This document shows, in pieces, positions 1 to 64,000 of a DNA stretch of 64,000 bases. Each line of letters starts with the position of its first letter. The first letter of the stretch is position 1. Where the stretch lies: NCBI RefSeq assembly GCF_001957135.1, contig NZ_MPHK01000002.1, forward strand, positions 279,463 to 343,462, read 5' to 3'. Under the pieces are notes generated by a model. That model was not told the origin of the DNA, searched no databases, and worked only from the letters and a program-made list of their open reading frames with translations. Source of the DNA: Shewanella sp. UCD-KL21. Lineage in GTDB: Bacteria > Pseudomonadota > Gammaproteobacteria > Enterobacterales > Shewanellaceae. A program made the translations under genes and the position numbers.

Positions 1-1
1 A

Positions 2-361
2 GCAACAACTGAATTAGCTCATAATCCTTATATCAAGTATTCAGAAGCAACGACTGAACTTGCTCACAACCCTTATATCAAGTATTCAGAAGCAACGACT
101 GAGTTAGCTCACAATCCTTATATTAAGTATTCAGAAGCAACAACTGAATTAGCTCATAATCCTTATATCAAGTATTCAGAAACAACAACTGAATTAGCTC
201 ACAATCCTTATATTAAGTATTCAGAAGTAACGACTGAACTAGCTCACAACCCTTACATCAAGTATTCAGAAGTAACGACTGAACTAGCTCACAACCCATA
301 CATCAAGTATTCAGAAGCGACCACAGAATTTGCCCATAATCCATACATTAAATACACCAAT
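2..361 (+). repeat. Eight in-frame 45-bp direct repeats
   Basis: Units begin at 2, 47, 92, 137, 182, 227, 272 and 317, each exactly 45 bp. Most differences between units are silent or single-residue changes, indicating recent expansion under coding constraint. The array continues beyond the left window edge, so copy number is a minimum. Confidence 0.9.
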
Positions 362-376
362 TCAAGCATCGCTTAA
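2..376 (+). CDS. 3' end of a tandem-repeat protein (15-residue repeats), start outside window
   Basis: The reading frame is open from the first bases to a TAA at 374-376. It encodes eight consecutive 15-residue units of the type ATTELAHNPYIKYSE, followed by the short tail SSIA. The eighth unit has drifted (ELAH becomes EFAH, YSE becomes YTN). Units 5-7 carry small substitutions such as T or V at the first position. There is no Cys, no signal peptide and no membrane segment in the visible part; it is polar with an aromatic NPYIKY core. The N-terminus is missing, so family and total length are unknown. A 38-aa ORF follows 12 bp downstream with its own Shine-Dalgarno, so the two are probably cotranscribed. 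I do not recognise the family and assign no function. Confidence 0.7.
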   Translation, partial: ATTELAHNPYIKYSEATTELAHNPYIKYSEATTELAHNPYIKYSEATTELAHNPYIKYSETTTELAHNPYIKYSEVTTELAHNPYIKYSEVTTELAHNPYIKYSEATTEFAHNPYIKYTNSSIA

Positions 377-388
377 GGAGATAAAACT

Positions 389-505
389 ATGTTTGACTCT
401 TTATTAAAAGCACTAGGAATTGCTCAGCCGCAACGTAAGAAAGTTAAATTACCTGAAGGCCTTGAGCATCTAGAGGTCATCCCAGCTAAAGCATGGTGGA
501 ACTAA
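389..505 (+). CDS. 38-aa hypothetical protein
   Basis: A 38-codon ORF starts at ATG 389, preceded by a strong Shine-Dalgarno (TAAGGAG, 374-380) at good spacing, and ends at TAA 503-505. The product begins MFDSLLKALGIAQPQRKK and ends in AWWN, with a basic middle and a Trp pair near the C-terminus. It sits 12 bp after the repeat-protein gene and just before an intrinsic terminator, which suggests it is the last gene of that transcript. The family is not recognised. The Shine-Dalgarno and the position before the terminator are the evidence that it is real. Confidence 0.55.
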   Translation: MFDSLLKALGIAQPQRKKVKLPEGLEHLEVIPAKAWWN

Positions 506-533
506 GTCTTGTCGTGATATTTTACAGGCAAAG

Positions 534-560
534 AAAAAGGGAGCGTTAGCTCCCTTTTTA
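534..560. terminator. Bidirectional intrinsic terminator
   Basis: An 11-bp perfect stem (AAAAAGGGAGC / GCTCCCTTTTT) with a GTTA loop carries A-rich and T-rich flanks on both sides. It can end the plus-strand repeat-protein/38-aa transcript and the minus-strand gene at 575-775. Confidence 0.85.
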
Positions 561-574
561 ATACGCGGAATTTG

Positions 575-775
575 TTAAAAGTATTGTTGCTGTTCATTAC
601 TAGCCGCGAGTTTACGGGTTAATAAATATTTATGACTGTTGAACAATGGATAAGCCAGAGGACCCATCAACAAACCGGCAAATGACCATCTTTTTACCGC
701 CATACCTTGAGCAAAAGCACAATTGCCAAGATAAATCGCCGATAAGATTGAAATAATAATGATTAGAAATACCAC
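575..775 (-). CDS. Small membrane protein, 66 aa
   Basis: The 66-residue product has a strongly hydrophobic N-terminus (MVFLIIIISILSAIYLGNC) that reads as a signal anchor. A second moderately hydrophobic stretch (FAGLLMGPLAYPLF) follows, then a polar, Gln-rich C-terminus. The gene lies convergent to the repeat-protein transcript and shares its bidirectional terminator. No catalytic motif is visible. It is probably an inner-membrane protein of unknown role; the call rests on composition and isolated position rather than family recognition. Confidence 0.5.
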   Translation of the reverse strand: MVFLIIIISILSAIYLGNCAFAQGMAVKRWSFAGLLMGPLAYPLFNSHKYLLTRKLAASNEQQQYF

Positions 776-965
776 TGAAACCTCTACAATTCATTCAGTT
801 AACATCATTTCTTAAGCTCTTAGCATTCAGTTTTTGTATTCAATGCTAGCTTTGGTCACATTATAACCAAGCCAAATACTCAAAGCTATGCGGATTTTTA
901 ATTGAGCCACAGTCAAAACATTCCGCAGTGTACACAAAACAGGCAAACCTCTGCCACTTTAGAAT

Positions 966-991
966 GAAAAAGCGGCATCTTATTGCCGCCT
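966..991 (-). terminator. Intrinsic terminator of fadIJ
   Basis: The stem GCGGCA/TGCCGC has a six-base loop. Read on the minus strand it is followed by a TTTTTC tract, and it lies about 35 bp beyond the fadJ stop. Confidence 0.75.
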
Positions 992-1026
992 TGTTAAATG
1001 TACAATCCTTTAAGTCTTAGTTTAGA

Positions 1027-3147
1027 CTAATAAAAGCTCGCTCCCTCATCAGCCATTTTGACTAATCTTTCACAAGGGGCAAATCTTTCGCCATGTAATT
1101 GCTGATACTGACGTAATTTTGACACTAGATTATTGATCCCCATGCTATCCATATAACGGAAAGGACCGCCTAGGAATGGCGGGAAACCAATTCCGAAAAT
1201 AGCACCAATATCACCGTCTCGTGCATTGGCAATAATGCCTTCATCTAAACAACGAACAGCTTCATTTAGCATCTGCACAACACAACGCATCGAAATATCG
1301 CTTTCACTACCACTTAGTTGGTTATTAATACCCAGTACTTGATATACACTTTCATCCACTAGCTTAGCTTTATTTTTCTTGTTGCCGTATTGGTAAAAAC
1401 CTTTACCGTTTTTGCGGCCTTTACGGTCATCAGCAAGTAACTTATCAAATGCACTTGGGGCTTCAAAGCGCTCACCCAGTTCTTTAGTTAAGATCGGCGC
1501 AATCTTAGCACCAACATCAATACCGACCTCGTCTAGCAAAGTAATCGGTCCTACTGGGAAGCCAAACTTAACTAACGCTTTATCTAAAAATTCAATTTTT
1601 TGACCTTCAAGAAGCACTTGCGCAGCTTCATTCATATATAAAGCTAAAATACGATTTACATAAAAACCGGCTCCGTCTTGAACGACAATCGGTGTCTTAC
1701 CTTGCTTACGAGCAAAGGCCACTGTCGTAGCAATGGTTTCTGGAGAGGTTTTCTTGTGCGCAATCACTTCAACTAACGGCATTTTCTCAACTGGCGAGAA
1801 ATAATGCAGACCAATCACATTTTCAGGTCGGCTTGCAGCCTCTGCAATTTGGCTGATCGGTAATGAAGAGGTATTAGATGCAAAAATAGTATTTTCATGA
1901 CATTCACGTTCTACATCTTTAACCATTTGATGTTTTAGTGCTAAATCTTCAAATACTGCTTCGACTACGATATCAGCATCTTTTACGCCGCTATATTCAG
2001 TCGTTGTCGTCATTAACGCCATTAGATTATCTCTAACGGCCGGAGTCATATGACGGCGCTTAACGCCTTTAGCTAACAACTTATAAGCATAAGCCAGCGC
2101 ATTACTTAAACCGGTTTCATTGATATCTTTAACACGAGCAGGAATTTTAGCTTTGGTTGTTGTCACAGAGGCTATTCCGCCACCCATTAAGCCACCACCA
2201 ATAACCAGTGCCTTGTTCACTTTGCGAGGTTTGCCGCCTTCTGCACCGGTTTCTTTTTTCATTTCGGTGGTTGCAAGGAATATACTTCGAAGTGCTTCTG
2301 ACTCTGGTGACATAATAAGTTCAGCAAAATGACTTGCTTCAACTTCTAAGCCTTTGATCATGCCCTTATTCATACCTTGCTTAACACAATCAATGATTTT
2401 AGCTGGAGCAGGATAATTGCCCTGGGTTTTCTTCATCACTTGTTTAGCAGCTTGATCAAAAATAATGTCACGAGTCGTACTGGTTGATTCAAGAAACTTG
2501 TTTAAAGCAGACTTTTTAACCACTTTAGCAGCAGACTTACCTTTTTTTGCCATGGCAACCGCAGTCTCAAGCAAAATAGACTCTGGAACAACATCATCAA
2601 CTAATGCCATTTTAAGTGCTTGTTTCGGACGCAGCTGCTTACCGGTTAACATCATATCAAGCGCAGTAGTAATACCGACTTTTCTTGGTAATCGCTGGGT
2701 TCCACCGCCACCAGGTAATAACCCAAGTTGTACTTCAGGCACACCCATAATGGTTTTCTTACTGTCACTGCACACACGTAAATGACACGCTAGCGCTAGC
2801 TCTAATCCACCACCTAAGCAGGCACCGTTAATAGCAGCAACAACCGGTATAGTGAGGTTTTCTAATTCATTGAAAACCACATGCCCTTGTTGTGATAGTT
2901 CTTTGGCAGCAGCAACACTGGTACAGGCATCTAACATGGTGATGTCAGCCCCAGCAACGAAAGAGTCAGATTTACCTGAAATAATCACTAAACCTTTAAT
3001 GCTAGCATCAGTTTTTATCTCTGTAAGAATGTCACTGATTTCAGGGCCGAATTCAGCTTTCAATGTGTTCATGGTTTCACCAGGAACATCCATAGTTAAA
3101 ACTGCAATTCCGTCTTCACGGCGTTGTAAATTAAATGTCTTTTCCAT
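1027..3147 (-). CDS. fadJ: FadJ: multifunctional enoyl-CoA hydratase / 3-hydroxyacyl-CoA dehydrogenase
   Basis: The 706-aa alpha subunit of the FadIJ beta-oxidation complex has the usual family length. An N-terminal crotonase domain spans about residues 1-190, with [11 protein letters not shown] around Glu116 and [13 protein letters not shown] around Glu138, the pair of hydratase glutamates. A Rossmann 3-hydroxyacyl-CoA dehydrogenase domain begins near residue 313 ([12 protein letters not shown]), followed by its C-terminal helical domains. It hydrates trans-2-enoyl-CoA and oxidises the L-3-hydroxyacyl-CoA in the cytoplasm. fadI lies 5 bp upstream on the same strand, so the two form one operon. 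FadJ rather than FadB is chosen because the partner thiolase is the longer FadI type and the order is fadI-fadJ. Confidence 0.95.
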
Positions 3148-3152
3148 CAGAA

Positions 3153-4463
3153 TTACTCCACTTCTACTATCATTGCAGCGCCAAGACCACCTGCCGCGCA
3201 GGCTGTTGCTAAACCGGTTCCACCACCACGGCGTTTAAGTTCACGACATACTTGCGTGATTAAACGCGTACCCGTAGCCGCAAATGGATGCCCATAAGCT
3301 AATGAACCACCGAGTACGTTAAATTTACTCATGTCGATTTCACCAATCGCACGATTTTGGCCTAATTTTTCTGCAGCAAACTTTTTAGAGCCAAACATTT
3401 GCATGTTAGCTAAGGTTTGCGCTGCAAATGCTTCATGCATTTCAATTAAGGTTAAATCTTCTAACTGCATACCAGCACGCTTTAGTGCTAGCGGCGTAGC
3501 GTAAGATGGACCCATTAACATATCTTGCCAAACATCAATGGCAGTAAAGGCATAGCTCTTAATGTAACCAATAGGCTGATAACCTAATGCTTTGGCACGG
3601 CCTTCACTCATTAAGATAATTGCTGATGCACCATCTGTTAGTGGCGTACTATTGGCTGCGGTAACTGAACCATGTTTGCGATCAAAAGCCGGACGTAATT
3701 TTGCGTAAGACTCTAAAACTGAGTTTTCACGAATGTTGTTATCACGATCAATAAACTGCTTATAAGGAGGCACGTGAGCCGTCATCACTTCATCACGTAA
3801 ATTACCTGAATTCCAAGTTTCTGTTGCCAGAGTATGCGAGCGATGAGCCAGTGCGTCTTGATCGGCGCGGCTAATTGAATAGGTCTTCGCCATTTGCTCA
3901 GCCGTTTGCCCCATTGACAAACCTGTAGAATATTCTGCAACCGCTGGCGGTACCGGCATTAAATCTTTTAAGCCTAAACGACGTGCAATAGCGAATTTTT
4001 GTTTAAAGGTGCGGGCCTTATTTAAATCCACTAGCGCATGAGCCAGCTTTTTAGACACGCCAATCGGTAACACAGAAGATGAATCTGCGCCGCCAGCAAT
4101 ACCAATTTCAACATTACCGGTCATGATTGACTCAGCCACATTCACTGCCGATTGAAAACTGGTCGCACAAGCACGAGTAACACTGTATGCATCCGTTGAT
4201 ACATCCATGCCAGTGCCTAATACGATTTCACGAGCAATATTTGGCGCAGCAGGCATTTGCACAACTTGACCATAAACTAATTGCTCAATGGTCTTTGGGT
4301 CTAACTCTGAGCGAGAAAGCAATTCATTAACCACCATTTTGCCCATATCTAAAGCTGAAACGCCATGAAATGCGGTGGCTTGTTTGGCAAAAGGCGTTCG
4401 TAAACCCGCTACAATTGCAATGCGCTCGCCGCGGGCATTGGTTACTTGTTGTCTATCACTCAT
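3153..4463 (-). CDS. fadI: FadI: 3-ketoacyl-CoA thiolase
   Basis: The 436-aa thiolase matches FadI length (FadA is about 390). The acyl-accepting cysteine is in RACATS (Cys99). The C-terminal catalytic elements are GHPFAATG (His) and [11 protein letters not shown] (Cys). It cleaves 3-ketoacyl-CoA to acetyl-CoA plus a shortened acyl-CoA as the beta subunit of the FadIJ complex. The ATG start is followed by MSDRQQV. The gene is first in the fadIJ operon; a FadR-like palindrome lies about 70 bp upstream, consistent with repression relieved by long-chain acyl-CoA. Confidence 0.95.
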
Positions 4464-4529
4464 TGTTCACCCTCTTTTAATTGTTTAGCCTTTATAGGCT
4501 TTTCAGTGAAAATCCATTTTGTCAGCGTT

Positions 4530-4546
4530 ATCTGGTCTGACCATAA
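4530..4546. promoter_or_regulatory. FadR-like operator upstream of fadIJ
   Basis: The core TCTGGTCTGACCA (4531-4543) lies in the fadI promoter region. It matches 13 of 16 defined positions of the E. coli FadR consensus AACTGGTCNGACCAGTT. The remaining 388-bp gap to the moxR gene (4464-4863) is AT-rich and shows no gene. Confidence 0.75.
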
Positions 4547-4863
4547 AAGTGTGATCTGATTCTAACTTTTAATTAGCAAGTTTAAAACACCCGTATGAAA
4601 ATAACCCGACAATTCCCAACAAAATTAACAAGGCAATTAGAATTTATATATTAAATACAGCAGGTTAAATTTTAGAGCATTAGCTTTATTAATATATTTA
4701 AGTGTCGAGTAAAGCTCGCTATCGCACCGTTAGCAGCAACTAATGAACACCACAAATAATTAAAAATGAAATTCTGTTAATGCTACTAGCCAAAGGCCAA
4801 TAAAATTCATTAACATAGAGTGAATTAGATAACGTTTTTTAGACAATAAATTTGAGTATCATC

Positions 4864-5820
4864 ATGCCTTTGAGTCGATTTCATTCTTTACGCGCTTATT
4901 TAGATAATGTCATTTTGGGACAACCGGTTTTAACTGAAAATATGCTCATCGCACTTATTGCCGATGGTCATTTACTGGTTGAAGGCCCTCCAGGTTTAGC
5001 CAAAACCCGTGCAGTAAAAGCATTATGTGATGGCGTTGAAGGCGACTTTCATCGCATCCAGTTCACGCCTGATTTATTACCAGCGGATTTAACCGGCACC
5101 GATATCTACCGCGCTCAAACAGGGACCTTCGAATTTGAAGCGGGGCCGATTTTCCATAACTTAATCCTTGCCGATGAAATTAACCGCGCACCAGCGAAGG
5201 TACAATCCGCTTTACTTGAAGCCATGGCAGAAGGACAAGTGACCGTAGGTAAACATAGCTACCCTCTGCCAAAACTCTTTTTAGTGATGGCAACCCAAAA
5301 CCCACTTGAAAACGAAGGTACTTACCCACTACCTGAAGCGCAATTAGATCGCTTCTTAATGCACTTAAATTTAGATTACCCAAGTGCCGATACCGAACGT
5401 CAGATTTTGCGTCAGTCTCGTAACGAAGCACTGACTCATCAGTTACCGACCATCGAGCCTGTGGTGCAAGCAGATGTATTTTCTGCCCGTGAACAAGCGA
5501 TGGAACTGTACTTAGCTGAGCCCCTTGAAAGCTATATCGTAGAAATTATTATGGCCACTCGTCAGCCAGCGCGTTATAGCCCAGAGCTTGCCAAATGGCT
5601 TGAATACGGTGTTAGCCCCCGCGCTTCAATTTCATTAGAGCGCTGCGCGCGAGCCAGAGCCTGGTTACATCAACGCGATTTTGTCTCACCTGAAGATATT
5701 CAAGCTGTGGCGCCTAATGTTTTACGCCACCGTCTACTGTTGAGTTATCAGGCACAGGCAGAAGGAATTAGTGCAGATCACGTCATAAATCATATTTTAA
5801 GCCAAGTGGCTGTACCTTAA
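4864..5820 (+). CDS. MoxR-family AAA+ ATPase
   Basis: An AAA+ ATPase of about 318 aa with Walker A GPPGLAKT (near residue 41) and Walker B LADEINRAP, plus MATQNPLE and the LDRFLMHL sensor/arginine region typical of MoxR. MoxR proteins are thought to act as chaperones that insert metals or activate VWA-domain partners. The genes immediately downstream encode DUF58, DUF4381, two VWA proteins and BatD, the classic MoxR/Bat arrangement. An in-frame TTG at 4852 would add four residues. I prefer the ATG at 4864, although neither has a clear Shine-Dalgarno. It is the first gene of the operon. Confidence 0.9.
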   Translation: MPLSRFHSLRAYLDNVILGQPVLTENMLIALIADGHLLVEGPPGLAKTRAVKALCDGVEGDFHRIQFTPDLLPADLTGTDIYRAQTGTFEFEAGPIFHNLILADEINRAPAKVQSALLEAMAEGQVTVGKHSYPLPKLFLVMATQNPLENEGTYPLPEAQLDRFLMHLNLDYPSADTERQILRQSRNEALTHQLPTIEPVVQADVFSAREQAMELYLAEPLESYIVEIIMATRQPARYSPELAKWLEYGVSPRASISLERCARARAWLHQRDFVSPEDIQAVAPNVLRHRLLLSYQAQAEGISADHVINHILSQVAVP

Positions 5821-5838
5821 TGTTGAGTTATAGCCACT

Positions 5839-6786
5839 ATGTCAGTAACCGCTATGTCAATTGAAAAAGAGTTGCCGCTATTTAGTAATGGCGTCAACCT
5901 TAATGAGCAAGAGCTAATAAGTTGCCAGAGTATTGCCCGTGCAATGCCTGAAAAACGTAGCCGCGCAAAAGCCAGCCTTGCAGGCCATAGAAGCAGCCTC
6001 ATAAAAGGGCGTGGAATGGAGTTTGCCGAAGTGCGTCATTATCAAAATGGTGATGATGTGCGCACCATAGACTGGCGCGTTACGGCCAGAACAGGCAAAG
6101 CCCACACCAAATTATTTATTGAAGAACGTGAACGCCCTATTATCTTGCTGGTCGATCTAAGCCATAGCTTATTTTTTGGCTCGAGTTTACTTTTACAGTC
6201 TCTGCAAGCCGCCCATGTCGCAGCAACACTTGGCTGGAACGCCATTAACCACGGTGACCGTTTGGGGGCATTGATTGCCAGTGAAACCGAACATGTGGAG
6301 TTAAAACCCCGCAGTCGCCGGCAAGGTATTTTGCAGCTCACATCAGCATTAATCAAAGTGCATCAAAACCAGCTGAATCACTTTGATGAGTTACCCCAAG
6401 ATCCCCAGCATATTTTACGGGCTTGCCAGCGATTACAACGCATCGCTAAACCCGGCTCACTGGTATGGATAATTACTGATGGCCAGCACTTTAGCCAAGA
6501 ATGTTTAGCGGCACTCACCGAGCTTAAACGCCATTGTGATGTCGGTGCCTTCGTTATTACTGACCCATTACGACAAGGTACATTAGCGTTACCGAAGCGA
6601 TTTTCACTGCCTGTTCGTGATGGTAAGCAACAACTGACCTTAACTCGCCATAGCTACGATGTGTGGTTAAATGAACAGTTAGCTCGCCAACAGCAATTTA
6701 TTGAATTAATGAAAATGCTCAAAGTTCAAACCCGCTTTATCGATGCAGGTAAGAGTCTTAGCGATCAATTGGAACTATTACGTTAG
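5839..6786 (+). CDS. DUF58 domain-containing protein
   Basis: The 315-aa product carries the DUF58 signature: GRGMEFAEVRHYQNGDDVR then IDWRVTARTGKAHTK, followed by a VWA-like fold with LLVDLSHSLFFGS. It is probably cytoplasmic, since no signal peptide or membrane helix is seen. DUF58 proteins occur almost always beside MoxR ATPases, as here, and are presumed adaptors between the ATPase and membrane VWA proteins. A second ATG at 5854 is a possible alternative start. The stop codon abuts the next gene's ATG, indicating translational coupling. Confidence 0.88.
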   Translation: MSVTAMSIEKELPLFSNGVNLNEQELISCQSIARAMPEKRSRAKASLAGHRSSLIKGRGMEFAEVRHYQNGDDVRTIDWRVTARTGKAHTKLFIEERERPIILLVDLSHSLFFGSSLLLQSLQAAHVAATLGWNAINHGDRLGALIASETEHVELKPRSRRQGILQLTSALIKVHQNQLNHFDELPQDPQHILRACQRLQRIAKPGSLVWIITDGQHFSQECLAALTELKRHCDVGAFVITDPLRQGTLALPKRFSLPVRDGKQQLTLTRHSYDVWLNEQLARQQQFIELMKMLKVQTRFIDAGKSLSDQLELLR

Positions 6787-7338
6787 ATGAATGCTCCTCA
6801 AATCAATCCCGCATTAATGCAAATGGAAGATATCGTGCTGCCGCAGCCAATATCACAATTGCCCATTGCCCCCGGTTATTGGCTAGTGGCGATTATCATT
6901 ATCGCGGCTGCTGTCATCACCTTTATCAAGCTGCGAAAACGAGCCAAATATCACGCCCCGAGAAAGGCCGCATTAGCACAATTACAGCAACTTGATATAA
7001 ATGACAGTCAATACCCAAGCCAGATTAATACCTTACTAAAACGCACCGCCTTGAGTTATTTACCCAGACAGGATTTTGCACAACTTGATGGCGAGCAATG
7101 GTTCAAATGGCTTGAGCTTAGGTTACCGCAAACAGAGCAAGGCCAAATTGGCTTGTTATTAGCCAAGCGTTATCAAGCTTGTGGCTTAAATTCAGCTGAA
7201 AAGCAGCAGTTATTTAGTTTAACCAAGTCTTGGTTAACTAAAAAAGCTCGCTTTGCGCCACTTAATGCCATCAAAAGCATCGCTAACAGCGCAAATACTC
7301 AAGCAAATAGTCCACAGGAGGCATCATGTTCTCAATAG
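6787..7338 (+). CDS. DUF4381 membrane protein
   Basis: The 183-aa product has one clear transmembrane helix near residues 32-48 (YWLVAIIIIAAAVITFIKL), then a basic stop-transfer segment and a helical cytoplasmic domain rich in Gln and Leu (QWFKWLELRLPQTEQG). This architecture and its position between DUF58 and the first VWA gene match DUF4381 of Bat operons. Its ATG directly follows the DUF58 stop. Its 3' end overlaps the next gene by 13 bp. No catalytic role is known; it probably helps assemble the membrane complex. Confidence 0.82.
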   Translation: MNAPQINPALMQMEDIVLPQPISQLPIAPGYWLVAIIIIAAAVITFIKLRKRAKYHAPRKAALAQLQQLDINDSQYPSQINTLLKRTALSYLPRQDFAQLDGEQWFKWLELRLPQTEQGQIGLLLAKRYQACGLNSAEKQQLFSLTKSWLTKKARFAPLNAIKSIANSANTQANSPQEASCSQ

Positions 7339-8330
7339 CATGGCCGTGGTTATTGCTGTTATTGCCATTACCTTGGCTATTAAAACCAAAGCGCGTTTCA
7401 AAAAATAACGGCGGTCACCTGCAGCTTCCAGGTATAGCCAATGCTGATCAGGTCATATCAAGCCATCCTGACAAACCATCCCGTAAATTGTATTGGCTAA
7501 TGTGGGCATGCTTATTGTGCGCACTTGTCAGGCCCCAATGGTTAGGCGAGCCTATAGAGCTGCCATCTGAAGGGCGCGACTTAATGCTGGCGGTAGATTT
7601 ATCCGGCAGTATGCAAATTGAAGACATGGTCGTTGCAGGTAAAACTGTTGATCGATTAACCCTTATCAAACATGTGATTGGCGATTTTATCGAACGCCGT
7701 AATGGCGATCGCCTTGGGTTAATTTTATTTGCCGATCACGCCTATTTACAAGCGCCACTGACCCAAGATAGACGCTCGGTGGCCAAGTTTCTCGCCGATA
7801 GTCAAATTGGCCTAGTGGGCAAACAAACTGCCATTGGTGAATCAATTGCATTGGCGGTAAGGCGCTTTGATAACGTCAACGACAGTAACCGAGTGCTGAT
7901 TTTACTCACCGATGGCTCAAATAACGCGGGTAATATTGAACCTGAAGTCGCAGCTCGCATCGCTGCGGAGCGCAATGTCACTATTTATACCGTCGGCGTC
8001 GGCGCTGAAATACTGGAAAGACGCAGTATTTTCGGCACTGAAAAAGTAAACCCGTCTGCAGATCTTGATGAAGCGCAATTACAACAGCTTGCTGAAATGA
8101 CTAATGGTCATTACTTTAGAGCCCGTAATAGCGAGGAGCTTGAACAAATTTATCAAAAAATTGATGAATTAGAGCCAGTCAGTCGCGACCAATTAACCTA
8201 CCGCCCCCAAAGCGAGTTATTTTACTGGCCATTATTGTTAGCGTTATTAATCAGTTTAAGTATTAGTCTACGTAGTCAAATGAATTTACCTAAAAATCTG
8301 ACTTCAGCCTTTAACAAGGAGGGTAAATAA
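7326..8330 (+). CDS. BatA-like VWA-domain membrane protein
   Basis: The 334-aa protein has two N-terminal membrane helices (residues about 5-18 and 55-69), a von Willebrand factor A domain with intact MIDAS motif DLSGS (Asp91, Ser93, Ser95), and a C-terminal helix before the end. This N-TM/VWA/C-TM layout is typical of BatA. The MIDAS should bind a divalent metal and mediate protein contacts in the periplasm or at the membrane. The ATG is preceded by CAGGAGG. The stop overlaps the next ATG by one base, so the two VWA genes are coupled. Confidence 0.88.
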   Translation: MFSIAWPWLLLLLPLPWLLKPKRVSKNNGGHLQLPGIANADQVISSHPDKPSRKLYWLMWACLLCALVRPQWLGEPIELPSEGRDLMLAVDLSGSMQIEDMVVAGKTVDRLTLIKHVIGDFIERRNGDRLGLILFADHAYLQAPLTQDRRSVAKFLADSQIGLVGKQTAIGESIALAVRRFDNVNDSNRVLILLTDGSNNAGNIEPEVAARIAAERNVTIYTVGVGAEILERRSIFGTEKVNPSADLDEAQLQQLAEMTNGHYFRARNSEELEQIYQKIDELEPVSRDQLTYRPQSELFYWPLLLALLISLSISLRSQMNLPKNLTSAFNKEGK

Positions 8331-10339
8331 TGAGTTTGCATTTTATCCGCCCTGAATGGCTATTGGCCTTAATTCCATTAACCATTATTGGACTATTTTT
8401 GTGGCGCCAGAGTAAAAATAACTCTGCATGGCAACACTATATTGCCCCTCACCTTGCTAGCACCTTGATCAGCGAGTCTGCACACATCAAAAAACAACCC
8501 AAATGGTTATTAATGCTGTGTTGGTTTATTGCGGTTGTGGCCATATCGGGCCCTGCTGTGAATAAGCAAAGCCTACCTGTGTTCGCGAGCGAGCAAGGGC
8601 GTGTGCTGGTAATGGATATGTCTTTATCCATGTATGCAACCGATCAAAAGCCTAATCGACTATCCCAAGCCAAATATCGCGCCACTGACTTTTTAACCAA
8701 TATAAAAGAAGGTGAAACCGGGTTAATCGCTTTTGCAGGAGATGCATTTACTATTAGTCCGTTAACCCGTGATAGCTCTACCCTATTAAATCTGCTACCA
8801 ACCTTAAGCCCTGACATTATGCCCGTTAGAGGCTCAGATTTAGCTGCAGCCCTTACCCTTGCCCAACAGTTATTAGGTCAAGGCGGGCATATTAGCGGTG
8901 ATATTATTGTGATGACCGATGGAGTTAATGCAGCCCAATATGCGCAGGCAGCAAAAGCGCTGGATGGCAGTCGATACCGAGTATCGGTAATGGCATTTGG
9001 TAGCCAACAAGGCGCAGCAATACAGCTGCCAGATGGTCAGCTCATGCGCGATAATGCCGGTGAGATCGTGGTTGATAAAACTGACTTTTCATTGCTTGAT
9101 AAATTGGTTACGCCCACTGGCGGCTTAATGTTACCAGCACGGGCAGACGGCGCTGCGCTGGGCCAACTCGAAGCATGGCTTGCCAATGATGGCAATGCAA
9201 AAGCCACCGAACTAGAAGGTGAAGCGTGGCAAGATTTAGGCCCTTATATTGCCCTCCTGTTGATTATTCCAGTGCTATTGAGTTTTAGGTTTACTGTATT
9301 GCCTATGGTGGGCGTTATGAGCCTAGGTTTATTATTGCAGCCTGCTCCAGCGTCAGCTAATAGCTGGGATGACTTATGGCAAACGGCCGATCAACAAGCG
9401 TCAGAGCAATTTAATCAGGCTCAATCAGCAGAAGACTTTTCTAAAGCTGCCGAGCAATTTGACCAACCTCAATGGCAAGCTAGCGCCCAGTATAAGGCTG
9501 GTGACTATGAAAATGCCTTAAGCGGTTTTGAGCAAGATGACTCTGCCCATGGTTTATATAATCAAGCCAATAGTTTACTGCAGCTCAATAAAATTGATGA
9601 GGCGATTGAGCGTTATAAGCAAGCATTAACTCAACAAGCAGATTTTCCTCAGGCAGAGAAAAACCTCGCTTTGGCTGAGCAAATGAAGCAGCAACAAGAG
9701 CAACAGTCGGATCAGGATCAGGATCAGCAAAGTGATGACAACCAATCATCTGACAACCAATCATCCGACAAGAAGTCAAATGATGAGCAGTCATCAAATG
9801 ATCAATCTCAAGGAGAGCAATCTCAAAGTGATGATTCTAGCGCTGAGCAATCTCAACAGCAGCAGTCTCAAAATGACCCGTCACAAGAAAACCAGTCAGC
9901 AGAAGACCAATCTGCCAATGACTCTCAACAACAGCAGCAATCTAGTGACTCTCAACAAGATGACAGCCCCAATGAGACTGACGAGAGTTCATCAGGTTCA
10001 TCTCAACAAAATGAGCAACAAGCCGCTGATAATGAAGCTGAAATGCAAGCCAACAGTCAAGATAACCAAGCTCAATCTGAGCCTGAAACTGTTGAGCAAC
10101 AAGGCAAGACTGAGCAACAAGCTCAAGCTGCTGAAACATCAGAACAACAGCCAGAATCTGAGTCTGGCACACCAGTGGCGTCATCGGCTTTATCAGAAGA
10201 GCCGCTGCCAGCAGATTTAGAAAGAGCACTTCGCGCAGTCAGTGAAGATCCACAAGTATTAATTAGAAACAAAATGCTATTGGAATATCAAAAGCGTCGT
10301 CAAAACGGCCAACTTCCTAAGGATAAACAACAGTGGTAA
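8330..10339 (+). CDS. BatB/BatC-like VWA-TPR fusion protein with acidic Gln/Ser-rich tail
   Basis: In this 669-aa protein, N-terminal membrane helices are followed by a VWA domain with MIDAS DMSLS (Asp96, Ser98, Ser100). A membrane helix lies near residues 305-340. A TPR segment follows (YKAGDYENALSGF, then YNQANSLLQLNKIDEAIERY). A low-complexity region of about 165 residues (roughly 453-620) is made almost only of Gln, Ser, Asp, Glu and Asn. The end is a more ordered C-terminus (LERALRAVSEDPQVLIRNKM). The protein fuses what other bacteria encode as BatB and BatC. AAGGAGGG precedes the start. The low-complexity tract produces long spurious ORFs in other frames. Confidence 0.88.
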   Translation: MSLHFIRPEWLLALIPLTIIGLFLWRQSKNNSAWQHYIAPHLASTLISESAHIKKQPKWLLMLCWFIAVVAISGPAVNKQSLPVFASEQGRVLVMDMSLSMYATDQKPNRLSQAKYRATDFLTNIKEGETGLIAFAGDAFTISPLTRDSSTLLNLLPTLSPDIMPVRGSDLAAALTLAQQLLGQGGHISGDIIVMTDGVNAAQYAQAAKALDGSRYRVSVMAFGSQQGAAIQLPDGQLMRDNAGEIVVDKTDFSLLDKLVTPTGGLMLPARADGAALGQLEAWLANDGNAKATELEGEAWQDLGPYIALLLIIPVLLSFRFTVLPMVGVMSLGLLLQPAPASANSWDDLWQTADQQASEQFNQAQSAEDFSKAAEQFDQPQWQASAQYKAGDYENALSGFEQDDSAHGLYNQANSLLQLNKIDEAIERYKQALTQQADFPQAEKNLALAEQMKQQQEQQSDQDQDQQSDDNQSSDNQSSDKKSNDEQSSNDQSQGEQSQSDDSSAEQSQQQQSQNDPSQENQSAEDQSANDSQQQQQSSDSQQDDSPNETDESSSGSSQQNEQQAADNEAEMQANSQDNQAQSEPETVEQQGKTEQQAQAAETSEQQPESESGTPVASSALSEEPLPADLERALRAVSEDPQVLIRNKMLLEYQKRRQNGQLPKDKQQW

Positions 10340-11955
10340 ACAGAATCATTTTAGCCCTAGTCGCTATTCTTTTTACAGGGCAAGCACTCGCGGTCACTAA
10401 CATTCAAGCAACGGTGGACCGTAACCCCGTCATGCAAGGTGAGTATTTTGTATTAAACGTCACCGCAGATGATGATGTTAATGCAGGCTCATTAGACACC
10501 TCAATATTGCTAAAAGACTTTGTTGTCGGCCGCACTAGCGTGGGACGAAGCACGCAAATCGTTAACTTTAACTCCAGTAAAGAAACCCGCTGGCAAGTGT
10601 TATTATCGGCTAAAAATGCCGGTACTGTGACTATTCCAGCCTTTACTATGGAAGGGATTCAGTCTAATCCCATCCAGTTAACGGTTTTAGATGCTGGCTC
10701 CCAGCCTCAGCAAATGCGCAATTTGTTTGTGGAAGGCGAAGTTAGCACTCAAGAAGCTTATGTCGGCCAATTGATTACCTATAAAGTTAAGCTATTTTTA
10801 GCTGCTGAATTACAACGTGGTGTCATTAGCGCCCCTGAAATATCAGGTGCAGAGATCAAGCAGCTAGGCGAGGATCAAGACAGTGTTGAAGTGGTTGATG
10901 GCCGCCGTTTTCGCGTAATTGAACGTACCTATGCCATGATTGCCGATACCCCGGGCAAACTCGCCATCAAAGGCGCCAGTTTTTCAGGCGATATTTTAGT
11001 TGAAGCCCCACGACGTGGCGGCATGTTTGGCTTTAATGAAAGCCGTCCGATGCAAGCTGCTGCTGAAGACACCGACATCGTAATTAAACCCATACCTGAC
11101 AGCTATCAAGGTGATTGGCTCGTCAGTGATTTATTAATCGCTAAAGAAGTGTGGCCTGAAGACAGCAGTGAATTTGAAGTGGGTAGCCCAATCACCCGCA
11201 CCATTAATATCATCGCATCTAATGCTGACAGTAATAGCCTGCCTGACATTGAATTAGCTATGCCAAGCGCGCTGAAATCATACCCAGAAAAGCCCGTTAG
11301 ACAAACTGTACTTAGAGACAACCATGTAGTGGCGCAGTACAGCCTTACTACGGCAATAGTACCCACAAAAGCCGGAACATTTACCCTACCTGAAATCACT
11401 ATCCCGTGGTGGAACTCGCAGCTACGTCAGCAGCAATTTGCCACCATTCCAGCAAGAACAGTGACCATTGCAGCTAATCCAGAACAAGCGCCAACGCCAA
11501 TAACACCAGAGGTGACACAGCCCAGCAACAATCCAGGATTTTGGCCATGGTTAACCCTGCTATTTGCCGCATTATGGCTTATTACTGTCGCCCTGTGGTT
11601 AAACGCCCGCAAGCAAAAGTCGCTAGCAGTTCCCTCAGAAAATGTTGATGTTCAGTCATCTCCGACTCAAGTGAGCATCAAAGACATTAGCAGCGCCTGT
11701 GATAAAAATGATGTATCTCAAGTCATTGCATTACTGCAGCAGCATTTTTCTACATTACTAAACAAACCAATGAACTTGTCTGATATCAGCAAATTATCAA
11801 GCCCGTTAGCTAAAGCAATGGATCAATTACAGCAAGCTAAATACAGCCAATCTTCAACATCTGTTGATAAAGCGGCTTTATTAACAGCCATTGAAAGCTA
11901 CAGTCATAACTCAACAGCAAACGCCCCATCAGCGCTGAGTTCTTTAAATCCTTAA
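10333..11955 (+). CDS. BatD-like protein
   Basis: The 540-aa product begins at a GTG overlapping the previous gene by 7 bp. A signal peptide (IILALVAILFTGQALA) is followed by immunoglobulin-like beta domains beginning TNIQATVDRNPVMQGEYF, the conserved opening of BatD (oxygen-tolerance family). A membrane helix (PWLTLLFAALWLITVALWL) lies near residues 400-420, and a cytoplasmic helical tail follows. It is therefore mostly periplasmic and anchored near the C-terminus. It is the last gene of the moxR-bat operon. In other bacteria Bat proteins contribute to envelope stress tolerance; the exact role here is not shown by sequence. Confidence 0.86.
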   Translation: MVNRIILALVAILFTGQALAVTNIQATVDRNPVMQGEYFVLNVTADDDVNAGSLDTSILLKDFVVGRTSVGRSTQIVNFNSSKETRWQVLLSAKNAGTVTIPAFTMEGIQSNPIQLTVLDAGSQPQQMRNLFVEGEVSTQEAYVGQLITYKVKLFLAAELQRGVISAPEISGAEIKQLGEDQDSVEVVDGRRFRVIERTYAMIADTPGKLAIKGASFSGDILVEAPRRGGMFGFNESRPMQAAAEDTDIVIKPIPDSYQGDWLVSDLLIAKEVWPEDSSEFEVGSPITRTINIIASNADSNSLPDIELAMPSALKSYPEKPVRQTVLRDNHVVAQYSLTTAIVPTKAGTFTLPEITIPWWNSQLRQQQFATIPARTVTIAANPEQAPTPITPEVTQPSNNPGFWPWLTLLFAALWLITVALWLNARKQKSLAVPSENVDVQSSPTQVSIKDISSACDKNDVSQVIALLQQHFSTLLNKPMNLSDISKLSSPLAKAMDQLQQAKYSQSSTSVDKAALLTAIESYSHNSTANAPSALSSLNP

Positions 11956-11970
11956 CGGATAAACTGATGC

Positions 11971-11998
11971 AATAGCAAGCATAATTATACTTGCTATT
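11971..11998. terminator. Hairpin after the bat operon
   Basis: The perfect 9-bp stem AATAGCAAG/CTTGCTATT has a 10-base loop and lies 15 bp after the batD stop. There is no proper T-run, so it may be a weak terminator or a processing hairpin. Confidence 0.4.
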
Positions 11999-12051
11999 CA
12001 TCTGTAACCTTTTAAGCTATCGAGCATAATATTTTTAACAAAAAGATAAAA

Positions 12052-12615
12052 ATGTTCGATAGCTTGCGAAATAAAAAGTCCGAACCCACGGTCATATCTG
12101 ACATGTTAACTAAACAGCGACGATACGACAGCCTCGTCCGGGCACTTCACGCAGATATCTTCCGATATGCCTATTGGCTCATCGGCGATAAACATGTTGC
12201 TGAAGACGTCACCCAAGAAACTTTTTTACGTGCATGGCGTGCTCTTGACTCGCTAAAAGATGATAAAGCCGCAAAAGCATGGCTGATCACTATCTTACGT
12301 CGTGAGAATGCCCGCCGTTTCGAACGCAAACAATTTGACTACAGTGATGTAGAGCAAGAGTTGCTCGAAGATGACAAGTCATCCACCACAGAAGAACAAA
12401 CTGAGCAATACTGGCTACGTAAACAAATCGGCTTATTAGAGATTGAATATCGAGAGCCATTACTATTGCAGCTCATTGGTGGTTTTAGTGGTGAAGAAAT
12501 TGCTGATTTACTTGAGCTGAACAGAAACACCGTCATGACGCGATTATTTCGTGCCCGTAATCAATTAAAAGACGCTTTAGAGTCTCCTGAAGTTAGAGGT
12601 CAATCAAATGGATGA
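12052..12615 (+). CDS. ECF-type RNA polymerase sigma factor
   Basis: The 187-aa sigma-70 family protein has region 2 (YAYWLIGDKHVAEDVTQETF, then RAWRAL), which recognises the -10 element. Region 4 (GFSGEEIADLLELNRNTVMT then RLFRARNQL) is a helix-turn-helix for the -35. There is no region 1 or 3, which is the ECF layout. It overlaps by 8 bp a gene for a single-pass membrane protein, the usual sigma/anti-sigma pairing. The stimulus is unknown; proximity to the Bat operon and putP suggests an envelope or osmotic signal, which is inference only. Confidence 0.92.
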   Translation: MFDSLRNKKSEPTVISDMLTKQRRYDSLVRALHADIFRYAYWLIGDKHVAEDVTQETFLRAWRALDSLKDDKAAKAWLITILRRENARRFERKQFDYSDVEQELLEDDKSSTTEEQTEQYWLRKQIGLLEIEYREPLLLQLIGGFSGEEIADLLELNRNTVMTRLFRARNQLKDALESPEVRGQSNG

Positions 12616-13312
12616 TCTACAATTTCGTCGCCATGCCTATGACGACCCCAACAGCCAAGATGAAGATTTCTTAGCACAAATAGCTGCGTCTGAGTCTGAT
12701 GCGAAATTAGTCAGTGAACTCAAAACATTAGACAGTAAGCTCTCCCATGCGCTGAATATTGATGTGCCCAATGATTTAGCTGATAAGTTATTATTGCGCC
12801 AACAACTGATTAAGCATCAGGAGCAAAAAAAGCATAGCCGTTATTTAATGGCCATGGCAGCCTCAGTGGCACTCGTCATCGGTCTAAGTTTCAGCATGTT
12901 AAAGTTTGCCCCGGTTGACCTAGCTGAACATGCGCTCGCTCATGTTTACCATGAACCCAAATCCTTGCTGGTTGATCAAAATGTTGGCTTTAAAGATGTT
13001 AACTTTAAACTGGCAGGTATTGGCGGGTTAGAAAACGCCAAATTCATTCAACAGCCCGGAAAAGTGTTTTATACCTCCTATTGTGATTTCCAAGGAGTTA
13101 AAAGTTTACACTTAGTAATGGAAGGCCAAAACGGTAAAGTCACCCTGTTTATTGTCCCAGCTGAAAATAGAATGGTCACCGAAGAAACTTTTGCAGATCA
13201 ACACTATCAGGGCTTGGGCTTTCAAACAGCTGGGGCATTCATCATGTTAGTGGCAGAGCAAGCTAAGGATCTGCAGTTTGTTAAATCTGAAATAGAGCAA
13301 ACCTTCATCTAG
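12608..13312 (+). CDS. DUF3379 membrane protein, probable anti-sigma factor
   Basis: The 234-aa protein has an acidic cytoplasmic N-terminal segment of about 80 residues (FRRHAYDDPNSQDEDFLAQI), one transmembrane helix at about residues 79-98 (MAMAASVALVIGLSFSMLKF) and a periplasmic domain of about 130 residues. This matches DUF3379, found next to ECF sigma factors in Shewanella and Vibrio. The start overlaps the sigma gene, which implies coupled, stoichiometric synthesis. It probably sequesters the sigma factor at the membrane until a periplasmic signal releases it. No zinc-binding HxxxCxxC motif is visible. Confidence 0.8.
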   Translation: MDDLQFRRHAYDDPNSQDEDFLAQIAASESDAKLVSELKTLDSKLSHALNIDVPNDLADKLLLRQQLIKHQEQKKHSRYLMAMAASVALVIGLSFSMLKFAPVDLAEHALAHVYHEPKSLLVDQNVGFKDVNFKLAGIGGLENAKFIQQPGKVFYTSYCDFQGVKSLHLVMEGQNGKVTLFIVPAENRMVTEETFADQHYQGLGFQTAGAFIMLVAEQAKDLQFVKSEIEQTFI

Positions 13313-13339
13313 CTATAGTCACAAACTGTAACCGACACC

Positions 13340-13388
13340 TATCAATTAACCTGCACGTATCAATTAACCTGCATATATCAATTAACCA
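13340..13388 (+). repeat. Short 18-bp direct repeats
   Basis: Three near-identical units (TATCAATTAACCTGCACG and variants) start at 13340, 13358 and 13376; the third is truncated after TATCAATTAACC. They lie between the anti-sigma gene and a terminator. There are too few units, and no spacers, for CRISPR. Confidence 0.7.
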
Positions 13389-13423
13389 ACAAACAGTCAA
13401 TGTAAACTCATTGACTGTTTGTT
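13388..13423. terminator. Long perfect hairpin, probable terminator of the sigma/anti-sigma operon
   Basis: The 15-bp perfect stem (AACAAACAGTCAATG / CATTGACTGTTTGTT) has a six-base loop and lies 75 bp after the anti-sigma stop. The T-run is poor, but the stem is exceptionally stable for an AT-rich sequence. Confidence 0.6.
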
Positions 13424-13509
13424 ATCACATCAAATTTACTTCCTAAATTGTGCACTAGCTCATACATCTGCTAGCATATGCGCCACAATAATAAAAATAC
13501 GGAAGTATC

Positions 13510-14961
13510 ATGACCATAGAAACCCCCATTCTAATCACTTTTATAGGCTACCTCGCGTTAATGATGGGGATTGGCTACTGGGCTTATCGTAAAACAGATA
13601 CCGTTGACGACTATATTTTGGGTGGCCGAAAAATGGGCCCTGCTGTCACCGCCTTAAGTGTGGGTGCATCTGATATGTCAGGTTGGTTATTGCTTGGCTT
13701 ACCCGGTGCAGTGTATTTAGGCGGCTTAGGTGAAGCTTGGATTGGTTTTGGACTGATATTCGGTGCTTGGCTTAACTGGCTTTTTGTCGCCAAACGTTTA
13801 CGCATTTATACTGAACTGGCTGACAACTCGCTGACATTGCCTGACTTTTTTGAAAATCGCTTTCATGATAACCAAGGCGTATTAAAAATGGTTGCTGCGG
13901 TCACCATCTTAGTCTTTTTCACCTTTTATACCTCATCAGGTATGGTTGGCGGCGCCATATTATTTGAAAAAGTATTTGGCCTAGATTACACCTTAGCACT
14001 GATTATTGGCTCGGTGATCATCGTATCCTACACCTTTGTTGGCGGCTTCTTTGCCGTCAGTTGGACTGACTTTTTCCAAGGCTGTTTAATGTTAGTGGCA
14101 TTACTGATTGTCCCAATTGCCATCTTCAGCCAACCTGAAACCCAAGAGAACCTACAACAACTCGACCCAGCCATGCTGTCATTTTTCAGTGAGAACACCA
14201 CTGTTATCGGCTTAGTCTCATTACTGGCTTGGGGCTTAGGTTATTTTGGTCAACCGCATATTTTATCGCGTTTTATGGCCATTGGCAGCGCTAAAGACAT
14301 TCAGGTATCACGTCGCATTGCTATGAGTTGGATGGTTATTTCTCTGATTGGCGCACTAGCAACGGGGATCGCTGGTACCTTGTATTTTGCCGACACTCCC
14401 CTAGATAACCCCGAAACTGTATTTATTCACCTTGCCCATGCTGCGTTTAATCCATGGATTGGCGGCTTATTAATCGCCGCAATTTTATCTGCAATCATGA
14501 GCACCATTGATTCACAACTTTTAGTTTGTTCAAGCGTGATAACTGAAGACTTTTATCGCAAATGGATTAAACCCGATGCGAGCAATAAAGAGTTAATGCT
14601 AGTGGGCCGTTTTGGGGTTATCGCCATTGCTATTGTGGCCGCAGTCATTGCACTTAATCCTGAAAGCAGTGTCCTAGGGTTAGTGAGCTACGCTTGGGCA
14701 GGCTTTGGCGCCGCATTTGGACCTGTGGTATTGCTATCACTATTTTGGCAGCAATATAGCCGTAACGGCGCTGTAGCAACAATTGTTGTCGGTGCTGTGA
14801 CCGTGGTTGTCTGGAAGCAACTCACTGGTGGTATTTTTGACTTGTACGAAATTGTCCCAGGATTTTTGCTCGCCTCATTGTCAGGTATCTTATTCAGTAA
14901 GCTATTTCCTGCAAGCACAGAGTCTGTGGCCTCATTCAAGGCCTTTCGCCAGTCTCTTTAG
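13510..14961 (+). CDS. putP: PutP: sodium/proline symporter
   Basis: This 483-aa member of the solute:sodium symporter family has about 13 hydrophobic helices. Family motifs are visible: DDYILGGRKMGP near the N-terminus, GASDMSGWLLLGLPGA in the following helix, and GYFGQPHILSRFMAI in the middle, a hallmark of PutP. It imports proline with Na+ across the inner membrane, for nutrition or osmoprotection. GGAAG lies just before the ATG. It is transcribed alone, bounded by hairpins on both sides. Confidence 0.92.
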   Translation: MTIETPILITFIGYLALMMGIGYWAYRKTDTVDDYILGGRKMGPAVTALSVGASDMSGWLLLGLPGAVYLGGLGEAWIGFGLIFGAWLNWLFVAKRLRIYTELADNSLTLPDFFENRFHDNQGVLKMVAAVTILVFFTFYTSSGMVGGAILFEKVFGLDYTLALIIGSVIIVSYTFVGGFFAVSWTDFFQGCLMLVALLIVPIAIFSQPETQENLQQLDPAMLSFFSENTTVIGLVSLLAWGLGYFGQPHILSRFMAIGSAKDIQVSRRIAMSWMVISLIGALATGIAGTLYFADTPLDNPETVFIHLAHAAFNPWIGGLLIAAILSAIMSTIDSQLLVCSSVITEDFYRKWIKPDASNKELMLVGRFGVIAIAIVAAVIALNPESSVLGLVSYAWAGFGAAFGPVVLLSLFWQQYSRNGAVATIVVGAVTVVVWKQLTGGIFDLYEIVPGFLLASLSGILFSKLFPASTESVASFKAFRQSL

Positions 14962-14990
14962 TGCTTTACAAGGTTAACCCACGGTAAATA

Positions 14991-15028
14991 CCTGTCGACT
15001 TAATTGTTAATAACGATAAGTCGACAGG
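14991..15028. terminator. Hairpin downstream of putP
   Basis: The perfect 12-bp inverted repeat CCTGTCGACTTA/TAAGTCGACAGG has a 14-base loop and lies 29 bp after the putP stop. A T-run is weak. The rest of the 404-bp gap to the fadL-type gene is AT-rich promoter sequence. Confidence 0.6.
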
Positions 15029-15247
15029 CTCATTTCTAGAGTAAAGATTCTAAATTCAGCGTACGGGTGTTAGCTAAAAAGCAACCCTGACCACAAATCG
15101 CAATTACAGTAACCCAACAAAATTATCATTATGAAACTGAACTCAAACTACTGAAATTACGACATTAACCTCCATAAAAGTTTGCAAGATCTTCTCACAA
15201 CCATATTTAACCACTCAAAGCATTAACAAAAATACAACACTAAAAAC

Positions 15248-15264
15248 CACTGGTCGGAGTTGTA
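15248..15264. promoter_or_regulatory. Possible FadR site upstream of fadL-type gene
   Basis: The sequence CACTGGTCGGAGTTGTA matches about 11 of 16 defined positions of the FadR consensus, with one half-site (ACTGGTCNGA) essentially perfect. It lies 102 bp before the start codon. E. coli fadL is also under FadR control. Confidence 0.5.
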
Positions 15265-15365
15265 CAGCTTACCCGTGTTACCTAAGATGCGCTCAAATAT
15301 AAGTGGCAGTGATATGAACACATGCAGTATTCATGCATATGCGACAATAAAGATGAGCAATAAAT

Positions 15366-16637
15366 ATGACTAAATTCAACAAGACACTCCTTGCTGCAGC
15401 TGTAGCTTTAGCAAGTACTCAAACATTCGCAGCGGGTTTTCAACTCAACAGCCAGTCTGCAACCGGTTTAGGCCGCGCAATGGCGGGTGATGCCATCATT
15501 GCTGATAATGCATCTGTATTAGCACGTAACCCAGCGGCAATGGCATTATTTGATAAGACAGCAATTTCGGTTGTTGGTACTTATGCTGATGTGAATGTTG
15601 AAGTGACTGATGCCATAATTGGTGATGGTTCTAGTGATGGTCAATATTTAGGCGCTATGGATAATGCTGCTGAAGGTAAGCCTATCCCAAGCTTTTATTA
15701 CATCAACCCGATTAATGATAAATGGGCTTTTGGTATTGCAGCATTCAGTAACTACGGTACTGGTACTGATTTAGCCCCACTCAATTCAGGTCACGAATTC
15801 AATACCCCAATTGACTTATTAGGTAATACAGAAGTTACTACCATCAACTTTAATGCCAGTGTCTCGTACCGTATTAATGACTCTCTAAGCCTTGGTCTAG
15901 GTATTGATGCCATAAAAGGCATGGGCACATTAACTCGACAAGGTGATTTCACTGTTCCTGTTTTTGGTGAAATACCATTAAACCTTGTTGATATTGATGC
16001 TGATGGCTGGGGTTTTGGCGCAATTGTGGGTCTAGCCTACGAAATCAACGAAAATAACAGAATTGGTTTAAGCTACCGTAAGAGCCCTAATATGAAGGCG
16101 TCAGGTGATATTGCTTATAACCCTCCATTTGCAGCTGAAAACTTTGGTGAAATTGATATTCCTTTAGCTGATATTGCCCAACTTGCAGGTTTCCATCAGT
16201 TAACTGACAAGTTTGCTATCCATTACACTGCCCAGTGGACTAACTGGAGTAATTTCGACAACATCGAGCTTACTGACGGTGAAAATGGTACAGACAGCCA
16301 TATCCTCAAGCATTATAACTGGGAAAACTCTTGGTTCTTAAGCTTGGGGGCAACATACGACATCAATGATAAATGGACCGTTAGAGCGGGTATTGCTAAA
16401 GACCAAGGTGTAGTCGGTGAAGTATCATCACTTTCTATTCCTGATTCAGACCGTACTTGGTATTCAGCAGGTTTTAGCTACCATATCAATGAAAAATCAA
16501 GCATTGATTTCGGTTACACCCTAGTGGCTGGCGAGAAAGTACATGTAATTGAAACCAGTGAGCTAGTCGGCCCTGTAAGCGCTTATACTGAGTCTGGTGC
16601 TAACTACTACTCTTTGCAGTATAACTACACTTTTTAA
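15366..16637 (+). CDS. fadL: FadL-family long-chain fatty acid outer-membrane transporter
   Basis: The 423-aa product has a cleavable signal peptide (LLAAAVALASTQTFAAG). The mature N-terminus GFQLNSQSATGLGRAMAGDA and the following RNPAAMALFD (NPA motif of the hatch domain) are characteristic of FadL. The remainder alternates as beta strands and ends YYSLQYNYTF with a terminal Phe, as for outer-membrane barrels. It would import exogenous long-chain fatty acids and so feed FadIJ. The gene is monocistronic with a strong downstream terminator. Assignment to substrate class is by family, since FadL paralogues can carry other hydrophobic compounds. Confidence 0.9.
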   Translation: MTKFNKTLLAAAVALASTQTFAAGFQLNSQSATGLGRAMAGDAIIADNASVLARNPAAMALFDKTAISVVGTYADVNVEVTDAIIGDGSSDGQYLGAMDNAAEGKPIPSFYYINPINDKWAFGIAAFSNYGTGTDLAPLNSGHEFNTPIDLLGNTEVTTINFNASVSYRINDSLSLGLGIDAIKGMGTLTRQGDFTVPVFGEIPLNLVDIDADGWGFGAIVGLAYEINENNRIGLSYRKSPNMKASGDIAYNPPFAAENFGEIDIPLADIAQLAGFHQLTDKFAIHYTAQWTNWSNFDNIELTDGENGTDSHILKHYNWENSWFLSLGATYDINDKWTVRAGIAKDQGVVGEVSSLSIPDSDRTWYSAGFSYHINEKSSIDFGYTLVAGEKVHVIETSELVGPVSAYTESGANYYSLQYNYTF

Positions 16638-16718
16638 GCAGACAGTGACTTAAACAGACTGCCTGAAACAGATTGAGTAATTTAAACTTATTCTGTATCA
16701 CTAAAACAGTTGATAATT

Positions 16719-16754
16719 AAAAAAACCATCGATGCTCCATCGATGGTTTTTTTA
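16719..16754 (+). terminator. Intrinsic terminator of the fadL-type gene
   Basis: The stem AAAAACCATCGATG/CATCGATGGTTTTT has a CTC loop followed by a T-run. Confidence 0.9.
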
Positions 16755-16828
16755 TATCTGCTATACTTTCATTAGATTTTTCTCATAAATGAATTGCGCT
16801 TAATACTAAAGTCCATTAGAATTTTCTC

Positions 16829-17926
16829 ATGAATAAATTTTTGAGGTGGAACATGGCAACCTTTCACAAACGCTTATCTTTATTTAGTGCAGTAATACCT
16901 ACTTTGCTGGCTATTGTTAGCTATAGCGCTATAGCTGATACAGACAAACTAAAAACCGATAAAGCTTTTGATACCCTAACCGTTACTGAAACAGAGTCTG
17001 TTTCATCGATAATCATTGATGGACAAGTGGAAGCGATTAAAGCCGCTACCGTGTCAGCACAAACCTCAGGGCGCATTATTCAGGTTAATTATGATGTCAA
17101 TGATGTGGTTGCCGCGGGCGCATCTTTACTTGAGATTACCAGTGATGAGCAAACCGCAGAATTTAACGCGGCAGAAGCTCAGCTTGCCAGTTCAGAAGCC
17201 ATGAACTTTGAAGCCCAAGCAACACTGACTCGTTATGCGGCCTTGTTTCCTCAAGGAGCCATATCTCAAGGGCAAATGGATGAGGCAACCGCCAATGCTA
17301 AATCCAGTAAGCAAGCAGTATCTGCGGCTAAAGCTCAGCTTAATAAAGCAAAACAAAGTTTAAATTACACTGTGGTTTCTGCGCCATTTGAAGGCCGAGT
17401 AACTGAACGCTTTATTGAACTCGGTGAAACCATTTCATATGGTCAGCCATTATTTTCCGGTTTTGATACCCGAGAGTTACGCGCCACTTTTAATGTCCCC
17501 TCTCGTTACTTAGCCAACCTTAAAGCAGCTAAACAGCTTGAATTAACCTTAACCAATGGTGACAAAGTTATCAGCAACGATATCAATGTTTACCAATTTG
17601 CCGATGCCAACAGTCACCAGCACCAAGTAAGAGTTAACTTTAGTCATCCTCAAGCACTCACCGGCCAATGGGTTAAAATCGCGGTGCCCGTTAAAACCAG
17701 TAACGTGGTGGTTATTCCCTTAAGTGCCCTTTATCAGGTCAATGATCTGGATGGCGTGTACCGAAAAGTGGGTCAGCACACCTTGTTAACGCAAATTCGC
17801 CTCGGAAAAATTGACAAGCAACAGCAAACCGTTGAAGTGTTATCAGGTCTTGATAAAGGTGATGAAATTATCCTTAACGCCAGTCGCTACGTGTTACTGC
17901 GCGCAGCTAACCAAAGTAAGGAGTAG
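16829..17926 (+). CDS. RND efflux periplasmic adaptor subunit (HlyD/MFP family)
   Basis: The 365-aa membrane-fusion protein has an N-terminal signal or anchor (SAVIPTLLAIVSYSAIA), a biotinyl-lipoyl-like hairpin domain (AQTSGRIIQVNYDVNDVVAA then VVSAPFEGRVTERFIELGE), an intervening alpha-helical hairpin rich in Ala, and a beta-barrel and membrane-proximal domain. It links the RND pump encoded 3 bp downstream to an outer-membrane channel. An alternative ATG at 16853 (MATFHKRL) would shorten the signal segment. No outer-membrane factor is encoded in this operon, so a shared TolC is likely. Confidence 0.88.
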   Translation: MNKFLRWNMATFHKRLSLFSAVIPTLLAIVSYSAIADTDKLKTDKAFDTLTVTETESVSSIIIDGQVEAIKAATVSAQTSGRIIQVNYDVNDVVAAGASLLEITSDEQTAEFNAAEAQLASSEAMNFEAQATLTRYAALFPQGAISQGQMDEATANAKSSKQAVSAAKAQLNKAKQSLNYTVVSAPFEGRVTERFIELGETISYGQPLFSGFDTRELRATFNVPSRYLANLKAAKQLELTLTNGDKVISNDINVYQFADANSHQHQVRVNFSHPQALTGQWVKIAVPVKTSNVVVIPLSALYQVNDLDGVYRKVGQHTLLTQIRLGKIDKQQQTVEVLSGLDKGDEIILNASRYVLLRAANQSKE

Positions 17927-17929
17927 TTC

Positions 17930-20900
17930 ATGGCTAATTCAGAACCTCGTTTAGGTATTTCTGGCACCATTGCTAAGAACTTTCAAACCAGTGCTATCAC
18001 CCCTTTACTGGCTATTTTGGCATTACTACTCGGCTTATTTGCCGTGCTCATAACCCCTAAAGAAGAAGAGCCGCAAATTGATGTCACCTTTGCTGATGTG
18101 TTTATCCCCTATCCAGGTGCAACTCCTACACAAGTCGCTAATCAGGTTACCTTACCAGCCGAAAAAATCATTTCAGAAATTAAAGGTGTTGATACCCTTT
18201 ATTCATTCTCACAGCCTGACGGCGCCTTAATCATTGCCATCTTCAAAGTGGGCATTCCTCGAGAGCAAGCTGTTGTCGATTTATACAATAAAATTTATTC
18301 CAACCTTGATAAATTCAATCAAGCTGCTGGTATTGGTGAGCCGCTGATAAAACCTCGCGGTATTGATGACGTACCGATTTTTGGCCTCACCTTATGGTCA
18401 GATGATCCCACCATGAACCCTGAGCAACTGACTAAAGTCGCTACGGTACTAGAAACTGAACTAAAACGTATCCCAGGCACCCGTGAGATCTATTCTCAAG
18501 GCAGGCATGAGCTTATTGCCAATGTTCGCTTAGATCCTAGTAAGCTAAATAGCTTTGGGATCACGATTGAACAAATTGAGCAAGTGCTAAACAGTAATAA
18601 TTCCGTCTCAACAACAGGTTCATTAACCCAAAATAATCAAGAGATTAAAGTTCAAACTGGGCAGTTTTTAGAGTCCATTGACGATCTAAAAAACTTGGTT
18701 ATCAAAGTAGTGCCTGCTAATAACTCAATCACTGAGCCAGCCAGCGCCAAGGTAGTTTATTTAGCTGATGTTGCTGATATCACTTTAAAAAGCGATATTC
18801 AAAAGCAGCAAGTTTGGCATGCTAATCAGCAAGGTCAATTCCCTGCTGTGACCATTGCCATTGGTAAGCAAGCCGGTGAGAACGCGGTAGATATTGCCAA
18901 CTTAATTACAGAAAAAGTTGCCAAACTCGATAACTTACTTATTCCTGATAACGTTAATGTCGCCGTATCCCGTAACTATGGCGCGACTGCAGGCGAAAAA
19001 GCCAGCACACTGATATTTAAATTAATCTTTGCCACCGCCGCAGTGGTGATATTGGTGCTATTAACCATGGGCGCCCGCGAGTCAGCCATTGTTGGCGTCG
19101 CGATTATCATTACCTTAGCGCTGACATTATTTGCCTCATGGGCATGGGGCTTTACCCTTAACCGTATTTCATTGTTTGCACTGATATTTTCAATTGGGAT
19201 CTTAGTGGATGACGCCATTGTCGTGGTAGAAAACATTCACCGTCATATGGCGATGAGTAATAAACCGCTCACGGAATTAATCCCACAGGCTGTGGATGAA
19301 GTGGGCGGGCCGACAATTTTGGCCACCTTCACCGTTATTGCGGCATTACTGCCAATGGCGTTTGTTTCAGGCTTAATGGGGCCTTACATGAGCCCTATTC
19401 CCATCAATGCCAGTATGGGCATGCTTATCTCATTGTTGATTGCTTTTGTGATGACGCCATGGCTGAGTAATAAATGGCTTAATGCCAAAGCTCACCGAGG
19501 TAACACCAGCAGTGACCTAAGTGAGCAACCCCATACAGAAACCGCCTCAACTAAATTACTGAGCTTTTTCACTTTCATCATGAAACCATTTCTTGACGGT
19601 GAACATGCCAGTAAGGCGCGTAAAGCCATGGCGTTAGGCATTGTGCTGTTAATCGCACTCGCGGTGTCATTACCCTTCATGCAAGCCGTTGTGCTTAAGA
19701 TGCTGCCTTTTGATAATAAATCAGAGTTTCAGGTCATCATTGATCTACCTGAAGGCACGCCATTTGAGAAAAATCAAAAGCTACTACAAGAGCTTGGACT
19801 TTATCTGACGACTGTTGTAGAAGTTGAACACTTGCAGTTGTATGCAGGCACCCACTCGCCAATGAACTTTAACGGCCTAGTGAGACATTACTTTTTACGT
19901 GAAAGCCAAGAGGTGGCTGATATTCAAGTCAATCTGGTTGAAAAGTCAGAACGTGATAGAAACAGCCATGATATTGCTATGTCAGTGAGAGAGCCTTTGC
20001 AAGCCATTGGCGTCGCCTACAATGCCAATATAAAAATTGTTGAAGTGCCTCCAGGGCCACCAGTATGGTCACCGATTGTGGCTGAAGTTTACGCACCAAC
20101 CACAGCGCTGCGCGAACACGCTGCTAACGATTTAATGAGCCGTTTTCAGCAAACTGAACACGTTGTAGATGTGGATATTTATTTACCTGCACAGCAAAGC
20201 AAATGGCAAGTGAGTATTGATCGTAATCGCGCTGCAATTGCTGGGGTGGCTTACTCAAGTATTGTTAATACCATTCAAGCGGCAATTGATGGTAAAGATG
20301 CCAGTTACCTTTATCAGAGTAACTTGCACCTGCCAACGCCTATCAGGCTGCAGCTTGATGAAGCCGCCAAGGTGGATATGCATCAGGTGATGTTATTAAA
20401 AATCCCTTCAGCCTCAGGGGCAATGGTCACCCTTGCTGATGTAGCTTCAATTAAACAAACCAGCATTGATACCACGATTATCCATAAAAATATGGTACCC
20501 ATGATCATGGTGGTTGCCGATATGGCAGGTCCGACAGGCAGCCCTTTGTATGGCATGTTTGATATGGTAGGCCAAATAAACCATGAGCAAGAAAGTGGTG
20601 AAGCAGCATACCCAATGAGCCAATACTTTGCCAATCAACCCGACGGCTTAGATGAAGTTGCCGTACTATGGGATGGCGAGTGGAAAATTACTTATGAAAC
20701 CTTCCGCGATATGGGCATTGCTTATGCGGTGGGTATGATTGCGATTTACTTATTAGTGGTCGCACAATTTAAGTCTTATACCGTGCCGCTGATTATTATG
20801 GCGCCCATTCCATTAACCATTATTGGGGTCATGCCAGGACACGCAATACTCGGAGCGCAATTCACCGCCCCATCGATGATAGGCATGATCGCGCTGGCCG

Positions 20901-21193
20901 GTATTATCGTGCGAAACTCGATTTTGCTGGTTGATTTTATCCATCAACAGGCAACCGAAGGTGTGCCGTTTGAACAAGCCGTGATCAACGCCGCCGCAGT
21001 GCGCGCCAAACCGATTATGTTAACGGCCTTTGCCGCCATGATTGGTGCACTATTTATCATCGATGATCCGATTTTTAGTGGGCTAGCAATCAGCCTTATT
21101 TTCGGGATATTTATTTCAACTATTTTAACCTTGGTCGTTATCCCAGTGCTGTATTACGCAGTAATGAAAAACCGCCAAGGGATCCACAACTAA
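17930..21193 (+). CDS. RND efflux pump, inner-membrane transporter subunit (AcrB family)
   Basis: The 1087-aa RND permease has two six-helix membrane halves and two large periplasmic loops. The proton-relay motif GILVDDAIVVVENIHRHM lies in helix 4 and the second-half helix FTAPSMIGMIALAGIIVRNS is present. AAGGAG precedes its ATG and it follows the adaptor gene by 3 bp. The sequence is only distantly like the classic drug pump at 34371-37505 (for example FADVFIPYPGATPTQVANQV in place of ASYPGATSTTAAESV). Substrate is unknown. The trailing DUF2892 and rhodanese genes hint at a link to sulfur or redox chemistry; this is inference. Confidence 0.92.
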   Translation: MANSEPRLGISGTIAKNFQTSAITPLLAILALLLGLFAVLITPKEEEPQIDVTFADVFIPYPGATPTQVANQVTLPAEKIISEIKGVDTLYSFSQPDGALIIAIFKVGIPREQAVVDLYNKIYSNLDKFNQAAGIGEPLIKPRGIDDVPIFGLTLWSDDPTMNPEQLTKVATVLETELKRIPGTREIYSQGRHELIANVRLDPSKLNSFGITIEQIEQVLNSNNSVSTTGSLTQNNQEIKVQTGQFLESIDDLKNLVIKVVPANNSITEPASAKVVYLADVADITLKSDIQKQQVWHANQQGQFPAVTIAIGKQAGENAVDIANLITEKVAKLDNLLIPDNVNVAVSRNYGATAGEKASTLIFKLIFATAAVVILVLLTMGARESAIVGVAIIITLALTLFASWAWGFTLNRISLFALIFSIGILVDDAIVVVENIHRHMAMSNKPLTELIPQAVDEVGGPTILATFTVIAALLPMAFVSGLMGPYMSPIPINASMGMLISLLIAFVMTPWLSNKWLNAKAHRGNTSSDLSEQPHTETASTKLLSFFTFIMKPFLDGEHASKARKAMALGIVLLIALAVSLPFMQAVVLKMLPFDNKSEFQVIIDLPEGTPFEKNQKLLQELGLYLTTVVEVEHLQLYAGTHSPMNFNGLVRHYFLRESQEVADIQVNLVEKSERDRNSHDIAMSVREPLQAIGVAYNANIKIVEVPPGPPVWSPIVAEVYAPTTALREHAANDLMSRFQQTEHVVDVDIYLPAQQSKWQVSIDRNRAAIAGVAYSSIVNTIQAAIDGKDASYLYQSNLHLPTPIRLQLDEAAKVDMHQVMLLKIPSASGAMVTLADVASIKQTSIDTTIIHKNMVPMIMVVADMAGPTGSPLYGMFDMVGQINHEQESGEAAYPMSQYFANQPDGLDEVAVLWDGEWKITYETFRDMGIAYAVGMIAIYLLVVAQFKSYTVPLIIMAPIPLTIIGVMPGHAILGAQFTAPSMIGMIALAGIIVRNSILLVDFIHQQATEGVPFEQAVINAAAVRAKPIMLTAFAAMIGALFIIDDPIFSGLAISLIFGIFISTILTLVVIPVLYYAVMKNRQGIHN

Positions 21194-21215
21194 TCTAACC
21201 TTTAAGGAGTTACTT

Positions 21216-21425
21216 ATGTCTATTGAAAGATCAATTATGGCTTTTGCCGGCTTTATGGTGCTGTTATCTTTAGTGCTTACCGCTACCGTCAGTCACCATT
21301 TTATTTGGCTGACCGCATTTGTTGGTGCTAATCTATTCCAAAGTGCTTTTACTGGTTTTTGTCCTGCCGCTATGGTGATGAAAAAATTTGGCCTAAAAAC
21401 CGAAGCAGAAAAAGCAACTCAGTAG
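21216..21425 (+). CDS. DUF2892 (YgaP-like transmembrane) protein
   Basis: The 69-aa protein has two hydrophobic helices (FMVLLSLVLTATVS and WLTAFVGANLFQSAFTGFCP) and the conserved GFCPAAMVMKKFGLK ending of DUF2892, the membrane module that is fused to rhodanese in E. coli YgaP. Here the rhodanese is a separate gene 32 bp downstream, which reconstitutes the YgaP pair. AAGGAG precedes the ATG. It is probably an inner-membrane partner of the rhodanese. Confidence 0.85.
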   Translation: MSIERSIMAFAGFMVLLSLVLTATVSHHFIWLTAFVGANLFQSAFTGFCPAAMVMKKFGLKTEAEKATQ

Positions 21426-21457
21426 CATTGCAACACAAATATCAATAAGGAGCCTAA

Positions 21458-21856
21458 GTGCAGCCATTAGATTGCAATAAACTTACTATTCAAGCTGTTA
21501 AAGCTCTCAGTCTGCTCACCATGTGCTTAATGGCATTAATGATGAGTAAAATCAGCGTTGCCCAAGATATGAATCCTGTTGTGGCATGGGACAAAATAAA
21601 CAAGGGTGCGATGATATTGGATGTGAGAACTGCTGAAGAGTTTGCCGCAGGCCACCTTGAGGGCGCGATTAATATTCCCTTTAATATCGCCCTTAACGAG
21701 CTCAATAAACAAAATATTGCCAAAGACACAGCCATCGTATTGTATTGCCGCAGCGGCCGCAGAAGCGGTATTGCCAACGATGAGTTAGTGGCAGCAGGCT
21801 ACACTCAAACTTATAACGGTGGCGGCGTTGCTACCTTATCAGCAAATAAGCAATAA
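21458..21856 (+). CDS. Exported rhodanese-like sulfurtransferase
   Basis: The 132-aa single rhodanese domain has active-site loop CRSGRR (Cys97), which accepts sulfane sulfur. The preceding structural motifs are ILDVRTAEEFAAGHLEGAIN. An N-terminal hydrophobic segment (LSLLTMCLMALMMSKISVAQ) looks like a signal peptide, so it likely acts in the periplasm. It starts at GTG 21458 with AATAAGGAG upstream. It is last in the RND-DUF2892-rhodanese operon, followed by a bidirectional terminator. Confidence 0.88.
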   Translation: MQPLDCNKLTIQAVKALSLLTMCLMALMMSKISVAQDMNPVVAWDKINKGAMILDVRTAEEFAAGHLEGAINIPFNIALNELNKQNIAKDTAIVLYCRSGRRSGIANDELVAAGYTQTYNGGGVATLSANKQ

Positions 21857-21897
21857 CGCGTTTTATCGTTTTCACTTAGATAAGCCCTTATTGGATA

Positions 21898-21936
21898 TAA
21901 AAAAGGTCTGCCAGATAACTCTGACAGACCTTTTTG
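21898..21936. terminator. Bidirectional terminator between rhodanese and purU
   Basis: The stem AAAAAGGTCTG/CAGACCTTTTT has an inner CAG/CTG extension across one mismatch and A/T tracts on both sides. It serves the convergent genes. Confidence 0.85.
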
Positions 21937-21960
21937 TTACTTTGTTAAAAGGCTAAAACT

Positions 21961-22833
21961 CTAAAAAACGACGGTTTTGTTACCATAGACTACCACTTGT
22001 TCATCAAGCACAAGCTGCAGGGCTTTACTCAGCACGCTTTTTTCAACATCGCGGCCATTATGAGCGAGTTCTTCTGCGCTGAAACTATGATCAACATTAA
22101 TCACGTCTTGTTTGATAATCGGCCCTTCATCTAAGCAATTATTGACAAAATGCGCTGTCGCACCAATGATTTTCACCCCACGTTCCCACGCTTGACGATA
22201 AGGTGAGGCGCCAATAAATGCCGGTAAAAATGAGTGATGAATATTGATAATGGTATTGGGAAACTCGGCGACAAACTCAGGGGTTAAAATTCGCATATAT
22301 TTTGCCAATACAATGTAATCTGCATTATAGGTTTTTATCACCTCAAGCATCGCTTGCTCGTGCTGGGCTCGGTCTAAATCAACATGGCTTACATGATGAA
22401 AAGGTATATCAAACTTTTCAGTTAAGCCTTGCAACACATCGTAATTACCTACCACCGCGGCGATTTCAACATCTAAGCCGCCATAATAGGACTTCATTAA
22501 AATATCACCTAAACAGTGGGCTTCTTTGGTGACTAAAATGACAATACGTTTTCGGCCTGCATCCACCAGCTTCATGTGATTTTGTAGAGGCAAGACCTCA
22601 GTTAAGTCGGCTAATAACTGCTGGTCATTAATTTGCCCTTCAAGCACAGTACGCATAAAAAAGCGCCCTTGCTCATGATCGACAAATTCGGTGTTTTTAA
22701 TAATATTAAGCTGATGGGCAAAACACACCCCAGTAATTTTAGCGATTAGGCCTTTTGCATCTTCACAATCAGTGATTAGAATTTTTCGTTGTAGGCTTGA
22801 TGACTGTTCCACAGAATGACTTTTTGACTTCAT
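21961..22833 (-). CDS. purU: PurU: formyltetrahydrofolate deformylase
   Basis: The 290-aa protein has an N-terminal ACT regulatory domain (ILITDCEDAKGLIAKITGVC) and a C-terminal formyltransferase-like hydrolase domain. The latter carries INIHHSFLPAFIGASPYRQ and GATAHFVNNCLDEGPIIKQD, which hold the catalytic Asn/His/Asp region. It hydrolyses 10-formyl-THF to THF plus formate, balancing one-carbon pools and supplying formate for PurT. The length is slightly above the usual 280 because of an N-terminal extension of about 12 residues (KSKSHSVEQSSS); an internal start cannot be excluded. It is monocistronic. Confidence 0.93.
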   Translation of the reverse strand: MKSKSHSVEQSSSLQRKILITDCEDAKGLIAKITGVCFAHQLNIIKNTEFVDHEQGRFFMRTVLEGQINDQQLLADLTEVLPLQNHMKLVDAGRKRIVILVTKEAHCLGDILMKSYYGGLDVEIAAVVGNYDVLQGLTEKFDIPFHHVSHVDLDRAQHEQAMLEVIKTYNADYIVLAKYMRILTPEFVAEFPNTIINIHHSFLPAFIGASPYRQAWERGVKIIGATAHFVNNCLDEGPIIKQDVINVDHSFSAEELAHNGRDVEKSVLSKALQLVLDEQVVVYGNKTVVF

Positions 22834-23033
22834 AAACTATTGGCTCACAAAAGTTAAATCGATGACATTTACATTTAAATAAAAGGCAGCGAGCTAAAAA
22901 CAATGATTTACTTTTAACACAGCTTTTATATGAGATGTAATTAAAAAGCCAAATATATCAACAATACATGCTTTTATGGCAACTCAATTATTAAATAATC
23001 AAATAATCACCGCTATTAATAAGGTTTTAATAA

Positions 23034-24506
23034 TCACTTGCGGGTATCTAAATACTTTTGCAGTAGTTTGCGTAAACTTTCTGCCTTAGTGCCAAATACA
23101 ACCTGCACTCCACGCCCCACTTTGATCACCCCTTTCGCGCCTAAGCGCATCAATCTGGGTTTATCGACAAGTTTTGGGTTCACGACTGAAATGCGTAAGC
23201 GGGTTAAACAAGCATTTAATTCAACAATATTGTCAGCACCTCCAAGGGCGCTGATCATCGCGCGGAGGCTTTCTTTATTGCCGTGACCATCAGCATCTAA
23301 CCGCCCAGGGGTTTTTAAGTTAAATGCTACAATACTGACTCTAAAAATGAAGTAGTAAATAAAAGCCGTTAACGGCCCTAAAAACCAAATCCACTGAGTA
23401 TTACTTGATTGAGCAAACAACAAACTGAAATCAATCAGGCCGTGGGAAAACACCACACTGTGTTTTACTTCAAGCAAAACACAAACGCTATAGGCCACAC
23501 CTGTCAGAATGGCGTGAATTAAAAACAATATCGGCGCCACAAACATAAAGGCAAATTCAATGGGTTCGGTGATCCCAGTTAACCAACTTGCGGTTGCGGC
23601 TGACAGCATAATTCCGGCAACGCGATTGCGTTCAGATTTATCCGCGCTACGCCAAATAGCCAATGCAGCTGCAGGGAGCCCCCACATTTTAATTAAATAA
23701 CCCCCAGCAAAATTACCCGCAGCAGGATCTCCTGCAAGGTATCGAGCAATTTCGCCCTTAACGATTTTACCTTCGTGTAAGTATTGTCCCACTTCCAAGT
23801 AAAAGGGCACGTTCCAAATGTGGTGTAGCCCCAATGGGATAAGTAATCGTTCAATGGCGCCATAAACACCAAAGGCGACAGCAGGCTCTTGGTATACAGC
23901 CCATAAGGATAAAGAATCGATTTTATAGGCCAGTGTGGGCCAAATAAACGCTAAGATGAACGCCATCAGCATGGAAAATGGAATAATGAGCAAGGCTGCA
24001 CTGCGATGGCCTTCAAAAAATGAGAACACCGCTGGCAGTTTTACATTTTCACTTAATCGCACCACCAAACAAGTCAGCGCGCCAATGAGCACACCACCAG
24101 CAATTCCGGTATCCATTGTCTCAATCCCCCAAATAGGCCTCGAGGGTAAGTGATAAAGGGTTGTCATTGCGCCAAGGCTTGAAATATAAACGCCAAAGCC
24201 AAAAACTGCGACAAATGCGGCAATACCTTGGTCTTTACAAAAGCCAATGGCAATAGCAACGGCAAACAGTAAAGGCATCATCGAGAAAATAAGATTGCCA
24301 ACAGCGGAGAAAATAATGGCAAGTTCACTGGGGATAAAAGGCAGAGGATTGGCAGAAAGCCCAAGCATGACGCCAGCTGCGGGTAAAATGGCGATGGGAA
24401 TTAACAGCGCCTGACTGAGACGCTGAGCAAATTTAAACCACCGCTGGCTTAATAACCTTAACTGTCTTGCGACTGGGTTACTGCGGTTTGCCAAGTTGTT
24501 ATCCAT
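23034..24506 (-). CDS. PTS sugar transporter, fused EIIC-EIIB (glucose/GlcNAc/maltose family)
   Basis: The 490-aa membrane permease has an EIIC domain (LIPIAILPAAGVMLGLSANP near residue 35; ITEPIEFAFMFVAP in the sugar-binding region). A C-terminal EIIB domain carries the phosphorylated cysteine in NACLTRLRIS. No EIIA domain is fused, so phosphate must come from an EIIA encoded elsewhere. The family is Glc-type, but the exact sugar cannot be set from sequence. The annotated ATG lies inside the 3' end of yqcA (49-bp overlap). The first about 25 residues are hydrophilic and atypical, so the true start may be internal. Confidence 0.88.
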   Translation of the reverse strand: MDNNLANRSNPVARQLRLLSQRWFKFAQRLSQALLIPIAILPAAGVMLGLSANPLPFIPSELAIIFSAVGNLIFSMMPLLFAVAIAIGFCKDQGIAAFVAVFGFGVYISSLGAMTTLYHLPSRPIWGIETMDTGIAGGVLIGALTCLVVRLSENVKLPAVFSFFEGHRSAALLIIPFSMLMAFILAFIWPTLAYKIDSLSLWAVYQEPAVAFGVYGAIERLLIPLGLHHIWNVPFYLEVGQYLHEGKIVKGEIARYLAGDPAAGNFAGGYLIKMWGLPAAALAIWRSADKSERNRVAGIMLSAATASWLTGITEPIEFAFMFVAPILFLIHAILTGVAYSVCVLLEVKHSVVFSHGLIDFSLLFAQSSNTQWIWFLGPLTAFIYYFIFRVSIVAFNLKTPGRLDADGHGNKESLRAMISALGGADNIVELNACLTRLRISVVNPKLVDKPRLMRLGAKGVIKVGRGVQVVFGTKAESLRKLLQKYLDTRK

Positions 24507-24922
24507 TGTGTGGCTTCAGTTTCTGGCTCCATGGTTTCACAGGCATCGATTTCAAGGCGCGGCGTGATACTGGTTGCACCGAGTTCAGTAAGCAGTTCAT
24601 CAAATTGTTTTCCGGCGCCGCAGAATGTTTCATAGCTTGAATCACCCAGGGCAATAACGCTGTAGTTAAGCTTAGGCAAATATGGCGCTACTGAGCGCAA
24701 CTCGTTAAACCATGGCGCAATATCTTCAGGTAAGTCACCGTGACCTGTGGTTGAGGTCACTATGATCAGTAACTCATCTTCTGCTGGAACATAGCCCAAT
24801 AGCTCTGTTGGCTGAAACAATTGGGTATTAAAATTCAATTGTGCAATCTTATCGGTTAATGTTTCAGCAACAAATTGTGCACTTCCATATACTGTTCCGA
24901 ACACTATATTAACTTTATCCAT
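24458..24922 (-). CDS. yqcA: YqcA-type flavodoxin
   Basis: The 154-aa flavodoxin fold has an FMN phosphate loop GTVYGSAQFVAE at the N-terminus and the flavin-binding stretches VTSTTGHGDLP and ALGDSSYETFCGAGKQFDEL. The latter two closely resemble E. coli YqcA. The neighbourhood truC-yqcC upstream also matches the E. coli yqcC-truC-yqcA order, which favours YqcA over MioC. It is a one-electron carrier whose partner is unknown. The 3' end overlaps the PTS gene. Confidence 0.88.
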   Translation of the reverse strand: MDKVNIVFGTVYGSAQFVAETLTDKIAQLNFNTQLFQPTELLGYVPAEDELLIIVTSTTGHGDLPEDIAPWFNELRSVAPYLPKLNYSVIALGDSSYETFCGAGKQFDELLTELGATSITPRLEIDACETMEPETEATQWITTWQTAVTQSQDS

Positions 24923-25081
24923 GATATACTTTTCCCCAAGCTCACTGACTGCATTGATTATTACAGCTTAAATGCTGACTAATTTGAGTTAATAGCTTCA
25001 CCATACTGCATTCCAGCGCTGGGCTGCAAGTATGAAATACAAACAAAAGTAACAACTTATCTAAACGTTAAGGTTATTGTT

Positions 25082-25267
25082 ATGCGCCAAGCCAACCGGC
25101 ATAGATTGTTCAAACTCCAGCATAAGGCCGCCCATATTAGGCGAAACTTTTACTTTAGATGTGAACAACAAGATACTAGCGAGCCACTTGCAAAAATTGA
25201 TGAGTTCGAGAAATTGAAGGCATTATTGTTAAAACACAATAAAACCCCTTTGAAACAAAGTACTTAA
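25082..25267 (+). CDS. Small basic protein, 61 aa, hypothetical
   Basis: The 61-aa ORF between yqcA and truC runs divergently from yqcA and convergently to truC. The product is basic and rich in Arg, Lys and His (RQANRHRLFKLQHKAAHIRR), with no membrane segment. AAGG lies 10 bp before the ATG. The large inverted repeat about 40 bp after its stop could be its terminator. No family is recognised; it may be a small lineage-specific gene. Confidence 0.45.
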   Translation: MRQANRHRLFKLQHKAAHIRRNFYFRCEQQDTSEPLAKIDEFEKLKALLLKHNKTPLKQST

Positions 25268-25304
25268 TAAGCGCACTTACCAAGTACTTGGATTTATCCT
25301 TAAG

Positions 25305-25355
25305 ATTCTTACGTAACTTATTATTACGTGATAGTTTTTACGTAAGAATTTTTAT
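25305..25355. terminator. Inverted repeat between the 61-aa gene and truC
   Basis: The perfect 12-bp arms ATTCTTACGTAA/TTACGTAAGAAT flank a 21-base AT-rich loop and are followed by TTTTTA on the plus strand. The reverse strand shows only a short T-run. It probably terminates one or both convergent transcripts. Confidence 0.6.
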
Positions 25356-25361
25356 AGCCTA

Positions 25362-26219
25362 CTAAGCAATATCCATAGGTGCTGAGCAATCAAGCCCATC
25401 ATCCCAGCCAAACTGCTCAAATATCGTCAGCCATTCTTGCTCCAATTCTGTTTCTATATGCATTTTCTCTAAGGTCACAGGATGAGTAAAACGAATTGAC
25501 TTAGCGATAAGCCATAAACGATTTATCTCAAAGTGCGATCTAAAAAACTTATTCTGCTTGCCATCACCATGGGTGGTATCGCCAATAATAGGATGACGTA
25601 AATGCGCCATATGTCGTCTTAATTGATGTTTACGGCCCGTTTGCGGCGTAAGATTAATTAAGCAAAAGCGGCTACTGGGGTAACGCCCTGAACTATATGG
25701 GATTTCTGCATTCATTAACGGCTTATAATCTGTTACCGCTTCTTGTGCAGGCTTATCTTTATTGGCCTTTTTGTCGGCAACATCATCTAGTTCTACTTTT
25801 AAAGCGTAATCTAACCGGCCCGCCTCATGCATATTGCCTCGAACCAAAGCGATATATTCTTTCGTCACTTGATGATGTTCAAACTGCTCACAAAGCGCTC
25901 TGGCAACTTCACTGCTTTTGGCAAAAACTAACACACCTGATGTGGGTCTATCTAATCTGTGCACCGGAAACACATGGCAACCGACTAAATCTCGAGTCAG
26001 CTGCATCGCAAAAAAGCGTTCCTTTCTAGCAAGGTAACTGCGGTGAACCAACAAACCAGCTGGTTTGTGAATAACCACCAGATGCTCATCTTCAAAAAGA
26101 ATTTCTAACTCTGGCGGTGTTTCATCTTCAACCCCCTCGGCGAGTAGTGTTTCAGCTTGAAGGCTCGCTGCATCTTCTTTGTCACCGAAATATTCATCAT
26201 CAGTCATGTTATTGCTCAC
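25362..26219 (-). CDS. truC: TruC: tRNA pseudouridine(65) synthase
   Basis: The 285-aa RluA-family pseudouridine synthase has catalytic motif HRLDRPTSGVLVFAKS (Asp in RLD). The conserved TGRKHQLRRHMAHLRHPIIG stretch lies near the C-terminal half. It isomerises U65 of several tRNAs. It is somewhat longer than E. coli TruC (260 aa) because of an acidic N-terminal extension of about 35 residues (DDEYFGDKEDAAS). It overlaps yqcC by 11 bp in the conserved yqcC-truC pair, which supports TruC over other RluA paralogues. Confidence 0.92.
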   Translation of the reverse strand: MSNNMTDDEYFGDKEDAASLQAETLLAEGVEDETPPELEILFEDEHLVVIHKPAGLLVHRSYLARKERFFAMQLTRDLVGCHVFPVHRLDRPTSGVLVFAKSSEVARALCEQFEHHQVTKEYIALVRGNMHEAGRLDYALKVELDDVADKKANKDKPAQEAVTDYKPLMNAEIPYSSGRYPSSRFCLINLTPQTGRKHQLRRHMAHLRHPIIGDTTHGDGKQNKFFRSHFEINRLWLIAKSIRFTHPVTLEKMHIETELEQEWLTIFEQFGWDDGLDCSAPMDIA

Positions 26220-26526
26220 TTAAAAAGGTATCTAACTCAGCCAATAAACCTATCAAAGGATTAAGTTCATCACGCTGACTCCACACATGTGCCGCCATAG
26301 GGGCTAAGGCTATTTGAGTCGGTAAAGCCTGCTTCATACTCATAAGCTGTTGCATCTTAGGGATAAAAATAAACTGCAACCATTGTTCAAACCCCATGGT
26401 ATCGCAGGCAAAAGGAGAACGGCTAGCAAGTGCTTCAGCAGAAGGTTTAGTCGAAGACCAAAGGTTTGCATCTTTAAGTTTTTGTTCTATCTGAATTAAG
26501 TATTGCTCTGTTTTAATATACGGCAT
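26209..26526 (-). CDS. yqcC: YqcC family protein (DUF446)
   Basis: The 105-aa all-helical soluble protein has the DUF446 core: LWSSTKPSAEALASRSPFAC, DTMGFEQWLQFIFIPKMQQL and the final LGLLAELDTFLS-like helix. It sits immediately upstream of truC with overlapping ends, as in E. coli. Function is unknown; the persistent pairing suggests a role linked to tRNA modification. It is the first gene of the yqcC-truC operon. Confidence 0.9.
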   Translation of the reverse strand: MPYIKTEQYLIQIEQKLKDANLWSSTKPSAEALASRSPFACDTMGFEQWLQFIFIPKMQQLMSMKQALPTQIALAPMAAHVWSQRDELNPLIGLLAELDTFLSEQ

Positions 26527-26645
26527 AACTGTGATTTATCGCTCACACAAGTTTGAAATAACACGATTGTTTATGCGACTAATTATATCATCAGGAGGCA
26601 GTTAACCCTATAATACGCGCAAGTTAATCGCTATATAAAAACACC

Positions 26646-27674
26646 ATGACACAACTCGAAACCCTAAGTGAATTTTTAGACACCGCTAATACTCAATTTC
26701 AGGTTTATGATTTAGGCCGCAGAGTCGAAAACATCGATATGATGTTGTTTAATCAAATTGAAGCATTAAAAACCCCTTATCCTTTTCCAATCCAAGGACA
26801 TGCACAATTTGCTATCGTATTTTGGCGCGAGGCGCAGCCGCCTTTCATTTGGTTTTTAAAACTGCCACTGGATGAGCAAGGCTTGTTATCACCAGCCCAG
26901 CGTAGCCAGTTCATCAAAATGATCTTAGAAGCACTAGGGCAAGATCCAACCAAAGCATTAAGTGATGAAGAACAAGAGCGCTATGCTAATCACCCTTTTA
27001 GCTTCAAGCCTAGCCAAGAAAAGCTAGCGCTATTTAATGCCTTAGTGAAACGTCAATTAAGCCAGCAACCATCAGCGCAATATCAATTTGCCGCCAACTA
27101 CTTTGCCGCGCTACTCGCAAGCCCAAAGAAAGTCGACGACTCTTGGCAGCAACTTGGCCTTCAGGGCATTGCCGACATCTGTGTCCGCCTAGATCAACAT
27201 AACCATGCCGCAGAAATTAATGCCGCTTTTGAATTTGCGCCAGTTGAAGTTCAAGCAGCTATTTGCCAATGCTTAGAGCATGTCACTATTGATGCAGAGC
27301 TTGCACAAACCTTGTTTGATAAGTTATCTCAAGCGCCAGTGGAGCATAAGCATATCTATCTTAGAGCCCTTGCTTCACAAGCTGAGTTAACTCAAAAGGC
27401 CATTAAGCAATTGGTTAATTACCAACAACTTGATGAAAACCTGTTGATCACCATTGCAGCCAGAAACTGGATAGCCTTAAAAGATGACCAAACTCGCAAA
27501 CTTTATCTAGAAGTCTTGGCAAATCAGCCACAAATCTTCTTTAACCAAGTATTTGCTGATATCGTGTCTATACCGAGTTTACGCCAGCCGCTGCTGCTTG
27601 AACTAAGAAATACCGAACGAAGTGAAAAATTATCAGCGGCTATTGGCGGTTTATTTAAGGCACTAAGCCAATGA
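26646..27674 (+). CDS. DUF3549 family protein
   Basis: The 342-aa soluble, helix-rich protein opens with ETLSEFLDTANTQFQVYDLG, then VFWREAQPPFIWFLKLPLDE. These conserved stretches are typical of the gammaproteobacterial DUF3549 family. No signal peptide, membrane helix or catalytic motif is visible; the C-terminal two thirds looks like a repeat-type alpha solenoid. Its stop overlaps the start of the DUF3301 gene (ATGA type), so the two are coupled. Function is unknown. Confidence 0.85.
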   Translation: MTQLETLSEFLDTANTQFQVYDLGRRVENIDMMLFNQIEALKTPYPFPIQGHAQFAIVFWREAQPPFIWFLKLPLDEQGLLSPAQRSQFIKMILEALGQDPTKALSDEEQERYANHPFSFKPSQEKLALFNALVKRQLSQQPSAQYQFAANYFAALLASPKKVDDSWQQLGLQGIADICVRLDQHNHAAEINAAFEFAPVEVQAAICQCLEHVTIDAELAQTLFDKLSQAPVEHKHIYLRALASQAELTQKAIKQLVNYQQLDENLLITIAARNWIALKDDQTRKLYLEVLANQPQIFFNQVFADIVSIPSLRQPLLLELRNTERSEKLSAAIGGLFKALSQ

Positions 27675-28057
27675 TGTCAGATTTTATTTTAATCGTAGCA
27701 GTCGTGGTTGTGGCCGCATTCTTTTGGCAATTACGACAAATGGCAGAAATTAGCCGCAAGTATGCTGAAAGCGCCTGCGGTAAGCAAAAAGTACAACTAC
27801 TTGCTATCGCGATGGAGTCAGCAAGGCCTAGCCTGGGTGGGACTACTGGCCTTTGTTGGCGTGCTAAATTTTTGTTTGAATTTAGCACCGATGGCATGAA
27901 TCAATATCGCGCACATATCCAAATGCATGGTAAAAAAATAGAAAAAATAAATTGGCCTATTTTCCCAGAGCCAGAGTGGATGGATGCGCCGATGGCAAAA
28001 GGTAAGTTTGGTGGTTGTGGCGGCGCATCTAGCTGCAACTCCGGAAAGTGTAAGTAA
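27671..28057 (+). CDS. DUF3301 family membrane-anchored protein
   Basis: The 128-aa protein has an N-terminal transmembrane helix (FILIVAVVVVAAFFWQL) and a basic linker (RQMAEISRKYAESACGKQKV). A small beta-rich domain follows (LLAIAMESARPSLGG, WRAKFLFEFSTDGMNQYRA). The C-terminus is Cys/Gly-rich (GGCGGASSCNSGKC), which could bind a metal. The TM-plus-small-domain pattern matches DUF3301, often next to DUF3549. It overlaps that gene by 4 bp. Function is unknown. Confidence 0.85.
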   Translation: MMSDFILIVAVVVVAAFFWQLRQMAEISRKYAESACGKQKVQLLAIAMESARPSLGGTTGLCWRAKFLFEFSTDGMNQYRAHIQMHGKKIEKINWPIFPEPEWMDAPMAKGKFGGCGGASSCNSGKCK

Positions 28058-28142
28058 TTTATTGGCTTATCGACTCAATAGCTAAGCCATACTGCATAAA
28101 TCATTTCTTACTAGAAAATCGTTATTTATTAAACGTTAGCCA

Positions 28143-28656
28143 AAAGAAAGACCGCGACAAATCATTGCCGCGGTCTCTTGTACTTTTGTTAAGCCATCCA
28201 GCTATTGTTGTGCTCCCTGCACCATCCATGCGTCTTACTTGCTCCGAGCGCTATCCTTATTCAATCCTTGATATTCCTTGTACACTTAAGTACTTTCCAT
28301 GTTACTCGATTATCCATTGACCGAGCCTGCTCATATCCTTAAGCGTGTCCTTAATTCATCCTTGGTGTTCTTCCATGACATCCTTTAATCAAGTTATTGC
28401 ATCCAATGCATTCACCATAAATCCCTTATGGCGTAAATCCCTTAATTGATGTCCTTCAATCTAAATAAAGTCGCTTATATCCATAAACTGCAGTGATGGG
28501 GTATTAGTGAACTCCGTTTTCACTAACCTTTTAACCATGCCACTATCCATAGCGTACATTTTGCGTTGAGTTAAAAGTCACTGTAGAGCAGAAAACACTT
28601 TACTTATAATCCTGTTAATACAACTTAAGCACTTCCTGTGCATATTTGCTTTCTTG
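28143..28656 (-). ncRNA. csrB1: CsrB-type regulatory RNA, copy 1
   Basis: The minus-strand transcript is inferred from a -10 box (TATAAT, 28668-28663) to a terminator hairpin (28150-28175) with a TTTCTTTT tail, about 510 nt. It contains about 23 GGA motifs (TCC on the plus strand), many as AGGAU or CAGGA in short hairpins, such as those near 28233, 28265, 28388 and 28615. That density is the hallmark of CsrB RNAs, which sequester the CsrA regulator. It lies between yqcC and syd, where E. coli csrB lies. A GacA/UvrY box precedes it. The 5' end is predicted, not measured. Confidence 0.85.
28145..28176 (-). terminator. Terminator of csrB copy 1
   Basis: The stem GACCGCG/CGCGGTC has an inner CAA/TTG extension and a 4-base loop. 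The minus-strand T-tract (TTTCTTTTG) follows. Confidence 0.85.
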
Positions 28657-28662
28657 GTATCT

Positions 28663-28668
28663 ATTATA
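28663..28668 (-). promoter_or_regulatory. -10 box of csrB copy 1
   Basis: The minus-strand hexamer is a consensus TATAAT with no good -35, as expected for an activator-dependent promoter. Its centre is 169 bp from the upstream GacA box, identical to copy 2. Confidence 0.65.
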
Positions 28669-28825
28669 GTTCAACAGGTAAGTCATAAGTATTCACATTA
28701 CAGTGCAATTACAAAGTGGCAACACTACCAAACCAGCAAGCTTTAAATTAAAACCAATAAAAACAACAACTTTAAAATAAACCTGATTTAAGGCGCGTTT
28801 CAAATGCGACAAGGCTTACAGCTCT

Positions 28826-28843
28826 TGTGAGATATATCGCACA
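28826..28843. promoter_or_regulatory. GacA/UvrY box upstream of csrB copy 1
   Basis: TGTGAG-N6-CGCACA resembles the GacA upstream activating sequence TGTAAG-N6-CTTACA (9 of 12 positions). It also resembles a CRP half-site pair, so CRP binding is an alternative reading. Confidence 0.65.
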
Positions 28844-28915
28844 AACACCCTAGCAGTTAGGGAAGTTAATGGTTGCAGACAATTCACATATTTAACATTT
28901 GTATTTCTGGAATGT

Positions 28916-28948
28916 AAAAAGCGCAACCCTAATGAATTAGGATTGCGC
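28916..28948 (-). terminator. Terminator of csrB copy 2
   Basis: The stem GCGCAA...TTGCGC continues to AAT/ATT with one mismatch and a TGAA loop. TTTTT follows on the minus strand. Confidence 0.88.
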
Positions 28949-29444
28949 CTATTTTACGCTCTGTTAGCTTATCCGGCTAAATTGTGCTTCCCTGCTCCAT
29001 CCATGCGATTATTTGCTCCCTGCTCCCTTTATTCCCTGTTACTCAATATCCTTGTATTCTTGCCAGTTGCTGAATACTTGAGCTTTCAATCCTTTGAACA
29101 GTCGATCCCTTTGACTGACAGTTTTACTCCTAGATTACCATCCTGGTATGCTGCGTCCTGCAATCCGTCATCATCCTGATGAAGGTTCATCCTAGTTTCA
29201 GTTATCCATAACTGAGCTTATGCCCTTTCCTTGAGCGTGTCCTGACTTCGTCCTGAATTCATATTTTGAGGTAAGTATTGAGAGTGACTCGCTTAAATAC
29301 CTCAATGAACAATCAGCCCCATCCCTTTAATTGCTATCTCATCCTGAAATTAACGCCCAAAGGTTTATGGGATAACTACATGACTATTCATCATAAGTGC
29401 AATTTTAAACAAAACATCCTGTTCTATTTATGTTGCGACTTGAT
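28916..29444 (-). ncRNA. csrB2: CsrB-type regulatory RNA, copy 2
   Basis: This is a second minus-strand CsrB-like gene, about 530 nt, from a -10 box (TAAAAT, 29456-29451) to a terminator at 28921-28948 with a TTTTT tail. It has about 23 GGA motifs, several as CAGGAU or AAGGAU (for example near 29016, 29110, 29142 and 29418). It aligns with copy 1 over much of its 3' half; compare CCATCCATGCG at 28222 and 28997. Promoter, GacA box and terminator sit at nearly the same offset (about 770-790 bp) from their copy-1 counterparts, indicating tandem duplication. A 78-codon plus-strand ORF inside it is not coding. Confidence 0.87.
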
Positions 29445-29450
29445 GAAATT

Positions 29451-29456
29451 ATTTTA
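29451..29456 (-). promoter_or_regulatory. -10 box of csrB copy 2
   Basis: The minus-strand hexamer TAAAAT is in the same position relative to its GacA box as in copy 1 (169 bp centre to centre). Confidence 0.6.
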
Positions 29457-29613
29457 GCTAAATTCGTTAACGAGAAAATAACCCATTTACGAACAAACCA
29501 ATAAGTTACGGTCACAAAAACAAACCCAAAAACTTAAGGCAATGTTTTTATGAATAAAAATCAAATTCAGCTAGAGAATACATACAGACAAAAGTTAGAT
29601 AACTTACAGGCTA

Positions 29614-29631
29614 TGTGAGATAAGTCTTACA
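29614..29631. promoter_or_regulatory. GacA/UvrY box upstream of csrB copy 2
   Basis: TGTGAG-N6-CTTACA matches 11 of 12 defined positions of the GacA consensus TGTAAG-N6-CTTACA. Confidence 0.8.
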
Positions 29632-29654
29632 CGCCAAAGTGAAACTTGCCTTGT

Positions 29655-29969
29655 TTATGACTTTGAGAGGAATAGCTTTTTTAACATTTGTGCAAACATC
29701 ACCCAGTCGGCGAGCAAACTGTATAACGGGTATTCAAAAGTAGCGGGTTTGTTTTTTTCAAATACAAAGTGACCAATCCATGCAAACCCATAACCAATGA
29801 CGGGGAGCAATAATAGTTGCCACCATTGCTGGCTAACTAGAGTCACCAACAGCAATAGCACTATCAGTCCAGAACCAAGGTAATGTAAGCGCCGACATGT
29901 GGCGTTTTGATGTTGTGATAAGTAGAAAGGATAAAACGACTTAAAGTCTTGATACTGTTTATCAGCCAT
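29655..29969 (-). CDS. DUF962 / Mpo1-like membrane protein
   Basis: The 104-aa protein starts with the DUF962 signature FKSFYPFYLSQHQNATCRRL (His and Cys/Arg near the N-terminus, then HYLGSGLIVLLLL). Two or three membrane helices and the conserved GYGFAWIGHFVFEKNKPATF follow. Yeast Mpo1 of this family is an Fe-dependent dioxygenase that alpha-oxidises 2-hydroxy fatty acids; the conserved histidines are present here, but the bacterial role is unproven. It is 3 bp downstream of the GNAT gene, in the same operon. Confidence 0.85.
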   Translation of the reverse strand: MADKQYQDFKSFYPFYLSQHQNATCRRLHYLGSGLIVLLLLVTLVSQQWWQLLLLPVIGYGFAWIGHFVFEKNKPATFEYPLYSLLADWVMFAQMLKKLFLSKS

Positions 29970-29972
29970 TTA

Positions 29973-30689
29973 TTACTCCGATTTACTTTGATAAATTAAG
30001 ATCTCACCATCAACAGAGCCAATGGTTTGATCAGACAAATGGCTAAAACCTTCACCAATAAAAAGCACTGCATGTTTATCATTGTTAACGAATACCCCCA
30101 CACCATCGAGCTCTAACTGCTCATCGCACCAACTCAAAACTGCTTGAATTAGTTTTGCCCCATTGCCTTTTCTCTGCTCATTAGGGGTCAAAGCGATAAA
30201 TTGTAAAATACCGTATTGCTTACTCGGTAAACTTTCTAAGATGGTATGTTCTTTTTTGATAAATGCTTGAGTTGAGCTCCAGCCAGTGCCGAGTACCATT
30301 TTTAAACGCCAGTGCCAGTAACGACTTTCACCAAGCGGTACTTGATGGGTGATAACACAGGCAACACCGATGAGACGTTTGCCTTCAAACCAACCAATTA
30401 ATGGTTGCTCCTGTTGCCATAACTCGGTGAGCTCTTCTCTGATTGCTGCCCGCAGTTTTTGTTCATAATTGGCTTGATTAGCGGTGGCTAAGGCTTCAAT
30501 AAAAAATGGATCATCATGATAGGCATTATAAATAATCGATGCCGCAACTCTTAGATCTTCCGCAGTCAAATAAACCGCTTTAGGTTGATCGCTCGTTTGT
30601 TCATCCAAAGACGGCGCAGCTTGAGTTTTCGGGGTCAAAGTGTTGTTTTCCATGATGTCACTCTTAACTAATGCAGTTGATAGTCTCAA
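29973..30689 (-). CDS. GNAT-family N-acetyltransferase
   Basis: The 238-aa protein has a GNAT fold in its C-terminal two thirds. QFIALTPNEQRKGNGAKLIQ is the acetyl-CoA binding motif A (R/Q-x-x-G-x-G/A), and GVFVNNDKHAVLFIGEGF corresponds to motif B. The N-terminal 35 residues are polar and low-complexity, so the start could be internal, for example the Met at residue 13. The substrate cannot be predicted. It is cotranscribed with the DUF962 gene. Confidence 0.85.
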   Translation of the reverse strand: MRLSTALVKSDIMENNTLTPKTQAAPSLDEQTSDQPKAVYLTAEDLRVAASIIYNAYHDDPFFIEALATANQANYEQKLRAAIREELTELWQQEQPLIGWFEGKRLIGVACVITHQVPLGESRYWHWRLKMVLGTGWSSTQAFIKKEHTILESLPSKQYGILQFIALTPNEQRKGNGAKLIQAVLSWCDEQLELDGVGVFVNNDKHAVLFIGEGFSHLSDQTIGSVDGEILIYQSKSE

Positions 30690-30773
30690 CTTAACAACTT
30701 TGAAACATATTGCAATTTAAATAGGGTCACCTAATCTTAGTAAAGATAGATCATTCACACATGGTGAAAGCTC

Positions 30774-31004
30774 ATGGACACAACAACCACTACCTTTGAA
30801 CACTTATTTCAGCAATTAGGGTTAAGTTCATCTAAGGAAGATATTAACCAGTTTATCGAACAGCATAAACTGGCTAAAAATAGCACCATTGCACAGGCTG
30901 AATTTTGGTCAGAATCGCAAAGACACTTTATTGAAGAAGCCTTACATCAAGACGGCCAGTGGTCTGAATTAATAGACCAACTGGACGTTTTATTAAGAAA
31001 TTAA
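30774..31004 (+). CDS. DUF2789 family protein
   Basis: The 76-aa acidic, all-helical protein matches DUF2789: FEHLFQQLGLSSSKEDINQF, AQAEFWSESQRHFIEEALHQ, DGQWSELIDQLDVLLR. Function is unknown. Its stop overlaps the convergent DUF3192 gene's stop by 4 bp. GGTGAAAG lies just before the start. Confidence 0.88.
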   Translation: MDTTTTTFEHLFQQLGLSSSKEDINQFIEQHKLAKNSTIAQAEFWSESQRHFIEEALHQDGQWSELIDQLDVLLRN

Positions 31005-31387
31005 ATGTTTTGGTAAGCAGTTTCACCCCAACCCACTAATTTGTTGTCACTTATTACAACTGGGGTACATTCACTTTTTGTGGTTTTGCCGTCACCTTTA
31101 CTCCATTGAGTACGGTAGAAAAACACTTGAACTTCTTTCTTCGGACTTTGTGCATCTGCTTGGGTCACATAGGCCTCACTAAAATCAGCCGTTCCCATTA
31201 AAATGGTGACTTGATCTTTTGCCATGCCGATTGAAAGTTTCGCTAAGTTGTTACGATTAGTTTCTTGTTGTTTTTGCCAATATGAATCACTACGCTTACC
31301 TTCGTGATCGCCCACATTCAATACGCAACCAGTTAGTGAAGTCGCCGCTATAGCCATAATTAATGCTGCACCCAATTTTGCTTTCAT
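31001..31387 (-). CDS. DUF3192 lipoprotein
   Basis: The 128-aa protein has a lipoprotein signal peptide with lipobox LTGC (MAIAATSLTGC). The DUF3192 core follows: NRNNLAKLSIGMAKDQVTIL, MGTADFSEAY, then VFFYRTQWSKGDGKTTKSEC. The fold resembles SmpA/BamE-type small lipoproteins. It is probably attached to the inner leaflet of the outer membrane or to the inner membrane. Function is unknown. Confidence 0.88.
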   Translation of the reverse strand: MKAKLGAALIMAIAATSLTGCVLNVGDHEGKRSDSYWQKQQETNRNNLAKLSIGMAKDQVTILMGTADFSEAYVTQADAQSPKKEVQVFFYRTQWSKGDGKTTKSECTPVVISDNKLVGWGETAYQNI

Positions 31388-31578
31388 AATACATCCCTTT
31401 CAAATGGTTCTAATGTAATTTCTACTGAAACTGTTTTTCAGAGTAAGTTATACTGTTCTCAATACCGATTAAGCTAAAAGTGTGCCAAAAGTTAAAGCAT
31501 TGATTTTATTACCTATTTAAAATTACATCTCACTTTTTGAGTAATCTCACTACCGATATTTAAGGATTTTCACTAATT

Positions 31579-31911
31579 ATGAGTCCAATTGAACAAGTCC
31601 TTGCTGCGGCAAAATCCATTGCTGTAGCTGGTCATACGCCAACATTAGCGCTAATAAAAGGTAAATTAGGTACGCGGATAGCCATGCCAACGCTTATTCA
31701 GGGTTTGCAGCAATTTAAAGCCATCCCCAAAGAGCAATGGCAAGACTTACCCGATTTAGCAGCGATGATACAGCCAGCTAATACTGAAACGGCTCAAGAC
31801 CCATTAACGGCGCTAGAACAAAAGTGGCAGGCTAAATTTGACGCTGTCGAAAGTGAATTTGCCCTAAAGATAGCAGCACTTGAAAAACGAATTGCACAAT
31901 TAGAACGTTAA
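31579..31911 (+). CDS. Hypothetical protein with C-terminal coiled coil, 110 aa
   Basis: The 110-aa product has an N-terminal helical part (MSPIEQVLAAAKSIAVAG, then TPTLALIKGKLGTRIAMPTL) resembling a small winged or helix-turn-helix unit. It ends in a coiled coil (FALKIAALEKRIAQLER). The N-terminus is reminiscent of KfrA-type DNA-binding domains, but I cannot confirm this. It lies 45 bp upstream of the DUF2310 gene on the same strand, possibly in one transcript. Confidence 0.7.
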   Translation: MSPIEQVLAAAKSIAVAGHTPTLALIKGKLGTRIAMPTLIQGLQQFKAIPKEQWQDLPDLAAMIQPANTETAQDPLTALEQKWQAKFDAVESEFALKIAALEKRIAQLER

Positions 31912-31955
31912 GCACCACATCATCAATACATTTAACCAGCTAAAAACGGAAAACC

Positions 31956-32729
31956 ATGTTTGTCACTGAACTCAGATTTGAATGTTTCGCCGATACCACT
32001 ATCACCGCAGCAGAAAAAGCCATTAATAACTTTCTAGAAGCACTCAGAGCCAATGGCCAAGTATTAGGAAGAGAGTTTGCTGTCGCATTTAATGAAGGTG
32101 AGTTTAAAGTCAGGCTATTAATACCTGAAAAAAACAGTTTATCAGCCCGTAACAACAGCCCATGGGTCAAACAAGCATTAACTATGCTAACTGAAGCAAA
32201 GTTATTGGCGCCACGTGACAAGTTTATCGGCCAAGATATCAATTCAGAGCAAAGTAATGTCGACACTCCCAGCTGGCAGGTGCTTTACACCAGTTATGTA
32301 CATATGTGCTCACCATTAAGAAGTGGCGACAACCTTCTTCCTATTCCACTATATCAAATTCCAGCAAGCTTTAATGGCGACCATAAGCGAGTTATTCGCT
32401 GGCAAACAGAGTGGCAAGCTTGTGATGAACTGCAAATGGCGGCGGCAACCAAAGCCGAATTTGCAGCGTTAGAAGAACTGACTAGCCATAAAAGTGATTT
32501 ATTTAGACGCGGCTGGGATATTCGCGGCAGAATTGAATTTATCACCAAAATTCCGACTTACTATTATCTCTATCGCGTTGGTGGTGAAAGTTTACAGTCT
32601 GAAAAAGACCGCGCCTGTCCACGCTGTGGCTCAAAAGAGTGGTTATTGGATGAGCCATTATTGGATATGTTTCACTTCAGATGTGAACCATGCAGAATTG
32701 TGTCGAATATCTCATGGGATCATCAGTAA
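31956..32729 (+). CDS. DUF2310 Zn-ribbon protein
   Basis: The 257-aa protein matches DUF2310: MFVTELRFECFADTTITAAE at the start and a C-terminal zinc ribbon with CPRCGSKEW and FRCEPCRIVSNISWDHQ, giving four cysteines in two CxxC pairs. Such proteins are presumed nucleic-acid binders. No membrane segment is present. A hairpin with a weak T-run follows the stop. Confidence 0.87.
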   Translation: MFVTELRFECFADTTITAAEKAINNFLEALRANGQVLGREFAVAFNEGEFKVRLLIPEKNSLSARNNSPWVKQALTMLTEAKLLAPRDKFIGQDINSEQSNVDTPSWQVLYTSYVHMCSPLRSGDNLLPIPLYQIPASFNGDHKRVIRWQTEWQACDELQMAAATKAEFAALEELTSHKSDLFRRGWDIRGRIEFITKIPTYYYLYRVGGESLQSEKDRACPRCGSKEWLLDEPLLDMFHFRCEPCRIVSNISWDHQ

Positions 32730-32756
32730 ATAATGCGCTGAATTGAAGTTCTGGAT

Positions 32757-32794
32757 CTCCGAATATATTTCACTCATATTCGGAGGTTTTAAAT
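32757..32794 (+). terminator. Terminator after the DUF2310 gene
   Basis: The perfect 10-bp stem CTCCGAATAT/ATATTCGGAG has a 10-base loop followed by GTTTTAAAT. The T-run is short. Confidence 0.65.
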
Positions 32795-32869
32795 CGCCGC
32801 CCCAAAGCTGTCTTGAGGCAAAAATACGCTACACATCACAATAGGTTAATGAGTAACGTCTCCGATTCG

Positions 32870-34378
32870 TCAATTATTAGAAGTCGTTATCAGCTCAGTC
32901 TTCATTTCATCAGCAGTCAGTACACCACCACCTAGTGCCCGATAAAGTGTGATCATTGATAATAATCGGTCACGCTTCACCTGACTTAAGGTCAGTTCTG
33001 CACTAAATAAACTTCGCTGTGCATCCATCAAATCTAAGGAGCTAGAAACACCATTTCGATACCTCAGCATCGCTAAGCGGGTATATTCAGTTGAAGCCAC
33101 GACTAACTCCTTTTGAGCGTCAATAGCCAGTTCAGAACGTCTGAAACTGTTCATGGCATCATTCACTTCAAAGAAAGCTTCAAGCACGGTACTTCTATAA
33201 CTTAGCAGCGCTTGTTTGGCATTTTCTTGGGCTATGTCGTATTGCGCCGAAATACTCCCCGCGTTAAAAATAGGCGCTGTTATCCCGCCCAATAATGCCC
33301 AAGTCACGCCTTGGCTATCAAAAATGTCAGCTAAATTTTCAGTTTCAGTGCCGTAGGTTCCACTAATGGTAAATTTTGGAAAGAATGCTGTTTTAGCAAC
33401 ACCGACATTGGCGTTTGCAGCAATAAGCGCTTGCTCTGCCGATTTTACATCAGGGCGCTGCGACAGCATCTGTGATGGAATACCAACGGCAAATGAATCA
33501 GGAAACAATGCACTATCAGCTTTCAACTGCGCTTCCGTTTTAGGCTGCAATGGATACGTAAACTCGCCAAGTAAAATTCGTAGCTGATTAGCCTTTTCGC
33601 TGCGCTCATAATCAAGATCGGGCAATGTGACTCTTGCACTTTGGTATTCAACTTCAGCCTGCCTAACTTGTAAGCCTGATATCACGCCATTTTTTTTACG
33701 AAGTCTGGCAAGATCACGCTCTTTTTTACGAAGCTCGACCGTGTTTAATGAGATTTGATAACGTTGCTCAATATCAAGCCACTCGTAATAGCAACTGGCG
33801 ACATCACTAATTAAACTAACTGTCGCTAAGTTTAATGCTTCTTGTGACGACAGAAAGTTAGCAAATTCAGCTTCACTTCTGCGGCGGTTAGCCCCCCAAA
33901 GATCCAATTCCCAAGAAACGGTACCTGCCACATAAAAGGTATCTTCTTTAACAGGATCCGTATTGGTTAACGCACTGTCTAATGCGCGTTCACCTTCTGC
34001 TTCAAGCCCGATGGCAGGAAACAAAGCCGCATCGGTTACAGTAACACCAGCCCTTGCTGCTAACAGTCTTGAACGAACACCTTCTAAATCAAGATTTTGA
34101 TCAAGTGCATGCTCAATTAGTACCTGTAAATCAAGATCCAAATAAAACTCACGCCAATGTCTAAGGCCGACATTTTGGCCGTCAGTTTGCTGCAACTCTT
34201 GATGATATTGGGCGGGAATATTCAGGTCAGGTCTTTGGTAATCAGGCCCCATAGCACAACCGGAAAGCAATAAAATACCTGCTGATACCGCCACTGCTAA
34301 GGTTTTCAATTTACGAAATTTAAAGGTCATTAATTGAGGACTAGCTGCTGTTATATTCATTAATTTTTGATTAGGCAT
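32870..34378 (-). CDS. RND efflux outer-membrane lipoprotein channel (OprM/NodT family)
   Basis: The 502-aa protein has a lipoprotein signal (LLLSGCAMGPDYQRPDLNIP), the standard NodT/OprM beginning. Two outer-membrane efflux repeats of long helices follow: ALDQNLDLEGVRSRLLAARA, RQAEVEYQSARVTLPDLDYE, GISSQ-like LSQRPDVKSAEQALIAANAN. It is the exit duct of the tripartite pump encoded upstream. Its start overlaps the RND gene's stop by 8 bp. It is the last gene of the operon. Confidence 0.92.
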   Translation of the reverse strand: MPNQKLMNITAASPQLMTFKFRKLKTLAVAVSAGILLLSGCAMGPDYQRPDLNIPAQYHQELQQTDGQNVGLRHWREFYLDLDLQVLIEHALDQNLDLEGVRSRLLAARAGVTVTDAALFPAIGLEAEGERALDSALTNTDPVKEDTFYVAGTVSWELDLWGANRRRSEAEFANFLSSQEALNLATVSLISDVASCYYEWLDIEQRYQISLNTVELRKKERDLARLRKKNGVISGLQVRQAEVEYQSARVTLPDLDYERSEKANQLRILLGEFTYPLQPKTEAQLKADSALFPDSFAVGIPSQMLSQRPDVKSAEQALIAANANVGVAKTAFFPKFTISGTYGTETENLADIFDSQGVTWALLGGITAPIFNAGSISAQYDIAQENAKQALLSYRSTVLEAFFEVNDAMNSFRRSELAIDAQKELVVASTEYTRLAMLRYRNGVSSSLDLMDAQRSLFSAELTLSQVKRDRLLSMITLYRALGGGVLTADEMKTELITTSNN

Positions 34379-37300
34379 GAGTAGACACCTCCGCGGTATC
34401 GGCTTTGCCGCTGATTTTAGATTTAACCCAGCCTGCTGTTGTCACAAAAAATAGTGGCACCATCACAATGCCAATGGTCGTCGCGAAGATCATGCCGCAT
34501 AAGATAGGAATAGAAATACTTTGTCGACTCACCGCGCCAGGCCCAACAGACAATACCAATGGCAATACACCTAAAATGAAGGCTAAAGACGTCATTAAAA
34601 TCGGTCTAAAGCGCATATTAGCCGCTTCAAGTGCAGCATCTAATTGAGTTTTACCTTCTTTATGTAATTGATTAGCAAACTCAACAATTAAAATCGAGTT
34701 TTTCGCCGCCATGCCAATCAGTGCGATAAAGGCCACTTGGAAAAACAGATTGCTTTCCATGCCACTGACTAAGGTACCCAGTGATGCACCCAACATTGCA
34801 ATTGGCGCGATAAGTAACACCGCAATTGGCAAGGTCCAGCTTTCATAAAGCGCTGCAAGGAACAAGAACACAAACACCATAGCTAAGGTCACTGCTATCG
34901 CAGTTTGGTTGGCTGACTGCACCTCTTGATAAGTAATCCCAGTCCACTCATAACTAAATTCTTCTGGCAGTAAAGGGGTTGCTACTCGCTCAATGGCGCG
35001 AATAACATCGCCAGAAGCGTAACCTGATGCAGGAGATGCATTAATAGAGGCGCTAGTGAACATGTTGTAATGGGTTACCGCTGCAGGGCCAACAGAATAG
35101 TCATATTTGGCTAACACGCCAATGGGCACCATCGCCCCCAATGATGAACGAACATAATAGTTTTCAATCTGATCGGGGAATTGACGATATTCCTCGGCAG
35201 CTTGTATTTTCACCCGATACACGCGGCCAAATAAGTTGAAATCATTCACCGTTGAAGAGTCAGTAAAGGTTTTAATGGTGCCATAAATATCAGACACTTT
35301 AACGCCAATCGCCATCGCTTTAGCCTCATCAACACTGAGGTGTAATTGAGGAATAGCAGTTTGCAGTGATAAACCTGCAGTCGCTATCTCTGGTTGTAGC
35401 TTTAGGGCTTCGACCAATTCATCAGCGGTTTCCATCAAGCCTTTAAAATTACTGCCAGAGGTGTCTTGTAGCTCCATTTCGACACCAGAGCCATTACCAA
35501 GACCAGGAACTGCTGAAGGTAAATATATTTTGAATTCAGCCTCTAGAATATCACTGAGCTCTTGCTTAATATCATTCATCACCTGCTGCACTGTGGCATC
35601 AGTTTCAACCCTTTCTGACCAAGGTTTAAGAATAATCTCAAACTGGCCGTTTGCTTGATTAGAACCTGAACGCCTATTTTCACCCGCAAGAGTAAATGAA
35701 TAAGCGATTGCAGGGTGAGCCAGCACTGTAGTTTCCGCTTTTTTTAGCACATCTTGGGTACGATTAACCGTCGCCCCATTAGGCAAAGACACATCAATAA
35801 AGAAACGCCCTTGATCTTCATCTGGCATAAAGCTTGATGGCAGTGTGCTCATAATTAAATACACCCCACCTACCATTAAAATAAACAGTAAATAACTGCG
35901 TTTGGCATACTTGTTTGTCAAACCGACCAAAGCAACATATTTTTCTGTCGCTGTATCTAAACGATCATTCATCCATTTAAAAAAACCTGAGGTGGCTTTA
36001 TCGCCCGGCTTAAGTAATAACGCACAAAGGGCTGGTGAAAGAGTGAGCGCAACTAAGGTCGAAATTAGCACCGCAACCGTTATCGCCACCGCAAACTCTC
36101 GATACATGATTCCGGTGATACCGGATAAAAAAGACACAGGTACAAATACTGCTGCCAGCACTAAACTTGTAGCGATAAGCGCGCCTGACAGCTCCTTCAT
36201 GGCAACCTTGGTGGCTTGCGATGAACTCAGGCCTTTTTCATCCATTAAGCGTTCAACATTTTCCACCACCACAATGGCATCGTCGACCACAATACCAATG
36301 GCCAATACCAGCGCTAACAAACTCACAGTATTAATGGTAAAGCCAAAGGCCAGCATTGCAGCTAATGTACCAATTAATGAAACGGGAACAGCAATGGCGG
36401 GGATCAGTGTTGCGCGGATATTTTGTAGAAATAAAAACACCACAAGAATAACTAAGATCAGTGCTTCCACTAGGGTTTTGACCACTTCATCGATGGAGTT
36501 TTCGATAAATACAGAGGCATCAAAGAATACTTCCCAATTCATCCCTTGAGGGAATTTCTGGGCAAGTTTTGCCATTTCAGCTTTTACTTTTTTGGTCACT
36601 TCTAATGCATTAGCACCTGGCAACAAGTAGACCTGTAAAATAGTGGCATTATTACCATTTAGCTGAGACTGCAGCGTATAAGATGATGAACCAAGCTCAA
36701 TATTAGCAATATCACGTAAGCGTATAATCGAGCCATCTGCACTGGCACGTACAATAATCTCGTTAAATTGCGGTACACTGCTCATGCGACCGGCTGCTGT
36801 GATAGGCAGCGTCATACTTAAGGTGTCAGCATTAGGTTGTGAGCCAATACTGCCCGCTGGTGATTCTTTATTTTGCGCTTTAATCGCATCAATCACATCA
36901 GAGGTAGTCAGTCCATAACCCGCCATGGTGTCGGGGTTTAACCATACCCTCATAGAATAACTGCGAGAACCTGTGTTTCTGACTCGTCCCACACCCGGAA
37001 TACGTTTTAATGCTGACTGAATATTAATGGTGGCATAGTTACTCAGATAAATTTCATCAAAACGTTCATCTTCAGAGGTTAATGCTAACTTAAGCAGCTC
37101 AACCGAGGCCTCTTTAGAAACAGACACCCCTTCTGTTTGTACATCAATGGGTAAACTGCCTGTTGCTTGCTGGGTTGAGTTTTGCGCATCAACCGCAGCC
37201 AGATCAGGGTTGGTACCCACATCAAAGGTAATAGTGACATTGGAGCTACCAGAATTGGTGCTTTTAGAGCTCATGTAAATCATGTTTGGCAAGCCGTTCA

Positions 37301-37505
37301 GCTCTTGTTCTAACGGCGTGGCCACTGATTCAGCAGCCGTAGTTGACGTCGCACCGGGGTAAGATGCTGATATTTTTACCTGAGGCGGTGTAATGTAAGG
37401 ATATTGATCAATGGGTAATTGAAACATCGCAATTAAACCCAGCAGCACAATAACAATCGAAATTACACTAGCAAAAACAGGCCGGTTAACGAAATATTGT
37501 GCCAT
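34371..37505 (-). CDS. RND multidrug efflux pump (AcrB/MexF family)
   Basis: The 1044-aa HAE1-type RND transporter is of canonical length. The N-terminal segment is FVNRPVFASVISIVIVLLG, then PIDQYPYITPPQVKISASYP. Helix 4 carries the proton-relay aspartates in IGIVVDDAIVVVENVERLM. The order adaptor-pump-channel and the periplasmic sequence resemble MexEF-OprN rather than MexAB. Its ATG directly follows the adaptor stop. It exports amphiphilic drugs from periplasm or membrane using proton motive force; substrates are not predictable. Confidence 0.93.
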   Translation of the reverse strand: MAQYFVNRPVFASVISIVIVLLGLIAMFQLPIDQYPYITPPQVKISASYPGATSTTAAESVATPLEQELNGLPNMIYMSSKSTNSGSSNVTITFDVGTNPDLAAVDAQNSTQQATGSLPIDVQTEGVSVSKEASVELLKLALTSEDERFDEIYLSNYATINIQSALKRIPGVGRVRNTGSRSYSMRVWLNPDTMAGYGLTTSDVIDAIKAQNKESPAGSIGSQPNADTLSMTLPITAAGRMSSVPQFNEIIVRASADGSIIRLRDIANIELGSSSYTLQSQLNGNNATILQVYLLPGANALEVTKKVKAEMAKLAQKFPQGMNWEVFFDASVFIENSIDEVVKTLVEALILVILVVFLFLQNIRATLIPAIAVPVSLIGTLAAMLAFGFTINTVSLLALVLAIGIVVDDAIVVVENVERLMDEKGLSSSQATKVAMKELSGALIATSLVLAAVFVPVSFLSGITGIMYREFAVAITVAVLISTLVALTLSPALCALLLKPGDKATSGFFKWMNDRLDTATEKYVALVGLTNKYAKRSYLLFILMVGGVYLIMSTLPSSFMPDEDQGRFFIDVSLPNGATVNRTQDVLKKAETTVLAHPAIAYSFTLAGENRRSGSNQANGQFEIILKPWSERVETDATVQQVMNDIKQELSDILEAEFKIYLPSAVPGLGNGSGVEMELQDTSGSNFKGLMETADELVEALKLQPEIATAGLSLQTAIPQLHLSVDEAKAMAIGVKVSDIYGTIKTFTDSSTVNDFNLFGRVYRVKIQAAEEYRQFPDQIENYYVRSSLGAMVPIGVLAKYDYSVGPAAVTHYNMFTSASINASPASGYASGDVIRAIERVATPLLPEEFSYEWTGITYQEVQSANQTAIAVTLAMVFVFLFLAALYESWTLPIAVLLIAPIAMLGASLGTLVSGMESNLFFQVAFIALIGMAAKNSILIVEFANQLHKEGKTQLDAALEAANMRFRPILMTSLAFILGVLPLVLSVGPGAVSRQSISIPILCGMIFATTIGIVMVPLFFVTTAGWVKSKISGKADTAEVSTHA

Positions 37506-38732
37506 TTAGTTACCCTCCTGTTCCTGCTCAAGTTCTTGCTGCTTCAACGCTTGCTCTTTTTCCTTATCGTCCTCTTTTTTATAATATTCTTCAGCGGTTA
37601 ATGGTTCGGCAAGTTGTCCGTGGCGTACACGATGCATACCTTCAACAATCACCAGCTCACCTGCTTTAAGGCCACTTTGAACCACCACGCCCATTTCACC
37701 TTGATGCTTAATCACAATAAACCGACGTTCAACTTTGTTATCGGGTAATACCACCATCACATACACACCACCTTGGTCTACTTGGGTGGCTTTTTGGGGG
37801 ATAACAATCGCATCATTGGCTTCGCTGAGTTTAATTCGCACATTGGTATATTGGCCTGGGAGTAATTCTTTATCAGGATTAGGGAGTTCAGCACGAACCT
37901 GAAAAGTACCGGTTTCTGGGTTTACTGAAGGATCAGTAAAGCCGACATCCCCCAAGTAACCATACTTACTATTATCAGGCAGGGTTATGGTCACAAAGCC
38001 TTCTACCGCTTTACCTTCTGATTCTGCAGTTTGCTGCTCTTTGTAACTGGTCATTCGGCGACGGGCATTTAGATAATCTAACGCTGACATATTAAACGTC
38101 ACATAAATAGGGTCGACCTGCTTAACCCGCGTTAATAACGACTGACCGCTACTCCCCACTAACGCACCAATATCCACTTCAGAGCGGCTCACAAGACCAG
38201 AAATTGGCGATTTAATTTCTGTATAACTGAGCTCAAGCTTGGCCTCTTCAAGCTCGGCTTTACTGGCCGCAACACTGGATTTTGCTTGAGACTGTACCGA
38301 CAGGGCATTATCAAAATCCAACTGGCTTGCTGCATCTTGCTCATATAGCGGCTTTAAACGTTCGACATCGCGCTGGGCTTTTTCAAGTGCAGATTGCTGT
38401 GATGCAACATTAGCACTCAAGCGATTAACCACTGCTACATAAGGGCGATTATCTATTTGATAAAGTATTGCGCCCTCTTTAACTGCACTTCCTTCAATAA
38501 AACTTTTGTTTTCAACAAATCCGTCAACCCGAGCCCTTACTTCAACGTCTAAAGAAGCTTGTGTCACGCCAACATAATTGCCATACAGCGGCACAGTTGC
38601 AGTGGACACTTGCTCAACAACCACTAATTTAGGGGTGATTTTTATTGGTTCTTTTTCGCAGCCACAGATAATCGTCACAGATGAAAAAAGCACTGCTAAT
38701 TTAAACGCTGTGTTATTGAGGTAATTTGGCAT
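37506..38732 (-). CDS. RND efflux periplasmic adaptor lipoprotein (MexE-like)
   Basis: The 408-aa membrane-fusion protein has lipobox IICGC and a lipoyl/hairpin region (VEVRARVDGFVENKSFIEGS ... TEIKSPISGLVSRSEVDIGA). The C-terminal barrel includes LLPGQYTNVRIKLSEANDAI. The end is unusually charged and Gln/Glu-rich (KEQALKQQELEQEQEGN). It is the first gene of the three-gene efflux operon. No adjacent regulator gene is present. Confidence 0.92.
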   Translation of the reverse strand: MPNYLNNTAFKLAVLFSSVTIICGCEKEPIKITPKLVVVEQVSTATVPLYGNYVGVTQASLDVEVRARVDGFVENKSFIEGSAVKEGAILYQIDNRPYVAVVNRLSANVASQQSALEKAQRDVERLKPLYEQDAASQLDFDNALSVQSQAKSSVAASKAELEEAKLELSYTEIKSPISGLVSRSEVDIGALVGSSGQSLLTRVKQVDPIYVTFNMSALDYLNARRRMTSYKEQQTAESEGKAVEGFVTITLPDNSKYGYLGDVGFTDPSVNPETGTFQVRAELPNPDKELLPGQYTNVRIKLSEANDAIVIPQKATQVDQGGVYVMVVLPDNKVERRFIVIKHQGEMGVVVQSGLKAGELVIVEGMHRVRHGQLAEPLTAEEYYKKEDDKEKEQALKQQELEQEQEGN

Positions 38733-39330
38733 ACTTTCGTCCCGGAAATGTGCTGATAACCGATGTCAAAACGGTGCTTTTAAAATCAATTCGATGTAAT
38801 TGAATACACACCACTTATTATTGTAATAAACATGTAAACCCAGTGTAGGACTTATGTATGAACAACGGCAAGGGTTAATAGCATTAAAATGTCGTTGCTG
38901 CTTTAAATAGTTTGATATGCAATCACTTTTTGTTGTGACTGAGCTGTTGCGGTGATTCTAATGGTTAGCTCGCAGTAACTGAGCTTGCTTGTTTGACTCA
39001 GGCTTTATCAGACTATGCCTTAAACTGATTGCTCAAGCCTTATTTGAGCTACTGACACTGAAGCTGATTAATTAAATTGAGTAAGTCGAAAGTAAGCTCT
39101 GTAACAAGGCTGTTATGAACTATAAATAGCGCTTCAACCAGCAATAGCCACTGAATCAAGAGGTCTGCCTGCCAAAATTTAGACGTTATCTAGCTTATTT
39201 CTATACACAAATTAGCTCGAAAAACTTTTACTTAATGTTTAGAAAACGTTTATCTATCCAACAAGATAAATAAGCTGATGATGAGAGTAAATTCAGATTT
39301 AGTGAGACTATCAATAAACTTGTACCAAAC
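38733..39330. other. Non-coding gap between efflux operon and syd terminator
   Basis: About 600 bp of AT-rich sequence holds the efflux promoter region. Two small palindromes lie close to the start: TCAATT-N6-AATTGA at 38786-38803 and TTATTATTGTAATAA near 38816. They could be operators. No supportable gene or RNA was found in the remainder. Confidence 0.5.
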
Positions 39331-39368
39331 AAAAAGCCTGACTTTATTACTCAATAAGTCAGGCTTTC
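39331..39368 (-). terminator. Terminator of syd
   Basis: The 11-bp stem AAAGCCTGACT/AGTCAGGCTTT has a 13-base loop. On the minus strand a TTTTTGTTT tail follows; it lies about 35 bp beyond the syd stop. Confidence 0.88.
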
Positions 39369-39400
39369 TATTATGAAATCATTTTAATGACGTCGTTTTA

Positions 39401-40051
39401 TTATTTACGTTTCAATAAATCATTCCACATCATTTTCATCCGCTGCCAAATACCCGGATGTGGCACATGGCCATGATCTTCTTCTACTGGTTCTATCGCA
39501 GGTGTGACTCTTGGCGTTAGGCTATCGATAAACTCAGCGAGGCTGTCAGCGAGTTTTTCATGGGGCTTATTACCTGGCACTTCAATCCACACACTGCCAT
39601 CTTCATTATCTACGGTTAGCATATTATCGCCATCACCCAATACACCGATAAACCAGGTTGGTGCTTGTTTAAGCTTTTTCTTCATCATCAAGTGGCCGAT
39701 GATATTTTGCTGCAAAGATTCAAAATCTTGCTGATTCCAAACTTGCAGTAATTCGCCTTCGCCCCAGTTTGAATCAAAATACAGTGATGCTGAAAAGAAG
39801 TGGCCGTAAAAATCATTGATATCATCATGCAGCTTAAGCTCTAAAGCATGCTCGACATTGCTAAAGTCTGCGGTGCTTTTACGCTTAACCGTCTGCCAAA
39901 ATACCGCTTCATCAGATTCAAGATCATACTGGCCCTCAATACAACTAGACCCTTGACCCAATGGGTAAAATCGCGGTAATTCCCCTAAGGTATCTTGGTA
40001 AGCTTGAATATAACGGTTAGAAAATTGATCCAATGAAGTTGAACAAGACAC
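39401..40051 (-). CDS. syd: Syd: SecY-interacting protein
   Basis: The 216-aa protein matches Syd: FSNRYIQAYQDTLGELPRFY, VFWQTVKRKSTADFSNVEHA, FYGHFFSASLYFDSNWGEGE and WFIGVLGDGDNMLTVDNEDG, then IEVPGNKPHEKLADSLAEFI. Syd binds cytoplasmic loops of SecY and is thought to monitor translocon assembly. It is longer than the E. coli protein (181 aa) by a C-terminal charged tail. The yqcC-csrB-syd-queF neighbourhood matches E. coli. Confidence 0.92.
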   Translation of the reverse strand: MSCSTSLDQFSNRYIQAYQDTLGELPRFYPLGQGSSCIEGQYDLESDEAVFWQTVKRKSTADFSNVEHALELKLHDDINDFYGHFFSASLYFDSNWGEGELLQVWNQQDFESLQQNIIGHLMMKKKLKQAPTWFIGVLGDGDNMLTVDNEDGSVWIEVPGNKPHEKLADSLAEFIDSLTPRVTPAIEPVEEDHGHVPHPGIWQRMKMMWNDLLKRK

Positions 40052-40172
40052 TTAAGATGCTCCAATATTGTGTGTGACCAAATAGATTCGTGTATTAGTC
40101 ACGTGCAGTGATTACCTAATTGTATAAATTGGTATTATAATAAAGGCCTATTTTGACACGGAAACACACTAG

Positions 40173-41027
40173 ATGACACACAATCACGATCCCTATAGCG
40201 ATGCCGAAGCCCTTAAAGAGTTAACTTTAGGTCAAGCGACGCAATATCAAGCAGAATATGATGCTTCATTACTGCAAGGGGTTCCTCGTAAGCTTAATCG
40301 AGATGCCATTGCATTAACGGCTGAGTTACCTTTTCAAGGTGCTGATATTTGGACTGGTTACGAACTGTCTTGGCTTAATGCCAAAGGCAAGCCTATGGTC
40401 GCCATTATTGAAGTTTACCTTGCCATCGAAAGTGATAACTTAATTGAATCAAAGTCATTTAAGCTTTACTTAAATAGCTTTAATCAAACCCGCTTTGACA
40501 GTGTTGAACTAGTACAACAAACCTTACAGCAAGATCTTAGCCGCTGCGCCAATGGCGAGGTCACGGTAAAAATCATCGAACCAAAACATTTTAATACCCA
40601 GCGCATTGTCGAGTTACCGGGTAACTGTATTGATGAACTTGATATTGAAGTTGATGATTATCAATTTAAACCTGAGTATCTTGAAGACAGTACCGAAGAG
40701 AAGCATGTTGCTGAGACGCTTACATCCAACTTGCTCAAGTCTAATTGTTTAATTACCTCTCAGCCTGATTGGGGTAGCGTGATGATCCGCTATCAAGGCC
40801 CTAAAATCGATCGTGAGAAGTTACTGCGTTATTTGATTTCATTCCGTCAACACAATGAGTTTCACGAGCAATGTGTTGAGCGTATTTTTACTGACTTAAA
40901 GCGCTATTGTCAGTGCACTAAGTTAACGGTTTATGCCCGTTATACTCGTCGTGGTGGTTTAGATATTAATCCATTTAGAAGTGATTTTGAGCAGCCGCCT
41001 GAGACACATCGTTTAGCGAGACAGTAA
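40173..41027 (+). CDS. queF: QueF: NADPH-dependent 7-cyano-7-deazaguanine reductase
   Basis: The 284-aa protein has the long (E. coli-type) QueF architecture with two tunnelling-fold halves. The nucleophile Cys192 lies in [20 protein letters not shown] with the acid Asp199. The QueF signature [20 protein letters not shown] follows. It reduces preQ0 to preQ1 for queuosine in tRNA. It is divergent from syd, with both promoters in the 121-bp gap. A strong terminator follows. Confidence 0.95.
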
Positions 41028-41049
41028 TATCAACATGATATTACAACTT

Positions 41050-41075
41050 AAAAGGCACTTTTTAGTGCCTTTTTT
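41050..41075 (+). terminator. Terminator of queF
   Basis: The 9-bp stem AAAGGCACT/AGTGCCTTT has a TTTT loop and a run of Ts. Confidence 0.9.
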
Positions 41076-41133
41076 GATCTACAGGTTAAACCCACTTATC
41101 TAACGATTAATTTAGGTATGCCTTTAAGGCAAC

Positions 41134-41991
41134 TTAATGAAAATCAATAATAAGTTCAGCCCAATCTATTACTTCAGCGTTATATTCGGGCACGTTCGCA
41201 ACACATCCACTAGAAAAGCTAATGGCAAACCGATATGTCTCATTAAGCTTACCTAAACTACAATGCCATTGACTAGCGAGCTCAAAGCGATCTTTGTCAT
41301 CATTTATCAGCCGCAAAGAGACGTTGGATTGCAAAGCAATTACATCGCCTTTATTTAGCTTAAGCTCGCTTTTTTCAGCCATTTCAAAATCAAACCCAAA
41401 GGATTTCAGCGATAATGCCAAGCCCAAACCTTTGGCCTTAATGTAGGACTCTTTTAATGTCCATAAATCAAAGAAACGTTCCCGATGTTCCGCTTCTGGT
41501 AAAGCTAACAAATCTGCCGCTTCAGGTTCAGAAAAGTAATGATTTAATATCGAATGAATATTGGTACTGTCACGGCGACGCTCAATATCCGCACCCAGCT
41601 CAAACGCTTGTATTGGCGGGTTAGTTTGATAAATAGCCACCAACAACCAGTCACCACTGTGACTTATGTTGAAACCTAAACCTGTTTGCTGAAATTGCTG
41701 CTCAGTTAAACGCGGTTTACCTTTTTCGCCATACTCAAACACCCATTCGTTGGGCTTTATATCGGCAAAACGCGACAGCAAAGCCCGCAAGTAACCTCTG
41801 ACCATTAAGCCTTGTTCACGGGCAGATTGTTGAATATAGCGATTCACTTTTTGGGTTTCATCTTCAGGTAACCAAGATGACACCAATGAAGTGGTTTCTT
41901 GATCCAATACTGCCGTGATAAGCGGACAGAAAAATAGATTTATCTTGATGTCAGACTTCAAAATCAACTCAATAGTAAAACAAAAAGCCAT
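41134..41991 (-). CDS. pfaE: PfaE: 4'-phosphopantetheinyl transferase (Sfp family)
   Basis: The 285-aa Sfp-type transferase has a substrate and CoA-contact region FNISHSGDWLLVAI. The Mg2+-binding motif is GADIERRRD, and the second signature WTLKESYIKAKGLGLALSL contains the catalytic Glu/Lys. It should transfer phosphopantetheine from CoA to the serines of the six PfaA ACPs, a step essential for EPA synthesis. It is on the opposite strand, about 2.7 kb from pfaR, separated by an EF-G-like gene. The start at 41991 gives an extra hydrophobic N-terminus (MAFCFTIELILK). The Shine-Dalgarno is weak, so the start could be further in. Confidence 0.9.
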   Translation of the reverse strand: MAFCFTIELILKSDIKINLFFCPLITAVLDQETTSLVSSWLPEDETQKVNRYIQQSAREQGLMVRGYLRALLSRFADIKPNEWVFEYGEKGKPRLTEQQFQQTGLGFNISHSGDWLLVAIYQTNPPIQAFELGADIERRRDSTNIHSILNHYFSEPEAADLLALPEAEHRERFFDLWTLKESYIKAKGLGLALSLKSFGFDFEMAEKSELKLNKGDVIALQSNVSLRLINDDKDRFELASQWHCSLGKLNETYRFAISFSSGCVANVPEYNAEVIDWAELIIDFH

Positions 41992-42040
41992 TGTCGCTTG
42001 TTTCTAACCGAATTTATAGTCTGAGTAACGCCAAATAAAT

Positions 42041-42073
42041 AAAAACGGCAGGAGCATTACAGCCCCTGCCGTG
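42041..42073 (-). terminator. Terminator of the EF-G-like gene
   Basis: The stem ACGGCAGG/CCTGCCGT has an 11-base loop. On the minus strand a TTTTTATTTATT tail follows, between the EF-G-like stop and pfaE. Confidence 0.82.
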
Positions 42074-42093
42074 TTAACCCAGCTAACTGGCGA

Positions 42094-44124
42094 TTAAGCC
42101 ATAGCGGCGGTCTTTGCCGCTTGCTTTGGTTGTACGTCATAGCGACTAAAGTTCATCGAGAACTGACCGTCACCGCCTGTCATCGATTTAAGTCTGGTTG
42201 AATAGTTACTGACATTAGCCAAGGGCACTTCGACTTCAACTGTGACCATGCCAGAGCTATCAGCTTGGGTGCCGCACACCATACCTCGCTCGCTACTGAT
42301 ATCAGCGGTGATATCGCCCACATGTTGCTGAGCAACACAAATATTCATTTCAACGATAGGCTCTAGAATCACAGGTTGAGCAAGTTTAACCGCTTCCATA
42401 AAGGCTTTTTTACCTGCCATCACAAAGGCAATTTCTTTAGAGTCCACGCTGTGATGTTTGCCATCCACTACCGTGACTTTGATGTCCTGCATCGGAAACC
42501 CACCAAGCTCACCTGCTGTCATGGCTTCTTTAATGCCCTTTTCAACCGCGGGAATATATTGAGTGGGTACCGAGCCGCCAACCACTTTGCTAACAAACTC
42601 AAAACCTTGGCCACGCTCAAGGGGTTCAACTTTAAGTTCTACTTCGCCAAATTGGCCGGAGCCACCGGATTGCTTCTTATGACGATATCTAAAGCTCGCC
42701 TCACCCAATACCGTTTCACGATAAGCAATGGCTGGGGTATCTGTGTCCATATCAACATTAAATAGCGTTTGCGCTTTTTCTAATGCTATTTGCAGATGTA
42801 AATCACCTTGGCCTTGCAGCACAGTTTGTCCTTCAGCTTCATTGCGGGCAATCTGCAGGCTGGGATCTTCAGCCACTAACTTATGTAGCACTTCCGATAT
42901 TTTTTGTTCATCACCGCGGCGCTTTGCTGACACAGCTAAACCAAAAATAGGTTGTGGCAATACTAGTTCAGGTAAATGAAATTCATCTTCATCGTGACTG
43001 TCATGTAGCACAGCGCCAACTTCTAATTCATCAATTTTAGCAATGGCGCAAATATCACCTGGGATAGCCTGAGTCACATTACTATGCTGATCCCCTTGTA
43101 ACTTAAGAATGTTCGTCACTTTAAAGGGTTTACGACTATGACCAATAAACAGTTTCATGCCCACTTCTATGGTGCCTTGGTATAAACGAAAAACGCCCAT
43201 GCGGCCTAAAAATGGATCGATTGAAACTCTAAAGATATGGGCTAATACATGGTCATCAGCTTTTTGGCTAACATCAATGGGGGTGGCATTTTCAGTAAAG
43301 CCTTTGATAAATTGCGGCGGATTAGCTTCAAGTGGGCTTGGCATTAACTTAGTCAGCATTTCCAGTAACGAGCCAATACCAATGTCTTGTTCTGCACTGG
43401 TAAAACATACTGGTACTAAATGCCCCATGCGCAATGCGGCTTCTAGCGGCGCATGTAATTGCGCTGGTGTTAATGAATCACCCTGTTCTAAATACAACTC
43501 CATTAACCGATCATCTTCTTCAAGCACAGTATCAATGAGTTCATCACGGGCCGTTTCAACATCGCTGAATAGGGTTTTCGCATTTAGATCGCAATGCAGA
43601 TAACAATCAACTACATCATTAGCCATTTCATTGGGGAGATTAACGGGTAAGCAGCGATGACCAAATTGCAGCTGGATATCAGCCAGCACTTCAGCAACTA
43701 AAGCTTCATTACCATCTAAGTGATTAATGGCAATGATCACCGCTTTGCCCTGCGCTCGGGCAGCTTCAAAGGCTCTTTTGGTTACCGATTCAATTCCAGT
43801 GCTGGCATTGACCACCAGTAATACCGATTCAACGGCAGAAAGAGGCAATAATGCTCTGCCAATAAAATCAGGTAAACCTGGGGTATCAATAAAATTTAAA
43901 TGGTGGTTTTGGACGTCAAAATTAAGAAAGGATGGTTCTAGGCTGTGGTGATGGGCTTTTTCTTGGGCAGTGAAATCAGCATGATTTGTGCCCTTGTCGA
44001 CCCTGCCTTTTAAGATTATTGCATTGGCGCTAAACAGTAATGCTTCGAGTAAAGAGGATTTGCCTGCGTTGGTGTGACCCATTACAGCCAAATTACGGAT
44101 TTGCTCAGTGGTGAAATCAGCCAT
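42094..44124 (-). CDS. EF-G-like translational GTPase (EF-G2 type)
   Basis: The 676-aa protein has EF-G domains I-V. The P-loop is GHTNAGKSS (residues 16-24) instead of the usual GHIDAGKTT. G3 is DTPG (80-83) and G4 is NHLD (134-137) rather than NKxD. The switch I region reads EKAHHHSLEPS, lacking the canonical RGITI. C-terminal EF-G domains are present (SGGSGQFGEVELKVEPLERG; AGELGGFPMQDIKVTVVDGK). It is therefore a paralogue, not the housekeeping FusA. It lies divergent from pfaR. Function is unclear; other EF-G2 proteins bind ribosomes with altered GTPase activity. Confidence 0.88.
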   Translation of the reverse strand: MADFTTEQIRNLAVMGHTNAGKSSLLEALLFSANAIILKGRVDKGTNHADFTAQEKAHHHSLEPSFLNFDVQNHHLNFIDTPGLPDFIGRALLPLSAVESVLLVVNASTGIESVTKRAFEAARAQGKAVIIAINHLDGNEALVAEVLADIQLQFGHRCLPVNLPNEMANDVVDCYLHCDLNAKTLFSDVETARDELIDTVLEEDDRLMELYLEQGDSLTPAQLHAPLEAALRMGHLVPVCFTSAEQDIGIGSLLEMLTKLMPSPLEANPPQFIKGFTENATPIDVSQKADDHVLAHIFRVSIDPFLGRMGVFRLYQGTIEVGMKLFIGHSRKPFKVTNILKLQGDQHSNVTQAIPGDICAIAKIDELEVGAVLHDSHDEDEFHLPELVLPQPIFGLAVSAKRRGDEQKISEVLHKLVAEDPSLQIARNEAEGQTVLQGQGDLHLQIALEKAQTLFNVDMDTDTPAIAYRETVLGEASFRYRHKKQSGGSGQFGEVELKVEPLERGQGFEFVSKVVGGSVPTQYIPAVEKGIKEAMTAGELGGFPMQDIKVTVVDGKHHSVDSKEIAFVMAGKKAFMEAVKLAQPVILEPIVEMNICVAQQHVGDITADISSERGMVCGTQADSSGMVTVEVEVPLANVSNYSTRLKSMTGGDGQFSMNFSRYDVQPKQAAKTAAMA

Positions 44125-44643
44125 TGTGGCCTCCCTTTATCACATAGTTAATCAATCCATTTCGCTTTAAGCACTATTAGCTTCAAATGTTTAGCTGTAA
44201 AAACTCAATCTCAGTAAATGTATGACGACAAGATTAACTGATTAGTCAATGAAACCTTGCAGCTCACCTTTTAGAGCCTGTCCGCCTTGCAAATCAAGTG
44301 AGATAAATCATGTCATTTAAAGCAAGTGCCTAGCGCTATTTAAATTCAGTATAGGACTGTAACAATGATTAAAAGTTGACCTAGATCAGGCTTTAACTCA
44401 CCAATTAAATTTCATAACAAATACTCATTTGAGCTTACAAGTGTTCGCTAGTTATGGTCTGATCTGTGAATAATCAGTCTCGGGTGATTGTATCGACCCG
44501 AAACCTCAGGTACTCTGCTTGCTCGATTGTGCTAAAACGATGATTATGAAGATTAACTATTGTTCATCTTTACTAGTCCCAACAGATTGTATTGCAAAAA
44601 ATACAGACAAAGGTTAAGCCTTAATGAAAGTAGCATTATATAA
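44125..44643. other. 519-bp divergent promoter region between EF-G-like gene and pfaR
   Basis: This AT-rich intergenic region holds a FadR-like site near 44452-44468. A 6-bp inverted repeat TCGGGT/ACCCGA lies at 44480-44501. A 7-codon ORF overlapping the pfaR start begins at 44624. Nothing else supportable was seen. Confidence 0.5.
44452..44468. promoter_or_regulatory. Possible FadR-like site upstream of pfaR
   Basis: TATGGTCTGATCTGTGA shares TGGTCTGA with the fadI operator but its second half is degenerate, at about 10 of 16 defined consensus positions. It lies about 180 bp before pfaR. Confidence 0.3.
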
Positions 44644-44647
44644 ATGA
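44624..44647 (+). CDS. Possible 7-codon leader ORF overlapping pfaR
   Basis: The ORF ATG-AAA-GTA-GCA-TTA-TAT-AAA-TGA encodes MKVALYK. AAGGTTAAG lies before its ATG at workable spacing, whereas pfaR has no convincing site of its own. Its TGA overlaps the pfaR ATG (ATGA). This could couple pfaR translation to the leader, or be chance. Confidence 0.35.
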   Translation: MKVALYK

Positions 44648-45501
44648 CAGCAGAGCCAAGCGCAAAAGCTGCGATAAAAAAATCAGTGACCACAGACACT
44701 AGCACGCCAGTGGTGCGTCACCGTAATGCCACCACCACCCCTGAAATGCGTCAGTTCATTCAAACGTCTGACTTTAGCGTGAGCCAATTAGCTAAAATTC
44801 TCAATATTTCAGAGGCCACCGTGAGAAAGTGGCGTAAGCGTGATTCTGTCAGCGATACCCCCACCACGCCACATCACCTCAAAACCACATTGTCGCCAAT
44901 GGAAGAGTATGTGGTGGTCGGTTTGCGCTACCAATTAAAAATGCCGCTGGACAGGCTGCTTAAGGTGACCCAGCAGTTTATTAATAAGGATGTCTCTCGC
45001 TCAGGGCTTGCCCGCTGCTTAAAACGCTACGGGGTATCAAAGCTTGATGACTTCGAAAGCCCCTATGTGCCCGAGCGCTATTTCAACCAGTTACCCATTG
45101 TTCAAGGCACCGATGTCGCCACTTATACCTTGAACCCAGAAACCTTAGCCAAAACCTTATCCTTACCTGAAGCCACTCAAGAAAATGTGGTGCAAGTGGT
45201 ATCACTGACGATTCCGCCGCAATTAACGGATAAAGAAAGTTACTCGGTTTTACTGGGGGTTGATTTCGCAACTGACTGGGTTTATCTCGACATCTATCAA
45301 GACAGCCATACCCAAGCGACTAATCGCTATATTGCTTATGTGTTAAAGCACGGCCCGTTTCACTTAAGAAAATTACTCGTAAAAAATTACCACACCTTTT
45401 TAGCTCGCTTCCCGGGCGCTAAAACCATACATGCTTCGGAAGCAGCACACTCTACAAATAATTCAGCTATGGATAGACTGAACAACGGAGACTCAAAATG
45501 A
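44644..45501 (+). CDS. pfaR: PfaR: transcriptional regulator of the pfa operon
   Basis: The 285-aa protein has a helix-turn-helix at about residues 44-66 (FSVSQLAKILNISEATVRKW, then RKR). A second DNA-binding-like helical region spans residues 84-135. A segment resembling an RNase H fold follows (VLLGVDFATDWVYLDIYQDS). PfaR activates pfaABCD in EPA-producing Shewanella. The layout of HTH plus degenerate DDE-like core resembles IS481-family transposases without the intact catalytic acids. The gene ends in an ATGA overlap with pfaA, unlike the separate regulator transcription seen in many clusters. Confidence 0.88.
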   Translation: MTAEPSAKAAIKKSVTTDTSTPVVRHRNATTTPEMRQFIQTSDFSVSQLAKILNISEATVRKWRKRDSVSDTPTTPHHLKTTLSPMEEYVVVGLRYQLKMPLDRLLKVTQQFINKDVSRSGLARCLKRYGVSKLDDFESPYVPERYFNQLPIVQGTDVATYTLNPETLAKTLSLPEATQENVVQVVSLTIPPQLTDKESYSVLLGVDFATDWVYLDIYQDSHTQATNRYIAYVLKHGPFHLRKLLVKNYHTFLARFPGAKTIHASEAAHSTNNSAMDRLNNGDSK

Positions 45502-48500
45502 GCCAAGAACCGACCCAACAAAAGTTAGTTGAAGACAAACGACTCAATAAGCGTCTTAAAGATATGCCAATCGCCATTGTCGGCATGGCAAGTATCTTTG
45601 CTAATTCGCGTTACTTGAATAAGTTTTGGGACTTAATCAGTGAAAAAATTGATGCCATTACTGAAGTACCTAAGTCGCACTGGCGTCCTGAAGATTACTT
45701 TGACGCTGACAAAACAACCCCTGATAAAAGCTACTGTAAGCGCGGTGGTTTTATCCCTGACGTTGACTTTAACCCTATGGAATTTGGCCTACCGCCAAAT
45801 ATCCTAGAGCTCACTGACACCTCACAATTACTGTCATTGGTTATCGCCAAAGAAGTGCTTGCCGACGCGGGTGTAACACCTGAATATGACACCGATAAAA
45901 TCGGTATTACGCTCGGAGTGGGCGGCGGTCAAAAAATCAATGCGAGCCTAACCGCACGCCTGCAATATCCTGTACTTAAAAAGGTATTTAAAAGTAGCGG
46001 CTTAAGTGATGCTGACAGCGATATGCTGATCAAGAAATTCCAAGACCAATATGTTCACTGGGAAGAAAACTCATTCCCGGGCTCTTTAGGTAATGTTATC
46101 GCCGGTCGTATTGCTAACCGCTTTGATTTAGGTGGCATGAACTGTGTGGTTGATGCAGCATGTGCAGGCTCACTTGCCGCGATGCGTATGGCATTAACTG
46201 AGCTGGTTGAAGGCCGCAGTGAAATGATGATCACCGGTGGTGTGTGTACTGATAACTCACCTTCTATGTATATGAGTTTTTCTAAAACGCCTGCATTTAC
46301 CACTAACGAAACCATTCAACCATTTGATATCGACTCAAAAGGCATGATGATTGGTGAAGGTATCGGCATGGTTGCACTTAAGCGCCTTGAAGATGCTGAG
46401 CGTGACGGCGACCGTATTTACTCGGTAATTAAAGGGGTTGGCGCCTCATCAGATGGTAAATTTAAATCGATTTATGCGCCGCGCCCAGAAGGCCAAGCAA
46501 AAGCATTAAAACGTGCTTATGATGATGCTGGTTTTGAGCCTCACACCGTTGGCTTAATTGAAGCTCATGGTACAGGTACTGCTGCAGGTGACGTCGCTGA
46601 ATTTAACGGTCTTAAGTCTGTTTTTGGTGAGTTTAATGACACCAAACAACACATTGCTTTAGGTTCTGTTAAGTCTCAAGTGGGTCACACAAAATCGACT
46701 GCAGGAACGGCTGGGGTCATTAAAGCCGCCCTTGCACTGCATCATAAAGTGCTGCCACCAACCATAAACGTGTCTAAGCCAAATCCGAAACTGAATGTTG
46801 AAGATTCGCCGTTTTTCTTAAATACCGAAACCCGTCCTTGGATGCCGCGCCCTGATGGCACCCCACGTCGTGCTGGTATTAGCTCATTTGGTTTTGGTGG
46901 TACTAACTTCCATATGGTGCTTGAAGAATACACTGCAGAACATGCTCGTGATGCGAAATACCGTCAACGCCAAGTACCTCAAAGTGTGTTAATTAGCGCA
47001 GAGAGTAAAGCTGCACTTCAAACTGAAGTTAGCGCGTTAATCGCAAGCATCGCTAAGCTAACTGATACTGACAACGCCAGTATTGCTCAAGCTGAACTTA
47101 CCCGCATTGCTAAGCAATATGCCGTTAGAACATTAGATACAAACGCTGCTCGTTTAGGCTTAGTTGCTGCGAATTTAGCTGAGCTAACGGCGCAATTACA
47201 ATTGGCATTAAAACAGCTTGAAAGTCAAAACAGTGATGCGTGGCAATTGCCGTCTGGCACTAGCTACCGCTCAGCAGCATTGATAACAGCTGCTAAAGCT
47301 AGCAAGTCTGCTAATAGTCCAAAAGTCGCGGCGTTATTTGCAGGTCAAGGTTCTCAATACTTAAATATGGGTATTGAAGTCGCTTGTCATTTCCCTGAGA
47401 TGCGCCAGCAGCTTAACAAGGCTGATAAAGTCTTTGCTAGCTTTAACAAAACTCCGCTGTCACAAGTCTTATTCCCAATTCCTGCATTTGAAAAAGCAGA
47501 TAAAGAAGCTCAAGCAGCGTTACTGACAAGCACTGATAACGCCCAAAGCGCCATTGGTGTTGTCAGCATGAGTCAATACCAGTTATTCACTCAAGCAGGT
47601 TTCAGCGCTGACATGTTTGCAGGTCACAGCTTTGGTGAGCTTTCGGCATTATGCGCCGCAGGCGTTATCTCTAATGATGACTACTACCAATTATCATTTG
47701 CACGCGGCGAGTCAATGGCAGCATCTGCGGTTGATAAAGACGGTAATGCACTTGATAAAGGCACCATGTACGCCATTATCTTGCCAGCCAATGATACTGA
47801 CGCGGCCAATGCTGAGAATATCGCCAAATTAGAAAGCTGTATCAGTGATTTTGATGGCGTAAAAGTGGCTAACTACAACTCAGCGACTCAGCTTGTTATC
47901 GCCGGTCCTACTGAAAGCTGCGCTGCTGCGGCTAAAGCCATTAGCGCATTAGGCTTTAAAGCGATTGCGCTGCCAGTCTCTGGCGCCTTCCATACTCCGC
48001 TTGTGGGTCATGCACAAAAGCCATTTGCTAAAGCCATTGATAAAGCTAAATTTAGCGCCAGTAAAGTGGCCTTGTTCTCAAATGCTAGCGGTGAGCAACA
48101 TCCAACGGATGCTAAATCAATTAAAGCGGCATTCAAGCAGCATATGCTGCAATCAGTGCGCTTTACTGATCAGTTAAATAATATGTATGACGCCGGTGCA
48201 CGTGTATTTGTTGAGTTCGGTCCTAAGAACATACTTCAAAAACTGGTACAAGCTACCTTGGGTGATAAAGCTGAGTCAGTATCTGTTGTCAGCATAAACC
48301 CGAATCCTAAAGGTAATAGTGATACCCAGCTTCGCATTGCTGCTATGCAACTTTGTGTATTGGGCGCACCGCTGACTGAGATTGATCCATACCAAGCTGA
48401 CATTGCAGCGCCTGTTAAGCCTAAAGGCATGAACGTCAAACTGAATGCATCGAACCATATTAGCGCGCCAACCCTTGCCAAAATGGAAAAATCATTAGCA

Positions 48501-51500
48501 ACGGGCCAAGTAACATCACAAGTGGTTGAAACCATCGTTGAGAAGGTTGTTGAAAAGCCAGTTGAGAAAATCGTAGAAAAGATTGTGGAAAAAGAAGTGA
48601 TAAAAACTGAATATATTGAAGTTGCCTCAGCCAATGCCAACGCACCAGCTGCTCGCAATACAGTAACGACTGCACCAGTAGCTGACAATGCACTAGCGCA
48701 ACCTGCAGTCGCTGGAACTGCTAGCTTAGAAGCATTTTTCAATGCCCAGCAACAAGCTGCAAACTTACATCAGCAGTTCTTGGCTATTCCTAAACAATAC
48801 GGTGATACCTTTACTCACCTGATGACAGAGCAAAGCAAAATGGCTGCCGCTGGACTCGCTATTCCTGAGAGCTTACAGCGCTCAATGGAGCTATTCCACC
48901 AGCATCAAGCACAAACCTTGCAAAGCCATACCTTGTTCCTTGAGCAGCAAGCACAATCAAGCCAGTCTGCTCTTGCTATGCTAACAGGCACTTCGCTGCC
49001 AGTTCAGCCGCAAACCGCTGCAACAACAATAGCAGCGCCAGCAATGACTCAGACTGTTGCAGCAACAGCAGTTCAAACACCAACTCAAGTAGCTGCGCCA
49101 GTTGCAGTGCCAGTTGCACAAGCTCCAGTAGCACAAGTGCCTACTACAAAAGTAACAGCCCCATTAGCACCAGCAAAAACCGTTATTGCAGAACCTATCT
49201 CGGCGCCAGCGCCAGCTGCTCCTGCTGCAACAGTTCAAGCTTCGCCTGCTGGTTTATCAGCAGAAACTGTCTTGAACACTATGCTCGAAGTGGTTGCTGA
49301 AAAAACCGGTTACCCCACTGAAATGCTAGAACTTGGCATGGATATGGAAGCGGATTTAGGTATCGATTCAATCAAGCGCGTTGAGATTTTAGGTACGGTA
49401 CAAGATGAGCTACCAAGCTTACCTGAGCTTAGCCCTGATGATTTAGCTGAGTGTCGTACCCTTGGCGAAATCGTAGCTTACATGAACAGTAAACTGCCCG
49501 CCGCGGGCGCTATGAACTCTGCATCACCTGCAGTTTGTGCTGCACCAGTAGCGTCAGGTTTATCTGCTGAAACAGTATTGCATACCATGCTCGAAGTGGT
49601 TGCTGACAAAACAGGTTACCCTACTGAAATGCTAGAACTTAGCATGGATATGGAAGCGGATTTAGGCATCGATTCAATCAAGCGTGTTGAGATTTTAGGC
49701 ACAGTACAAGATGAGCTGCCAAGCTTACCTGAGCTTAACCCTGAAGATTTAGCTGAGTGTCGTACCCTTGGTGAAATCGTTGACTATATGAACAGCAAGC
49801 TACCCGCTGCAACTGCTGCGCCTATGGTTGCTTCAGCGCCGATAGCTCAAGCGGCACCTGTCGCTTCTGGTTTATCAGCTGAAACAGTCTTGAATACCAT
49901 GATGTCGGTGGTTGCAGACAAAACAGGTTACCCAACTGAAATGCTAGAACTTAGCATGGATATGGAAGCAGACTTAGGCATCGACTCTATAAAACGTGTT
50001 GAGATTTTAGGCACAGTACAAGATGAGCTACCAAGCTTACCTGAGCTTAGCCCTGAAGATTTAGCAGAGTGTTGTACCCTTGGCGAAATCGTAGCTTATA
50101 TGAACAGCAAGCTACCAGCCGCGGGCGCTCATACGCAAGCCGCTGAAGGCTCTACATCTGCTTCAACTGTAGCGTCTGGTTTATCTGCTGAAACAGTATT
50201 GAATACCATGATGTCTGTGGTTGCTGAAAAGACTGGTTACCCTACTGAAATGCTAGAACTTAGCATGGATATGGAAGCAGACCTTGGTATCGATTCAATC
50301 AAGCGTGTTGAGATTTTAGGCACAGTACAAGATGAGCTGCCAAGCTTACCTGAGCTTAACCCTGAAGATTTAGCTGAGTGTCGTACCCTTGGCGAAATCG
50401 TTGACTATATGGGCAGTAAACTGCCAGCCGCAGGCGCTATGAACTCTACGTTGCCAGCAGCAGGAGCTCATACACAAGCCGCTGAAGGCTCTGCCTCTGC
50501 TTCAACTGTAGCATCTGGTTTATCTGCTGAAACAGTATTGAATACCATGATGTCTGTGGTTGCAGATAAAACCGGTTACCCAACAGAAATGCTAGAACTT
50601 AGCATGGACATGGAAGCAGACCTTGGTATTGATTCAATCAAACGTGTAGAAATTCTTGGTACGGTACAAGATGAACTACCAGGCTTACCTGAGCTTAACC
50701 CAGAAGATTTAGCAGAGTGTCGTACTCTTGGTGAAATCGTTAGCTACATGAACTCTAAGCTACCCGCTGAAGGCTCTACCTCTGCTTCACCTGTCACTTC
50801 AGGTCTAACAGCCGAACAAGTTCATAGCACCATGATGTCAGTGGTTGCTGAAAAAACCGGTTACCCAACTGAAATGCTAGAACTTAGCATGGACATGGAA
50901 GCAGACCTTGGTATCGATTCTATCAAGCGCGTAGAGATCCTTGGTACGGTACAAGACGAGCTACCTGGTTTACCAGAGCTTAACCCAGAAGATTTAGCTG
51001 AGTGTCGCACGCTTGGTGAAATCGTATCTTATATGAACTCTAAACTCGCCACAGGCGCTATAAACAGCAAGCTATCAGCTGATGTAGTTTCCGACACAAC
51101 AACGACAACAGTATCTGATTTAGCAACAGACTTACCTCCCCATCAGGAAGTCGCACTAAAAAAGCTACCAGCGGCGGATAAGTTAGTTGATTGTTTTTCT
51201 AAAGAAGCGTGTATCGTCATCAATGATGATGGTCATAACGCTGGCGTTCTAGCAGAAAAACTTACCGCAACAGGCCTAACCGTCGCCGTTATTCGTAGCC
51301 CAGAATCAGTCACTAGCGCACAATCACCGCTAAGCAGTGATATCAAAAGTTACAACCTAACGGCTGTAAATGATGAAGCGATTAGTGATGTCATTGCCCA
51401 AATCAGTAAAGATCATAAAGTGGCTGGCTTTGTTCATCTACAACCACAACTTGCCACTGCGAACAAAGCTTTGCCGCTAAGTGATGCAGCTTTTGTGGCT

Positions 51501-53777
51501 GTTGAACAAGCTTTCTTAATGGCTAAGCACCTACAGAAAAGCTTTAGTGAATTAGCAAAAACTGAACGTGTAAGCTTTATGACGGTAAGTCGTATTGATG
51601 GTGGTTTTGGTTACTTAAACACTAATGAACTTGCCACTGCTGAGTTAAATCAAGCAGCACTTTCAGGTCTAAGCAAAACCCTTAGCCATGAATGGCCAAC
51701 AGTGTTTTGTCGTGCATTAGATATCGCGCCAAGCTTTGAAGCTGTGGACCTTGCTGATGCCGTTATTGCTGAGTTATTTGATGTTAATGCTGTCAATGAG
51801 ATTGTTGAGGTAGGTATAAGCAGCGAAGGTCGTCATACATTAACAGCGACCACAACTGCGAAAACGCGCTATCAAACCACGACCCTTGATAGCAATGATA
51901 CTGTGTTAGTCACAGGCGGTGCTAAGGGCGTCACATTTGAATGTGCTCTTACACTTGCTAAACAGACAAAGTCTCACTTTATCCTTGCAGGTCGTAGTCA
52001 ACACCTTGCAACTGACCTGCCGACATGGGCTCAAGGCAAGCAAGCTAAAGAGTTAAAAGCAGCTGCAATTGGCTTTATTCAATCTCAAGGTAACAAGCCA
52101 ACGCCAAAACAAATTGACGCGTTAGTATGGCCAATTACCAGTAGCTTAGAGATTGACCGCGCCTTAGCAGCATTCACTGAAGTGGGCGCAAGTGCTGAAT
52201 ATATCAGTATGGATGTCAGCTCAGATGATGCCATTAAGCAATCGCTTTCAGCTTTCAAATCAATTACCGGCATCATTCATGGCGCAGGTGTATTGGCTGA
52301 TAAGCATATTCAAGACAAAACCTTAGCTGAATTAGGTCGTGTATACGGCACTAAAGTCACCGGCTTTGCAGGTATCATTAATGCCATTGATGCGAGTAAA
52401 TTAAAGCTGGTTGCTATGTTCTCATCTGCTGCAGGTTTCTACGGCAACACGGGACAAAGTGACTATTCAATGTCAAATGAGATCCTCAATAAAACCGCAT
52501 TACAACTTGCCAATAACTATCCGCAAGCCAAAGTAATGAGCTTTAACTGGGGGCCTTGGGATGGCGGAATGGTCAGCTCAGCATTAAAGAAGATGTTTGT
52601 TGAACGTGGCGTTTACGTTATTCCGTTAGATAAAGGCGCAAACTTATTTGCCCACAGTCTGTTATCTGAAACCGGTGTTCAAATACTGATTGGTTCGAGC
52701 ATGCAAGGTTCCGATTCTTCAGAACAAGCAACAGGTTCAGCTGTAAAAAAGCTTAATGCGGACTCTGCGCTAAATGCTGAGAGTTCGCTGACATTATCTT
52801 TTTTAAATACTGTATCTAACAGTGCAACTGCAGCAGATAAGCCTCGCAGCTTATCTGTTGTAAGAGTACTTAATCCGGTTGCAATGCCCTTCATTGAAGA
52901 TCATTGCATCGCGGGTAATCCAGTACTGCCGACAGTGTGCGCCATACAATGGATGCGTGAAACAGCGCAAAAGCTATGTGGTTTACCTGTAAGCACCAAA
53001 GATTATAAGTTACTTAAAGGCATTATTTTTGAGTCGGCCCAGCCACAAGAGTTAACCCTGCAGTTAACTGAAACCGCTGAAGGCTTAAAAGCATTGATTT
53101 CTAGCCGAGTACTTGACGGTAACAGTGATGCAAATAGCGAAGTAAAAACGGCAGCGTTATTAAGACCGCAATACCAAGCGAACTTAATCGTCAACAGTGC
53201 ATTACTTAATGACGTTGCCACTACAGCAACCGATAAAATGGCTCACTTAGCGTCAATCATTGATAACGTTAAAAACAACAAGGCCATTAGTACTGACAGT
53301 GAACTTTATTCAAACGGCAGCTTATTTCATGGCCCTCGTTTACAAGGGATCAAGCAAGTATTGGTTGCTAATGATAGCCAGCTTATTTGTAAAGTGACCT
53401 TACCAGAAATTGAACAAACTGATTGTTTAGGTTTTGAAGCGCAAGTTGAACTCGGTGGTAGTCAGGCATTTGCAGAAGATCTACTGCTACAAGCAATGCT
53501 AGTGTGGGCGCGAATAAAGCATGATGCAGCTAGTTTGCCATCAACCATTGGTGAGCTCACCACTTACGCGCCATTTGCATCAAATGACCAAGGTTATTTA
53601 GTGCTTAATGTCGTTAAGAGTACTAGTCGCTCTTTGACTGCAAACATTGCGCTTTACCATGAAGATGGTCGCTTAAGTTGCACCATGACAGCGGCAAAAA
53701 CAACCATTAGCAAAAGCTTGAATGAGGCTTTTTTAGCCCCAGCTAAAGCACTTGCTGATTTGCAGGAGTCGGTGTGA
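45498..53777 (+). CDS. pfaA: PfaA: polyunsaturated fatty acid synthase subunit (KS-AT-ACPx6-KR-DH-like)
   Basis: The 2759-aa type I iterative synthase begins with a ketosynthase (about 20-480; Cys222 in DAACAGS, His357 in EAHGTGT, His397 in GHTKSTAG). A malonyl-CoA acyltransferase follows (about 600-900; Ser711 in GHSFGE), then a charged repeat linker (VEKVVEKPVEKIVEKIVEKE, about 1010-1040). Six tandem acyl carrier proteins have phosphopantetheine serines at residues 1291, 1393, 1497, 1600, 1713 and 1808 (GIDSIKR). The ketoreductase is at about 2130-2400 (VTGGAKGV). A C-terminal hot-dog DH-like region has EDHCIAGNPVLP with His2469. CGGAG precedes the start. It builds and carries the growing chain for EPA. 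Confidence 0.97.
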   Translation: MSQEPTQQKLVEDKRLNKRLKDMPIAIVGMASIFANSRYLNKFWDLISEKIDAITEVPKSHWRPEDYFDADKTTPDKSYCKRGGFIPDVDFNPMEFGLPPNILELTDTSQLLSLVIAKEVLADAGVTPEYDTDKIGITLGVGGGQKINASLTARLQYPVLKKVFKSSGLSDADSDMLIKKFQDQYVHWEENSFPGSLGNVIAGRIANRFDLGGMNCVVDAACAGSLAAMRMALTELVEGRSEMMITGGVCTDNSPSMYMSFSKTPAFTTNETIQPFDIDSKGMMIGEGIGMVALKRLEDAERDGDRIYSVIKGVGASSDGKFKSIYAPRPEGQAKALKRAYDDAGFEPHTVGLIEAHGTGTAAGDVAEFNGLKSVFGEFNDTKQHIALGSVKSQVGHTKSTAGTAGVIKAALALHHKVLPPTINVSKPNPKLNVEDSPFFLNTETRPWMPRPDGTPRRAGISSFGFGGTNFHMVLEEYTAEHARDAKYRQRQVPQSVLISAESKAALQTEVSALIASIAKLTDTDNASIAQAELTRIAKQYAVRTLDTNAARLGLVAANLAELTAQLQLALKQLESQNSDAWQLPSGTSYRSAALITAAKASKSANSPKVAALFAGQGSQYLNMGIEVACHFPEMRQQLNKADKVFASFNKTPLSQVLFPIPAFEKADKEAQAALLTSTDNAQSAIGVVSMSQYQLFTQAGFSADMFAGHSFGELSALCAAGVISNDDYYQLSFARGESMAASAVDKDGNALDKGTMYAIILPANDTDAANAENIAKLESCISDFDGVKVANYNSATQLVIAGPTESCAAAAKAISALGFKAIALPVSGAFHTPLVGHAQKPFAKAIDKAKFSASKVALFSNASGEQHPTDAKSIKAAFKQHMLQSVRFTDQLNNMYDAGARVFVEFGPKNILQKLVQATLGDKAESVSVVSINPNPKGNSDTQLRIAAMQLCVLGAPLTEIDPYQADIAAPVKPKGMNVKLNASNHISAPTLAKMEKSLATGQVTSQVVETIVEKVVEKPVEKIVEKIVEKEVIKTEYIEVASANANAPAARNTVTTAPVADNALAQPAVAGTASLEAFFNAQQQAANLHQQFLAIPKQYGDTFTHLMTEQSKMAAAGLAIPESLQRSMELFHQHQAQTLQSHTLFLEQQAQSSQSALAMLTGTSLPVQPQTAATTIAAPAMTQTVAATAVQTPTQVAAPVAVPVAQAPVAQVPTTKVTAPLAPAKTVIAEPISAPAPAAPAATVQASPAGLSAETVLNTMLEVVAEKTGYPTEMLELGMDMEADLGIDSIKRVEILGTVQDELPSLPELSPDDLAECRTLGEIVAYMNSKLPAAGAMNSASPAVCAAPVASGLSAETVLHTMLEVVADKTGYPTEMLELSMDMEADLGIDSIKRVEILGTVQDELPSLPELNPEDLAECRTLGEIVDYMNSKLPAATAAPMVASAPIAQAAPVASGLSAETVLNTMMSVVADKTGYPTEMLELSMDMEADLGIDSIKRVEILGTVQDELPSLPELSPEDLAECCTLGEIVAYMNSKLPAAGAHTQAAEGSTSASTVASGLSAETVLNTMMSVVAEKTGYPTEMLELSMDMEADLGIDSIKRVEILGTVQDELPSLPELNPEDLAECRTLGEIVDYMGSKLPAAGAMNSTLPAAGAHTQAAEGSASASTVASGLSAETVLNTMMSVVADKTGYPTEMLELSMDMEADLGIDSIKRVEILGTVQDELPGLPELNPEDLAECRTLGEIVSYMNSKLPAEGSTSASPVTSGLTAEQVHSTMMSVVAEKTGYPTEMLELSMDMEADLGIDSIKRVEILGTVQDELPGLPELNPEDLAECRTLGEIVSYMNSKLATGAINSKLSADVVSDTTTTTVSDLATDLPPHQEVALKKLPAADKLVDCFSKEACIVINDDGHNAGVLAEKLTATGLTVAVIRSPESVTSAQSPLSSDIKSYNLTAVNDEAISDVIAQISKDHKVAGFVHLQPQLATANKALPLSDAAFVAVEQAFLMAKHLQKSFSELAKTERVSFMTVSRIDGGFGYLNTNELATAELNQAALSGLSKTLSHEWPTVFCRALDIAPSFEAVDLADAVIAELFDVNAVNEIVEVGISSEGRHTLTATTTAKTRYQTTTLDSNDTVLVTGGAKGVTFECALTLAKQTKSHFILAGRSQHLATDLPTWAQGKQAKELKAAAIGFIQSQGNKPTPKQIDALVWPITSSLEIDRALAAFTEVGASAEYISMDVSSDDAIKQSLSAFKSITGIIHGAGVLADKHIQDKTLAELGRVYGTKVTGFAGIINAIDASKLKLVAMFSSAAGFYGNTGQSDYSMSNEILNKTALQLANNYPQAKVMSFNWGPWDGGMVSSALKKMFVERGVYVIPLDKGANLFAHSLLSETGVQILIGSSMQGSDSSEQATGSAVKKLNADSALNAESSLTLSFLNTVSNSATAADKPRSLSVVRVLNPVAMPFIEDHCIAGNPVLPTVCAIQWMRETAQKLCGLPVSTKDYKLLKGIIFESAQPQELTLQLTETAEGLKALISSRVLDGNSDANSEVKTAALLRPQYQANLIVNSALLNDVATTATDKMAHLASIIDNVKNNKAISTDSELYSNGSLFHGPRLQGIKQVLVANDSQLICKVTLPEIEQTDCLGFEAQVELGGSQAFAEDLLLQAMLVWARIKHDAASLPSTIGELTTYAPFASNDQGYLVLNVVKSTSRSLTANIALYHEDGRLSCTMTAAKTTISKSLNEAFLAPAKALADLQESV
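49251..51060 (+). repeat. Six tandem ACP-coding repeats within pfaA
   Basis: Near-identical units of about 285-339 bp each encode one ACP with motif LGIDSIKRVEILGTVQDELP. Serine codons are at 49368, 49674, 49986, 50295, 50634 and 50919. Sub-types are visible: units 1-2 have TMLEVVA, units 3-6 TMMSVVA, units 5-6 ELPGLPEL. Confidence 0.95.
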
Positions 53778-56086
53778 GCAATCAATCAACTTCTGTGATG
53801 TCAAAGCCTGAGCCAACAAACGTTGCATCAGTAAAAAGCATGCGCATCGCCTTAAAACTGATTGCCAATGATGCTGCATCATTGGCGCAAGCTGCTAATG
53901 GAGCTAATGGTTCCTTGCATGTAAATAACAATGCATTTGCTGCTATCAAACCTTGTTCATTGGCTGAAACATTAGGCGCTACAGCCATCCCGCTTGAAAT
54001 TGATGTATCGTCATTAGATGGCACATCAAATACCGCCACAAACTTAAACATGAGTTTTCGCGACTATTTAGCTCAAGCGATTGAACGTATTGAGCAACAA
54101 CAAACGGTATTGCTAAGCCATCCAGCTTTGCCATACCGCTTGTTAATGATGCCTGTAATTGTTGCAGCAAAACATCGGTGTCATCCCCATGCCTATTTAA
54201 CCGGTATGGGTGAAGGCCACGAGTTATCAGACGCAGTGCAACAAGCACTAACTCAAGCCAAACGGGCTCATGTTAGTCCAACTCAAATCGATGCGACTCA
54301 TTGCACTAGCTATAAAGATAAGTTTTTTGAACTGATTCAGTTGATTGGCCACCTTGCGACTCGTAGCTTGCCAACAACGAATGACAGTGAGAATAACAGT
54401 ACGAATAAACAGTATTGGTTTAGTGAGATGCACCAAAGCCGTGTGGCCAGTTTCAATTTTATTGAAGCTGAGCTGCAACACGCGGTGGTATTCGTTCAGG
54501 GAACTGAACTTGGTGAGGCAAGCTCATTACTGGATAACACTAGATTGTTTTTCCCAATATCTGCCAGCACAGTCTCAGGTATACAGCTGCAATTGACGCA
54601 GTTAAAAAGCCAGCTAAACGCTATTGTTGCTGTTATGACGAACCCAGCTGCCAATACCAGTGCAGCAACCAATGTGAACCACAGTGCGCTGTTAGCACTG
54701 ATGTTGAACAATCTAAACGAATTTGATCACCAAGCAGGTAAAGCTGCGGTGATCATGGCCAATTCAATTGACACTGCATGCAGCGAGATTGAAGCCATGT
54801 TGGCGATGCTTAGCTCATCGACAATTAGCTCATCAACAAATAGCTCTACAACCTCAGAAAGTTATTCATCGGAAGTTGAATACAAGACCCCATCAGGTAG
54901 TTGTTTGGTGCTTACGGCCAATGAGCCGTTGGGTGCGAATGGTCTTTGTTTCGTCTACCCTGGTGTTGGCACAGTTTACCCACAGATGTTCAGCCAACTG
55001 CCCCGCTTCTTCCCTGATTTATATGCTCAGCTAGAACGTGATGGTGATGTAAAAGCCATGCTTCAAGCTGATAGCATTTATGCTGACAACGCTAAAGTCA
55101 CTGATATGAGTTTGGGTGAACTGGCAATTGCGGGTGTCGGTGCAAGTTATATCTTAACCAAAGTGCTGACCGAATATTTTAACGTTAAGCCTGACTTTGC
55201 CATGGGTTACTCCATGGGCGAAGCGTCTATGTGGGCAAGCCTTGGCGTGTGGAAGCAACCCCATAGTATGATTGAGGCAACTCAAACCAGTTCTATTTTT
55301 ACGACTGATATTTCAGGTCGTTTAGATTGTGTGCGCAAGGCATGGCAACTTAATCAAACCGAAGATATTGTGTGGAATAGTTTTGTGGTTAGAGCAACAC
55401 CAGTCGATATTGCAGCGGTATTATCACAATACCCTCGTTGTTACCTCGCTATCATTCAGGGTGATACTTGCGTGCTGGCAGGATGTGAAGCCAGCTGTAA
55501 AGCGCTGCTAAAACAAATAGGCAAACGCGGCATCGCAGCAAACCGCGTTACCGCAATGCATACTGCGCCAGCCATGCTAATTCATCGCGAAGTGGCCCAG
55601 TTTTATCAACAAGCACTTCATGAAAGTCAGCAGCTTGAACAAACTGCACAGATAAAATTTATCAGCGCAGCAAGTTCACAACCGATTAAACTCAGCAGCC
55701 TTGATATTGCAACCTCAATCGCTGACACCTTTTGTCAGCCGCTTAACTTTACTGAGTTGGTTAACAACGCACGTAAATTAGGCGCGAGACTTTTTGTTGA
55801 AATCGGTGCAGACAGACAAACAACCACCTTGATTGATAAAATTGCTCGCACAAGTCCAACAGTTTCAGAGCCTTGCCAAGCCATTGCTGTCAATGCCAAA
55901 GGTGGAGACGATCAAACTGCGCTGCTTAAATGTATTGCCCAGCTTATCAGTCACAAAGCACCAGTTTCATTTACCTGCCTAACACAAGGGTTAGCGAATT
56001 TGTTGGCTAGCACACTTAAGTTTGAAGCTAACAATCATCAAGCGGATGCTACTTTAGCCCCACAATTAGAAGGAGAACAATCTTGA
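53774..56086 (+). CDS. pfaB: PfaB: polyunsaturated fatty acid synthase acyltransferase subunit
   Basis: The 770-aa protein begins at GTG 53774, overlapping the pfaA stop (GTGA), with CAGGAG just upstream. The acyltransferase domain occupies the C-terminal half: LCFVYPGVGTVYPQMFSQLP, then GYSMGEASMW with nucleophile Ser480, and AMHTAPAM with the His region. The N-terminal half is poorly conserved, and no active KS cysteine motif is visible. PfaB influences which final PUFA is made. Several Ser/Thr/Asn-rich runs (residues about 345-370) look like flexible linkers. It is coupled on both sides to pfaA and pfaC. Confidence 0.95.
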   Translation: MSNQSTSVMSKPEPTNVASVKSMRIALKLIANDAASLAQAANGANGSLHVNNNAFAAIKPCSLAETLGATAIPLEIDVSSLDGTSNTATNLNMSFRDYLAQAIERIEQQQTVLLSHPALPYRLLMMPVIVAAKHRCHPHAYLTGMGEGHELSDAVQQALTQAKRAHVSPTQIDATHCTSYKDKFFELIQLIGHLATRSLPTTNDSENNSTNKQYWFSEMHQSRVASFNFIEAELQHAVVFVQGTELGEASSLLDNTRLFFPISASTVSGIQLQLTQLKSQLNAIVAVMTNPAANTSAATNVNHSALLALMLNNLNEFDHQAGKAAVIMANSIDTACSEIEAMLAMLSSSTISSSTNSSTTSESYSSEVEYKTPSGSCLVLTANEPLGANGLCFVYPGVGTVYPQMFSQLPRFFPDLYAQLERDGDVKAMLQADSIYADNAKVTDMSLGELAIAGVGASYILTKVLTEYFNVKPDFAMGYSMGEASMWASLGVWKQPHSMIEATQTSSIFTTDISGRLDCVRKAWQLNQTEDIVWNSFVVRATPVDIAAVLSQYPRCYLAIIQGDTCVLAGCEASCKALLKQIGKRGIAANRVTAMHTAPAMLIHREVAQFYQQALHESQQLEQTAQIKFISAASSQPIKLSSLDIATSIADTFCQPLNFTELVNNARKLGARLFVEIGADRQTTTLIDKIARTSPTVSEPCQAIAVNAKGGDDQTALLKCIAQLISHKAPVSFTCLTQGLANLLASTLKFEANNHQADATLAPQLEGEQS

Positions 56087-59000
56087 GTTCTCAATCGAAA
56101 ACAAGCAATAACAGCGTACCAAAAATCGCAGTTGTCGGTTTAGCCACCCAATACCCTGACGCAGACACGCCCGTTAAATTTTGGCAAAACCTGCTGGATA
56201 AAAAAGATTCTCGCAGCACCATTAGCAGTCAAAAGCTGAATGCTAACCCGGCCGATTATCAGGGTGTACAAGGTGAATCAGACCGCTTTTATTGCGACAA
56301 AGGTGGCTACATTCAAAACTTCAGCTTTAATGCTGAAGGTTACCGCATTCCAGCGCAACAATTTAACGGTTTAGACGACAGCTTTTTATGGGCGACCGAT
56401 ACTGCCCGTAAAGCCCTTGTTGATGCGGGTGTGGATATTAATAACGCTGAGCACAATCCAACCCTTAATCGCACTGGTATTGTCATGGGGACTTTGTCGT
56501 TCCCTACAGCAAAATCAAATGAATTATTTGTACCGCTATATCACAGCGCAGTTGAAAAAGCCTTGCAGCATAAATTGCAGCAACCCAACTTCAACTTACA
56601 ATCATTTGATAATGATGGATTTAACCAACAATCAGTCCCAGCATCACTGTCAAACGGGGCCATTGCTCATAACGCTTCAAAACTGGTTGCTGATGCACTG
56701 GGTTTAGGCGCCGCGCAATTAAGCCTTGATGCAGCCTGTGCGAGTTCAGTTTACTCATTAAAACTTGCCTGTGATTACTTACATACTGGCAAAGCTGACA
56801 TGATGTTAGCTGGCGCGGTATCAGGTGCTGACCCATTCTTTATTAATATGGGTTTTTCAATATTCCACGCTTACCCAGATCATGGTATTTCAGCGCCTTT
56901 TGATAGTAATTCTAAAGGCCTGTTCGCTGGTGAAGGTGCTGGCGTATTAGTACTAAAACGTCTTGAAGATGCTGAACGTGATGGTGACCATATATACGCA
57001 TTAGTGAGCGGTATTGGACTATCTAATGACGGTAAAGGCCAATTTGTATTAAGCCCAAATAGCGACGGCCAAGTAAAAGCCTTTGAACGTGCTTATGCCG
57101 ATGCGGCGATGCATGATGAAAGCTTTGGCCCTGCCAACATTGAAGTGATTGAGTGCCATGCAACGGGAACGCCACTAGGTGATAAAGTTGAACTGACCTC
57201 AATGGAACGCTTCTTTGAAGATAAGCTTAACGGTACTAATACGCCGTTAATTGGCTCAGCTAAATCGAATCTAGGTCACTTATTAACGGCTGCCGGTATG
57301 CCTGGGATCATGAAAATGATTTTTGCCATGCGCCAAGGCGTGTTACCACCGAGTATCAATGTCAGCGCACCAATCAACTCACCAAACAGTACTTTTGGTA
57401 AAACTAACTTGCCAAGTGATGTATTGCCTTGGCCAGACAAAGCGGGAAATAATGCCCGTCATGCGGGAGTCTCGGTATTTGGCTTTGGTGGTTGTAATGC
57501 ACATTTGTTAATTGAGTCTTATCAAGGTAAAACTCAATCCGCTAGTACGACAACTAATACTGCAAAGGCTCATGCTTCTACAGCTCAGTCTTCTGCAACT
57601 CACCCATCTACAATCAACGCCCAAGCGCCAATGCATATTACCGGTATGGCGGCTCACTTTGGGCCACTATCAAGCATTAATGCCTTTGCTAAAGCGATTG
57701 ACGCTAAACAATCGGCATTTACAGCCCTGCCTGAAAAACGCTGGAAAGGCTTAGATAAACACCCAGAATTATTATCACAGTTTGGTATTAACCTTGAAGG
57801 TTCAGCCGCCCCAAAAGGTGCCTACATCAATCAGTTTGATTTTGACTTCTTACGCTTCAAAGTACCGCCAAATGAAGATGACCGCTTAATCTCGCAACAA
57901 CTGCTATTAATGAAAGTCGCAGATGAAGCCATTCATGACGCCAAGCTTGAATCTGGCAGTAAGGTTGCTGTGCTAGTCGCCATGGAAACGGAGCTTGAAT
58001 TACATCAATTCCGTGGCCGCGTTAACTTGCATACCCAAATTGCAGCCAGTCTTAAAGCGCATGGCGTTAACTTGTCAGAGTCTGAATACCAAGCACTTGA
58101 AACTATTGCGATGGATAGCGTGTTAGATGCGGCGAAGTTAAATCAATATACCAGTTTCATTGGTAATATTATGGCATCGCGCATCTCATCACTATGGGAC
58201 TTCAATGGCCCTGCTTTCACTATTTCAGCAGGTGAGCAGTCAGTTAACCGCTGTATTGATGTGGCGCAAAATCTACTGGCTATGGAGTCTCGCCAAGAGC
58301 CTTTGGATGCAGTGATTATTGCTGCAGTAGACTTATCAGGTAGCATTGAGAATATCGTCCTTAAAACAGCCTCGCTTGCTCAAGCTGGTGCCAGTGCTCA
58401 CTTAAGTTCAAGTGCTCAGTCAAGTCAGTCGTTATCAATTGGTGAAGGTGCTGGCGCAATCGTATTGCAAGCCGCTACAGCAAACGCTTCCAATGTAGAT
58501 TTGATTCATCAAGCCCTTGGCGCGCTTTCTGATCAAGATATGGCTGATGAAGGTACAAGTGAATCTGGCTTTGCTGGCAGTTACGGCACCATTGAAAGCC
58601 TTGAATTTGGTTACAGCGAACAAGTCGGCTCAATCGCTGATACCTTGCTGACTCAAACAGGGTTAACTAGTGCTGATATTCAATTGCTTGAATTAAACCA
58701 AGCGCCTGATTTTTTAAACGCTTCAAGCATCAAGGCTTCGCAAGCCTTATCGCAGTTGTTTAGCCAGTCGCAAAACACTACTGCTCAGTCTTGTATTGGC
58801 CATACCTTTGCTGCATCAGGGATCGCCAGTTTATTACATGGTTTATTAGCACTACCTAAGCCTTTTGCTCTAAATAATGCAGCTGCGCCTCAACATGCCA
58901 TCATAGCCACATTGAGTGAAAACCAATGTTCACAGCTTTTGCTAAGTCAATCATCAGAGCAACAATGTGCTAGTCAGCAACGATTAGATATTGATATTCA

Positions 59001-62000
59001 GCAGCAAACCGCCAAGAAGCTCAGCTTAGTTAAGCAAGTTAGCCTTGGTGGCCGCGATATCTACCAACATATTGTCGATGCGCCACTCGCTGAGATTAAT
59101 AGCATCCGCGCTAAAACAGCCCAAATAACACCCGTAGCGTCAACTGCTATCACAGCAATGGCGAGCCGAGGACATTTTGAAGCACCTCAAATGAGTGAGC
59201 GTCAAAATGCTTCAACGACTAAACAAGCGATGGTGAATTCACCATCAACAATAATAGAGTCCCCTATGCCGTTTTCAGATCGTTCTACCCAGTTCAGTCC
59301 AGCTAAACAGGGATCTGCGTCTCCAGTGCAAACACCTTCGCTTGCACAAGCTCAGACTCAAGCACAAGTTCCGCCTGCACATCTCACTGCTTTTGAACAA
59401 AACCAGTGGTTAGCACATCAAGCGCAACTGGCATTCTTAAAAAGCCGTAATGAAGGTTTAAAAGTGGCTGATGAACTGCTAAAACAGCAACTTGCGCAGG
59501 CCAATGGTCAGTCGTACGCTTTACCAGTACAAAGCGCCCCGACTCAAGCAGTAAACGTGCTAGCTCAGCCAGTTGCAGCGATACTGCGTCCAAATCACGC
59601 CAGTGTGCCACCATACACAGCGCCAGTTCCAGCTGATAAGCCCTGCATCTGGAATTATGCTGATTTAGTTGAATACGCTGAAGGTGATATCGCCAACGTA
59701 TTTGGCCCTGATTACGCTGTGATTGATAACTACTCTCGCCGCGTACGCCTGCCAACCACTGATTACTTATTGGTATCACGGGTGACTAAATTAGATGCCA
59801 CCATGAATCAATATAAGCCATGCTCTATGACCACTGAATATGACATCCCAGTTGATGCGCCATATTTAGTTGATGGCCAAATACCTTGGGCTGTGGCGGT
59901 TGAATCAGGTCAATGTGACTTAATGCTGATTAGTTACTTGGGCATTGATTTTGAAAACAAAGGTGAGCGCGTTTATCGATTACTTGATTGTACGCTGACC
60001 TTTTTAGACGACTTACCACGTGGTGGCGACACCCTGCGTTATGACATCAAGATTAATAACTTCGCTAAAAATGGCGACACCTTATTATTCTTCTTCTCTT
60101 ACGAGTGTTTTGTTGGCGATAAGATGATCCTGAAAATGGACGGCGGCTGTGCAGGCTTCTTTACTGATCAAGAATTGGATGATGGTAAAGGCGTTATTCG
60201 CACCGAAGATGAGATAAAACTGCGTGAAGATGCGTTTAACAATCCAAATAAGCCACGTTTTGAGCCATTGTTGCATTGCGCTCAAACCCAGTTTGATTAT
60301 GGTCAAATCCATCACTTACTGCACGCCGATATCGGCGCTTGTTTTGCTGGTGAGCATCAAAATCATCAACTGGCTTCAGGTAAGCAAGATTCATTATGCT
60401 TCGCCTCTGAAAAATTCTTAATGATTGAGCAAGTTGGCAATCTAGATGTTCATGGCGGCGCATGGGGCTTAGGCTTCATCGAAGGTCATAAAACATTAGC
60501 GCCTGATCACTGGTACTTCCCTTGTCATTTTAAGGGCGACCAAGTGATGGCAGGATCCTTAATGGCGGAAGGTTGTGGCCAGTTACTGCAGTTCTTCATG
60601 CTGCATATTGGTATGCACACCTTGGTTGAAAATGGTCGTTTCCAACCACTTGAAAATGCGTCGCAAAAAGTGCGTTGTCGTGGTCAAGTTCTGCCACAAC
60701 ACGGTGAGTTAACTTACCGCATGGAAGTGACTGAGATTGGTATTCACCCTCGCCCATATGCTAAAGCCAACATTGATATTTTGCTTAACGGCAAAGCGGT
60801 GGTTGATTTCCAAAATCTGGGGGTGATGATCAAAGAAGAAAGCGAATGTACTCGCTTTATTGCAGATACTGACGCCGCAATGCTAAGCACCAATACCGCA
60901 GGTGCAAACAAGAGCCCTGCAGCGAATAAACCAACCGGCCAAGCCAGCATTAATGCACCGCTAATGGCACAAATTCCAGATTTAACGGCCCCAACCAATA
61001 AAGGCGTTATTCCGCTACAACATGTTGAAGCGCCGCTTATTCCTGATTACCCAAATCGTACTCCTGATACGCTACCGTTTACGGCGTACCACATGTTCGA
61101 ATTTGCCACCGGCAACATTGAAAACTGTTTCGGCCCAGACTTCAGTATTTACCGTGGCTTTATCCCACCGCGTACTCCCTGTGGTGATTTACAGCTAACA
61201 ACCCGTATTGTTGAAATTGAAGGCAAACGTGGCGAATTGAAAAAACCGTCATCGTGTATCGCTGAATACGAAGTGCCAGCAGATGCATGGTACTTTACTA
61301 AAAACAGCCATGCTTCAGTGATGCCTTACTCGGTATTAATGGAAATTTCTCTGCAACCTAACGGCTTTATCTCTGGCTACATGGGCACCACATTAGGTTT
61401 CCCAGGTGAAGAATTATTTTTCCGTAACCTAGATGGTAGCGGCGAGCTATTACGTGATGTCGATTTGCGCGGTAAAACTATCGTCAATGACTCACGCTTA
61501 CTGTCAACGGTCATCGCAGGTAGCAATATTATTCAAAGTTTTACCTTTGAACTAAGTGTTGATAACGAGCCGTTTTATAAAGGCAGCGCGGTATTTGGTT
61601 ACTTTAAAGGCGACGCCCTTAAAAACCAATTAGGTATTGATAACGGCCGTATTACCCATCCTTGGCATATTGATAATAATGTCGCCGCTGATATTACTGT
61701 AGACTTGCTCGATAAGCAGTCTCGCGTATTCCACGCGCCAGCTAACCAGCCACATTATTGCCTTGCAGGCGGTCAACTTAACTTTATCGACAAAGCTGAA
61801 ATCGTTGATAAAGGCGGTAAGAATGGTCTAGGTTACCTATCGGGTTCTCGCACCATTGACCCAAGTGATTGGTTCTTCCAGTTCCATTTCCATCAAGATC
61901 CGGTCATGCCAGGCTCATTAGGCGTTGAAGCCATTATCGAGTTAATGCAAACTTACGCCATCAGTAAAGACTTAGGCAAAGGTTTCACTAACCCTAAGTT

Positions 62001-62202
62001 TGGCCAGATTTTATCTGACATAAAGTGGAAGTACCGCGGTCAAATAAACCCGCTGAACAAGCAAATGTCATTAGACGTACACATCAGCGCCGTGAAAGAT
62101 GAAAACGGCAAGCGCATCATTATTGGTGACGCAAACTTAAGCAAAGATGGCTTAAGAATTTACGAAGTAAAAGATATCGCAATCTGTATCGAAGAGGCGT
62201 AA
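56083..62202 (+). CDS. pfaC: PfaC: polyunsaturated fatty acid synthase subunit (KS-CLF-DH-DH)
   Basis: The 2039-aa protein begins at TTG 56083 inside the pfaB stop (TTGA), with AGAAGGAG upstream. KS spans about 10-465 (Cys219 in DAACASS; His in ECHATGT and SAKSNLGHLL). A chain-length-factor domain spans about 515-930, where the KS cysteine is replaced (TISAGEQS around Gly717). A Gln-rich linker follows. Two FabA-type dehydratases, each a double hot-dog, come next: DH1 has His1482 in PCHFKGDQVMAGS and DH2 has His1935 in FHFHQDPVMPGS, both with Glu in place of the FabA Asp. The DHs dehydrate and isomerise to place cis double bonds. Confidence 0.97.
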   Translation: MSSQSKTSNNSVPKIAVVGLATQYPDADTPVKFWQNLLDKKDSRSTISSQKLNANPADYQGVQGESDRFYCDKGGYIQNFSFNAEGYRIPAQQFNGLDDSFLWATDTARKALVDAGVDINNAEHNPTLNRTGIVMGTLSFPTAKSNELFVPLYHSAVEKALQHKLQQPNFNLQSFDNDGFNQQSVPASLSNGAIAHNASKLVADALGLGAAQLSLDAACASSVYSLKLACDYLHTGKADMMLAGAVSGADPFFINMGFSIFHAYPDHGISAPFDSNSKGLFAGEGAGVLVLKRLEDAERDGDHIYALVSGIGLSNDGKGQFVLSPNSDGQVKAFERAYADAAMHDESFGPANIEVIECHATGTPLGDKVELTSMERFFEDKLNGTNTPLIGSAKSNLGHLLTAAGMPGIMKMIFAMRQGVLPPSINVSAPINSPNSTFGKTNLPSDVLPWPDKAGNNARHAGVSVFGFGGCNAHLLIESYQGKTQSASTTTNTAKAHASTAQSSATHPSTINAQAPMHITGMAAHFGPLSSINAFAKAIDAKQSAFTALPEKRWKGLDKHPELLSQFGINLEGSAAPKGAYINQFDFDFLRFKVPPNEDDRLISQQLLLMKVADEAIHDAKLESGSKVAVLVAMETELELHQFRGRVNLHTQIAASLKAHGVNLSESEYQALETIAMDSVLDAAKLNQYTSFIGNIMASRISSLWDFNGPAFTISAGEQSVNRCIDVAQNLLAMESRQEPLDAVIIAAVDLSGSIENIVLKTASLAQAGASAHLSSSAQSSQSLSIGEGAGAIVLQAATANASNVDLIHQALGALSDQDMADEGTSESGFAGSYGTIESLEFGYSEQVGSIADTLLTQTGLTSADIQLLELNQAPDFLNASSIKASQALSQLFSQSQNTTAQSCIGHTFAASGIASLLHGLLALPKPFALNNAAAPQHAIIATLSENQCSQLLLSQSSEQQCASQQRLDIDIQQQTAKKLSLVKQVSLGGRDIYQHIVDAPLAEINSIRAKTAQITPVASTAITAMASRGHFEAPQMSERQNASTTKQAMVNSPSTIIESPMPFSDRSTQFSPAKQGSASPVQTPSLAQAQTQAQVPPAHLTAFEQNQWLAHQAQLAFLKSRNEGLKVADELLKQQLAQANGQSYALPVQSAPTQAVNVLAQPVAAILRPNHASVPPYTAPVPADKPCIWNYADLVEYAEGDIANVFGPDYAVIDNYSRRVRLPTTDYLLVSRVTKLDATMNQYKPCSMTTEYDIPVDAPYLVDGQIPWAVAVESGQCDLMLISYLGIDFENKGERVYRLLDCTLTFLDDLPRGGDTLRYDIKINNFAKNGDTLLFFFSYECFVGDKMILKMDGGCAGFFTDQELDDGKGVIRTEDEIKLREDAFNNPNKPRFEPLLHCAQTQFDYGQIHHLLHADIGACFAGEHQNHQLASGKQDSLCFASEKFLMIEQVGNLDVHGGAWGLGFIEGHKTLAPDHWYFPCHFKGDQVMAGSLMAEGCGQLLQFFMLHIGMHTLVENGRFQPLENASQKVRCRGQVLPQHGELTYRMEVTEIGIHPRPYAKANIDILLNGKAVVDFQNLGVMIKEESECTRFIADTDAAMLSTNTAGANKSPAANKPTGQASINAPLMAQIPDLTAPTNKGVIPLQHVEAPLIPDYPNRTPDTLPFTAYHMFEFATGNIENCFGPDFSIYRGFIPPRTPCGDLQLTTRIVEIEGKRGELKKPSSCIAEYEVPADAWYFTKNSHASVMPYSVLMEISLQPNGFISGYMGTTLGFPGEELFFRNLDGSGELLRDVDLRGKTIVNDSRLLSTVIAGSNIIQSFTFELSVDNEPFYKGSAVFGYFKGDALKNQLGIDNGRITHPWHIDNNVAADITVDLLDKQSRVFHAPANQPHYCLAGGQLNFIDKAEIVDKGGKNGLGYLSGSRTIDPSDWFFQFHFHQDPVMPGSLGVEAIIELMQTYAISKDLGKGFTNPKFGQILSDIKWKYRGQINPLNKQMSLDVHISAVKDENGKRIIIGDANLSKDGLRIYEVKDIAICIEEA

Positions 62203-62211
62203 GGATTAATA

Positions 62212-63840
62212 ATGACAATTAGCACTCAAAACGAAAAGCTATCTCCATGGCCTTGGCAAGTTGCCCCAAGTGATGCCAGCTTTGACCCTGCCGCTATCGG
62301 TAATAAATTAAAAGAGCTTTCTCAAGCCTGTTACTTGGTGAGCCATGCAGAAAAAGGCTTAGGGGTTTCTCAAAACGCACAAGTCGTCACCGAAAGCATT
62401 AGCAGTAGCCAAGACTTACCCGTGAGTGCATTTGCACCAGCACTTGGCACTCAGAGCTTAGGAGATAGTAATTTCCGCCGTGTACATGGCGTAAAATACG
62501 CTTACTACGCTGGCGCAATGGCTAACGGTATTTCATCTGAAGAATTAGTTATCGCACTCGGTCAAGCAGGCATCTTATGCTCGTTTGGCGCTGCGGGCCT
62601 AATTCCTTCACGGGTAGAGCAAGCCATTAATCGTATTCAAGCGGCGCTGCCAAACGGCCCATACATGTTTAACTTAATTCACAGCCCAAGCGAGCCAGCA
62701 CTGGAACGTGGTAGCGTTGAGTTATTCTTAAAGCATAAAGTGCGCACCGTTGAAGCATCAGCTTTCCTAGGTTTAACACCGCAAATTGTTTACTACCGCG
62801 CGGCAGGTTTAAGCCGTGATGCTAGCGGCGATGTAGTTGTTGCTAACAAAGTTATCGCCAAAGTGAGCCGCACCGAAGTGGCGATTAAGTTCATGCAACC
62901 TGCGCCAGTTAAAATACTGCAAAAATTGGTTGATGAAGACTTAATCACTGCAGAGCAAATGGAGCTAGCTCAGCTTGTTCCTATGGCTGATGATATTACT
63001 GCAGAAGCTGACTCAGGCGGTCATACCGATAACCGACCTTTAGTGACTTTACTGCCGACTATCTTGGCCTTAAAAGACAAGGTACAAGCTGAATATAACT
63101 ACAACCCACCTATTCGTGTTGGTTGTGGTGGCGGTGTGGGCACACCCGATGCCGCACTGGCGACATTTAATATGGGCGCAGCTTATATTGTTACCGGCTC
63201 TATCAACCAAGCGTGTGTTGAAGCTGGCGCCAGTGAACATACTCGTAAACTGCTTGCCACCACAGAAATGGCTGACGTGACCATGGCACCTGCTGCTGAC
63301 ATGTTCGAAATGGGCGTGAAACTGCAAGTGGTTAAACGTGGCACCCTATTCCCGATGCGCGCCAATAAGCTATACGAGATTTATACCCGTTATGAATCAA
63401 TCGAAGCGATTCCAGCTGAAGAACGTGAAAAACTTGAAAAACAAGTGTTCCGTTCAAGCCTTGATGAGATTTGGGCAGGGACAGTGGCGCACTTTAACGA
63501 ACGTGATCCTAAGCAAATCGAGCGTGCACAAGGTAATCCTAAGCGTAAAATGGCGCTTATTTTCCGTTGGTATCTTGGCCTTTCAAGTCGCTGGTCGAAT
63601 TCAGGTGAAGTTGGCCGTGAAATGGATTACCAAATTTGGGCAGGTCCTGCACTTGGCGCGTTCAACGAATGGGCAAAAGGCAGCTATTTAGATGATTATA
63701 CCCAGCGAAATGCGGTAGACTTAGCAAAACACTTGATGCACGGCGCAGCTTATCAAGCACGTATTAATCTACTGACCGCCCAAGGCGTAGCAATACCAGT
63801 AGCATTACAACGTTGGAGCCCGCTTGATCAGGTTAAGTGA
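62212..63840 (+). CDS. pfaD: PfaD: FMN-dependent enoyl reductase of PUFA synthase
   Basis: The 542-aa protein is of the nitronate-monooxygenase-like TIM-barrel family. Near residues 90-130 lie RVHGVKYAYYAGAMANGISS and ILCSFGAAGLIPSRVEQAIN. FMN-phosphate binding is at RVGCGGGVGTPDAALATFNM then GAAYIVTGSINQAC. It reduces the enoyl intermediate in the saturating cycles of EPA synthesis. It starts at ATG with TAAGGATT upstream, 9 bp after the pfaC stop, and is the only pfa junction without an overlap. Confidence 0.96.
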   Translation: MTISTQNEKLSPWPWQVAPSDASFDPAAIGNKLKELSQACYLVSHAEKGLGVSQNAQVVTESISSSQDLPVSAFAPALGTQSLGDSNFRRVHGVKYAYYAGAMANGISSEELVIALGQAGILCSFGAAGLIPSRVEQAINRIQAALPNGPYMFNLIHSPSEPALERGSVELFLKHKVRTVEASAFLGLTPQIVYYRAAGLSRDASGDVVVANKVIAKVSRTEVAIKFMQPAPVKILQKLVDEDLITAEQMELAQLVPMADDITAEADSGGHTDNRPLVTLLPTILALKDKVQAEYNYNPPIRVGCGGGVGTPDAALATFNMGAAYIVTGSINQACVEAGASEHTRKLLATTEMADVTMAPAADMFEMGVKLQVVKRGTLFPMRANKLYEIYTRYESIEAIPAEEREKLEKQVFRSSLDEIWAGTVAHFNERDPKQIERAQGNPKRKMALIFRWYLGLSSRWSNSGEVGREMDYQIWAGPALGAFNEWAKGSYLDDYTQRNAVDLAKHLMHGAAYQARINLLTAQGVAIPVALQRWSPLDQVK

Positions 63841-63887
63841 TTAAGTGCTGTAATCAAGCTAAGACAATTTTCATATAGGTAGCGGTA

Positions 63888-64000
63888 ATGAGCGAAACAC
63901 AAAAACTGGATTTTTCAGCGGTAAATGGCACGACACAAGAGTCATTTAACCAACAAAAGAACTTGATAAAGCGCATGCTGAAAGGCAACAGCGCAGAATG
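63888..64000 (+). CDS. 5' end of an unidentified gene downstream of pfaD (runs off the window)
   Basis: An ORF starts at ATG 63888, 47 bp after the pfaD stop, with TAGGTAGCGG before it. It is open to the window end (37 codons): MSETQKLDFSAVNGTTQESF, then NQQKNLIKRMLKGNSAE. It is polar with a basic middle and no signal peptide. The next codon begins TG (Cys or Trp likely). It may be cotranscribed with pfaD. Too little is visible to name it; it is probably a small soluble protein. Confidence 0.65.
   Translation, partial: MSETQKLDFSAVNGTTQESFNQQKNLIKRMLKGNSAE

Follow-up and report, generated by a model that had tools for sequence, protein, structure and literature searches.

Does the intergenic region between a DUF3301 gene and a DUF962 gene of Shewanella sp. 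UCD-KL21 hold two csrB genes, and are both copies likely to be functional? In the window, i.e. the whole 64-kb stretch of DNA that was analysed, the region is flanked on one side by the DUF3301 gene (27671-28057; Pfam E 8.5e-28) and on the other side by an Mpo1-like gene (29655-29969; PF06127, E 9.8e-42). DUF962 is an older name of the PF06127 (Mpo1-like) family. Two csrB-type sRNA genes with predicted 5' ends lie in between on the minus strand, the upstream copy at 28916-29444 (~529 nt) and the downstream copy at 28143-28656 (~514 nt); the names are positional, with upstream denoting the DUF962 side and downstream the DUF3301 side. The initial annotation had placed two minus-strand non-coding genes here, and GGA motifs, hairpin, box and -10 hexamer were indeed all found in each of them. 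Its estimate that all elements are offset by about 770-790 bp also agrees with the measured distances, which are 788 bp for the box, the -10 hexamer and the predicted start and 773 bp for the 3' ends. Inside either csrB gene, no minus-strand ORF of at least 60 aa was present; on the plus strand, one ORF (28943-29179, 78 aa) overlaps with the upstream copy.

The first evidence for the identity of these genes is their GGA content. Each copy contains exactly 23 GGA motifs, where about 23 had been annotated, and none of 1000 dinucleotide shuffles reached this number for either the downstream copy (shuffle mean 11.2) or the upstream copy (shuffle mean 13.5). When both strands of the 64 kb were surveyed, the densest 300-nt GGA windows were the two csrB stretches (20 and 19 motifs; next 7). 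The sequences of the two copies differ strongly, and the annotated combination of diverged sequence and conserved motif number was recovered.

Second, both copies were matched by the CsrB covariance model of Rfam (RF00018) over model positions 1-356. The upstream copy is matched at 28912-29201 with 39.1 bits (E 9.3e-9; 40.2 bits over a longer stretch in the genome search) and the downstream copy at 28140-28408 with 37.2 bits (E 3.5e-8). The covariance search that had been proposed as a check was therefore positive for both genes, though below the gathering score of 71 bits, which is a curator's cut-off and no biological feature. Because of this difference, an Rfam scan of the window at the gathering score listed nothing. 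We rejected this empty scan as proof of absence, since the E-value scan yielded whole-length matches and relatives are below the cut-off, too: only 9 of 96 Shewanellaceae genomes have a match above it, and 80 of the 89 genomes with a match have none above. A whole-genome CsrB search at E<=10 returned the two places in the window and no other. Weak hits with this model lack specificity, as 8 of 14 control genomes, some of them unrelated, were also matched at E<=10; at E<=0.01, E. coli was the only control genome with a CsrB match. The E-value scan also yielded eight weak hits to other Rfam families in the window (E 0.19-4) and, at 29222-29349 inside the upstream copy, a third CsrB match, which is partial (11.4 bits, E 2.3); all of these were attributed to chance.

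The predicted RNAs are also structured. Their folding is more stable than that of 100/100 shuffles, with z -3.69 for the downstream copy and z -3.26 for the upstream copy, and the unpaired fraction is higher for the GGA motifs (0.69 and 0.72) than for the entire RNAs (0.41 and 0.41). In the two copies, 10/23 and 11/23 GGA motifs can be placed in the loop of a hairpin with a stem of 4 bp or more, a number that was reached in 26/500 and 17/500 GGA-fixed shuffles; the excess of GGA in hairpin loops is small. The intrinsic terminator annotated for each copy corresponds to a terminator-like hairpin on the minus strand at the 3' end, with 14 pairs and a loop of 4 in both cases, followed by a T-run in the upstream copy (28919-28950) and by a T-rich tail in the downstream copy (28147-28178). 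As the 3 kb scanned contain 4 terminator-like sites against a shuffle mean of 2.3, the evidence lies in the place and stem length of these hairpins and not in their count.

Upstream of each gene, a candidate 18-bp UvrY/GacA-type box was recognized on the minus strand by reading and by a pattern scan, at 29614-29631 for the upstream copy (TGTAAGACTTATCTCACA) and at 28826-28843 for the downstream copy (TGTGCGATATATCTCACA). The scan is partly circular, since its pattern was derived from these two boxes themselves; compared with the published TGTAAGN6CTTACA, each box departs at one or a few positions. The -10 hexamers on the same strand are TAAAAT (29451-29456) for the upstream copy and TATAAT (28663-28668) for the downstream copy. 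The annotated distance of 169 bp between box and -10 was obtained for both copies when measured centre to centre; an alternative hexamer of the upstream copy, AATAAT at 172 bp from the box, fits equally well (5/6). In a promoter scan, neither of the -10 hexamers was part of a sigma-70 -35/-10 pair.

The initial annotation had regarded this matched 169-bp architecture as strong internal evidence for a duplicated csrB. This argument did not hold when the spacing was surveyed at 46 loci, namely the window, 5 of the 18 named loci and 40 stretches from 39 genomes, which were picked from the 62 genomes with two or three CsrB matches and are not a random sample. The survey left out 13 named loci (L003-L005 and L009-L018), several of which appear to duplicate stretches already included, as well as the single-copy loci L001, L002 and L021-L050. 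It comprised 89 GGA clusters, 88 of them with a box, defined as the best site in a 470-nt stretch under three typed patterns without shuffle control (0 mismatches in 79, 1 in 9). In 75/88 copies a TATAAT-like hexamer is located 166-172 bp from the box centre, with a peak at 169-170 bp, whereas in the remaining 7-bp bands from 60 to 255 bp, a hexamer is present in 0 to 38 of the 88 copies. This spacing has exceptions: in S. frigidimarina and its neighbours, the best hexamer of the downstream copies is at 157-160 bp, and at L003, which by protein identity is the closest of the named loci to the window, that of the downstream copy is at 178 bp. In E. coli csrB the distance is ~173 bp centre to centre, for a hexamer at -12 to -7 that was assigned by position and agrees with TATAAT at 3/6. 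The 169-bp match therefore reflects a shared promoter layout of csrB rather than special evidence of duplication, and matched spacing was rejected as proof of the pair's origin, both on this family-wide spacing and on the tree described below.

The promoters may contain a further element: 5 bp below its box, on the minus strand, each copy has TGTAAG, possibly a second half-site for UvrY (29603-29608 in the upstream copy and 28815-28820 in the downstream copy). Across the window, L006-L008, L019, L020 and L051-L090, 81 of 86 copies have a GTRRG after the box such that box and TGTRRG are 4-5 bp apart; two doubtful boxes (L080 copy 1 and L087 copy 1) had been dropped from this count. The same motif occurs in 0 to 6 copies in other 10-nt windows within 150 bp, and in a mean of 1.6 copies (maximum 6) in 500 mononucleotide shuffles; as many of the csrB copies are related, the 86 copies are not independent. 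The element is already known in enterics: for E. coli and Salmonella, the accessible text of one study reports it as a partially conserved additional sequence (PMC4682653). That it is almost always present in the Shewanellaceae copies surveyed is an observation of the present analysis. One may tentatively speculate, at somewhat less than even chances, that the csrB operator of the Shewanellaceae is composite, with palindrome and half-site 22-23 bp (about two helical turns) apart and mostly 166-172 bp to the -10 hexamer. Two neighbouring UvrY dimers might then occupy the same face of the helix and contact RNA polymerase by a loop, perhaps bent by IHF, and the two csrB lines would have been retained under this operator, in most cases next to each other, over much of the history of the genus. 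IHF-like sites (one mismatch allowed) were detected between box and -10 in 70 of the 86 copies (50 mononucleotide shuffles: mean 30, maximum 39). For the window pair, two such sites were detected in the upstream copy and none in the downstream copy, so nothing rests on them.

How old is the pair? A relative of the DUF3301 protein is encoded at 18 named loci, all of them from Shewanella. Among 96 Shewanellaceae genomes, 89, including that of the window, have a CsrB match at E<=0.01 (two matches in 59 genomes, three in 3, one in 27 and none in 7); stricter filters were applied in this table, and weak copies may be missed in these counts. In Shewanella sp. ANA-3, both RNAs (54.6 and 54.2 bits, again below the cut-off) are located between the corresponding two genes, as judged by similar proteins, in the same gene order. 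Some CsrB pairs are not in tandem; they are far apart on one contig in G058, G069 and G032 and on different contigs in G042. From the survey loci plus L017 we extracted 76 RNAs, with 15 clusters lost for want of a called terminator, and 67 of these RNAs were used for a tree after removal of 2 duplicates (ANA-3 was present twice) and of 7 RNAs with doubtful terminators or from three-cluster loci. On this tree, the upstream and downstream labels require 4 changes each, compared with ~21 in shuffles (0/500 as low). Neither copy group forms one clade, at least 2 of the 4 changes are forced by well-supported branches, and 5 rows fall in no group; some inner branches are weak, and long branches were flagged. 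The upstream copy of the window is placed among upstream copies (100/99) with an end branch of 0.11, and the downstream copy joins the downstream copies weakly (90/66) on a long end branch of 0.39. Since a copy mostly clusters with its counterpart from other species, the duplication appears to be old; in view of the weakness of inner branches, two old paralogous csrB lines, with exceptions, remain a suggestion.

Individual loci differ from this general pattern. At L064 (G051) the two csrB copies are near-identical, with end branches of 0 and 0.007, unlike the other pairs in the tree, which fits a recent conversion or re-duplication. Three GGA-rich clusters in a row were observed at L055 (G014) and at L073 (G066). 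At L055, the box at each cluster and the three CsrB matches in the genome make a triple csrB array likely; at L073, the third cluster is without a box.

Might only one of the two RNAs act as a CsrA sponge, the other being a decaying duplicate? The marked sequence difference between the copies would be in line with this, as would the long end branch and weakly supported place of the downstream copy. Nevertheless, we consider such decay very unlikely, because both copies keep 23 GGA motifs, the terminator-like hairpin, the box, the half-site and the -10 hexamer, because 62 of the 96 family genomes have two or three CsrB matches and most copies of each kind group together, and because in S. oneidensis, according to the available text of PMC11045786, the double mutant regains siderophore synthesis when either RNA is supplied in trans. 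The view that the GGA-rich stretches are functionless purine-rich sequence and not genes can draw on the empty gathering-score scan, yet it can practically be dismissed in light of whole-length covariance matches at E ~1e-8, GGA counts beyond 1000/1000 dinucleotide shuffles, and a box and promoter spacing that are kept across the family.

The preferred reading is that the two genes are orthologues of the csrB1/csrB2 pair of Shewanella, activated by UvrY and each producing a GGA-rich RNA that sequesters CsrA, and we regard it as almost certain. The genome encodes CsrA (E 7.9e-26), a UvrY homologue (69% identity) and a BarA homologue (45% over residues 1-917 of 918). With these homologues, the covariance matches, and the same layout in relatives and in the available text of PMC3171408, the initial annotation of tandem csrB genes with UvrY/GacA-type boxes is supported. 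Anatomy, conservation, synteny and presence of the partner genes are established for the window pair. In the corresponding regulatory pathway, the sensor kinase BarA would drive phosphorylation of UvrY, which in its phosphorylated form would bind the 18-bp palindrome, ~180 bp upstream of the start, and probably also the half-site 4-5 bp below it, and would activate a csrB promoter without a good -35. Each gene would then give rise to an RNA of ~0.5 kb with 23 GGA motifs, many of which may sit in hairpin loops; these motifs are predicted to bind several CsrA dimers and thereby to keep CsrA off its mRNA targets. For the UCD-KL21 genome, we infer the start sites as well as the binding of UvrY and of CsrA. 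The sequence confirms the parts of the Csr pathway, including two csrB genes, in Shewanella sp. UCD-KL21. Moreover, the family-wide picture of the csrB promoter (box, half-site and near-fixed spacing) could aid annotation where the Rfam cut-off misses csrB RNAs.

Compared with known systems, the window RNAs have low similarity to E. coli CsrB, which scores 380.4 bits with RF00018 (against 39.1 and 37.2 bits) and, with 22 GGA motifs in 369 nt, is shorter. The E. coli csrB box (TGTGAGAGATCTCTTACA) is located at -191 to -174 from the annotated start and has TGTAGG 5 bp below, at the distance where the window copies have TGTAAG. E. coli csrB adjoins yqcC-truC-yqcA, with one csrB at the locus instead of two. 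Beyond the DUF3549-DUF3301 pair of the window, genes for a DUF446 protein, a pseudouridine synthase and a flavodoxin follow in the same order, and the window locus thus appears to represent the old position of csrB. Also near the csrB locus, on the minus strand, is a gene for a PTS EIIC-EIIB permease (23034-24506), whose ORF overlaps the flavodoxin ORF at 24458-24922.

The closest known system is csrB1/csrB2 of S. oneidensis MR-1, for which the accessible portions of two studies describe, as in the window, two neighbouring GGA-rich csrB genes with a UvrY/GacA-type box each and a BarA/UvrY/CsrA pathway (PMC3171408, PMC11045786). CsrB1 and CsrB2 of S. oneidensis are BarA/UvrY-dependent antagonists of CsrA (PMC3171408, PMC11045786); in these portions, levels of both RNAs drop >100-fold without BarA or UvrY, and on N-acetylglucosamine or lactate, a csrB1/csrB2 double deletion strain resembles a uvrY mutant in its growth (PMC3171408). 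The dose or timing control of CsrA that the initial annotation derived from the pair would be conceivable in UCD-KL21. In S. oneidensis, the two RNAs are not equivalent: csrB2 is ~tenfold more abundant than csrB1, a growth-phase change in complex medium is reported only for csrB1 (PMC3171408), and CsrB2 seems to be the more effective CsrA antagonist (PMC11045786). The MR-1 RNAs are predicted at 420 and 421 nt, shorter than the ~514 and ~529 nt predicted for the window, while Northern analysis gave ~450 nt for csrB1 and ~700, 600 and 450 nt for csrB2 (PMC3171408, PMC11045786). In MR-1 a transposase separates the two copies, in contrast to the window pair; in other species, S. putrefaciens CN-32 for example, csrB1 and csrB2 are described as adjacent and lacking the MR-1 transposase (PMC3171408, PMC11045786). 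According to the available text of these studies, a tandem csrB pair is already known in Shewanella, and since CsrB1/CsrB2 are published for S. oneidensis and adjacent in S. putrefaciens CN-32, the window pair represents known biology in another species.
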